DNA of 37,039 nucleotides from Microthrixaceae bacterium (GTDB lineage Bacteria > Actinomycetota > Acidimicrobiia > Acidimicrobiales > Microtrichaceae), in assembly GCA_019694615.1 (NCBI GenBank), contig JAIBBP010000116.1, positions 1-37,039 on the forward strand. Direction: 5' to 3'. Position 1 is the stretch's first letter; every line of letters starts with the position of its first letter. The position numbers were made by a program, and so were the translations under genes. Positions 1-37,039 of the stretch are shown here, one piece after another. The notes beneath the pieces are model-generated. The model did not search any database, was not told the origin of the DNA, and worked only from the letters and a program-made list of their open reading frames with translations.

Positions 1-33
1 ATCGTCGCCGTTCATTCCCTAGAAACCAGTGGT

Positions 34-67
34 CGTTCTGTGATCGTGCGGTCACGAACACAGAACG
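34..67. terminator. Hairpin downstream of ipdC, GTTCTGT family
   Basis: Inverted repeat with 15-base arms (34-48 and 53-67, one mismatch) around a 4-base loop. The arms start CGTTCTGTG and end CACAGAACG. It lies 21 bases beyond the ipdC stop on the minus strand, as expected for a terminator of ipdABC. There is no T-tract, which is common for terminators of high-GC actinobacteria. It shares its outer 7 bases with three other hairpins in the window. Confidence 0.6.
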
Positions 68-88
68 GTCCGCCGTCCGGCGACCCGC

Positions 89-1198
89 TCAGGCTCCCAG
101 GCGAGCGAGGGTTGCCTCGGCTTCCGCAACGATACGGGCGATCACCTCGGCGACGCTCGGCAATTCCTCGATCGAGCCAACCACTTGGCCCGTCGGAAGG
201 ATGCCCGCCTCGACCTTGCCATCGACGACCCCGGCCTTGGTCATCATCGGTGCATTCGCTGCCAACGCGAGTTGGGCCCACGTGAGGTCCTGCGCCTTGC
301 GCATCTCCAGACCGCTCTTGACGAGCTCCCGCAACGGCGTTCCGGACAGCTTCGCGAACCGCAGCGCGTTGCGCGCCGCCGCGGGGAACCGCACCGCCGC
401 CGGTGTCTTTTCGAGCGAGTCGATCATGTCGGTGCGGATCACCCGTTGTGGGGCACCGTCGATCGCTGAGGTGACGACCGTGCCGGTCACCGGCGTGCCC
501 ACGTAGATGTCCTTGACGTGGTCGGGAACGTGGGACTCCTGGGTCAACAAGAACCTGGTGCCCATCGCGATGCCCTGCGCGCCGTACGCCAGCGCCGCGA
601 CGAGACCTCGACCGTCGTAGAAACCGCCGGCACCGAGCACGGGCACACCCGACCCCTCCGTAGCGTCGACCACAGCGGGCAGAAGCAACGAAGTCGGTGT
701 GGCTCCGGTGTGTCCGCCGCCCTCACCGCCTTGCGCGATCAGCGCGCTGACGCCGATTTTGACCATCTTCTCGGCGTGGCGCTTCGCTCCGACCGTCACG
801 ATCGTGGCGAGACCCGCGTCGTTGAGCCGCGCCACCACGTCGGGCGAGGGAGCGCCGGCGAACGACGCCACCTTCACGCCCTCGGCGACCATGACCTCGA
901 TGCGATCGAGCAGATCGGCCTGGTTCGGCAAAAGGTTGACGCCGAACGGGTTGGACGTGCGCGACTTCACCTTGCCGATGGCGGTCCTGAGCTCGGGCAG
1001 CGTCATCGTGGCCGAAGCGAGGATGCCCAGGCCGCCGGCCTCACACGTCGCCGACGTGAGGCGTGCGCCCGAAACCCAACCCATCCCGGTCTGCACGATC
1101 GGGAACTTCACCCCAAACAGGTCACAGAGCGGCGTCTGCAGCGCGGAGCCGACAGGAACGCGGAACGGCTCGCCGAGTTGCGGAGTGTCTCCGCTCAT
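89..1198 (-). CDS. ipdC: IpdC-like flavin-dependent reductase/oxidase (nitronate monooxygenase family)
   Basis: 369-residue TIM-barrel flavoprotein of the 2-nitropropane dioxygenase/nitronate monooxygenase family. FMN-binding landmarks are visible: the N-terminal FPIVQTGMG strand-loop, the AQGGEGGGHTG loop with the usual active-site His, and the glycine-rich GAGGFYDGRGL phosphate loop followed by GIAMGTRFLLT. In mycobacteria and rhodococci the member of this family encoded directly after ipdAB is IpdC, which acts on a CoA-thioester intermediate of steroid C/D-ring (HIP) breakdown. The ATG overlaps the ipdB stop in ATGA, so the two are translationally coupled. The product name rests on family plus synteny; on sequence alone it could be another nitronate monooxygenase-like enzyme. 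Confidence 0.85.
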   Translation of the reverse strand: MSGDTPQLGEPFRVPVGSALQTPLCDLFGVKFPIVQTGMGWVSGARLTSATCEAGGLGILASATMTLPELRTAIGKVKSRTSNPFGVNLLPNQADLLDRIEVMVAEGVKVASFAGAPSPDVVARLNDAGLATIVTVGAKRHAEKMVKIGVSALIAQGGEGGGHTGATPTSLLLPAVVDATEGSGVPVLGAGGFYDGRGLVAALAYGAQGIAMGTRFLLTQESHVPDHVKDIYVGTPVTGTVVTSAIDGAPQRVIRTDMIDSLEKTPAAVRFPAAARNALRFAKLSGTPLRELVKSGLEMRKAQDLTWAQLALAANAPMMTKAGVVDGKVEAGILPTGQVVGSIEELPSVAEVIARIVAEAEATLARLGA

Positions 1199-1980
1199 GG
1201 GTTTGGCACTTCCTTCTCACGGAGTCCGCGCGGATCGATCACCTCGCGCATGAGGCGCAGCTCCTCGTCGGTGGGCAGGCGCGACTCGGGAACGTCGGTC
1301 GGAATCACCAGCTCGAAACCGGTCGCGTCGACAATCTCCTCGACGGTCACGCCGGGGTGAACCGAGCGAAGCCGCATGGTGTTGTCGGGCGTCTCGAAGT
1401 CGAACACTCCCAGGTTGCTGACGACGCGGCGGATCTCGTGGAAACGCGACGCCACCGGACCCAGCTCACGAGCGCGGTCGTAGCCGACACCGCACACGAC
1501 GTCGACGGCTTCGACGAACACCTTCGGGTTGTGATTTGGAACCCAGTAGCTGGTCGTGTGGTTGATCGTGTTTCCCGGTGCTCCGCGGAAACCGAGGAGC
1601 TGGCTGCGCGGCTGATGCCAGTCACCGATGCAGGCGATGTTCTGGTTGCCCCAACGGTCGACCTGTGTGGCGCCCATCATCACGTGACGCTTGCCGTTCC
1701 ACAGGACGGTGAACATCTGGGGGTACGGATTCCACGCCTCGACCACAGCGCCCGAAGGATCGGCGCCCGGCGGGAGCGGGTTGGCGGCGAAGCCGCCGAA
1801 CCCATCTGTCATCACGAGGTCCGGCTCGAAGGCCTCACGGGCGAGGCGACCTCCGACCATCGGGATGGTGCCGATGGGGTTACAGAGACGCTCGCCGTCA
1901 CCTCGGAAAGCCTCGGCGACTGCGACGGCGCACACCTCGGCCCGAGTCGGGGGGCCGTCCTGGATCTCGATCGTGCTCAC
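1195..1980 (-). CDS. ipdB: IpdB, beta subunit of steroid C/D-ring-opening CoA-transferase-like hydrolase
   Basis: 261-residue class I CoA-transferase beta-subunit fold. Family features include ERLCNPIGTIPMVGGRLA near the N-terminus, the VMTDGFGG segment, and the central KRHVMMGATQVDRWGNQN block. The length matches mycobacterial IpdB (about 250). IpdAB hydrolytically opens the last steroid ring (COCHEA-CoA) in cholesterol catabolism. The start is GTG at 1980, which overlaps the ipdA stop as GTGA; a longer open frame exists upstream but runs antiparallel inside ipdA and is not credible. It is the middle gene of an overlapping ipdA-ipdB-ipdC set, consistent with stoichiometric synthesis of the two subunits. 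Confidence 0.92.
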   Translation of the reverse strand: MSTIEIQDGPPTRAEVCAVAVAEAFRGDGERLCNPIGTIPMVGGRLAREAFEPDLVMTDGFGGFAANPLPPGADPSGAVVEAWNPYPQMFTVLWNGKRHVMMGATQVDRWGNQNIACIGDWHQPRSQLLGFRGAPGNTINHTTSYWVPNHNPKVFVEAVDVVCGVGYDRARELGPVASRFHEIRRVVSNLGVFDFETPDNTMRLRSVHPGVTVEEIVDATGFELVIPTDVPESRLPTDEELRLMREVIDPRGLREKEVPNP

Positions 1981-2849
1981 GACGCCACCCCCACCAGCTT
2001 CTGGTATTCGTCCTCGGTCACATCCAGGTACTTCGCCTTGAAGGCGTCCCACGCCTCGTCGGACTTCGCCGTCGCCGCGTACTCCTTTTGAAAGGCCTCG
2101 TCGCGGGCGTAATCGGGCGGGCACTCGGTGAAGTGCGCCGCGCCGGGGCGCTCGATGACACCGGTGGTCATCAGGCGGCTGATCCGCTGCGTGTGAAACG
2201 AGCCATACTTCGGGAAGTCCTCGGTGGGAATGATCTGCTCGGTGCTCATGAAGCATTCCTTGGCCGCCATCGCCATCAGGTCGTCCATGTACAGATCCTG
2301 GTTGAGGAACTGTCCGTTGCCGCCCTGATCGGCTCGGTTCATGTGGATGAAGGCCACGTCGAGTTCGATCGCTGGGACCGCGACCAACTCCTCGCCCTCG
2401 CCGCCGTCGGGTCCAGGGTACGGCGACCGCACCATCTCGAACTGGGGCATGACCCGGAGAAGGTCGGTTCCCATGCCGGCACGGCACGGCAGGAACGGTA
2501 CGCGCCACGCGGCGGCCTGCAGGCCGAGCAGCAGCATGCCTTCGTCGAGCTCGGTCGCCTCCACTGTGCCGTTCTGGCGGGCGTTCCGGAAGTGGGGCTC
2601 GAGCGGAATCGAGTCGAGCGACACGAACCCGTACACCGCCCGCTTCACCTTGCCGGCACGGCACAACAGGCCGATGTCGGGGCCGCCGTAACTGACTACG
2701 GTGAGGTCCTTCAGGTCGCTGCGCAACAGCTCGCGAACCAACGACATCGGCTTGCGGCGCGAGCCCCAACCCCCGATGCCGATGGTCATTCCATCGCGAA
2801 GGCGACTCACGACCTCGGCCTCGGTCGTTCGCTTGTCGGGTATGGCCAT
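1977..2849 (-). CDS. ipdA: IpdA, alpha subunit of steroid C/D-ring-opening CoA-transferase-like hydrolase
   Basis: 290-residue class I CoA-transferase alpha subunit. It closely follows mycobacterial IpdA as I remember it: MTIGIGGWGSRRKPM at residues 21-35, VSYGGPDIGLLCRAGKVKR at 52-70, GFVSLDS at 74-80, and the LDEGM motif at 101-105. The Glu of that motif should be the catalytic residue known as Glu105 in M. tuberculosis IpdA. With IpdB it forms the hydrolase that opens the final steroid ring during growth on cholesterol-type substrates. ATG at 2849 is preceded by AGGGGA. A perfect 31-base palindrome (2895-2925) lies 45 bases upstream and is the likely repressor site. Confidence 0.95.
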   Translation of the reverse strand: MAIPDKRTTEAEVVSRLRDGMTIGIGGWGSRRKPMSLVRELLRSDLKDLTVVSYGGPDIGLLCRAGKVKRAVYGFVSLDSIPLEPHFRNARQNGTVEATELDEGMLLLGLQAAAWRVPFLPCRAGMGTDLLRVMPQFEMVRSPYPGPDGGEGEELVAVPAIELDVAFIHMNRADQGGNGQFLNQDLYMDDLMAMAAKECFMSTEQIIPTEDFPKYGSFHTQRISRLMTTGVIERPGAAHFTECPPDYARDEAFQKEYAATAKSDEAWDAFKAKYLDVTEDEYQKLVGVAS

Positions 2850-2894
2850 GACGTCCCCTGATGCGGTTCAGCGCGCCGACCGGCTCGTCGGACG

Positions 2895-2925
2895 CAGCGG
2901 ATCTGACGGTCCGTCAGATCCGCTG
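2895..2925. promoter_or_regulatory. Palindromic operator upstream of ipdABC
   Basis: Perfect 31-base palindrome with 15-base arms and a central T at 2910. The core TCTGACGGTCCGTCAGA (2902-2918) recurs, with one to a few changes, at 4433, 6931 and 32036, each time at the promoter of acyl-CoA or SDR-type catabolic genes. It lies 45 bases before the ipdA ATG. The symmetry and size fit a TetR-family dimer site; the motif does not match the KstR or KstR2 consensus that I remember. Confidence 0.75.
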
Positions 2926-3005
2926 GCAACCGTAGACTGGGCGGGCAACGCCGGTCGACCTGTGAACCGTCATCGGTGCCGACCGGTATTCGCTCGATCC
3001 GCCGA

Positions 3006-3011
3006 TAGCGT
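3006..3011 (+). promoter_or_regulatory. Candidate -10 box for the lipoprotein gene
   Basis: TAGCGT lies 29 bases before the GTG start at 3041, and a strong GGAGGA ribosome-binding site sits at 3029-3034. This gene therefore looks conventionally led, unlike several neighbours. No convincing -35 box is seen. Confidence 0.35.
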
Positions 3012-3040
3012 GGAGCCGCACTCGACCCGGAGGATCCTTC

Positions 3041-3607
3041 GTGCCCGCTCGCCGTTTCATCGCCATCCCGCTCATCGCCGTCGCGTCGCTCGGCCTCACC
3101 GCGTGCGGTGGCGACGACAAGGCCGATGACACCACCAGCACGACCAAGGCCTCGTCAGACTCAGAGGCCACCGAGACGACGGTCGCTGGCGGCGAAACCG
3201 GCACCACTCCGACAACCATGTCGGCCGAGCAGTTCGACGACGCGATCGCCGAGGCTCGCGACCAGGTCGAGTCCGCTGGTGACGACTTCTGCAAGGTCGC
3301 CGCGGCCGCCAACGGCGTCGCGACTCAGCCTCCCGCCGACGCCGACCAGGCGAAAAAGCTGTACGCCATCTATGCCGACATCTTCCGTCAGGTCGCCGAT
3401 CTGGCTCCCGCCGACTCCGGCATCGACGCCGACGGGCTCCGCGATGCTGCCGACAAGGTCGAGGCCGAGGCCGAGACCTTCGACGCTGCGAGCGCCGACC
3501 CGTCCGGCATGCCGAAGACGCTGTCAGACCCCGCCGTCAGCGAGATGATGGTGAAGGTCGGGGAAGTGATCCAGAACGACTGTGCCGGCGCTCCCGCCGG
3601 CGAATGA
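3041..3607 (+). CDS. Putative secreted lipoprotein of unknown function
   Basis: 188 residues. The N-terminus has basic residues (ARR), a hydrophobic core and the lipobox LTAC (Cys22), so it is probably exported by Sec and anchored as a lipoprotein. A Thr/Ser/Asp/Glu-rich linker (about residues 23-58) leads to an acidic, alanine-rich helical domain with one Cys in DDFCKVAAAANG and one near the C-terminus (QNDCAG). I recognise no family. The GTG start is chosen because GGAGGA sits 6 bases upstream. It lies on the opposite strand between ipdA and echA20, which are neighbours in mycobacteria; a role in substrate capture would be speculation. Confidence 0.8.
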   Translation: MPARRFIAIPLIAVASLGLTACGGDDKADDTTSTTKASSDSEATETTVAGGETGTTPTTMSAEQFDDAIAEARDQVESAGDDFCKVAAAANGVATQPPADADQAKKLYAIYADIFRQVADLAPADSGIDADGLRDAADKVEAEAETFDAASADPSGMPKTLSDPAVSEMMVKVGEVIQNDCAGAPAGE

Positions 3608-3654
3608 TCCGACAAGCGACCCTTTCGTGATCATCGGCGGCCCGTAGGGTCGGC

Positions 3655-4413
3655 CTACTTGGTGTAGGTGGCGTCGCGCTTCTCGACGAACGCGTCCCGC
3701 GCTTCGTCCGACACGCCCGACAGGTTGAGCTCGAAGGTGAAGCCCTGCTCGAACCGGTAGCTGCGCTTGACGTCGACCGGGTCGATCGCGTTGAGCGACT
3801 CTTTCGCCCGACGGATGACGAATCGCGACTTGGTGCAGATCTTCTCGGCGATCTCGAACGCCGCGGCGCGCAGCTCGTCACGAGGGACGACCCGCGCCAC
3901 CGATCCGTACGCGTGGAGGACCGACGCGTCGACCGGCTCGGCGGTGTAGACCATCTCGCGCATCTTGTGCTGTGGAACGAGGCGGGCGAGGTGGGTTGCC
4001 GCACCCAGCGCCCCCTGGTTCACCTCGGGGAGTCCGAATCGCGTGCCCTCCGCAGCGACGATCACGTCCGCGTTCCCGATGAGGCCGATACCGCCGCCCA
4101 GGCAGAAGTCCTGCACCGCAGCAATGACGGGCACCTCGCATTCGTAGACCGCGGCGAAGGCTGCGTAGCAGCCGCGGTTCGCGCCCAGCAGCGCGTCGAA
4201 ACCCTCGGTGTTCTGCATCTCCTTGATGTCGACCCCGGCGTTGAAGCCCTTGCCCTCCGCCCGGAGCACCAGCGCGCCGACCTGAGGATCGCGCCCAGCA
4301 GCGGTGATCACCTCAGCCAGATCGAACCAGCCGGCGACGGTGAGCGCGTTGACCGGCGGGTTGTCCATGACGACCTCGGCGATGCCGTCCGCAATCGTGC
4401 AGTTGATGGGCAT
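3655..4413 (-). CDS. echA20: EchA20-like crotonase (steroid C/D-ring hydrolase)
   Basis: 252-residue crotonase-fold protein. DNPPVNAL, the oxyanion segment GFNAGVDIKEMQ, GGGIGLIGNADVIVA, FGLPEVNQGALGAATHLARL and the tail EQGFTFELNLSGVSDEARDAF agree very closely with mycobacterial EchA20, which hydrolytically opens HIEC-CoA immediately before IpdAB acts. The start is ATG at 4413, preceded by GGAGGA; an in-frame TTG at 4431 would put the ribosome-binding site inside the coding region and is rejected. It is divergent from the SDR at 4476, and the palindromic operator at 4433-4449 lies between them. The order SDR<>echA20-(lipoprotein)-ipdA-ipdB-ipdC parallels the mycobacterial locus. Confidence 0.93.
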   Translation of the reverse strand: MPINCTIADGIAEVVMDNPPVNALTVAGWFDLAEVITAAGRDPQVGALVLRAEGKGFNAGVDIKEMQNTEGFDALLGANRGCYAAFAAVYECEVPVIAAVQDFCLGGGIGLIGNADVIVAAEGTRFGLPEVNQGALGAATHLARLVPQHKMREMVYTAEPVDASVLHAYGSVARVVPRDELRAAAFEIAEKICTKSRFVIRRAKESLNAIDPVDVKRSYRFEQGFTFELNLSGVSDEARDAFVEKRDATYTK

Positions 4414-4432
4414 TTGGTCCTCCCTCGGCAAA

Positions 4433-4449
4433 TCTGACGTTCCGTCAGA
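4433..4449. promoter_or_regulatory. Palindromic operator between echA20 and SDR
   Basis: TCTGACGTTCCGTCAGA differs from the 2902-2918 site by one base. It lies 19 bases before the echA20 ATG and 26 bases before the SDR ATG, immediately upstream of that gene's candidate -10 box. A bound repressor could control both divergent promoters. Confidence 0.75.
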
Positions 4450-4463
4450 TGCGCCGAGGACAG

Positions 4464-4469
4464 TACCGT
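4464..4469 (+). promoter_or_regulatory. Candidate -10 box, leaderless SDR promoter
   Basis: TACCGT ends 6 bases before the ATG at 4476, and no ribosome-binding site is present. This fits a TANNNT -10 box driving a leaderless transcript. The operator at 4433-4449 would cover the -35 side. Confidence 0.45.
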
Positions 4470-4475
4470 GTCGAC

Positions 4476-5261
4476 ATGTTGAGCATCGACTTCAGCGGCC
4501 AGGTCGTCATCGTGACCGGCGGCACCAAGGGCATCGGTCGGACCATCTGCGAACGCTTCCTCGACCTCGGCGCCGAGGTGCTCACGTGCGGCCGGACCGA
4601 GCCTGCTGATCTCCCGTCAGCCGGTGGTCGCGCGGCCGTCTTCCTCGCTTGTGACGTCCGTGACCCCAAACAGGTCGACGGCCTGGTGAGCGACGCCGAA
4701 CGCCGGTGGGGCCGCGTCGATGTCGTCGTCAACAACGCCGGAGGCTCCCCGCACGTCGAGGCCGCTACTGCTTCGCCCCGCTTCAGCGAATCGATCATCC
4801 GGTTGAACCTGATGGCGCCACTTCACCTTGCCCAGCGAGCGAACTCGGTGATGCAGCGCCAGGAGTCGGGTGGCACGATCGTGAACGTCGCATCGGTCTC
4901 GGGGGTACGTCCGTCGCCGGGTACCGCGGCGTACGGTGCCGCCAAGGCGGGCCTGCTCAACCTCACCCAATCGCTCGCAGTCGAGTGGGCTCCCAAGGTG
5001 CGCGTCAACGCCGTCACCTGCGGTCTCATCGAGACCGAGCAGGCCGATCTGCACTACGGCGACGCCGAGGGTGTCGCGGCCGTCGCGGCAACGGTGCCGC
5101 TGGGCCGCATGGGGACACCAACTGACGTCGCTGACACATGTGTCTACCTCGCGTCGCCGCTCGCGTCCTACGTGAGCGGGGCTCAGATCCTGTTGCACGG
5201 CGGCGGGGAACGGCCGGCGTTCCTGGGGGCGTCCACCGCCGAGGCATCGACCGGGGGCTGA
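4476..5261 (+). CDS. SDR-family NAD(P)-dependent oxidoreductase, steroid-locus type
   Basis: 261-residue classical short-chain dehydrogenase: cofactor motif TGGTKGIG (residues 14-21), NNAGG in the central strand, and the catalytic Ser (VASVSGV) and Tyr/Lys (YGAAK), all present. Its position, divergent from echA20 behind a shared operator, parallels Rv3549c in M. tuberculosis, so it probably oxidises or reduces a C/D-ring CoA intermediate; the substrate cannot be read from sequence. ATG at 4476 is preferred because an upstream ATG at 4449 lies inside the operator palindrome and a -10-like TACCGT sits just before 4476. A large hairpin (5279-5334) follows the stop. Confidence 0.9.
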   Translation: MLSIDFSGQVVIVTGGTKGIGRTICERFLDLGAEVLTCGRTEPADLPSAGGRAAVFLACDVRDPKQVDGLVSDAERRWGRVDVVVNNAGGSPHVEAATASPRFSESIIRLNLMAPLHLAQRANSVMQRQESGGTIVNVASVSGVRPSPGTAAYGAAKAGLLNLTQSLAVEWAPKVRVNAVTCGLIETEQADLHYGDAEGVAAVAATVPLGRMGTPTDVADTCVYLASPLASYVSGAQILLHGGGERPAFLGASTAEASTGG

Positions 5262-5278
5262 GGAGCCGAGCCACCCAA

Positions 5279-5334
5279 CCTGTTCTGTTGTACGAAGCGC
5301 GCGGCTGGGCGCGCGCTTTGTACAACAGAACGGG
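5279..5334. terminator. Large hairpin after SDR, GTTCTGT family
   Basis: Two 25-base arms (5279-5303 and 5310-5334, two mismatches) around a 6-base loop, starting 17 bases after the SDR stop. The outer part carries GTTCTGT and ACAGAAC; the inner stem is alternating GC (GCGCGCG). There is no T-tract. It probably terminates the SDR transcript before the next gene at 5400. Confidence 0.65.
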
Positions 5335-5387
5335 TTCGGGTTCACTCATCGGCGCCCTGGATCCGCGCCGCGCCACGTCGGCGCTCT

Positions 5388-5393
5388 TAGCCT
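5388..5393 (+). promoter_or_regulatory. Candidate -10 box, leaderless
   Basis: TAGCCT ends 6 bases before the GTG at 5400 and there is no ribosome-binding site, consistent with a leaderless start. Confidence 0.4.
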
Positions 5394-5399
5394 GAAGCC

Positions 5400-6086
5400 G
5401 TGAAACGGACGCTCGTACTCCTCGGACTCCCGGTATTCCTGGTGTTCGTGTGGGTCACCGGCGAGTCACGCGCTCCGGACGCGACTGCGGAGGTCTCGAT
5501 CGACACCGATCGGGTCGTCGAGGTCCGTGGCGTGGTCATCAGCCGTTTGAGCGAGGTCGGAGCTCGAAAGGTCGCCGAGACCACCGACTACGTCGATGAA
5601 GGCAGCTCCGACCTCACTTTTCGCGTCGCTCCGGATCGACTCGAGCGCGCTCTGAACGAACTCGCCCTCGTCGGCGGGTCGGTTACCGAGCAACAGGTGG
5701 AGCTCGAGCAGTTGACCGCCGACGCGGGCGACCTCGCTCAGGGCCTCGACGATCTCGACGGGTGCCTAGATGTGGTCGCATCCAACATCGGCACTGACTC
5801 CGAGGCCCTGGCCTCGGGCCTCGACACCTGTCGTGAGCAACTGGCGACCGCGACGGGTCGAGCGGAGGCCCGCCCGGAGGCGACGAGATCGGCGCTGCTC
5901 ACCGTCCACCTCAACCAGCCCAGCACCAGGAGCATCGGGTTGACCGTGTCAGTCGGACTGCTCTCGATCCTGCTCGCGGTGATGGCGTATCTGACGATCC
6001 GGTCGACACGACACGACCATGTCTACGACATCACCGAGAAAGGACAGCCGACGCACACCGAGGACCTCTACCACCGCCGAAACTGA
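5400..6086 (+). CDS. DUF4349-like membrane-anchored protein
   Basis: 228 residues. An N-terminal hydrophobic segment (about residues 4-20) precedes a strand-rich region with LTFRVAPDRLERALNELALVGGSV at about residues 65-88, which resembles the DUF4349 pattern (VPxxxLxxALxxLxxLG). A helical, probably coiled-coil stretch follows (about 95-160, LEQLTADAGDLAQGLDDLD). A second membrane segment lies near residues 178-198 and a short basic tail faces the cytoplasm. Two Cys (GCLDVV, DTCREQ) flank the helical part and could pair outside the cell. DUF4349 proteins are envelope proteins of unknown function; the assignment is from pattern only. Confidence 0.65.
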   Translation: MKRTLVLLGLPVFLVFVWVTGESRAPDATAEVSIDTDRVVEVRGVVISRLSEVGARKVAETTDYVDEGSSDLTFRVAPDRLERALNELALVGGSVTEQQVELEQLTADAGDLAQGLDDLDGCLDVVASNIGTDSEALASGLDTCREQLATATGRAEARPEATRSALLTVHLNQPSTRSIGLTVSVGLLSILLAVMAYLTIRSTRHDHVYDITEKGQPTHTEDLYHRRN

Positions 6087-6113
6087 CGAGCCGGGTCACC
6101 GACGCAAGCGGCT

Positions 6114-6824
6114 CTACAGGAGCCGGTACCGCTGCAGGTAGCCAACCAGGTCATCGAGTCGCCCGCGATCGCCGAACTCGCTGACCATCGTTCGGGCTCG
6201 ATCGAGCCAAGCAGCGGACTCCGGTGCGCCCTCGCGAGCGGCAGACACCAGCTCGCCGATGTCTACGGCCGAGTTGAACCGTTCGCCGAGTCGTGCGATG
6301 TCGCAGCCGGCCCACCCCTCAGTAGCGACCACGACGTGATCGAGTTCAGCGGTCGACAGCTCTCGACCCCACGCGGTCTCCCAGATCCGGAACCGGCGAG
6401 CGTCCCAGTCGGGGGGCGGGACGAACACGAACCGCTCGAACCCCCCATCGGAGAACGCCTCGGGGGGAAGGTCCCACGGTGCGTGCGAAACCGCGACGAG
6501 CACCACCTCATCGATCGCCGGCGCCGTCAGGATCGTCAGCAGTTCAGCGGGATTACGCTGCGCGATCGTGTCGGTGTCATCGACAACGACGGCGTCGATC
6601 GAAGCGGCCTCACTCAGTTCCGCAGCGAGGCGGCCCGCGATGAAATGTGCGCCGCATCCGTCAATGCCGTAGAGCAGCACCCGGCGCGGCGGGCGACTCG
6701 CGGTGTCACCGAGTCCGAAGATGGTCCACGGCGCCACGACCGTCGTCCGAAGCCGGTGCACCACGGGGTACATCCCGATCACGGAATCGAGTCCTGAGTC
6801 GCGTACGGCGTGAGGAGCAGTCAC
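6114..6824 (-). CDS. AAA-ATPase-like protein with degenerate Walker A
   Basis: 236 residues. The layout is that of an AAA domain: RRVLLYGIDGCGAHFIAGRLA at the P-loop position (about 47-66), DAVVVDDTD at Walker B (78-85), VLVAVSHAPWDLPPEAF at the sensor-1 region, FERFVFVPPPDWDARR like the AAA second region of homology, and ATEGWAGCDIARL like the lid motif GFSGADI. The P-loop Lys/Thr (GKT) is replaced by GAH and the Walker B Glu is absent, so ATP hydrolysis is doubtful. The start is uncertain: GTG at 6824 or ATG at 6773; longer starts would run into the operator at 6931. It is convergent with the gene ending at 6086. Confidence 0.6.
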   Translation of the reverse strand: MTAPHAVRDSGLDSVIGMYPVVHRLRTTVVAPWTIFGLGDTASRPPRRVLLYGIDGCGAHFIAGRLAAELSEAASIDAVVVDDTDTIAQRNPAELLTILTAPAIDEVVLVAVSHAPWDLPPEAFSDGGFERFVFVPPPDWDARRFRIWETAWGRELSTAELDHVVVATEGWAGCDIARLGERFNSAVDIGELVSAAREGAPESAAWLDRARTMVSEFGDRGRLDDLVGYLQRYRLL

Positions 6825-6930
6825 AACGCGACAAGGTAAGGGGACGAAGGAGCGTCTCCTCCGGCGCAGCGGGGATTTGATCCGCCCGGCAGCGAATTGA
6901 TCCGAACGACCCACCTCGACCACGATCGGG

Positions 6931-6947
6931 CCTGACGGGCCGTCAGA
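6931..6947. promoter_or_regulatory. Palindromic operator upstream of DUF35-thiolase
   Basis: CCTGACGGGCCGTCAGA is the same 17-base pattern as at 2902, 4433 and 32036. It lies 63 bases before the DUF35 ATG at 7011 and about 107 bases before the divergent AAA-like gene. Confidence 0.7.
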
Positions 6948-7010
6948 TCCGGGCGGTTCGAACCGCGGGCACCCAGTCCGGCGGGGCATCAGATCGAGGG
7001 GGTACGTCCC

Positions 7011-7499
7011 ATGACCAGAACTCGAGTTCCGGCGATCGAAGGGTGGTTCACCCTCGATGAAGAACCACGGCTCATCGGCACGCGGTGCTCGGAGAGCGGC
7101 ACCGTCTTCTTTCCGCCCGAGACGACGATGTCACGGGCACCCGGCCACGCCACCAGCACGCTGGAGCCCGTCGAGTTGAGCCGCACCGGCACCCTGTGGA
7201 GCTACACCAACGCCGGCTACCAACCGCCGGACCCCTACATTCCGGTCACCGATCCCTACGAGCCCTTCTTCATCGCCGCGGTCGAACTCGCGGCCGAGAA
7301 GATGGTCGTCCTGGGCCAGGTCGTCGCCGGAGTCCCGGCGACGCAGCTTCGAGTCGGCGCCCAGATGGAACTGGTGCTCGACACGCTCTACAGCGACGAC
7401 GACAACGACTACCTGATGTGGAAGTGGCAGCCGATCGGCTGGACTTCCAACGCCCCCGAAGAATCCGGCGCAACCGGTGAAAGGACCGACGCGGCATGA
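7011..7499 (+). CDS. DUF35 OB-fold protein, thiolase/lipid-transfer partner
   Basis: 162 residues of the DUF35 acyl-CoA-associated family: an N-terminal rubredoxin-like zinc ribbon region (about 15-45), then an OB-fold (LSRTGTLWSYTNAG onward, including EKMVVLGQVVAG). In steroid side-chain breakdown such proteins (ChsH2, Rv3521) bind CoA substrates and form complexes with Ltp-type aldolases or thiolases. The fused-looking GTRCSESGTVFFPPE region keeps only one of the four zinc-ligand Cys, so the ribbon is probably metal-free. GAGGGGG about 10 bases upstream supports the ATG. It overlaps the downstream thiolase gene by 4 bases (ATGA), implying a 1:1 complex. Confidence 0.85.
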   Translation: MTRTRVPAIEGWFTLDEEPRLIGTRCSESGTVFFPPETTMSRAPGHATSTLEPVELSRTGTLWSYTNAGYQPPDPYIPVTDPYEPFFIAAVELAAEKMVVLGQVVAGVPATQLRVGAQMELVLDTLYSDDDNDYLMWKWQPIGWTSNAPEESGATGERTDAA

Positions 7500-8692
7500 C
7501 CGTCCAGGACGTCTCCATCATCGGCGTCGGAATGCACCCGTGGGGAAAGTGGGGCCGCAACTTCGTCGAGTACGGCGTCGCCGCCATACGTGACGCAATC
7601 ACCGATGCCGGAATCGACTACCGCGACATCCAGTTCGTCGCCGGCGCCGACACCATGCGCAACGGCTACCCCGGATACGTCGCCGGAGCGACGTTCGCTC
7701 AGGCAATGGGATGGACGGGCATTCCGGTCACCTCGGCCTATGGAGCGTGTGCCTCGGGCGTCATGGCGATCGAGGCGGCGCGCCAGCGGATCATGGCCGG
7801 GCTCTGTGACGTCGCGCTGGTCGTCGGCGCCGACACCACACCCAAGGGATTCCTGGCTCCGGCAAAGGGCGAACGCGGCGACGACCCCGACTGGCTGCGG
7901 TTCCGGCTGCTGGGTGCGACCAACCCCACCTACTTCGGCCTCTACGCCCGACGTCGTATGGACGTGTTCGGGGCCACCGAGGAGGATTTCGCCGCGGTCA
8001 AAGTCAAGAACGCTCGTCATGGGCTGGGGAACCCCTACGCCCGGTATCGCAAGGAGTACACCGTCGAGGACGTGATGGCGTCACCGATCGTCGCCGATCC
8101 GCTTCGGTTGCTCCACATCTGCGCAACGTCGGACGGGGGCGCAGCGATGATCATCGCCTCGAACGAGTGGGCAGCCGCGCACGGGCACGCCGACGCCGTC
8201 CGCATCAAGGGCGTGTCGACCGTAACTCCGACGTTCCCCAACACGGTGATCGAGATGCCGAACTTCTCGACCGACAGCGCCGCCGGCCTCGACGTTCCGC
8301 CGCGCACCTTCAAGCAGGCGATCGGCGATGCCGCGTACGCGCAAGCGGGGATCGGGCCCGACGACGTCGACGTCGCCGAGGTGTACGACCTCTCCGCCGC
8401 ACTGGAGCTCGACTGGTATGAGGATCTGGGGTTCTGCGATCCCGGCGGGGCCGAGAAGCTGCTCCGCGACGGCGAGACGACGTTCGGCGGTCGAATCGTC
8501 GTCAACCCCTCCGGTGGACTCGCGTGCTTCGGCGAAGCGGTTCCAGCGCAGGCGATCGCCCAGGTGTGCGAGCTGACCTGGCAGCTGCGTGGCCAGGCCA
8601 CCGGACGCCAGGCAGAAGGTGCGAGCGTGGGTATCACCGCCAATCAGGGCCTGTTCGGGCACGGCTCCTCGGTGGTCGTCGCCAAGCCCTGA
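7496..8692 (+). CDS. Lipid-transfer-protein-type thiolase/aldolase (Ltp family)
   Basis: 398-residue thiolase-fold protein of the sterol-carrier/lipid-transfer group. AYGACASGVMAIEAA places Cys85 at the nucleophile position. PLRLLHICATSDGGAAMIIAS and VNPSGGLACFGEAVPAQAIAQ are the usual Ltp blocks. The GHPxGATG motif of true degradative thiolases is replaced by CFGEAVPAQ, as in divergent Ltp members, some of which are retro-aldolases (Ltp2). It is coupled by ATGA to the DUF35 gene and lies behind the steroid-locus operator, so it probably removes an acyl unit from a steroid-derived CoA thioester; whether as a thiolase or an aldolase is open. Confidence 0.88.
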   Translation: MTVQDVSIIGVGMHPWGKWGRNFVEYGVAAIRDAITDAGIDYRDIQFVAGADTMRNGYPGYVAGATFAQAMGWTGIPVTSAYGACASGVMAIEAARQRIMAGLCDVALVVGADTTPKGFLAPAKGERGDDPDWLRFRLLGATNPTYFGLYARRRMDVFGATEEDFAAVKVKNARHGLGNPYARYRKEYTVEDVMASPIVADPLRLLHICATSDGGAAMIIASNEWAAAHGHADAVRIKGVSTVTPTFPNTVIEMPNFSTDSAAGLDVPPRTFKQAIGDAAYAQAGIGPDDVDVAEVYDLSAALELDWYEDLGFCDPGGAEKLLRDGETTFGGRIVVNPSGGLACFGEAVPAQAIAQVCELTWQLRGQATGRQAEGASVGITANQGLFGHGSSVVVAKP

Positions 8693-8718
8693 GCGCGCTG
8701 GAGCGAACGACGTCGGGG

Positions 8719-8724
8719 TAGGGT
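8719..8724 (+). promoter_or_regulatory. Candidate -10 box, leaderless
   Basis: TAGGGT ends 7 bases before the ATG at 8732, and no ribosome-binding site lies between. This is a typical leaderless actinobacterial arrangement. Confidence 0.45.
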
Positions 8725-8731
8725 CGACCCC

Positions 8732-9460
8732 ATGACCCCTGCGGACGCCGCCGACGCCGTTGCTCGACCGATCGGCTCGATCGGCTCTCGTTTCATGTTC
8801 GATCCGGGCACCTACGCAGACGCCGCGGCACTCGGGTATTCAGGTCTCGACTTCTATTTCGCGGGCCGTTGCGGGGTGCTCGGCGACACTTCTTCTGATG
8901 TGGTCAACGCGGCGCTCGGCTTCTTTGAGCCGGACACAGTTGCCACCTTGTGGAGACAGGGTTGTGCCGTCGAGGGAGCAACCGCGGCGGCGCAGCGGTT
9001 CAACAACGCGTGCGCAGCGTGGGGCGAAGCGCATTTCGGTGATGGCGTCGACTACCACGAGCTGGGGATGCTGGCAGATCGGGTGATCGCCGCGGCCCCC
9101 TCGGCCGCCCTGCCGATCTTCGCGGGGTGGCGAGCAATGCCTCTTGCGCCGGGCCCGAAAGGCAGCGTCTGCCAACGGCTCAACGTGCTGCGCGAACTGC
9201 GCGGCGGCGCCCACCTGGTCTCTGTCGTCGCCTCCGGTGTGTCTCCATACGAGGCAGTGCTCGCGCAAGGCGGCATCCCGAACGCCGAACTGTTCGGCTT
9301 CACCGCACCCCATCCCGATACGCACCATCTCGATTCGACGATGGCCGAGATCGAGGTGAGAACCACCCGCATCGTCGAACCCGCCTTCGCGGCCCTCACC
9401 GACAGCGAGCGGGGGCGGTTCGTCGACCTTGTTCGGGCGACGCGAGCCGGGCTCGTCTGA
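8732..9460 (+). CDS. SCO6745-like conserved actinobacterial protein
   Basis: 242 residues, largely alpha-helical by composition, with the N-terminal IGSIGSRFMFDPGTYADAAALGYSGLDFYFAGRCGVLGD block. That block resembles the family annotated as SCO6745-like in Streptomyces (as I remember it). Function is unknown. ATG at 8732 follows a -10-like TAGGGT by 7 bases, so the mRNA is probably leaderless. It ends 8 bases before the aminotransferase start and may be the first gene of that operon. Confidence 0.65.
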   Translation: MTPADAADAVARPIGSIGSRFMFDPGTYADAAALGYSGLDFYFAGRCGVLGDTSSDVVNAALGFFEPDTVATLWRQGCAVEGATAAAQRFNNACAAWGEAHFGDGVDYHELGMLADRVIAAAPSAALPIFAGWRAMPLAPGPKGSVCQRLNVLRELRGGAHLVSVVASGVSPYEAVLAQGGIPNAELFGFTAPHPDTHHLDSTMAEIEVRTTRIVEPAFAALTDSERGRFVDLVRATRAGLV

Positions 9461-9468
9461 AACGGACC

Positions 9469-10662
9469 ATGACGCTCCACCCGTCGGCGCGCTCGTCCAT
9501 CGATCCGTTCCGCGTGATGGAGATCGTGGCGGCCGCGGCGGAGCGCGAGTCAGCCGGCGAGGACGTCCTGCATCTCGAGGTCGGTCAGCCGAGCACCGGG
9601 GCACCGGCGGGCGCGGTGCAAGCAGCGACCCGACTTCTCGCCGACCGCGCACCCCTCGGCTACACCCCCGCCTGCGGAATCGCGCCCTTGCGGGATCGGA
9701 TCGCCGAGCTCTACTACGACCGCTACGGGGTGCCGGTCGAAACCGAGCGGGTGATCGTCACCGCAGGCGCGTCGGCTGGGGTCGTGCTGTCGGTGCTCGC
9801 AGCGTTCGATCCTGGCGACCGTGTCGTCGTCACCGAGCCCGGCTACCCCTGCTACCGGCAAATCATGCAGGCGCTCGGAATCGAGCCGGTTCCCGTGCGC
9901 ATCGGGCCCGAGGACGGCTTCCTTCTGTCTCCCGCTGCACTGGACACGGCGGCGGAATCGGCCCCTCTCGACGGTGTCGTCATCGCCAGTCCGGCGAATC
10001 CGACCGGCACCGTGTACGACGCAGCGCAACTCACCGCGCTGGATAGGTGGAGCCGCGACCACGGCGTGCGCCTGATCGCGGATGAGATCTACCACGGCAT
10101 CACATTCGAAGGATCGGCCCCGACGGCCACCGGCCTCACCACCGACAACATCGTCATCGGCAGCTTCTCCAAGTACTTCTCGATGACCGGGTGGCGTCTC
10201 GGGTGGCTGGTCGCGCCGCCAGACCTGATCGAAGGGATCGATCGCCTCAGCCAGAACCTCTACCTGTCGCCCCCCACTCTCGCCCAGCACGCGGCGATCG
10301 GCGCGTTCGGCGACACGGTCGAACTCGACGCGCACGTCAACCGCTATCGCCTGAATCGCGACCGGCTGACAGCAACCTTGAACCGCATCGGCGTGAGCGA
10401 TATCGCACCGTGCGATGGTGCGTTCTACCTGTACGGCAACGTGTCGAGCTGGGGCATCGACAGCCGCGTGCTCGTCGACCGCTGGCTCGACGAGATCGGA
10501 GTCGCAACAGCGCCCGGCATCGACTTCGATCCGGTCGATGGGCATCGGTGGATCCGCTGGTCGCTCGCCGGCTCGACGGCGGACGTCACCGAGGCCGCCA
10601 AGCGTCTCGAATCCTGGGCGGTCGGGCAACATCGCACCGTTCGGCAGCAGGGCTCGGTGTGA
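9469..10662 (+). CDS. PLP-dependent class I/II aminotransferase
   Basis: 397-residue fold-type I aminotransferase. Landmarks: LEVGQPSTGAP (37-46), GYTPACGIAPLRDRIA (64-79), SPANPTG with Asn177, ADEIYHG with Asp205, and the PLP Schiff-base lysine in SFSKYFSMTGWRLGW (Lys235). The C-terminal RWSLAG carries the Arg that binds the substrate carboxylate. It resembles aspartate/aromatic aminotransferases of subgroup I; the amino donor cannot be assigned. ATG at 9469 is chosen because it follows the preceding stop by 8 bases and begins at the conserved N-terminus; the upstream open frame is not conserved. It is GTGA-coupled to the next glycosyltransferase. Confidence 0.88.
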   Translation: MTLHPSARSSIDPFRVMEIVAAAAERESAGEDVLHLEVGQPSTGAPAGAVQAATRLLADRAPLGYTPACGIAPLRDRIAELYYDRYGVPVETERVIVTAGASAGVVLSVLAAFDPGDRVVVTEPGYPCYRQIMQALGIEPVPVRIGPEDGFLLSPAALDTAAESAPLDGVVIASPANPTGTVYDAAQLTALDRWSRDHGVRLIADEIYHGITFEGSAPTATGLTTDNIVIGSFSKYFSMTGWRLGWLVAPPDLIEGIDRLSQNLYLSPPTLAQHAAIGAFGDTVELDAHVNRYRLNRDRLTATLNRIGVSDIAPCDGAFYLYGNVSSWGIDSRVLVDRWLDEIGVATAPGIDFDPVDGHRWIRWSLAGSTADVTEAAKRLESWAVGQHRTVRQQGSV

Positions 10663-12059
10663 CCGCGTCGCTGATCGAGTGGTTGCGCACCTCGGAGTCA
10701 CCGCTCCCCGAGGGCGTCCGGGCCCTCCGCCGCGGGGTAGCGAAGGCCCACGCCGTCGCGACGCATCGGTCGATCCCGGCGTTCATGGACAGCGTCGTGG
10801 CGACAGTCCCCCCGCCCCGACGTAGCGGGTCCGGTTCGGGGCGGTCCGCGCGTCGGATCGTCGAGGTGAGCACCTACCCGTTGCACCCCCGTCAGACCGG
10901 CGGGCAGCTCCGGGGTTGGCACCTTGCCGAAGCCCTGACCCACGACGCTGACACGGAAGTGTCGATCCTGAGTCTCACGACCGACCCCTCATTCGCCGGT
11001 CACCGACAGCTCGCCCCGCGACTGTCGGAGACGTGCGTCGCGATCCCGCCCGACCAGTCGGCGCGAGAGACTGCGCTGCGACTCGTCACCGGCAACGTCT
11101 CGATCACCGACATCGCGGCGGGGCTCATGTGGAACGGGCTCGGATCGTTCGCCACCGAGCTCGACGACCGCCTCGACGGAGCGACTGCCGCGGTCCTCGT
11201 TCAGCCGTACCTGGTCGATGCTGTCAACTCGCTCGCCCCCAGCATCGCCGTCGTCTGCGACGAGCACAACGACGAACTGGCGCTCAAGCGAAGCATCCTT
11301 CCCGGCAACTCCGGTGGCCGCTGGCTGCTCGCCCGGGTCGACGAGCTCGAGCAGCGAGCGGTCGAGGGCGCCGCGTTGGTGACCGCGACGACCGACGACG
11401 ACCTGGACGCGCTCGACGCGCGCTACCGGATCGACGCACCCAGCGCCATCGTCCCAAACGGGGTCGACACGACCGAGATCGAGTTCATCACCGGCGACGA
11501 CCGAGGACGCCGAAAGCGCGAGCTCTCCGTGATGATCGGGCTCGGCGGGCACCGCCCCACAGCGCTGTTCGTTGGATCGGGGCATCGACCGAACATCGAC
11601 GCCGGCCGCGACATCATCGAGGTCGCGCACCGGCTCCCCCACGTCGACTTCCTCCTCGCCGGCCGGCATTCGACTCTCCTCCACGTTCCTCACGCTCCCA
11701 GCAACGTTCACTTGTTGGGAGTAGTGCCGGGCGATCTCCTCGATCTGCTCCTCACCGGCTGCGACGTTGCGCTCAACCCGATGCATGCCGGCAGCGGCTC
11801 GAATCTCAAGCTGCTCACCTACCTCGCCGCGGGGATCCCCGTCGTTTCCACCGGCGTCGGAGCGCGGGGCATCGATGCCGCGTCCGCCGCCGTGCACATC
11901 GCCGACGAGGACGACCTCGCGGGCGGGATCACCCGGGTCCTGTCAGGACTCGACCCCGTCGACTCGCTTGCGGGAAGGCAGTACGTGGAAGAACACTGTG
12001 ACTGGCGGGCGATCGGACGGCGGTTCGCAGCTCTTGTCGCCGAGCACCTTCACTCATGA
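10659..12059 (+). CDS. GT-B glycosyltransferase (GT4-like)
   Basis: 466 residues. After a basic, low-complexity N-terminus, the acceptor domain begins at VEVSTYPLHPRQTGGQLRGW, and the nucleotide-sugar domain contains ALFVGSGHRPNIDAG, VHLLGVVPGDLLDLL and GSGSNLKLLTYLAAGIPVVS, the GT4-type E/K-containing donor motif. It resembles glycosyltransferases of surface polysaccharide or glycolipid synthesis. The start is GTG at 10659, overlapping the aminotransferase stop; the open frame extends upstream only as an overlap. It is ATGA-coupled to a second glycosyltransferase. Confidence 0.85.
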   Translation: MTASLIEWLRTSESPLPEGVRALRRGVAKAHAVATHRSIPAFMDSVVATVPPPRRSGSGSGRSARRIVEVSTYPLHPRQTGGQLRGWHLAEALTHDADTEVSILSLTTDPSFAGHRQLAPRLSETCVAIPPDQSARETALRLVTGNVSITDIAAGLMWNGLGSFATELDDRLDGATAAVLVQPYLVDAVNSLAPSIAVVCDEHNDELALKRSILPGNSGGRWLLARVDELEQRAVEGAALVTATTDDDLDALDARYRIDAPSAIVPNGVDTTEIEFITGDDRGRRKRELSVMIGLGGHRPTALFVGSGHRPNIDAGRDIIEVAHRLPHVDFLLAGRHSTLLHVPHAPSNVHLLGVVPGDLLDLLLTGCDVALNPMHAGSGSNLKLLTYLAAGIPVVSTGVGARGIDAASAAVHIADEDDLAGGITRVLSGLDPVDSLAGRQYVEEHCDWRAIGRRFAALVAEHLHS

Positions 12060-13363
12060 CTTCCCCCGATACAACAGCTCCTCCCGCGCGCACGGTCTTC
12101 GTCGAGGTGTCCAACACCCTCGACGTCGACTACGTCACCGGTTTTCAGCGTCATACGCGGGAGCTGTTGGCTCGGCTGACGAAGCTCGACGGCCCAGTGC
12201 GCTACGTACCAGTGCGCTGGTGCACCGAGTGCGAGACGTTCCGTCGGCTGACCGGTCCCGAAACGACCCGGCTCGCAGTATTCGTCGCTCGCAACGAGCC
12301 CGCCCGATCACGACTGGCCTCCTCGACCGAGTTCCTACCCGACAAGCTCAAGCAGGCGGGCCGAGCGGTCATCCACAGCAAGCCGGGCCATGCGGCGCGT
12401 GAAGAGCTCGCACGACGGCGCCGCCTGCGAAATCACCCCCCGGAGCACACTTCACTGCGAATCGACGAGTGGCCGGAGGATTCCTGGTTCTTCGATCTCG
12501 AGGCGGCGTGGCACAACCGACCGCATCGAGCGGAGTTGCTCCCGTGGCTCCACCGACGTGGAGTCCGCACGGCCACACTCGTCGCCGACGTGATGCCGAC
12601 GCAGTTCCCCCAATGGTTCGACGCTGGACAGATCCGCCTCTTCTCGTCCTTCATGGAAGCACACCTCCGGAACTCCGAGAAGTTCGTGTGCATCTCCGAG
12701 TGCAGCCGGCGCGACGTCGTCGCCCTCGCCGAACGTCTCGGCCTCACCGGAGACCTTGACACCACCGTCATCACGATGGGGGCGAACTTCGAGCGCGCCG
12801 ATGACGACCTCCCCCTCCCCACCGAGGCTCCGCCGGGGCGCTACCTGCTCAGCGTCGCGACCGTCGAGCCGCGGAAGAACCACCGTCTGCTCATCAGGGC
12901 GTTCGACCGGTTGAAGGAGGCGCACCCCGATCTGTCCCTCGTTATGGTGGGCAAGGCGGGATGGATGACCGAGGAGCTTCAGCAGGAGATGTTGTCCCAC
13001 CCCGACCAGGGAGAGCGGTTCCGCTGGCTGTCCAAGGTCGACGACCACCTGCTCGACGGCCTGTACCGCCACGCGTTCCTCGCGGTGCAGCCGGCGTTCT
13101 ACGAGGGGTTCGGCACGCCGGTCATCGAAGCGCTCGGTAACGGCGTCCCCACCTTGTCCTCGACCGGTGGTGCCCTCCCCGAGGCGGGCGGCGAGTGGGC
13201 CGAGTACTTCGATCCGGATGACGTCGACGAGCTCATCGAGCTCATCGAACGTCATCTGAACGACGCCGACTACCACCGCGAGCGACGGGACGCTCTGGTG
13301 ACCTACCACCCCCCCACGTGGGAGCAGGGCGCCATCGGGATCGCTACGGCGTTCGAACCGTGA
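12056..13363 (+). CDS. GT4-family glycosyltransferase
   Basis: 435 residues. The N-terminal half carries VFVEVSNTLDVDYVTGFQRHTREL, typical of GT4 mannosyl/rhamnosyltransferases that begin with a short-arm strand and QR/RH motif. The C-terminal donor domain has LLSVATVEPRKNHRLLIRAF, LVMVGKAGWM and the EX7E motif in FYEGFGTPVIEALGNGVP. The sugar is unknown. It overlaps both neighbours by 4 bases, so the aminotransferase, two glycosyltransferases and the membrane protein are one transcription unit, probably for a cell-surface glycan. Confidence 0.88.
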   Translation: MTSPDTTAPPARTVFVEVSNTLDVDYVTGFQRHTRELLARLTKLDGPVRYVPVRWCTECETFRRLTGPETTRLAVFVARNEPARSRLASSTEFLPDKLKQAGRAVIHSKPGHAAREELARRRRLRNHPPEHTSLRIDEWPEDSWFFDLEAAWHNRPHRAELLPWLHRRGVRTATLVADVMPTQFPQWFDAGQIRLFSSFMEAHLRNSEKFVCISECSRRDVVALAERLGLTGDLDTTVITMGANFERADDDLPLPTEAPPGRYLLSVATVEPRKNHRLLIRAFDRLKEAHPDLSLVMVGKAGWMTEELQQEMLSHPDQGERFRWLSKVDDHLLDGLYRHAFLAVQPAFYEGFGTPVIEALGNGVPTLSSTGGALPEAGGEWAEYFDPDDVDELIELIERHLNDADYHRERRDALVTYHPPTWEQGAIGIATAFEP

Positions 13364-14028
13364 CACGTCGTCGGCTGGCGTTCCTCGTGGGCGCCGCCAC
13401 ATGGATCGGCCTCGGCGTCGTGCTGCTGGTGGTAATCGGCGGGGCGTCAGGATTTCTGCCCGCCGACCCGACGGTGCCGACCGTCGGCTTCGCGAGCAAC
13501 GCCGACGGGACCCACCTGGTGGTGATCGGCCCCGAATCGTGGCCCGAGGTCGAGGGCATCGAGATTCGGTCAGGGAACCAGCCGCTCGAAGGCCGATTGT
13601 TGTGGGCAGCGAAGCGCACCGGCCCGCGACCGGCGCCTTCGCCGAACGAATCGACGACCGTCGAGATCGGCATCCCTCCCCCCGGATTCGAGGAGACGCA
13701 CGCGCTCGGCGGTGACCTCCCTCGCTTGTGGCATGCCGAAGTCGACAACCGGTGCTTCTACGGATCCGCCGTGGCTCCCGATTCGACGACAACCGATTCG
13801 GTGACCCTCGAAGACGGGCAACGCGTCACGGCAGGCGGATTCGCCGCCGCGGACCGAGGGTTCTCGGCGTGCGATGAGTCAACATTCGGCGGCCGCCTCG
13901 CCGCACTCCTCGGCATACTGTCGATCGGAATCGGGGGTGTGCTCCTGATCGTCACCTGGTGGGATTGGCGACGAGGGCTTCCCCCCGAGATGACGGGTGC
14001 TGCCGCTCAACGACCCGAGTCGAGCTGA
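13360..14028 (+). CDS. Membrane protein with extracytoplasmic domain, unknown function
   Basis: 222 residues. One membrane segment lies near the N-terminus (about residues 5-30, LAFLVGAATWIGLGVVLLVVIGG) and one near the C-terminus (about 180-202, ALLGILSIGIGGVLLIVTWW). Between them is a roughly 145-residue, probably extracytoplasmic domain with two Cys (NRCFYG, FSACDES). No family recognised. GTG at 13360 overlaps the preceding glycosyltransferase stop as GTGA. Context suggests a role in export or assembly of the product of the two transferases. Confidence 0.75.
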   Translation: MTRRRLAFLVGAATWIGLGVVLLVVIGGASGFLPADPTVPTVGFASNADGTHLVVIGPESWPEVEGIEIRSGNQPLEGRLLWAAKRTGPRPAPSPNESTTVEIGIPPPGFEETHALGGDLPRLWHAEVDNRCFYGSAVAPDSTTTDSVTLEDGQRVTAGGFAAADRGFSACDESTFGGRLAALLGILSIGIGGVLLIVTWWDWRRGLPPEMTGAAAQRPESS

Positions 14029-14032
14029 CCGG

Positions 14033-14959
14033 TCACGGCCGTCCGCCGGGGCCGCCGCCAGATGGGCCGGCTCCCATCGGCCCGCCACCTCCGGGTCCGC
14101 CACCCATCGGCCCTCCGGTCGACCGAGCCGACGGATCGATCGCCAGGTTGAGAAGTCCGAGCGTCGCTGCCACTCCACCAGTCGCCGTCGCGTCGGTCGT
14201 GTGCACGAGCGTGCCCTCGCGCTCGACATCTCCGGCGATCGAATCCCGCTCGTTCGACGTGTCGGGCAATCCGTTGTCTGAATACGGCTCGTCGGCGTAG
14301 ACCTGCTCGGTGTAGTCGGCGTCGAAGAACAGCTGGCTCGTGAGCACGATTTTGTCCTCGAGGTGCACCCGAAGGTGGATGTGGACGGCCCTGCCGCTGT
14401 ACCAGCCCGGATAGACCGTGGCGAACTCGACGATCCCCTCGTCGTTTGCCGTCTGGGTACCCCGGAGGAACGTCGTTCCCTCACCCTCGTCCTTCCCACC
14501 GCCGTTGTCGGTGAACGCCGAGTAATCCCCGGTGGCGTCGCAGTGCCAGATCTCGACCTTCGCACCGGCAACCGCCGCACATGCCTCGTCGAGCACGCGG
14601 AGGCCGAGCCGAAGCGGCCGCCCGGGAAGCCCTTCGGTGATGTCACGCCGGTCGAACTGCTGATCGAGCGGGTAGGGCCCAGCAGTCTTCTCCGGCAGCA
14701 GCAGGCAACTCCCGAGCGCAGCGAAGTCGGCCGCAGTCAGTTCCGTCGATGCGTCAGTAGCGCCGGCGGCGCTCTCGGTGCTGTCGGCGCCATCGGTCGT
14801 GGCGGTGGTGGTGCTGGCGCCCCCGCCCAATTCGTTGTCGGGCGTCGTGCTCGTGGTGCTGGTCGAGATGTCCTCATCGGTGGAGGAGCACCCGGCGAGA
14901 GCGGTGGCACCCAGTGCCCCGGCGACGAGGAATCGGCGGCGATCGATAGAGGACGTCAT
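14033..14959 (-). CDS. Secreted intradiol ring-cleavage dioxygenase-like lipoprotein
   Basis: 308 residues. The N-terminus has DRRRFLVAGALGATALAGC: a twin-arginine-like start and a lipobox Cys24, so it is probably exported folded and lipid-anchored. A Thr/Ser/Asp linker (25-75) leads to an intradiol-dioxygenase domain whose Fe(III) ligands are all visible: Tyr146 (GDYSAF), Tyr187, His193 and His195 (GWYSGRAVHIHLRV). The last 26 or so residues are almost only Gly, Pro, Met and Ser (GGPMGGGPGG-type repeats). Extracytoplasmic members of this family are common, but their natural catechol-like substrates are mostly unknown. It is convergent with the membrane protein, with 4 bases between them. Confidence 0.88.
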   Translation of the reverse strand: MTSSIDRRRFLVAGALGATALAGCSSTDEDISTSTTSTTPDNELGGGASTTTATTDGADSTESAAGATDASTELTAADFAALGSCLLLPEKTAGPYPLDQQFDRRDITEGLPGRPLRLGLRVLDEACAAVAGAKVEIWHCDATGDYSAFTDNGGGKDEGEGTTFLRGTQTANDEGIVEFATVYPGWYSGRAVHIHLRVHLEDKIVLTSQLFFDADYTEQVYADEPYSDNGLPDTSNERDSIAGDVEREGTLVHTTDATATGGVAATLGLLNLAIDPSARSTGGPMGGGPGGGGPMGAGPSGGGPGGRP

Positions 14960-15023
14960 GGGGTCCAGTCTCGCGACAGAACCTCAGAATTTCCTCCGCA
15001 TGCTTTCGGCGTTCTCAGCCCAG

Positions 15024-15083
15024 AGCTCGTTCTGTCCTGCGAGAGCACCATACGGGTGGTGCTCTCGCAGGACAGAACGAGCT
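15024..15083. terminator. Large perfect hairpin after ABC1 kinase, GTTCTGT family
   Basis: Perfect 27-base arms (15024-15050 and 15057-15083) around TACGGG. It begins 8 bases beyond the kinase stop on the minus strand. The inner 22 bases of each arm, GTTCTGTCCTGCGAGAGCAC onward, are identical to the hairpin at 31196-31247, 16 kb away, so this is a dispersed repeat as well as a probable terminator. Confidence 0.7.
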
Positions 15084-15091
15084 GGGCCGGG

Positions 15092-16558
15092 TTAGAGGTC
15101 GTCAGCGACGAGGGCGGCGCGGAAGAACTGCTCGTCGTGAAAGATGCCCACGTCGGACATGTACATCTTCCCGTAGCGCTCGAAGTACATCAGCGCCTTG
15201 GTCAGGAGGAACATCCCTCGTTCGAAATCCGACTCGTAGATCCCCTCGGCTTCCGCGAGCAGGCGGAGCTTCCGTTGCTCTCTGAATCGCTTGTAGATCG
15301 CGCCGAGGGACCGGCTCTCGACCTCGATGCCCTTCGCCTCGGCGACCTTCGCTTGGGGCGCGTTCAGGATCTCCACCAGGGACACCTCGCCGAACGGCGC
15401 CTTCAGCAACGGCTCGAGCATCATGCGCATGAACATCGTCACGTCCTCGTGGTCCATGTCGAGGCCCTCCTGAAGGAGGCTGCCGTACTGCTTGATCGCG
15501 TGGGCGGCGATGTCGGACCACGCCGCGTCGTCGCCGAGAGCAGCCTCGACGATGCGCCGGAAGAAGAGGTGGGTGTCCCGGTCGAGTCGGCCGACGATGC
15601 CCCAGTCGATGACGCCGATCCGCCCGTCACGGAGGAGCAACAGGTTGCCGGCATGGACGTCGCCGTGGAAGAACCCCCACCGCACGGTGGTCATGAGGAA
15701 GCCCTTGACCGTCTGTGACACGACCGGCGCGGGGTCGAAGCCGTACTCGGCGATGCGTGCCATGTCGTCGACAGGCACCCCGTCGAGGAACTCCATGGTG
15801 AGCACGCGGGCTCCGCTGAACTCCGGGTAGACCTCCGGCACAGTGACCAGAGGGAGATCGACCACCCTCAACAGCTTCTGCATGTGCGCGATGGCACGGG
15901 CCTCGTTGCGGAGGTCGAGCTCCTCCCCGAGCTGCAGTCGGAAGCCGTCGAACATCTGGACGAGCTGACCGGCGGCGTACTCCCCGGTGGTGCGGGCGAC
16001 GATCGTGAGCATCGGCTCGAACAGGTCCATGTCGATCGAAACGCGCTTCTCGATACCCGGCCGGAGCACCTTGACCGCGACATCGGTGCCGTCATGGAGC
16101 GCTGCTCGATGAACGACAGCGATCGACGCCCGGCCGATCGGCTCCGTATCGAAGTGGGCAAACGCATCGTCGAGATGCATTCCCAACTCGGCCTCGACGG
16201 TTCGTCGCACCTCGTCGAACGGAACCGCTGGACCGGTGTCGAGGCACGAGCGGAACTCGGCGGACACCTCGTCGCCGAACACGCTCGGCGACGAGCTGAC
16301 GAGCTGGCCGAACTTCATGAACGTCGTGCCGAGTTCTTCGAACGTGAGCCGCAGCGGCCGGGCGAACGCGTTGGGATCGACCTCACGATTCCGGGCGCTG
16401 CGAAGAGCCAGCGGCGTGAAGTGCTTCGCCGTCACCCAGGCGATCTGCGACGCACGTCGGGCGATCTCGCTGCGCTTGGCGGGCAGCAGGTGTCGTGGGA
16501 ACACGCGGAGCGCTGAAGCAGACACGTCGTCTGCGCACTCCCCTTCGTGCGTTGTCAT
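15092..16558 (-). CDS. ABC1/UbiB-family atypical kinase
   Basis: 488 residues of the ABC1/UbiB/COQ8 protein-kinase-like family. Visible motifs: KFGQ at residues 82-85 (KxGQ), IGRASIAVVHRA at 141-152 in place of the alanine-rich loop, the ATP-binding Lys163 in VAVKVLRPG, HGDVHAGNLLLL (catalytic loop) and IDWG (metal-binding DFG equivalent). Such kinases act at membranes on isoprenoid-lipid pathways; the substrate here is unknown. The start is ATG at 16558 because the frame upstream is not conserved and runs across the divergent 52-codon gene. A large hairpin follows the stop. Confidence 0.88.
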   Translation of the reverse strand: MTTHEGECADDVSASALRVFPRHLLPAKRSEIARRASQIAWVTAKHFTPLALRSARNREVDPNAFARPLRLTFEELGTTFMKFGQLVSSSPSVFGDEVSAEFRSCLDTGPAVPFDEVRRTVEAELGMHLDDAFAHFDTEPIGRASIAVVHRAALHDGTDVAVKVLRPGIEKRVSIDMDLFEPMLTIVARTTGEYAAGQLVQMFDGFRLQLGEELDLRNEARAIAHMQKLLRVVDLPLVTVPEVYPEFSGARVLTMEFLDGVPVDDMARIAEYGFDPAPVVSQTVKGFLMTTVRWGFFHGDVHAGNLLLLRDGRIGVIDWGIVGRLDRDTHLFFRRIVEAALGDDAAWSDIAAHAIKQYGSLLQEGLDMDHEDVTMFMRMMLEPLLKAPFGEVSLVEILNAPQAKVAEAKGIEVESRSLGAIYKRFREQRKLRLLAEAEGIYESDFERGMFLLTKALMYFERYGKMYMSDVGIFHDEQFFRAALVADDL

Positions 16559-16693
16559 GGAGCGAGTGTTCTCGCCCGCAGCTGCACTCCACAAACCGAG
16601 CCTTCCATCTCTCTGAAAAGACCTTGCTCCGAGCCGATGGGTTCTGTACCAGTTTGATCCACGGGCGTCGTCGGCGCCGGAGAGGGGGATCCC

Positions 16694-16852
16694 ATGAGCG
16701 TGACGGTTCGTAGCGCTGCTGTGTTGGCTGCGGCAGTCGCCGGATTCGCGACTGCAGCCCGGCACGAACGGTGGTTCCATCGGGAGGTACATCGACCTCG
16801 GATCGGGGAAACCGGGCTCGGTGAGCCCGGTGAGGTGCTGTGGTACTGCTGA
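16694..16852 (+). CDS. Small protein of 52 residues, unknown
   Basis: A short frame MSVTVRSAAVLAAAVAGF... ending ...LWYC, preceded by GAGAGGGGG about 6 bases before the ATG. The first 22 residues form an Ala/Val-rich hydrophobic stretch like a membrane anchor; the rest is basic (ARHERWFHREVHRPR) and then Gly-rich. It is divergent from the ABC1 kinase gene and fills an otherwise empty 340-base gap. Its stop lies inside the first copy of a 26-base direct repeat. Support is the ribosome-binding site and composition only. Confidence 0.4.
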   Translation: MSVTVRSAAVLAAAVAGFATAARHERWFHREVHRPRIGETGLGEPGEVLWYC

Positions 16853-16902
16853 CGGCGGAGCCGGCGCAGCGAGAGCACTGCTGACGGCGGAGCCGGCGCA
16901 GC
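16845..16902. repeat. 26-base direct repeat, two copies
   Basis: An identical 26-base unit starting ACTGCTGACGGCGGAGCC occurs at 16845-16870 and 16877-16902, separated by GAGAGC. The first copy contains the stop of the 52-codon gene and the second ends at the helicase stop. It may be the remnant of a slippage duplication between convergent genes. Confidence 0.75.
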
Positions 16903-18570
16903 TCAGATCTTGCGGAGCCAGCTGTTGCCGCGGTCGAGGCGGACCTGGAGCTGCTCGACAGTCGCCTCGGTGACCTTGCGAATCCCGGCGAGCCGGTTGA
17001 GCTCGGCGTTGACGGCTCGGTGGTCGAGGTTCGAGAAGCGAACGAGTTCGCGGACGAGCTCGGCGTTCGCGTCGCGCAGCTCGACTTTGAGCTGCTTTCG
17101 GGTCTTGCCCTGGAGGTCGGTGCCTGCGGTCGTCGCGCCGCGAGGAGCCGGCACGGCGAGACGAACCTCGAGTTCGGGGTCGAGGTGCGACTCGTGGTCC
17201 TCCTCGTCATCCCAGCGATCGGGGTGATCATCGCTGAACAGCGAACTCTGCACGGTGGACTCGTCGGTCGCTACGGCAGAGATCACGGCGAACAGGGACA
17301 TCTGTTCGTCAGCGTCGGCTGCCTCCGCTGCGGCTTGCGCCGCGTCGCGGTCATCGAACTCTGCGCCATCGAACGTTGCATCGTCGTCGCGCCGTCGCTT
17401 GTGCAACGAATGGCGTCGCTGTTCGGCGATGCCAGTCGCCCAACGCCGGAGCCGCGGATCGTCGGGGATGTAGAGGAACGCCTTCTGCGATCGGACGCCT
17501 CGCGTCCACCGGACGAGCCTGCCCACGGCCTGGCGGAAGAACAGCTCGGTCGTGGTGTTCGTGGCAAACACGCCGATGCGGAGGCGAGGGATGTCGACGC
17601 CTTCGGAGACCATTCGCACCGCGACGATCCACGGATCGGTCGAGTTGGAGAACCGATGGATCTTCGCGGAGGCCATCGGGTCGTCGGACACAGCGATCGT
17701 GGGATTCACTCCGAACCGCTGTCGCATCAATTGGGCGATGCCCTGTGCGTGCTCCTGATCCATCGCGATGATCAGGCCACCGGCGTTGGGGTGCGATCGA
17801 CGGATTCCGAGCAGTTGAGCGTGGGCGTCTGCGAGGACTTTCGGCAGCCATTGGCCTTCGAGCGACAGTGCGGTTCGCAATCGCTGATTGGCTCGTTGAT
17901 GATCGAGGGCGTCGTCGAACGACGCTGACATCTCCGAACCGTCGGGGGCCACCCACTCCATGTGTCCCCCGATGGCCGGGAAGTACACGGGTCGCACGAC
18001 GCGTCCATCGGTGAGCGCGTCGCCGTAGCCGTACTCGAAATCGGGGCGCGCTTCGTCGAGGTGGTAGTCGACGAACGGGATGGCCGAGGTGTCGGATCGA
18101 AACGGTGTGCCGGACAGCGTCAGGCGACGACGGGCCCCGCCGAAGGCCGTCAACACGCTCTCCCCCCATGACTTGTCGTCGCCGGCGTGGTGGACCTCAT
18201 CGAGGATCACGAACGCACCCGATGAGAGGTTCCGCAGCATCAGCGCAGACGTCGCCACCTGCTGGTAGGTCGTGACGATCCCGTGCATGTCGGCGGGGAG
18301 CTCGCCGTCGCGCGCCGACCAGTCGTGGTCGAGGTGGAGGCCGAGCCGGTGCGCCGACTCGGCCCACTGGAGCTTGAGATGCTGGGTCGGGGCGACGACA
18401 ACCAGACCCCGACACGAACCGTCGGCGAGGTGTTTCGCTGCGGCGGTGAGAGCGAACGTCGTCTTTCCGGCCCCGGGTGTGGCGACGGCAAGGAAGTTGT
18501 CGGCCTGGCTGGCCAACAGCTTCTCAAGCGCATCCTTTTGCCACGGGCGGAGGCGAATCGACGTCGTCAT
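16903..18570 (-). CDS. DEAD/DEAH-box superfamily 2 helicase
   Basis: 555 residues. An N-terminal Q-motif-like RPWQKDAL precedes Walker A TPGAGKTT (31-38), the Walker B variant DEVHHA, motif III SGTPFRSD, and, in the second RecA domain, VRMVSEGVDIPRLRIGVFAT and motif VI RQAVGRLVRW. The C-terminal third is acidic and then predicted helical (QGKTRKQLKVELRDANAELV). The layout resembles the ResIII/UvrB-type helicases often annotated singly in actinobacteria; the substrate is unknown. ATG at 18570 gives the normal N-terminus; a -10-like TAGTGT lies 10 bases upstream on the minus strand. Confidence 0.88.
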   Translation of the reverse strand: MTTSIRLRPWQKDALEKLLASQADNFLAVATPGAGKTTFALTAAAKHLADGSCRGLVVVAPTQHLKLQWAESAHRLGLHLDHDWSARDGELPADMHGIVTTYQQVATSALMLRNLSSGAFVILDEVHHAGDDKSWGESVLTAFGGARRRLTLSGTPFRSDTSAIPFVDYHLDEARPDFEYGYGDALTDGRVVRPVYFPAIGGHMEWVAPDGSEMSASFDDALDHQRANQRLRTALSLEGQWLPKVLADAHAQLLGIRRSHPNAGGLIIAMDQEHAQGIAQLMRQRFGVNPTIAVSDDPMASAKIHRFSNSTDPWIVAVRMVSEGVDIPRLRIGVFATNTTTELFFRQAVGRLVRWTRGVRSQKAFLYIPDDPRLRRWATGIAEQRRHSLHKRRRDDDATFDGAEFDDRDAAQAAAEAADADEQMSLFAVISAVATDESTVQSSLFSDDHPDRWDDEEDHESHLDPELEVRLAVPAPRGATTAGTDLQGKTRKQLKVELRDANAELVRELVRFSNLDHRAVNAELNRLAGIRKVTEATVEQLQVRLDRGNSWLRKI

Positions 18571-18580
18571 GGGGCTGGAA

Positions 18581-18586
18581 ACACTA
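18581..18586 (-). promoter_or_regulatory. Candidate -10 box, leaderless helicase promoter
   Basis: TAGTGT on the minus strand, 10 bases before the helicase ATG, without a ribosome-binding site between. It sits in an 85-base divergent gap shared with the ketosteroid-isomerase-like gene. Confidence 0.35.
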
Positions 18587-18655
18587 CAAGTCCACCACCG
18601 ACATCCCGATTCGAGGTGGTCGACCGAGCGTTCGGAACGTGCCAGAGTGGCCCCC

Positions 18656-19072
18656 GTGCCAACGCTTCCCGACGGTCTTTCCGACCATCCCGCTCGAGCT
18701 GCGTCGATCGCATCCATGACCGCGGTTGAGGCCGGGAACCGCGAGGAATGGCTGGCGCTGTTCGCCGACGACGCGGTCGTGCAGGATCCGATCGGGGTGT
18801 CTCCCCTGGATCCGACAGGTTTCGGCCATCGGGGCAAGGACGCGATTGCTTCGTTCTACGACTCGGTGATCGCCCCGAACGTGGTGCGGTTCGCTGTTCG
18901 CGAATCCTGGGAGGCGGGCGTCGAGGTCGCGAACGTTGGACGGATCACGACCACGATGCCCGATGGCACTGTGGTCCACACCGATGGCGTGTTCACCTAC
19001 CGACTCGACGACGAGGGCAAGGTGGCCGCACTCCGCGCGTACTGGTCCATCGATCGACTCACGTTCGGCTGA
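18656..19072 (+). CDS. Ketosteroid-isomerase-like (SnoaL/NTF2 fold) protein
   Basis: 138 residues. EAGNREEWLALFADDAVVQDPIGVSP followed by GKDAIASFYDSVI and GKVAALRAYWS aligns well with bacterial delta-5-3-ketosteroid isomerases ([24 protein letters not shown]). The general base Asp38 of those enzymes corresponds to Asp44 here; the oxyanion Tyr14 position appears to be Ser, so catalysis by the classical mechanism is uncertain. The start is GTG at 18656. A steroid isomerase would fit the steroid-degrading setting, but SnoaL-like proteins of this size have many functions. purU follows 19 bases downstream on the same strand. Confidence 0.72.
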   Translation: MPTLPDGLSDHPARAASIASMTAVEAGNREEWLALFADDAVVQDPIGVSPLDPTGFGHRGKDAIASFYDSVIAPNVVRFAVRESWEAGVEVANVGRITTTMPDGTVVHTDGVFTYRLDDEGKVAALRAYWSIDRLTFG

Positions 19073-19091
19073 CCGCGGAATCGACAGCACC

Positions 19092-19934
19092 ATGACCGTA
19101 CTTCTCCTCTCCTGCCCCGATCGGCCTGGCCTTGTTGCCGCCACGTCGACGTTGATTCATCACAGCGGGGGCAACATCGCCCACGCAGACCAGCACGCCG
19201 ACGATCGACATGGTCTCTTCGTTCAACGCATCGAGTTCGAGTTCCCCGACGGGCGCTCGCTCGACGCCTTCCGCTCCGAGTTCGCTGTTCTGGCCGAGTC
19301 ACTCGACATGGAGTGGGAGATGGTCGAGCCCGATCAACGGGCACGGGTCGCCCTGTTGGTTTCGCGGGAGGGCCACTGCCTGCTCGACCTCCTTTCGCGG
19401 ATTCGGCTCGGCGAGTTGGCGGCCGACGTGCCCGTCGTGATCTCGAATCACGAGGACCATCGGGAGATCACCGAGCACTACGGGGTTCCGTTCCTCCATC
19501 TGCCGGTGGACCCCGTTGACAAGTCGGCCCAGCAACGAGCGCTGCTCGACGCGCTCAAGGAGGCCGACGTCGAGTTGATCGTGATGGCTCGCTACATGCA
19601 GATCCTCCCGTCGGAGATCATCGATCGGTTCCCGAGGCGGATCATCAACATCCATCACTCCTTCCTGCCGGCGTTCGTTGGCGCCAAGCCCTATCACCAG
19701 GCCTACGACCGCGGCGTGAAGATCATCGGTGCGACGGCGCACTACGCGACAGCTGAACTCGATCAAGGACCGATCATCTGCCAGGAGGTGACGCCGGTCA
19801 GTCACCGCGACACCCCCGACCGTCTGATCCGACTCGGCGGCGACCTCGAACAGACGGTGCTCGCCCGGGCGGTGCGGCTGCACCTCGAGCGCCGCATCCT
19901 GTCCTACGCCAACCGCACCGTCATCTTCGACTGA
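19092..19934 (+). CDS. purU: Formyltetrahydrofolate deformylase
   Basis: 280 residues: an N-terminal ACT domain (LLLSCPDRPGLVAATSTLI..GGNIAHADQH) followed by a formyltransferase-fold catalytic domain with VVISNHEDH, the catalytic-site Asn-His segment INIHHSFLPAFVGAKPYHQAYDRGVKIIGATAHY, and the final Asp in the LDQGPIICQEV block. PurU hydrolyses 10-formyl-THF to formate and THF, balancing one-carbon pools. The length equals the family norm. ATG at 19092 is used; the open frame upstream overlaps the isomerase-like gene and is not conserved. Confidence 0.95.
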   Translation: MTVLLLSCPDRPGLVAATSTLIHHSGGNIAHADQHADDRHGLFVQRIEFEFPDGRSLDAFRSEFAVLAESLDMEWEMVEPDQRARVALLVSREGHCLLDLLSRIRLGELAADVPVVISNHEDHREITEHYGVPFLHLPVDPVDKSAQQRALLDALKEADVELIVMARYMQILPSEIIDRFPRRIINIHHSFLPAFVGAKPYHQAYDRGVKIIGATAHYATAELDQGPIICQEVTPVSHRDTPDRLIRLGGDLEQTVLARAVRLHLERRILSYANRTVIFD

Positions 19935-19964
19935 CCCGGTCTCGAGCCGTCGCGCCCGTCGCCG

Positions 19965-21059
19965 TCAGCCGAGCACGGCCTGCCGAACCGACAGTGCGAC
20001 CCGACGCTTCGTTCGATCGACGGACAGGACTTTCACGTGGACGTTCTCCCCGGGCGTGACCACTTCGTCGGGCCGATAACCAGGAAGTTCGGTGAGTTCG
20101 CTCATGTGGACGAGCCCCACGATCTGTGTCCCGTCGAGCTGGGCGAACGCGCCGTACTCGACAACGCGGGTGATCGTGGCGGTGGTGATGGATCCGACCT
20201 CGACCGACAGGTAGGGGTCGGGCTGCAACTGTCGGAGGGACAGACCGATCCGTCGTTTGGAGCGATTGAGCTCGATGACGACAGCTTCGATGGTGTCCCC
20301 CACGTTCACGACGCCACGGAGCGGACCGACAGGTCCCCAGGACATCTCGGAGCGGTGGAGCAATGCCCGCATGCCCCCGACGTCGACTCGAACGCCATAG
20401 TCGACGAGCTCGACCACGGTGCCGGTCACACGCCCACCGACCGAGAGCGAGGAGAACACGTCGCGCTGAACCTGGCGTCGCTGCCGTCGCAGGAAGTCGC
20501 GTCGAGACACCACCACGCGGTCCTGGGCGCGATCGACCTCGGTCACCAGAACGGTGATCTCCTGGCCCACCAGAGCCGCCGGATCGACGGAGTTCGCGTC
20601 GTCGGGACGGGACTCGCCGACCATCGAAGCCGGCAGGAACGCTCGAAGTCCGAGGTCGACGATGAACCCGCCCTTGATGGCCTTCGAGACCGTGCCGGTC
20701 AGCGGTTCACCGCTCGCCAGCGCTTCCTCGACACGCTCCCACCTTGCGAGCTTGAGCGCCCACACCCGGCTAAGCACCACCCGTTGTCGCGGATCGTCTC
20801 TCGCGAGCAGTGCCGCCTGCAACGAACTGCCAGGAGAGGGCACCGGCTCATCGCCGAAGTCCGAGCGCGAGATCACGCCGGTTCGACCGTCGGCGAGCTT
20901 GACCTCGACCTCTGTGGCGGATGCACCGACGACCTCGACAGTCACGACCCGACCGATGGCGACCGCTGATCGCTCCGGGACGAGGTGGTCGGTGGGCACT
21001 GAGCCAGCCGGAGCCGACGCGCCGACAACGGGTCGCTGCGAGGCTGTTTCGTCAGTCAC
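19965..21059 (-). CDS. Four-domain S1 RNA-binding protein
   Basis: 364 residues with four S1-type OB folds at about residues 32-100, 117-188, 207-277 and 288-360; the last two are the most typical (GTVVELVDYGVRVDVGGM.ALLHRSEM and ITRVVEYGAFAQLDGTQIVGLVHMSEL). The overall plan is like ribosomal protein S1, but the N-terminus is not that of the housekeeping actinobacterial RpsA, so this is probably a paralogue. It lies 28 bases downstream of csrA on the same strand, at the end of the flagellar gene run, suggesting an RNA-binding role in the same regulon. GTG at 21059 avoids overlap with csrA. Confidence 0.82.
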   Translation of the reverse strand: MTDETASQRPVVGASAPAGSVPTDHLVPERSAVAIGRVVTVEVVGASATEVEVKLADGRTGVISRSDFGDEPVPSPGSSLQAALLARDDPRQRVVLSRVWALKLARWERVEEALASGEPLTGTVSKAIKGGFIVDLGLRAFLPASMVGESRPDDANSVDPAALVGQEITVLVTEVDRAQDRVVVSRRDFLRRQRRQVQRDVFSSLSVGGRVTGTVVELVDYGVRVDVGGMRALLHRSEMSWGPVGPLRGVVNVGDTIEAVVIELNRSKRRIGLSLRQLQPDPYLSVEVGSITTATITRVVEYGAFAQLDGTQIVGLVHMSELTELPGYRPDEVVTPGENVHVKVLSVDRTKRRVALSVRQAVLG

Positions 21060-21087
21060 CCCGCCAGTTTGCCCGAACGCGAGGACG

Positions 21088-21318
21088 TCAGGTCGGGCGG
21101 GGAGGGCGCGGAAGCTTCGGGAGGTCCGAGGTCGACGCGGATGCCGCTGCCTTGTTGGCCCGTGCGAGCTCTGCGTGGATCTCCTCGCGATGGATGGTGA
21201 TCTCTCGCGGTGCGTCGATCCCGATTCGTACGTGGTCACCGCGAATCTCCAACACCGTCACGGTGATGTTGCCGTTGATGACGATCGACTCGTTGGTGCG
21301 ACGCGAGAGAACCAGCAT
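21088..21318 (-). CDS. csrA: CsrA translational regulator
   Basis: 76 residues. The first 55 or so are a complete CsrA: MLVLSRRTNESIVINGNI, VTVLEIRGDHVRIGIDAP, then REITIHREEIHAEL. Both RNA-contact regions (LSRR of beta-1 and RIGIDAPREITIHR of beta-5) are intact. A Lys/Ala/Pro-rich tail of about 20 residues follows. CsrA dimers bind GGA-containing leaders of mRNAs such as flagellin and are titrated by FliW, encoded just upstream (fliW stop and csrA start are separated by one base, TGAGATG). Confidence 0.96.
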   Translation of the reverse strand: MLVLSRRTNESIVINGNITVTVLEIRGDHVRIGIDAPREITIHREEIHAELARANKAAASASTSDLPKLPRPPRPT

Positions 21319-21319
21319 C

Positions 21320-21745
21320 TCAACCGCCGTTCAGCGGAACTCGAGTCGACCACTGCATCTCCGACAGCACCACCTGGCGTCCGTGACGGGTGCGGGTGTT
21401 GACGACGATCGGACCGAGGAGGTTGGCGGTGATGTCGTCACCGTCGATCGTGACAAGACACAGCAACAACGTCTCGGACGGGCTGAGGAGCCCCAGCTCC
21501 GCAACGTCGTTGTCGTTGACCTCGGGCGCGTAGTCCGGGAAGAAGAAGTGCGGCGACGTCGCCAGGAACGCCAACGACGGGTCCTTCGCCGACTGCAACC
21601 AGCTGTAGGTGCCGTCGTCGTCGACCGGCACGATCGCGAACGAAGTCTCGTCCTCGAACCCGAGCAATCCGTGGGGAAGGGTCAACGTGGAGGTTTCGTC
21701 GACGGCCACGTCGCCGAAACGCTCGGAACTGATCAGCACGCTCAT
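21320..21745 (-). CDS. fliW: Flagellar assembly factor FliW
   Basis: 141 residues: LTLPHGLLGFEDETSFAIVPVDDDGTYSWLQSAKDPSLAFLATSP is the FliW hallmark, followed by VTIDGDDITANLLGPIVVN. FliW binds CsrA and is displaced by flagellin, coupling flagellin translation to export. The start is ATG at 21745, 4 bases after the flhF-like stop; its N-terminal beta strand (MSVLISSERFGDVAV) is as expected, and the longer frame is not. It forms a coupled pair with csrA. Confidence 0.95.
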   Translation of the reverse strand: MSVLISSERFGDVAVDETSTLTLPHGLLGFEDETSFAIVPVDDDGTYSWLQSAKDPSLAFLATSPHFFFPDYAPEVNDNDVAELGLLSPSETLLLCLVTIDGDDITANLLGPIVVNTRTRHGRQVVLSEMQWSTRVPLNGG

Positions 21746-21749
21746 GACA

Positions 21750-22925
21750 TTACCGACCACTTCGCGAGGAACGGTCGATGGCGACGCCCCGGCCGGAGGC
21801 GATGATGGTTGCCGCCCACATCTCCGGTGACGCCGGCCGGCCGTCAATGGTCGCAATCGGAGCGGACAGTCCGATGGCGAGCTCGGGCTCCGGGTGGAGG
21901 TTGGCATCGAGGAGGTCGATCGCGTCCACCCCGCCGATCGCTGCGACGCTCAGGTGTTGGTGGGCGACCAGCCGGCCGGTGTCGGCGGCGAATCGGACCT
22001 GTTCTGCCCGCAACCCGTCGAGCACAGCTCGGACCCACTCGTGGCCGAGCCTCCCCGGGAGCAGCTCAAGCACCACCACCGCCAGCGGAGTGCAACGGAA
22101 TCGGGCGGACGCCGCAAGGCGAAGGGCTTCGTCGGCTGTGGGTACCACGAGGTCGTCCGGCGGCGAGGCAACGATCACGTCATCGGTTGGGATGCCGCAC
22201 CGCTCGGCAAGCGCACCGGCGACGCGGGCGGCGTCGGACCGCGTACCGACGATCGCGACGATCCCGGCGGACGGGACCGTCGGTACCGGGCCGACCGAGT
22301 CGAACCCGGCGGCCAATCCCGCGACGTCGATCGCTCCGGCGAGCCCCGAGGCGCCGGGAGAAACGAACGCCGCAGGGATGAGCGTCGTCGAGGCGATCGG
22401 CCCCGACGACACGATCGGGGCGACAACATCGACACGGGTCGGCGCTACGACCGCTGCGGCGCCCCCCGTCGACGAAGCCAGCATGTCGGCTGCCAGAAGC
22501 GACCAGACCTCGTCGTCTGCACCGTCTCGACGGCTGGTGAGATCGAGGCCGAGGGCGCCCTCGACATCCTCGGGATCGATCTCGTTGAAGTCGAGCTCTG
22601 AATCGGGTCGGGGGTCGAGCACCTCCACACCGGGGGCAGTCGGGTGCGGGGTTCCGAACACGCTGACGCCGAGCGAGTTGAGGCGCGGCGATTCGTCGCC
22701 GTCCGGTTCGGCGACGGCTTCCGGTGCAGGAACAGCCACGGTGACCTGGAACAGCTCCCGAGCGAAGAACCCGGCGATGCCTCCGCGGCGGCAACGGTCA
22801 GCCGACGTGATCGTGACATCTGTTCCGTGCGCCGCGTGGATTCGGGCAAGGACTGCTTCGAGCGGGAAACCCTCGTAGTGCAGTTCACGCGTGGGCGCGG
22901 CAGCGTCCACGGCAGCGTCAGACAT
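21750..22925 (-). CDS. FlhF-like protein with degenerate GTPase domain
   Basis: 391 residues between flhA and fliW, the usual place of flhF. The N-terminus (HYEGFPLEAVLARIHAAHGTDVTITSADRCRRGGIAGFFARELFQVTV) matches the FlhF N-domain pattern ending in a glycine-rich GGxxGFFxRE. A long Pro/Ala/Asp-rich linker follows. The C-terminal part begins GIVAIVGTRSDAARVAGALAE, in the position of the SRP-GTPase P-loop, but GxxGxGKT is missing, so GTP binding is doubtful. FlhF normally sets flagellar number and position. ATG at 22925 overlaps the flhA stop. The name is withheld because the nucleotide site is lost. Confidence 0.65.
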   Translation of the reverse strand: MSDAAVDAAAPTRELHYEGFPLEAVLARIHAAHGTDVTITSADRCRRGGIAGFFARELFQVTVAVPAPEAVAEPDGDESPRLNSLGVSVFGTPHPTAPGVEVLDPRPDSELDFNEIDPEDVEGALGLDLTSRRDGADDEVWSLLAADMLASSTGGAAAVVAPTRVDVVAPIVSSGPIASTTLIPAAFVSPGASGLAGAIDVAGLAAGFDSVGPVPTVPSAGIVAIVGTRSDAARVAGALAERCGIPTDDVIVASPPDDLVVPTADEALRLAASARFRCTPLAVVVLELLPGRLGHEWVRAVLDGLRAEQVRFAADTGRLVAHQHLSVAAIGGVDAIDLLDANLHPEPELAIGLSAPIATIDGRPASPEMWAATIIASGRGVAIDRSSRSGR

Positions 22926-24966
22926 TGCTCTGGTCAAGGGTCACGGCTCCTAGGTCGTCGATGATGAGGTGGTCTGCGAGTTCGTCGTAGGACAGCACCG
23001 GCATGTGGGGCACCACGCGGCTCACGAAGTTCCGCATTGCCGGGCGGAGGCTGGGGGCGCACACCAGCACCGGCTCGTGGCCGTGCTGCTCGGCGTCACG
23101 CAACTGCCCGGCAAGAGCCCGTCCGACGCGCGCCGCGGTCTCGGGATCGAGCGCGAGGAACGACCCGGTCTCGTTGCGCTGCAACGCTCCGAGGAGGCCC
23201 TGCTCGACCAGCGGATCGAGTGTGATGACCGCGAGGTGGCCGTTGTTGGCACGGGACGCGCAGATCGTCGGGCCGAGTTGTTGTCGGACGGCTTCGACGA
23301 CCAGCTCGGTATCGCGGGTGACTCGGGCCCGCTCGCTGATCACCTCGAGGATGCGGGTGAGGTCGCGGATCGGAACCTGTTCGGCGAGCAACTGGTGCAA
23401 CACCTGTTGCGTCTCGGCAAGGCTGACCCCACATGCCGCCAAGTCCTCGACGACCGCGCCGTCGTGCTCGCGTACGAGCTCGACGAGGGCCTTCACGTCC
23501 TGCCGGCTGAGGAGCTGCGGAGCGTGTTCCCGGGCGATCTCGGCGAGGTGGGTGGTAACCACCGATGCACGATCAACGACCGTCGCGCCCATCGCTTCGG
23601 CGGACGCCCGGTGTTCAGGGCCGATCCACTTCGCCGGGAGGCCGAAGACCGGCTCGAACACCTCTGGACCGGGGAACACGCTGAGGTCGTCGGCGATGAC
23701 CAGGAGCCTCCCGGCCGGGGCGTGTCCCGTTGCGACCTCGACTCCGTGGATCCGAACGAGGTACGTGCCGAGCTCGAGCTCGACGTTGTCGCGGGTCCGG
23801 ACGGGAGGGATGACGATGCCCAACTCCTCGACGAGCTTCCGCCGCAGCGCCTGCACCCGATCCAGCAGGTCCCCGTTCGCCGCCGGGTCGACGAGGTCGA
23901 CGAGGTCGACGGCGAGCTCGAGACTGAGGGGCTCGATGCGAAGCGCCCGATTCAGTTCGGCGGGTGAGTTTGGATCCTCATCGATCTCGGCGACGACCGG
24001 GAGATCGAGCATCTCCCGTTCCATCGCCTCGGCCTCGTTACCGAGGCGCCGACCGAGCAACCAGGCACTCCCGCCCACGATGAGAAACGGGAGCTTTGGA
24101 ATGCCGGGGGCGACAGCGAACGCCATCATCGCCAGCCCACCCATCCGGAGCGCCTTGTGCTGGCGAGCGAACTGCGACGTCACGTCACTGCCGAGGTCGT
24201 CGGCGCTGGCCGCACGGGTGATGATGAGGCCCGACGAGATCGACACGAGCAACGCCGGGATCTGCGAGATGAGGCCGTCACCGACGGTGAGAAGGCTGTA
24301 CGTCTGCACTGCCTCGCCGATCGCCTGATCACGCTGGATCACCCCGACAAGCAGACCACCGATGAGATTCACCGCCGTGATCACGATGGCAGCGATCGCG
24401 TCGCCCTTGACGAACTTCGACGCACCGTCCATCGCTCCGTAGAAGTCGGCTTCCGCGGTGACCTCGTTGCGGCGGTGCCGAGCCTCGACATCGTCGATCA
24501 CTCCGGCGTTGAGGTCCGCATCGATGGCCATCTGCTTACCGGGCATGGCATCCAACGTGAAGCGGGCTGCGACCTCGGCGACGCGTGTCGCACCGTTGGT
24601 GATCACGACGAACTGGATCACGACGAGGATGAAGAACACCACGAGGCCGACGACCAGCGACCCGCCGATGACGAACGAGCCGAACGCCTCGATGACCTCG
24701 CCGGCATCGCCCTCGGCGAGAATGAGCCTCGACGTACTCACGTTCAACCCCAGCCGGAAGAGCGTGGCGATCAGCAGGAGCGACGGGAACGCCGACAGGT
24801 CGAGCGCCTTCGACACGTTCAGCGAGGCCAGCAGCATCAGGATCGCGAGGCCGAGGTTGCACGCCAGCAGCACGTCGAGCAGCACCGTCGGCACGGGGAT
24901 GACCATGAGGGCCACCACGAAAACGACGGCGAGGGGAAAGAGGCTGGCCCCGAGTTTCTTGGGCAT
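22918..24966 (-). CDS. flhA: Flagellar export gate protein FlhA
   Basis: 682 residues, full length for FlhA. Eight membrane segments occupy the first ~320 residues, with the conserved FRLGLNVSTSRLIL and the cytoplasmic FHIPEP-type loop (FTLDAMPGKQMAIDADLNAGVIDDVEARHRR, including the key Asp in AIDADLNAG). The C-terminal domain holds GPEVFEPVFGLPAKWI and the RVTRDTELVVEAVRQQLGPTIC block. FlhA is the nonamer that binds export chaperones in the flagellar type III apparatus. ATG at 24966 has GGAG about 10 bases upstream. Everything expected is present, so this gene shows no decay. Confidence 0.96.
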   Translation of the reverse strand: MPKKLGASLFPLAVVFVVALMVIPVPTVLLDVLLACNLGLAILMLLASLNVSKALDLSAFPSLLLIATLFRLGLNVSTSRLILAEGDAGEVIEAFGSFVIGGSLVVGLVVFFILVVIQFVVITNGATRVAEVAARFTLDAMPGKQMAIDADLNAGVIDDVEARHRRNEVTAEADFYGAMDGASKFVKGDAIAAIVITAVNLIGGLLVGVIQRDQAIGEAVQTYSLLTVGDGLISQIPALLVSISSGLIITRAASADDLGSDVTSQFARQHKALRMGGLAMMAFAVAPGIPKLPFLIVGGSAWLLGRRLGNEAEAMEREMLDLPVVAEIDEDPNSPAELNRALRIEPLSLELAVDLVDLVDPAANGDLLDRVQALRRKLVEELGIVIPPVRTRDNVELELGTYLVRIHGVEVATGHAPAGRLLVIADDLSVFPGPEVFEPVFGLPAKWIGPEHRASAEAMGATVVDRASVVTTHLAEIAREHAPQLLSRQDVKALVELVREHDGAVVEDLAACGVSLAETQQVLHQLLAEQVPIRDLTRILEVISERARVTRDTELVVEAVRQQLGPTICASRANNGHLAVITLDPLVEQGLLGALQRNETGSFLALDPETAARVGRALAGQLRDAEQHGHEPVLVCAPSLRPAMRNFVSRVVPHMPVLSYDELADHLIIDDLGAVTLDQSNV

Positions 24967-25123
24967 CAGATTCGGACTCCAGGACGACCCACGAGATCGT
25001 CGTTTCGAGCGCTCGGCATCATCGATGATCCGAGCGGCGGTCGCGGCGTCCGTGCCGAGAACAGGGCCGTCGTCGTGAACGGCTCCGACTCCATCGGCAC
25101 AAGGCTGCGGGAGTTGAGGCAGC

Positions 25124-26323
25124 TCACGACGTCACCAGATCCCGCCCGGCCTCGGCCTCCGCTTGTTTCTCCAGCACCCGACGCCTCGCCGGCGGCACGC
25201 GCTCGAGAGCAGTCGCCCCCGACGGGGTCCAGGTGTCCGGAACATGCAGGTCGATCGCTCCGCCGTAGCTCCGCCGGCTGGCGCTCACGCGGTGGAGGAA
25301 CGCCAGCACCGTGGCGACCGCCTGGTACAGCTCCGGAGGAATCTCCTCACCAACCCGGCAGACGGCGTACAACGTCCGCGCGAGCGGCTTTGACTCCACG
25401 ATGGGCACCCCGCCGGCTGTTCCCGCCGCCCTGATCTTCATCGCCAACTCGTCGGCACCGCGGGCGATGACCTTCGGAGCACCAAGTGCCGGCTGATACT
25501 CAATGGCGACGGCGAAGTGCGTCGGGTTGGTGACGATCACGTCGGCGTTGGGGACGGCCGCCAACATGCGGTTGCGGGACATCTGGGCGCGCACCTGTCG
25601 TTGGCGCCCTTTGACGTGCGGGTCACCGTCGGATTCGCGTGCCTCCTGCTTGATCTCGTGCTTGCTCATCCGCATGTCGCGAATGTGCTTGTACCGCTGG
25701 AACGCGTAGTCGAACAGACCGACGACAAGCGCCGCCGCGGCGATAGCCCTCACAACGGCGAGCGTGGACTCCGCCGTGGTTCGTATGGCGAGGTGGGCCG
25801 AGCGAAACGGAGCGCTCATCAGATCCGCGGCCGTGCCCTGCACCATCGTCCAGGCGACCGCGACGATGATCGCAAGCTTCATCGTCGAGGTGAGCGTCGC
25901 CCACAGGCTCTGCACCGAGAACATCCGCTTGAGGCCCTGCAACGGGTTCAGTCGGGAGAACTTCGGCTTCAACGGCGTCCCGGTGAGCAGCAGACCGACC
26001 TGTGCGAGGTTGCCGACGATCGCGATCACGAGCAGAGCGACCATCGCCGGGATGATCGCGCCGAGCATCGCGATGAACGATCGACTCACCGCCCCGGTGA
26101 GCAGCCGCTCGTCGGGGTCACGGGCGATGTCGAGCATCATGCGGAGCGTCGACGTGACCGCCGCTCCGGATCGGTTGATCATGCCGGGCATCACGACCGT
26201 CGCGACGAGAACCGACAGCCACGTGACAAGGTCCTCGGACCGAACGACCCGACCTTCCTTCCGCGCTTCCTTCTTCCGCTTGGCGGTCGGGGCCTCGGTC
26301 TTGCTGTGCTTGTCGCCGGACAC
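25124..26323 (-). CDS. flhB: Flagellar export switch protein FlhB
   Basis: 399 residues. A basic N-terminus (KTEAPTAKRKKEARKEGRVVRSEDL), four membrane segments and the autocleavage motif NPTH at residues 266-269 within VIVTNPTHFAVAIEY are all present; the C-terminal cytoplasmic domain (APKVIARGADELAMKIR, IPPELYQAVATVLAFL) is complete, with a tail about 40 residues longer than usual. FlhB switches export specificity from rod/hook to filament subunits. It starts 6 bases after the fliR remnant stop. The 157 bases between flhB and flhA hold no gene that I can support. Confidence 0.96.
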   Translation of the reverse strand: MSGDKHSKTEAPTAKRKKEARKEGRVVRSEDLVTWLSVLVATVVMPGMINRSGAAVTSTLRMMLDIARDPDERLLTGAVSRSFIAMLGAIIPAMVALLVIAIVGNLAQVGLLLTGTPLKPKFSRLNPLQGLKRMFSVQSLWATLTSTMKLAIIVAVAWTMVQGTAADLMSAPFRSAHLAIRTTAESTLAVVRAIAAAALVVGLFDYAFQRYKHIRDMRMSKHEIKQEARESDGDPHVKGRQRQVRAQMSRNRMLAAVPNADVIVTNPTHFAVAIEYQPALGAPKVIARGADELAMKIRAAGTAGGVPIVESKPLARTLYAVCRVGEEIPPELYQAVATVLAFLHRVSASRRSYGGAIDLHVPDTWTPSGATALERVPPARRRVLEKQAEAEAGRDLVTS

Positions 26324-26329
26324 GTTGCG

Positions 26330-26668
26330 TCACCCCCTCCGGACGAGCGCGTGCATCATCTCGAGCGCGTCCTTGACGAGCTGTGCCGACACATACGGAA
26401 TCAGCGGCAGCGCCGCTCCAAGCAGCATGAACATGACGAGGCTCTTGGCCCCGAAGCCGAGCACCATGACGTTCAGCTTTGGGGCGGCACGGCTAGCGAG
26501 GCCCAGAAGGATCTCCGTGACGAACAGCGCCCCGAGGATCGGAGCGCCGACCTGGAGCGCAGCGATCAGGAACGCCTGAATGTCGTGCACGAGCAGGGTG
26601 CCGACACGATCGATCCTGAATCCGCTCGCCGGCGACAACTCGAACGTCTTGGAGAGGTCATAGAGCGC
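26330..26668 (-). pseudogene. fliR: fliR, 3' part only (5' half missing)
   Basis: About 110 residues clearly belong to the C-terminal half of FliR: LYDLSKTFELSP, then IQAFLIAALQVGAPILGALFVTEILLGLASRAAPKLNVMVLGFGAKSLVMFMLLGAALPLIP and a short amphipathic end. FliR is normally about 250-260 residues, so the first ~140 residues with the first membrane segments are gone. The open frame continues upstream to 26944, but that part is antisense to fliO and has no FliR character or membrane segment. The gene is otherwise in its normal place before flhB. Without its N-half FliR cannot complete the FliPQR export gate. Confidence 0.8.
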
Positions 26669-26956
26669 AAGCCGCTCTCTCGGAACTCCTCGATCGCCAT
26701 CGTCCGCGTCGGCAACGAGACGCTCGCCGTCGGAATCACCGAGAACTCCGTGTCGCTGCTCGGACCCGCCGACGTTCCCGACCTCGATCTCCCGGTCGTC
26801 GAACAGAGCGCCGAACAGAGCGCCGCGCCAACCAACGGCCGCCTTCACGATGTCGCCGTCGACCTGAGAGCAGACCGAACTGCCGAGCCCGAAGGCCGCG
26901 GCAGGAACCTCATAGACACGCTTCGCGACATGACCGTCCGTCACGTCCCCGGTTGA
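26660..26956 (+). pseudogene. fliO: fliO, 3' part only (5' end missing)
   Basis: The translated stretch VIERKPLSRNSSIAIVRVGNETLAVGITENSVSLLGPADV followed by a variable linker and the end NLIDTLRDMTVRHV is the conserved C-terminal domain of FliO, and fliP follows 30 bases downstream as usual. The N-terminal membrane segment of FliO is missing: upstream DNA in this frame is antisense to fliR. No start codon with a ribosome-binding site is apparent at the junction. FliO assists FliP assembly. Confidence 0.72.
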
Positions 26957-26986
26957 GCACCGCTTCCACCCGCTGGATCACCGACC

Positions 26987-27910
26987 ATGCCCGCCTCACC
27001 TTCACGCACGGCCGAGCCGCACCGCGCAGCCGGACCAGGACACCGGTCGCTGCGCCCCCGCGCGCTCCCGTTGCTGCTCGTCATCGCGTCGGTGTTGGCA
27101 ACGTGGTCGACCGCCCCGACGAGTGCCTCAGCCGCGCCGGCCCAGACGGTTCCCGCTGTCACCGTTCCGACTGTGCCGGCGCCGACGACGACAACGACCG
27201 ACGACGGTGACAACGTCAGCATCGATCTCGACCTCGGTGAGGTAGCGCGGGACTCCAACCCGACCGCTTCGGGCGAGGAACGCAAACCGTCGAAGAGCAT
27301 CGTCATCTTCCTGCTGCTCACGCTGCTGTCGATCGTACCGTCGCTCCTGATCTGCATGACCAGCTTCACGCGCATCGTCGTCGTGCTGTCGATTGCCCGC
27401 AACGCCATCGGCCTTCAGTCCATCCCGCCCAACCAGGTAATCACCGGACTCGCCGTCTTCCTGTCGTTGTTCGTCATGGCTCCAACGCTGAAGGAGATGA
27501 ACGACCAAGGCCTCCAGCCCTACCTCCGCGGCGACATCAAACAGTCCGAGGCGCTGAAAGCAGCCGAGAAGCCCCTCAAGAAGTTCATGCTCGCGAATAC
27601 CCGGCAGACCGAACTGAACCTGATGATCGACGCCGCTGATCAGGAGCGGCCGAAAGAGCCCGAGCAGTTGTCGCTCACGACCATCATCCCGGCGTTCATC
27701 CTGTCCGAGCTGAAGTCGGCGTTCATCATCGGCGTGATGGTGCTTCTGCCGTTCCTGATCATCGACCTGATCGTGTCGAGCGGGCTCATGAGCCTGGGCA
27801 TGATGATGCTTCCACCGGTCTTCGTCTCGCTGCCGTTCAAGATCCTGTTGTTCGTCATGGTGGACGGCTGGGCGCTGATCGCCCACGCCCTGATCGCCAA
27901 CTACCACTAG
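26987..27910 (+). CDS. fliP: Flagellar export gate protein FliP
   Basis: 307 residues. A long basic N-terminal extension precedes a signal-like hydrophobic segment (about 27-50) and a Thr/Pro/Val-rich linker; the core then runs VIFLLLTLLSIVPSLLICMTSFTRIVVVLSIARNAIGLQSIPPNQVITGLAVFLSLFVMAPT, ending with MMMLPPVFVSLPFKILLFVMVDGWALI. These are the FliP signature blocks. FliP pentamers with FliQ and FliR form the export channel. ATG at 26987 is the most upstream reasonable start; a later start closer to the signal segment is possible. fliQ follows 9 bases later. Confidence 0.95.
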   Translation: MPASPSRTAEPHRAAGPGHRSLRPRALPLLLVIASVLATWSTAPTSASAAPAQTVPAVTVPTVPAPTTTTTDDGDNVSIDLDLGEVARDSNPTASGEERKPSKSIVIFLLLTLLSIVPSLLICMTSFTRIVVVLSIARNAIGLQSIPPNQVITGLAVFLSLFVMAPTLKEMNDQGLQPYLRGDIKQSEALKAAEKPLKKFMLANTRQTELNLMIDAADQERPKEPEQLSLTTIIPAFILSELKSAFIIGVMVLLPFLIIDLIVSSGLMSLGMMMLPPVFVSLPFKILLFVMVDGWALIAHALIANYH

Positions 27911-27919
27911 GCCGCTGTC

Positions 27920-28189
27920 ATGACCGACGCGTCGATCACCGAAATCGGCATCCAAGCCATGGTCCTCACCATGAAGCTCTCTGCCCCCGTTCTGCTCACC
28001 GCTCTCGCCGTGGGCATCCTCATCGGCATGGTGCAATCAGCCACCCAGTTGCAGGAGCCGACCATCGCGTTCGTGCCGAAGTTCGTCGCGATGGCTGTCG
28101 TGCTGCTCATCTGCGGTAACTGGATGCTCTCGGAGGCGGTGGGCTTCACCCATTCCCTCTTCGACCAGATCCCCAAGATGCTGTCCTGA
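27920..28189 (+). CDS. fliQ: Flagellar export gate protein FliQ
   Basis: 89 residues, two membrane segments (about 16-38 and 53-73): PVLLTALAVGILIGMVQSATQLQEPTIAFVPKFVAMAVVLLICGNWML is the FliQ core, including the polar QSATQLQE loop. The size is the family norm. fliR would normally follow; here the next gene is inorganic pyrophosphatase, and the 64 intervening bases contain no fliR sequence. Confidence 0.95.
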   Translation: MTDASITEIGIQAMVLTMKLSAPVLLTALAVGILIGMVQSATQLQEPTIAFVPKFVAMAVVLLICGNWMLSEAVGFTHSLFDQIPKMLS

Positions 28190-28201
28190 ACGGATGGGCC
28201 A

Positions 28202-28231
28202 GCGGCTCCTCGTCTGGGGCCGTCGAGCCGC
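28202..28231. terminator. Weak hairpin after fliQ
   Basis: GCGGCTC (28202-28208) and GAGCCGC (28225-28231) could pair across a 16-base loop, 13 bases after the fliQ stop. Short arms and no T-tract make this a weak candidate. Confidence 0.25.
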
Positions 28232-28238
28232 GCGCCAG

Positions 28239-28244
28239 TAGGGT
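28239..28244 (+). promoter_or_regulatory. Candidate -10 box, leaderless ppa promoter
   Basis: TAGGGT ends 9 bases before the ppa ATG at 28254; no ribosome-binding site lies between. It is the same hexamer as at 8719. Confidence 0.4.
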
Positions 28245-28253
28245 TGCCGCCCT

Positions 28254-28754
28254 ATGACTGACGAGTTCCGAGTCGAGACCGTGATCGAGATCCCCCGCGG
28301 ATCGCGCAACAAGTACGAGATGGACCACGAGACCCGCAAGATCTGGCTCGACCGCTACCTCTACACCGCCACCACCTACCCGGCCGACTACGGCTTCTTC
28401 GAGAACACGCTCGGAGGCGACGGCGACCCGCTCGACGCGCTCGTCCTCATGAACGAATCGACCTTTCCCGGTTGCCACCTGTGGGCACGACCGGTCGGCG
28501 TCGTGCACATGGCCGACGAAGCAGGCGACGACGCCAAGGTGCTGTGTGTCCTCGCCGGCGACCCGCGTTGGGACCACATTCAGGACATCGACGACGTGAA
28601 CCCCGCGCTGCTCGACGAGATCGGCCACTTCTTCGAGGTGTACAAGGCCCTCGAGCCGAACAAGGCGTCGGAGATCGGGCGGTGGGGCGACGCTGAGGCC
28701 GCACGGACCGAGATCATCGAGGCCCAGCAGCGGTACGCCGACCAGCAGCACTGA
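28254..28754 (+). CDS. ppa: Inorganic pyrophosphatase (family I)
   Basis: 166 residues, the usual size of bacterial soluble PPase. Motifs: VIEIPRGSRNKYEMD, LYTATTYPADYGFFENTLGGDGDPLDALVL, which contains the signature DGDPLDALV with the three metal-binding Asp, and VLCVLAGDPRWDHIQDIDDV. It hydrolyses PPi to drive biosynthetic reactions in the cytoplasm. A TAGGGT box 9 bases before the ATG suggests a leaderless mRNA. It is followed 14 bases later by the membrane spermidine-synthase-like gene. Confidence 0.96.
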   Translation: MTDEFRVETVIEIPRGSRNKYEMDHETRKIWLDRYLYTATTYPADYGFFENTLGGDGDPLDALVLMNESTFPGCHLWARPVGVVHMADEAGDDAKVLCVLAGDPRWDHIQDIDDVNPALLDEIGHFFEVYKALEPNKASEIGRWGDAEAARTEIIEAQQRYADQQH

Positions 28755-28768
28755 CTGGCCCACACCCC

Positions 28769-31252
28769 ATGAGCATTCCGTCGAGGAGCCGCCAACGGCA
28801 GCTCGCCGTCATCTTCCTCGTCAGCCTCGCGGGGCTTCTCCTCGAGGTCGGCTACACCCGCATCGTTTCGTTCAAGCTCTGGTACTACTACACGTACCTG
28901 GTCATTGGCCTCGCGCTGCTCGGCATCGGTACCGGCGGTGTTCTGGTCGCGATGTGGGGCCGCATCCGCGAAGCGACCACCGAACGGATCATGTCCGTGT
29001 GCGGCTTCACGGGTGCCGTGGCGGTGGCGGTCGGCTATTTCATCATCGCCCGCCTGCCGATCGACACCGTGCAGATCTGGGACTACGGGACGAGCCAGTC
29101 GTTCGCGAACCTGGCGAAACTCGGCCTCATCAGCCTGGTGCTGTTCGCGTCGTTCATCTCGCTCGGGGTCGTCATCTCCGTCATCTTGGGACGAGCGGAG
29201 GAGCGGGTCGGGTCCCTGTACTTCTCCGACCTGGTCGGTGCCGGCCTCGGCTGTCTCGTCGCGATTCCGCTGATCAGCTCTCTCGGCCCACCGACCGTGA
29301 TCATGGTCGCGGCGCTGGTGTTCGCGTTGTCCGGGCTCGTCGCGCTCGACCGCCCCACGTCACCGACCGGAGTCATGAACGCCGTCGCGGCGGTTGCGCT
29401 CGTTGTACTGATCGCCGCCAACAGCGTGCTCCCCGACGTTCGAACCGAGTCGTCCAAGGCCTTGTCGGGCGAGCGGGGCCCCGATGGCACCGTCATCGAG
29501 CCGGAGTTCGGCGATTGGGGTCCGGTCTTCCGCGTCGACGTGATCGGAGCGACCGACGACACGAAGATCCTTGCGCACGACGGCTCCTACGGGTCGGGCA
29601 TACACCGTTTCGACGGCGATCGGGACGGGCTCACCTCCTACGAGCACGAGGCACGCGCCATCCCCTTCCGGCTGCTCGGCCGCAACAACGACCACACCTT
29701 GATAGTCGGTTCAGCCGGCGGCAACGAGATCCTGGCGTCACTGCACTTCGGGTCGAAGAAGATCGAGGGCGTCGAATTGAATCCCGTCACCATCGGTCTG
29801 CTGCGCGACGAGTACGCGGAGTTCACCGGTCACCTCGAGGACAACCCCGAGGTCACCATCCACCAGGCCGACGGGCGATCGTTCCTGGCGCGGTCGGAGG
29901 ATTCCTACGACCTCGTCTGGTACGTCGCCCCCGACAGCTACGCGGCGAACAACGCTGCCTCGTCGGGAGCGTTCGTGCTCTCCGAGAGCTACCTGTACAC
30001 CGTCGAGATGATCAAGGAGACGCTGGAGCATCTCACCGACGACGGCATCATGGTCGTGCAGTTTGGAGAACTCGACTTCGAGGGTCAGCCGAACCGCACC
30101 GAGCGCTACGTGATGACCGCTCGCGAGGCGTTCCGCCAACTGGGCACGGAGGATCCCTCCCTTCACATGGTCGTGGCGGCGGAGCTCAATGACGGTGCGG
30201 GCGATCTGTCCACCATCATCCTGAAGCGAACGGCGTTCACGACGGCCGAGATCGACCGTGTCGCCGAGGCACTTCCCGACGTTCCCAAGACGCGGCTGCA
30301 GTACGCACCCGGCCAACCGGTGGCGCCGGGTCCGGTGGGCGATCTCGCCTCAACTTCGTCGAATGCCGAAGCCAACCGCATCGCCGCCAAGATCGACCGC
30401 GACATCAGCCCGGTCACCGACAACGCGCCGTTCTTCTGGCACTTCGCCGACTTCGGCACCGTCCTCGGCGACATCGGTCGACCAATGAGCTCGTTCAACC
30501 CCGAGGACTCGATCGGCGAGCGGGTGCTCCTCCTCCTGCTCGTGATCGCCGTGGCCTACGCGGCTGTGTTCCTGCTCCTGCCGTTCGCGATTCAACGGCG
30601 ACGCAAGCGGGTCGCGGCGCAGCCCGCTCGGGGAACCGCAGCGCTGTACTTCGCGTCGATCGGCCTCGGGTTCATGTTGATCGAGATCACGATGATTCAG
30701 CGGTTGACGCTGCTGCTCGGCTATCCGACGTACTCGCTGACCGTCACGCTGGCCTCGATCCTGGTGTCGACCGGAGTTGGAGCGTTGTTGTCGCCTCGAC
30801 TCGCGTCACGCACGGACCATCCCCTGGTCGTCCTCTGGGTGGTTCTCGGCGCGTTGACGCTCTTCTACCAGTTCGGCCTCGACGCGCTCACAGACGCCCT
30901 CCTCCCGAGCGGCCTCGCAGTTAGGGTCGCGGCGGCGATCATCGTGCTGGTTCCCATGGGTGTGTGCCTCGGCATGTTCATGCCGCTGGGACTCACCCAG
31001 CTCACCCGGATCAGCGCCGATAGCGACCAGTACGTGGCCTGGGCGTGGGCGGTCAACGGCTTCTTCTCGGTGATCGGCTCGGTGCTCACGACGATCCTGT
31101 CGATGACGTTCGGGTTTCGGATCGTGATGTTCCTGGCCCTCGTCGCCTACATCGGCGCGCTGGTCGCCCACCGCCGTCTCCAGGCGGTCGAACCCCGTTC
31201 TGTCCTGCGAGAGCACCACCCGGGTGGTGCTCTCGCAGGACAGAACGAGTAG
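28769..31252 (+). CDS. Polytopic membrane protein with spermidine-synthase-like domain
   Basis: 827 residues. The N-terminal ~220 residues hold about six to seven membrane segments (LAVIFLVSLAGLLLEVGYTRIVSFKLWYYYTYLVIGLALLGIG). A Rossmann domain of spermidine-synthase type follows (about 270-480: TLIVGSAGGNEILASLHFGSKKIEGVELNP and YDLVWYVAPDSYAANN). Five to six more membrane segments form the C-terminus. In true SpeE the catalytic Asp lies in a D(S/T)TDP-like motif; here it is APDSY, so aminopropyl transfer is unproven. The last 17 or so residues (SVLREHHPGGALAGQNE) are encoded by the palindromic repeat 31196-31247 and are probably not ancestral. Confidence 0.82.
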   Translation: MSIPSRSRQRQLAVIFLVSLAGLLLEVGYTRIVSFKLWYYYTYLVIGLALLGIGTGGVLVAMWGRIREATTERIMSVCGFTGAVAVAVGYFIIARLPIDTVQIWDYGTSQSFANLAKLGLISLVLFASFISLGVVISVILGRAEERVGSLYFSDLVGAGLGCLVAIPLISSLGPPTVIMVAALVFALSGLVALDRPTSPTGVMNAVAAVALVVLIAANSVLPDVRTESSKALSGERGPDGTVIEPEFGDWGPVFRVDVIGATDDTKILAHDGSYGSGIHRFDGDRDGLTSYEHEARAIPFRLLGRNNDHTLIVGSAGGNEILASLHFGSKKIEGVELNPVTIGLLRDEYAEFTGHLEDNPEVTIHQADGRSFLARSEDSYDLVWYVAPDSYAANNAASSGAFVLSESYLYTVEMIKETLEHLTDDGIMVVQFGELDFEGQPNRTERYVMTAREAFRQLGTEDPSLHMVVAAELNDGAGDLSTIILKRTAFTTAEIDRVAEALPDVPKTRLQYAPGQPVAPGPVGDLASTSSNAEANRIAAKIDRDISPVTDNAPFFWHFADFGTVLGDIGRPMSSFNPEDSIGERVLLLLLVIAVAYAAVFLLLPFAIQRRRKRVAAQPARGTAALYFASIGLGFMLIEITMIQRLTLLLGYPTYSLTVTLASILVSTGVGALLSPRLASRTDHPLVVLWVVLGALTLFYQFGLDALTDALLPSGLAVRVAAAIIVLVPMGVCLGMFMPLGLTQLTRISADSDQYVAWAWAVNGFFSVIGSVLTTILSMTFGFRIVMFLALVAYIGALVAHRRLQAVEPRSVLREHHPGGALAGQNE
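31196..31247. terminator. Large palindrome at gene end, GTTCTGT family copy
   Basis: Perfect 26-base arms (31196-31221 and 31222-31247) with no spacer. The outer 22 bases of each arm are identical to the hairpin at 15024-15083. It overlaps the last codons of the plus-strand membrane protein and ends 14 bases before the convergent SDR stop, so it could terminate both transcripts. Confidence 0.7.
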
Positions 31253-31261
31253 CGGGGTTCG

Positions 31262-32011
31262 TCAGCCCGCGGTGAGGCCGCAGTCGGCGCTCACGATGGA
31301 TCCGTGCATGGCCCGGGCCTCGGGGGACGCCACGAACGCGATGACAGCGGCGATCTCTTCGGGCTTCGACATGTTGCGATAGCCCATGTAGGGCTTGATC
31401 AACTCCCAGTCGATGTCCTCGGGGAACTCCGACGATTGGGCCATCGGGGTCTGAATACCGCCGGGAGCGACGGCGTTGATCCGCACCTTCTCCTTGACGT
31501 ACTCCATCGCCAGCGACCGGGTGAGATTGACCACCGCCGCCTTGGACGACGCATAGACAGCAGTGAAGGCCTGCCCCATCAAACCAGCATTCGAGGCAAC
31601 GTTCACGATGTTGCCCCGGGAGTCGAGGATGTGCGGAATCGCCGCCTGGCACATCCAGAACGTTCCGCGAACGTTCACGTTGAAGACGAGGTCGTAGTCG
31701 GCCTCGGTGAAATCGGTGACCCGACCGGCTCGCAACACACCCGCACAGTTGACGAGCACGTTGAGTTGGCCGAACTCATCCATCGCGTTGGCTACGACAC
31801 CGTGCGCCGACATCCGGTCGGAGATGTCGGCGATGCCGAACGACATCGTGCCGCCCGCCGCAGTCACGATCTCCTTGGTCTCGGCCAGTCCTGCCTCGTT
31901 GAGGTCGACGCCGAACACCCTCGCGCCTTCCGACGACAGCCGTTGAGACACCGCTCGACCCAGCCCCGACGCGGCACCCGTGACAACCACCGACTGACCT
32001 TCGAACCGCAT
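31262..32011 (-). CDS. SDR-family NAD(P)-dependent oxidoreductase
   Basis: 249-residue classical short-chain dehydrogenase: TGAASGLG at residues 11-18, an NCAG variant of NNAG, the catalytic Ser in VASNAG, Tyr/Lys in YASSK, and PGGIQTPM after the active site. The Asp after the second strand (GVDLNE) favours NAD(H). It may be a 3-hydroxyacyl-CoA or hydroxysteroid dehydrogenase; the substrate is not readable. It is divergent from the EthD-like gene with the shared palindromic operator (32036-32052) between them, which links it to the ipd locus at the other end of the window. GGGGCAGGAGC precedes the ATG. Confidence 0.9.
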   Translation of the reverse strand: MRFEGQSVVVTGAASGLGRAVSQRLSSEGARVFGVDLNEAGLAETKEIVTAAGGTMSFGIADISDRMSAHGVVANAMDEFGQLNVLVNCAGVLRAGRVTDFTEADYDLVFNVNVRGTFWMCQAAIPHILDSRGNIVNVASNAGLMGQAFTAVYASSKAAVVNLTRSLAMEYVKEKVRINAVAPGGIQTPMAQSSEFPEDIDWELIKPYMGYRNMSKPEEIAAVIAFVASPEARAMHGSIVSADCGLTAG

Positions 32012-32035
32012 ACGTTGCTCCTGCCCCTACCGGAA

Positions 32036-32052
32036 TCTGACGAACCGTCAGG
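32036..32052. promoter_or_regulatory. Palindromic operator between SDR and EthD-like gene
   Basis: TCTGACGAACCGTCAGG matches the 2902 site except at the centre and last base. It lies 24 bases before the SDR ATG (minus) and 13 bases before the EthD-like ATG (plus), abutting that gene's -10-like TACGGT. Confidence 0.7.
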
Positions 32053-32053
32053 T

Positions 32054-32059
32054 TACGGT
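32054..32059 (+). promoter_or_regulatory. Candidate -10 box, leaderless
   Basis: TACGGT ends 6 bases before the ATG at 32066 and directly follows the operator, so a bound repressor would block this promoter. Confidence 0.4.
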
Positions 32060-32065
32060 AGCCGC

Positions 32066-32866
32066 ATGGACGACTACCCGGTGAAACTCGGCGCGATGCT
32101 CTACACCCTGGTGGACCCCGAGCGCGGTCACGAGGTGGCGTACAACCGATGGTACGAGCGAGACCACTTCTACGGCGGCTGCATGATCGGGCCGGGCATC
32201 CTTGCCGGCGGCCGGTGGGTAGCGACCCGCCCGTACAAGGACCTCCGATTTCCTGCCGAGTCCGGAGTGGCGATTCCGACCGACGCCGGTAGCTACCTGG
32301 CGACCTACTTCGTGCAGAAGGGCCACGAAGCCGAGCACTTCGCGTGGACCTCGCCGCAGGTGTTCAAGCTCTACCAGGACGGTCGGGGGTTCGAGGAGCG
32401 GGTGCACGCGCACACCGCGCTCTACACCCACCAGCGCGACTTCTATCGAGACGAAGACGGGGTGCCCGTCGAGCTCGCCCTCGACCATCGATTCGCCGGG
32501 CTGGTCTCGATCCATGTCGACCGCGCCGAGGGGGTCAAGCATCAGCAGTTCGACGAGTGGTTCGCCGAGCAGGGTGCACCGCTCCTCCTCGATGCCGAGT
32601 CCCCGGCCGCCATTGTGTGTTCGTGGCGCCCGATCATCCCCCGCGACGGCGAAGGCGACGCCCCGATGAAGCTCGGTTCGGGGCCCGGCACGCTGCAACG
32701 AACGATGCAGCTCGTGTTCCTCGACGCGGCACCCGCCGAGCACTGGCAGCGCTTCGTCGACTACGCCACCGCCATCGACGCGTCGGGCCTGGCGACCGTG
32801 ACGCTGGCGGCACCGTTCATCCCGACGATCCCCGGCACCGACACCTACACCGATCAGCTCTGGTAG
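32066..32866 (+). CDS. EthD-like dimeric alpha/beta-barrel protein, unknown function
   Basis: 266 residues. Near the N-terminus VAYNRWYERDHFYGGCMIGPGILAGGRWVATR resembles the WYxxxH...PG...RY pattern of EthD/ferredoxin-like barrel proteins. A second, weaker copy of the same plan begins at about residue 147 (GLVSIHVDRAEGVKHQQFDEWFAEQGAPLLL), so it may be a tandem of two such domains. No enzyme family is certain. It shares a divergent operator with an SDR, which suggests a role in the same catabolic regulon. ATG at 32066 is chosen because the operator and -10 box lie immediately upstream; the frame further upstream is antisense to the SDR. Confidence 0.7.
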   Translation: MDDYPVKLGAMLYTLVDPERGHEVAYNRWYERDHFYGGCMIGPGILAGGRWVATRPYKDLRFPAESGVAIPTDAGSYLATYFVQKGHEAEHFAWTSPQVFKLYQDGRGFEERVHAHTALYTHQRDFYRDEDGVPVELALDHRFAGLVSIHVDRAEGVKHQQFDEWFAEQGAPLLLDAESPAAIVCSWRPIIPRDGEGDAPMKLGSGPGTLQRTMQLVFLDAAPAEHWQRFVDYATAIDASGLATVTLAAPFIPTIPGTDTYTDQLW

Positions 32867-32887
32867 CGCTCCAACCGGCACCGCGCT

Positions 32888-32939
32888 CGAAATGTGCTGC
32901 GAGGTGTGCGGTTTCGCGATTGCCACGCAACACATTTCG
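32888..32939. terminator. Hairpin between convergent genes
   Basis: Arms of 17 bases (32888-32904 and 32923-32939, two mismatches) around an 18-base loop. The outer ends are CGAAATGTG/CACATTTCG, so it is not one of the GTTCTGT hairpins. It lies between the stops at 32866 and 32944 and probably terminates both. Confidence 0.55.
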
Positions 32940-32943
32940 GTGG

Positions 32944-33606
32944 TCAGCTCCGCAGGAAGTCGAGGGTGCGCCGCCACGCAAGTTCCGCGGCCGCCTCGTC
33001 ATAGCTCTCCGCCACGCCTTGTTCGGCGAACCAGTGGCCGACGCCGTCGTAGTGCCACATCTCGGGTTCGAGTCCCAGCTCGAACAGCTCGGACTCGAGG
33101 AGGAGCACGTCGTCCTCGGCGACGAGTTCGTCGTGCTCGGCGAAGTGGCCCTGCACCCGCGCTTGGAGGTCACCGAAGTCGATCGACTGGCTGCCGTAGT
33201 AGACGACGACCTTGTCGAAGGACTCTGGTTGACGCGTTGCAGCCCACAGTGCCCACGATGCGCCCATCGAAAATCCCACCACCGCGACCGGACCGGACGG
33301 ATTGTCCGTCGCCGACCGAAGAGCGAACGCGCTCGACAGCACGAGGTTGGCCGTCGAGTTGGGGTCGGTCGCTGCGAGCTCCACCTCGGCCTCCGCTGCC
33401 GTGTCGGGAAGCAGGCCTCCGGTGAGGTCGGGGGCGAGCACGACGAAGCCCTCGTCGCACAGGCGGTTGCAGAAGTCCTTGATGCCGCTGGTCAGTCCCC
33501 ACCACGAGGACAGGACCAGCACCCCCGGCCCAGATCCCTCGCCGTCATCGCCGGGGCGAACGAGGTAAGCCTGTCCCGCAGATCGCTGGTTCCCGGTCTC
33601 GGTCAT
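32944..33606 (-). CDS. Dienelactone-hydrolase-family alpha/beta hydrolase
   Basis: 220 residues. AYLVRPGDDGEGSGPGVLVLSSWWGL is the start of a DLH fold; the nucleophile elbow is GFSMGA (Ser rather than the Cys of classical dienelactone hydrolase), the acid lies near HFAEHDELV, and the His is in GVGHWFAE. It probably hydrolyses an ester or lactone; the substrate is unknown. Short family members with Ser are often carboxylesterases. It is divergent from the sulfotransferase-like gene, with 53 bases between the starts. Confidence 0.85.
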   Translation of the reverse strand: MTETGNQRSAGQAYLVRPGDDGEGSGPGVLVLSSWWGLTSGIKDFCNRLCDEGFVVLAPDLTGGLLPDTAAEAEVELAATDPNSTANLVLSSAFALRSATDNPSGPVAVVGFSMGASWALWAATRQPESFDKVVVYYGSQSIDFGDLQARVQGHFAEHDELVAEDDVLLLESELFELGLEPEMWHYDGVGHWFAEQGVAESYDEAAAELAWRRTLDFLRS

Positions 33607-33645
33607 CGGTACAGCCTGCCACCGACCGCGTCGACCGTTGGACGG

Positions 33646-33651
33646 TATCGT
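33646..33651 (+). promoter_or_regulatory. Candidate -10 box, leaderless
   Basis: TATCGT ends 8 bases before the ATG at 33660, without a ribosome-binding site. Confidence 0.35.
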
Positions 33652-33659
33652 CGGCTTCG

Positions 33660-34449
33660 ATGACCCGCCGCCTCCTCGACCGCCCCGAGATCGTGGCGCA
33701 CGACGTCGTCACTCGTGCACTGCACCAGGTGACCGAGGATGGCCTCGGCGACATGGAGTGGGCTGCACCGCTGGAGGCGCTCACGCGGTCACTCGACACC
33801 GAGACGCACCTGACCGTCAGCGGACGCCGACGAACCCGCCGACAACTCGTCGACCTCCTCGTAGCGCGATCGTCGAATCGGCGCGAACCACCTGTCGCCA
33901 CCGACCTCGTGATCACGGGCCTCGACGACGGAGCGGTCGAGGCGCTGACGCACGCGCTCGGAGGAGGGACCAACGCACGACCTCGCTTCGAGACGTCGTT
34001 CGTGTCGCGCCGCTTCGAGGAGCAGTGGCACGTCCCCGCCTATGCCGAATGGTGTTCGGGCGAACAGCTCGACGCTCTCATCAGCTCCATCGTCGGTGAG
34101 TCACCGGTGATCGGGGGCGTCGACTTCGCCGAGCACCTCCCCGCTGTGCGCGCCACCGCACCCGGAGCCGTCATCGTCGTCGTCGAGTCCGACATCGACT
34201 CATTCACCGGCGTCCTCTCGAAACGAAGCGCATCAGCCCGTCGCCGCTACAGCTCCGATGTCGACGACGCCAAGGTCGGGCGGTACTGGCGATGGAGACT
34301 GCGCTCGATCGCGGAGCGACTCGCCGACGACGCACCAGACATCGTGGTGCGAGCGGAGGACGTGATCGCCGATCCGATCACCACTGCGAGGAAACTGCCG
34401 AAGCCGACAGGTGAGCGCCCAGGAACCGGAGAACCCGACGGGCCAAACC
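33660..34449 (+). pseudogene. Degenerate sulfotransferase-like gene, interrupted by IS
   Basis: About 263 residues precede the element. The N-terminus (GDMEWAAPLEALTRSLDTETHLTVSGRRRTRRQLVDLLVARSSNR) has the shape of actinobacterial Sulfotransfer_3-type proteins. The expected PAPS loop GLPRSGTT is replaced by GLDDGAVEAL (in ATDLVITGLDDGAVEALTHAL) and the 3'-phosphate site HRDP by ESDID, so it was probably non-catalytic before insertion. VRAEDVIADPITTARKL is the late family motif (YEDLVxDP). The reading frame runs on into the left end of the ISL3-type element and stops at 34514, so the last 21 codons are IS sequence. The original 3' end is not recognisable beyond the element. Confidence 0.6.
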
Positions 34450-34474
34450 GGGTCTTCGGACTTCAGCGGGGTGT
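34450..34474 (+). repeat. Left terminal inverted repeat of IS
   Basis: Begins GGGTCTTCGGACTTCAGCGG and overlaps the transposase stop codon (34463-34465). It pairs with 35844-35868 at 20 of 25 positions. Confidence 0.75.
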
Positions 34475-35761
34475 GAGCGTTTCGAGTAGCGCCCAGTTCG
34501 GTCGTCCGGCGTAGAGCAGGGCACGTATCCGGTAGTGGGCGAACCGGCGGAACCCGAACGCGACACGCTTCACCTTCTTGATCAGGTTGTTCGCCGATTC
34601 GGTGGGCCCGTTGCTGATCCGGGCGTGATGCCAGTTGAGGATCTGGGCTCGCCACGTTGCCAGCATCTTGCCCAACGACCGCACCTCGATCGGTTGGCAG
34701 TCGTCGGTGGCGTCATCGATCAGATCATCGAGAAACGACTCCGCGGTCACCGGATCGCCGAGTTCGTAGAACCCACGCAGCGCTTCCTTCGCGTGCCAGA
34801 TCAGGCGGAGTTCGCCCTTGGGGTCACCGGCCTCCAAGAACCCCATCAGCTTCGCTTCACCGGCCTCATCGAGCCGTTCGTGCGCCTTGGTGAACAGGCG
34901 GCGGCCCCGATACAAGGGGTCGTCTTTGCGGCCCCGATGACCGAGGGTCTCGGTCTGGATACGGCGACGGCACTCGTCGACCTTGCGGTTCGCGGCCTGG
35001 CACACGTGGAACCGGTCGGCGACCTGCCGGGCCTTGGGCAACGCGTCGGTGAACGTCTTGCGGTACGGGCCCGACATGTCCAACGCACCCCACACCACGC
35101 CGGTGCGCCACGACTCGGGTCGCTTCTCGATCCACTCGGTCGCCGGTTTCGCGGTACGGCCTTCGATCATGTCCAACAGTTGGGTTGGCGTGTTCACGCC
35201 CACGATCGACGTCGCCCACTCCTTGGTCCGGAACTGGCCGGTCTTGCGGAACAGCGTCTCATCGAGCCCCAGCGCTGCCACCGGCCCGATCCGTTCGGGG
35301 TCGTCGATCAACGGTGTCCCATACGCGATCACCGCGTCCATCACGGTGTGCCAATCACACCTGAGTTCGCGGGCCACCTCCGCAACCGCCCTGGCTTCAC
35401 CGCCGACCTGGCGGGTGACCCGCCGCCCGGCCCGATCGGTCAACTTCGCTCGCGGCCCGGCGATCTTCGGGTTCGTCTCGGTCCACGACCCGGTCGCGCA
35501 GTCCGGTTCGGGACAGCACCAGCGACGCTTGTGCCACACCAGCCGTGCCGGCCGCCCGAACGCCGGGAGATCAACCAGGGCGACCGGTCGCCGGTCCTTG
35601 ACCCGCGCCCTCGTGCCACACCCGCTACACCCGACCGTCACGGCGGTCGTCTCGATGTGGACTTCCAACGGCTCGCCTGGGTCGTCATCGACGACACCCA
35701 ACACGTTCACGTCGGGCAAGCCGACAAGCAGGGCGCACATGCGCGTAGCGTCTGTTTCCAC
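34463..35761 (-). CDS. ISL3-family DDE transposase
   Basis: 432 residues, full length. The N-terminal zinc-binding part has CSGCGTRARVKDR and CCPEPDC; a helix-turn-helix region follows (ARAVAEVARELRCDWHTVMDAV). The DDE residues are placed at LGLDET, VADRFHVCQ and GPTESANN, with the closing KRVAFGFRRFAHYR block typical of ISL3 transposases. There is no frameshift, so the element may be active. GTG at 35761 or ATG at 35740 are both plausible starts. Confidence 0.93.
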   Translation of the reverse strand: METDATRMCALLVGLPDVNVLGVVDDDPGEPLEVHIETTAVTVGCSGCGTRARVKDRRPVALVDLPAFGRPARLVWHKRRWCCPEPDCATGSWTETNPKIAGPRAKLTDRAGRRVTRQVGGEARAVAEVARELRCDWHTVMDAVIAYGTPLIDDPERIGPVAALGLDETLFRKTGQFRTKEWATSIVGVNTPTQLLDMIEGRTAKPATEWIEKRPESWRTGVVWGALDMSGPYRKTFTDALPKARQVADRFHVCQAANRKVDECRRRIQTETLGHRGRKDDPLYRGRRLFTKAHERLDEAGEAKLMGFLEAGDPKGELRLIWHAKEALRGFYELGDPVTAESFLDDLIDDATDDCQPIEVRSLGKMLATWRAQILNWHHARISNGPTESANNLIKKVKRVAFGFRRFAHYRIRALLYAGRPNWALLETLTPR

Positions 35762-35843
35762 GGGGGCTCCGGAGGCTCAAGGTGTCAGAACCCCGATTCT
35801 CCGAGCCCCCGTACCCTCACCCGCGGATACCCCGCTACCGCCG

Positions 35844-35868
35844 ACACCCCCCGCAAATCCGAAGTCCC
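35844..35868 (-). repeat. Right terminal inverted repeat of IS
   Basis: The complement begins GGGACTTCGGATTTGCGG. It lies about 80 bases upstream of the transposase start and defines the right end of the element. Confidence 0.75.
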
Positions 35869-35940
35869 AACTAACCCTCCTCGTTGCCAAGGTCAGGAGC
35901 ACCCGCGGATCCCAGGCCGAATCACCCCCCGGGGAGATGC

Positions 35941-36375
35941 TCACGTCGAGGTGGGCGAGTCATGTATAGGAGTTGGCAGCAAAATCCAGTAAATCGCCAG
36001 CAGAGTAGCGAAAATCCCCAACTGAAGGGCGGTCTCCCAAGAGAAAAGGAACGCAACGAGCGGCCTTCGTCCGTTCTCGGCAAACTCTGCGAAGGCAAAA
36101 GCGTTCTGAGCGAACGCCGTGAGTACCCATGCGACAGCACAGGTCCAGAAAGCCAACCACCTTGCAGTGGCCCGCCGAGCCCGGGCTCGTTGGTCCTGCG
36201 CGGCTGCGCGACTCGATCCTGCTGCCCCTGCCATCAGCGTGACGAGAGCAAGCCCACCAACTGTTGATGCCTGGATTGCTGTGCCCGAAGTCGCATTAGC
36301 ATACTCGAACAATAGCATGATCAATTGAACTAATATCCACACTGGAGTTAAAAGCCGAGCATGCCCAATTGTCAT
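35941..36375 (-). CDS. Small membrane protein, candidate immunity protein to the RHS toxin
   Basis: 144 residues with about four membrane segments (VWILVQLIMLLFEYA; IQASTVGGLALVTLMAGA; WLAFWTCAVAWVLTAFAQNAFAF; ALQLGIFATLLAIYWILLP) and a basic loop (SRAAAQDQRARARRATAR). It starts 13 bases after the stop of the RHS gene with GGCGGGA before the ATG, the position of the immunity gene in polymorphic toxin loci. The DNA is clearly more AT-rich than the rest of the window. No family recognised; the immunity role is inferred from position and size only. Confidence 0.65.
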   Translation of the reverse strand: MTIGHARLLTPVWILVQLIMLLFEYANATSGTAIQASTVGGLALVTLMAGAAGSSRAAAQDQRARARRATARWLAFWTCAVAWVLTAFAQNAFAFAEFAENGRRPLVAFLFSWETALQLGIFATLLAIYWILLPTPIHDSPTST

Positions 36376-36388
36376 CGTGATGTCCCGC

Positions 36389-37039
36389 CTAAAAGCCCGG
36401 GCCGGCTGTTCTGGCGCAGGTATGGCAGTTTGGACCTAGGGTTACCCTCCCGTAGATGGAAGACTGCCCGCGCACGTACGATTCAACGTAGTCCACGATG
36501 TTTCCCCGTAGTGAACCCGTCTTGAACGCTTGGCCGATCCTCAGGCCGATTTCGTTGTTGCGAATATCGAACCTTCCATCCGGGTTTGACTCTCCCTTTG
36601 GTCTCCATTCCCATGCCTTGCCTAACGATCGCGACCATCGAAAACCAAGCCCCTCCGATACATTCAGCGCGTGCCAAAGGATATGGCGAAAAGCGTCACC
36701 GGCTGCCGAATCAGCAGTGCCCCCATAACTCCTTGGGCGACCGTTGCCGAATCTCCTGTTGGCCGCCTCGGTCGCCTGCCGGCCGTTGGAGTTGGCGCGA
36801 CCGCACGCCAATGCCGAGAACTTGCAGAACCAGACCACGTGCCAGTTATCGACCAGTCCTGTCAGGTCATCCCGATTGATCGGGTCTGCGACGTACATGT
36901 AGTCGTTGGGGGTGCCGCCTTCGATGGGGTCTGTGGCGAGGAATCGTCCGAGCGTGGTTTGGTAGGGGCGGGCTCCCATTTCGATGGTGGGTTGGAGGCC
37001 GGTTTGGTGTTCGAGGGGTCGTTGGGCTTGGCCGTGCCA
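36389..37039 (-). CDS. RHS-repeat protein, C-terminal end with toxin-like domain (partial)
   Basis: The gene enters from the right edge. The first residues visible (WHGQAQRPLEHQTG, then IEMGARPYQTTLGRFLATDPIEGGTPNDYMYVADPIN) are the RHS-associated core that ends the beta-cocoon. After DDLTG the sequence switches to a variable C-terminal domain of about 160 residues: GDAFRHILWHALNVSEGLG, then RFDIRNNEIGLRIG. This DxFRH...W...DxxNN pattern resembles a domain seen at the ends of RHS and other polymorphic toxins (I think DUF6973, from memory). The toxin region is more AT-rich than the core, a usual sign of tip exchange. The 5' end is outside the window. Confidence 0.8.
   Translation of the reverse strand, partial: WHGQAQRPLEHQTGLQPTIEMGARPYQTTLGRFLATDPIEGGTPNDYMYVADPINRDDLTGLVDNWHVVWFCKFSALACGRANSNGRQATEAANRRFGNGRPRSYGGTADSAAGDAFRHILWHALNVSEGLGFRWSRSLGKAWEWRPKGESNPDGRFDIRNNEIGLRIGQAFKTGSLRGNIVDYVESYVRGQSSIYGRVTLGPNCHTCARTAGPGF

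Follow-up and report, generated by a model that had tools for sequence, protein, structure and literature searches.

The window, which is the whole of contig C243 (37,039 bases), carries the two outer ends of a flagellar gene cluster joined directly to each other within two truncated genes, fliR and fliO. A single large deletion, in which the middle of the cluster would have been lost in one step (about 23 kb, judged from the relative G008), is the probable explanation of this arrangement, with a probability of about 0.8 on the basis of sequence comparison.

The source genome is a draft assembly of 284 contigs totalling 3.76 Mb, with a completeness of 89.25% and a contamination of 1.02%. Its DNA is GC-rich, and the nearest named sequences to the FlhA of the window are mostly from Actinomycetota, so that the organism is probably an actinobacterium. 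Among GTDB contigs, no closer relatives were found with FlhB as query, and FlhA gave distant matches only, at most about 54% identical. FliR is present in 9 of the 61 genomes searched, the window's own being counted. The closest flagellated relative among the genomes compared is G008, a member of the same family with an FlhA that is 79% identical.

Truncation of fliR and fliO

Profile matches and tblastn confirm that the 5' half of fliR and the 5' end of fliO are cut at one point, on opposite strands and with no gap, as was claimed in the first-pass annotation (Table 1). The tblastn alignments of the two remnants to G008 begin immediately at 26656|26657, one on each side, and there are no inserted bases. 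The single shared point proposed earlier was therefore real, although it lies about 8 bases to the left of the position near 26665 where it had been placed. The fliR remnant matches PF01311 at positions 136-228 of 230 only (62 bits) and is 60% identical to the C-terminal half of G008 FliR, in an alignment that starts at window position 26656 and at G008:C3:25192 (tblastn). The fliO remnant is 40% identical to G008 FliO, from G008:C3:2196 (tblastn).

Table 1. Features around the fliR-fliO junction, in window coordinates (G008:C3, contig 3 of G008)
Feature	Position	Strand	Remarks
S1 RNA-binding domain gene, left-hand flank	19968..21257	-	PF00575; 65% identical to G008:C3:32067-31078; adjoins csrA in G008 too
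csrA	21091..21330	-	PF02599, E 2e-24
fliW	21323..21949	-	PF02623, E 5e-35
ORF between flhA and fliW	21750..22937	-	no Pfam match; N- and C-terminal parts homologous in G008, same place
flhA, open, full length	22918..24966	-	PF00771 1-655/657; 79% identical to G008
flhB, open	25124..26323	-	PF01312 2-334/335; NPTH autocleavage motif
fliR remnant, 3' half	26330..26656	-	approximately 108 3'-terminal codons; lacks its own FliR start codon
Probable deletion junction 26656|26657	26654..26659	.	GAG(G), about 3-4 bases fitting both fliR (antisense) and fliO
fliO remnant	26657..26956	+	lacks the 5' end encoding the membrane anchor; PF04347 24-80 of 91, E 6e-9
fliP, open, full length	26987..27910	+	PF00813 1-191/191, E 1.6e-77
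fliQ, open, full length	27920..28189	+	PF01313 2-73/74, E 2.1e-25
ppa, right-hand flank	28254..28754	+	67% identical to G008:C3:599-102; directly after fliQ in G008 too

The stretch of approximately 93 residues that the minus-strand frame encodes upstream of the junction bears no likeness to FliR. Aligned to an intact FliR it reaches a score of 28 at best, whereas shuffled sequences average 27 with a maximum of 42, and the truncation of fliR withstands this comparison. The FliR homology had been taken to begin at LYDLSKTFEL. The C-terminal half is indeed FliR, but the 'LALYD' part is probably antisense to fliO, because the glycine that precedes the conserved leucine of FliR in 7/7 aligned relatives is an aspartate here. 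For the same reason the fliR-derived stretch is placed, from the alignment, as ending at or just past 26656. Nothing resembling the N-terminal half of FliR was found elsewhere in the window's genome at E values up to 10, which speaks against the earlier suggestion of a lineage with an intact fliR at another locus. Of the components of the flagellar type III export gate, FliP, FliQ, FlhB and FlhA are present at full length in this genome (Pfam), and a full-length FliR was not found.

The minus-strand frame remains open across the junction into the antisense of fliO, forming a fusion ORF of 204 residues (26330-26944) with a GTG start at 26944. In GC-rich DNA, antisense frames often stay open. 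The FliR model also gives a weak match (21 bits, below the cut-off) at the fliQ site of another relative, G051:C6:85246-85467, which agrees with a remote resemblance between FliQ and the C-terminal part of FliR.

At the junction itself, GAG at 26654-26656 fits both a conserved acidic residue of FliO and, on the other strand, a leucine of FliR. About 3-4 bases could thus have been common to both breakpoints, as judged from residues in relatives, of which the closest, G008, belongs to a different genus from the window's organism and does not give the exact breakpoint sequences of the ancestor. Such a junction would fit a deletion by illegitimate joining, and not recombination between long repeats or the collapse of a repeat by the assembler; the latter is unlikely since the overlap is far shorter than the assembler's word length. 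Composition is alike on both sides: the tetranucleotide correlation is 0.984, compared with 0.978-0.985 when the contig is divided elsewhere, and base make-up is equal too.

Gene order in G008 and other relatives

On contig 3 of G008, ppa, fliQ, fliP and fliO occupy the minus strand from 102 to 2196, and fliR, flhB, flhA, an unnamed ORF, fliW and csrA lie on the plus strand between 24.7 and 31.0 kb, with the S1-domain gene next. The window keeps both ends of this cluster, unchanged in order, orientation and outer neighbours. The homology ends in fliO at G008 position 2196 and in fliR at 25192, so that 22,995 bases are absent relative to G008; both flanks are collinear with this intact relative, and the middle alone is missing. 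The position of ppa 64 bases after fliQ, reported earlier and confirmed here, is explained by the same adjacency in G008.

Seven further relatives (G004, G022, G011, G055, G047, G051 and G035) carry these genes in the usual one-strand order (tblastn). That order might suggest an inversion or a multi-step rearrangement from fliO-P-Q-R-flhB-flhA, with separate losses of the 5' parts of fliR and fliO. This is very improbable, as G008, the closest relative by FlhA identity, is already divergent with the same outer neighbours; one step therefore suffices and an inversion is unnecessary. The first-pass annotation had taken the one-strand order as its starting point, which left the geometry unexplained, and that premise does not hold for the nearest relative. 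Its view that the locus is not a simple inversion is supported, since a single deletion of about 23 kb from a layout like that of G008 explains everything. By comparison of gene order, a divergent cluster of this type was most likely already present in the ancestor.

Missing flagellar genes

In G008 the region between the two arms runs from fliO through fliN, fliM, fliL, motB, motA, flbD, flgE, flgD, fliK and an SLT + NlpC/P60 cell-wall enzyme (Pfam) to fliI, fliG, fliF, fliE, a rod-type gene, fliS, fliD and flagellin, with flgK and flgL on the opposite strand. Searches of the window's genome, an 89% complete draft, for Flg_bbr_C, FliMN_C, Flagellin_N, YscJ_FliF, FliG_C, Flg_hook and the N-terminal half of FliR found none of the seven, and the identical searches succeed in G008. 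A complete flagellar gene set is thus absent from this assembly (FliF, FliG, FliM/FliN, flagellin, rod and hook proteins, and FliK), with matches in G008 and G004. Within the family, FliF is found in G004 and G008 only. The earlier statement that the other export genes look intact holds for flhA, flhB, fliP and fliQ, all of which were confirmed to be open, but fliI, fliF, fliG and the remaining flagellar components belong to the missing block.

Two other drafts, G011 and G022 (one genus, each 75% complete), possess fliO-P-Q-R-flhB, and FliF, FliG and FliK are absent from their assemblies. Their contigs end inside the flagellar cluster, in G022 within fliM, and incompleteness is probably the cause. 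Because the window's genome is also a draft, the absence of genes is by itself a weak argument, and it is the bridged junction that carries the case for a deletion.

These observations bear on whether the junction is an artefact of assembly or library preparation, such that the organism has an intact cluster, its 23-kb core was left unassembled or unbinned, and a chimeric read joined the ends. The 89% completeness of the genome and the lack of core genes in two other drafts would agree with this reading. However, both sides come from one locus, in the expected orientation and with equal composition, and the overlap at the join is about 3-4 bases only. An assembler would normally have extended fliR and fliO into their true sequence, and the N-terminal half of FliR was found on no contig. 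The contig of the window, unlike those of G011 and G022, does not end inside the cluster but bridges two cut genes that are also the boundaries of the block in G008; a chimeric read would have had to displace the true sequence on each side, with 23 kb remaining unassembled. The artefact raised in the first-pass annotation is therefore less likely than a deletion, and we consider it improbable, with some chance still left to it. A chimera of two different organisms was also considered and received no support from composition or synteny.

Surviving genes and age of the loss

The surviving reading frames are open, and counts of branch-specific residue changes indicate no excess of change in the window: 123 in the window versus 179 in G008 with G022 as outgroup, and 112 versus 146 with G004 as outgroup. 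With open frames and no acceleration of change in the export genes that are left, the loss looks recent and the remnants appear to have had no long period of unconstrained evolution. The earlier description of the locus as a recent rearrangement is borne out in this respect.

The same four open genes, changing no faster than in G008, could be read as a remnant kept for a purpose, FlhA, FlhB, FliP and FliQ forming with a shortened FliR a working export gate or some other membrane complex. We regard this as highly unlikely: more than half of FliR and the anchor region of FliO are gone, the cluster lacks FliI, FliF and FliG, and a recent deletion accounts for the intact frames equally well. There is likewise very little chance that a remnant without a flagellum, containing the C-terminal half of FliR, possibly as the 204-residue fusion with the antisense of fliO, works as a minimal membrane export gate.

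A promoter scan of 26300-28300 gave nothing above chance, which counts for little, as the promoters of such organisms may depart from the consensus. The ORF at 21750-22937 has homologues at the same place in G008 and other relatives, and its N-terminal 'YEGFPLEAVLARV' part is conserved. At the end of the contig (36938-37039, minus strand), 34 residues match the final part of a long frame beyond the S1 gene of G008 at 67% identity, and the local order there differs from that of G008.

Proposed course of the deletion

Under the deletion reading, the ancestor would have possessed one cluster with two divergent arms, fliR-flhB-flhA-X-fliW-csrA and fliO-fliP-fliQ-ppa. Between them would have lain flgK, flgL, flagellin, fliD, fliS, rod and basal-body genes, fliE, fliF, fliG, fliI and fliK, together with flgD, flgE, flbD, motA, motB, fliL, fliM and fliN. 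A break within fliR and another within fliO would have been sealed to each other, sharing a few bases at most, with loss of the whole intervening segment. The cell would no longer be able to make a flagellum, and the leftover export genes would be non-functional remnants, probably deprived of the upstream promoters of the lost arms; that they have not yet decayed would point to a recent loss. We infer that the deletion sits in the real chromosome, that its ends were joined in this manner, and that the organism is non-motile.

Relation to known losses of motility

In Xanthomonas fuscans subsp. fuscans 4834-R, 34 contiguous flagellar genes are deleted and the strain is non-motile (PMC3826837). 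The window resembles that strain in the loss of a contiguous block with rod, hook and filament genes next to export genes that are retained at its edge. The site in X. fuscans 4834-R holds a complete insertion sequence, ISXfu2 (PMC3826837), whereas in the window the cut genes are joined directly with no insertion element.

For Actinobacteria, passages of PMC10746217 describe how descendants of a motile ancestor lost flagellar genes massively and repeatedly, and how almost all flagellar genes lie in one big cluster in actinobacterial genomes. The window's family fits the pattern described in these passages, with FlhA in 5 of 33 genomes. The loss treated in them is at the level of lineages (PMC10746217), whereas the locus in the window would be one event caught with its breakpoints. 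The deletion is a known kind of event and an ordinary route of motility loss, not a new system.

The locus also documents a divergent cluster layout common to the window and G008, in which fliR-flhB-flhA stands apart from fliO-fliP-fliQ. Neither this layout nor a one-step loss alters the current understanding of flagella. If the junction is real, a probable actinobacterial lineage would be seen losing motility in a single event whose two breakpoints are still visible and whose leftover genes have not yet decayed.
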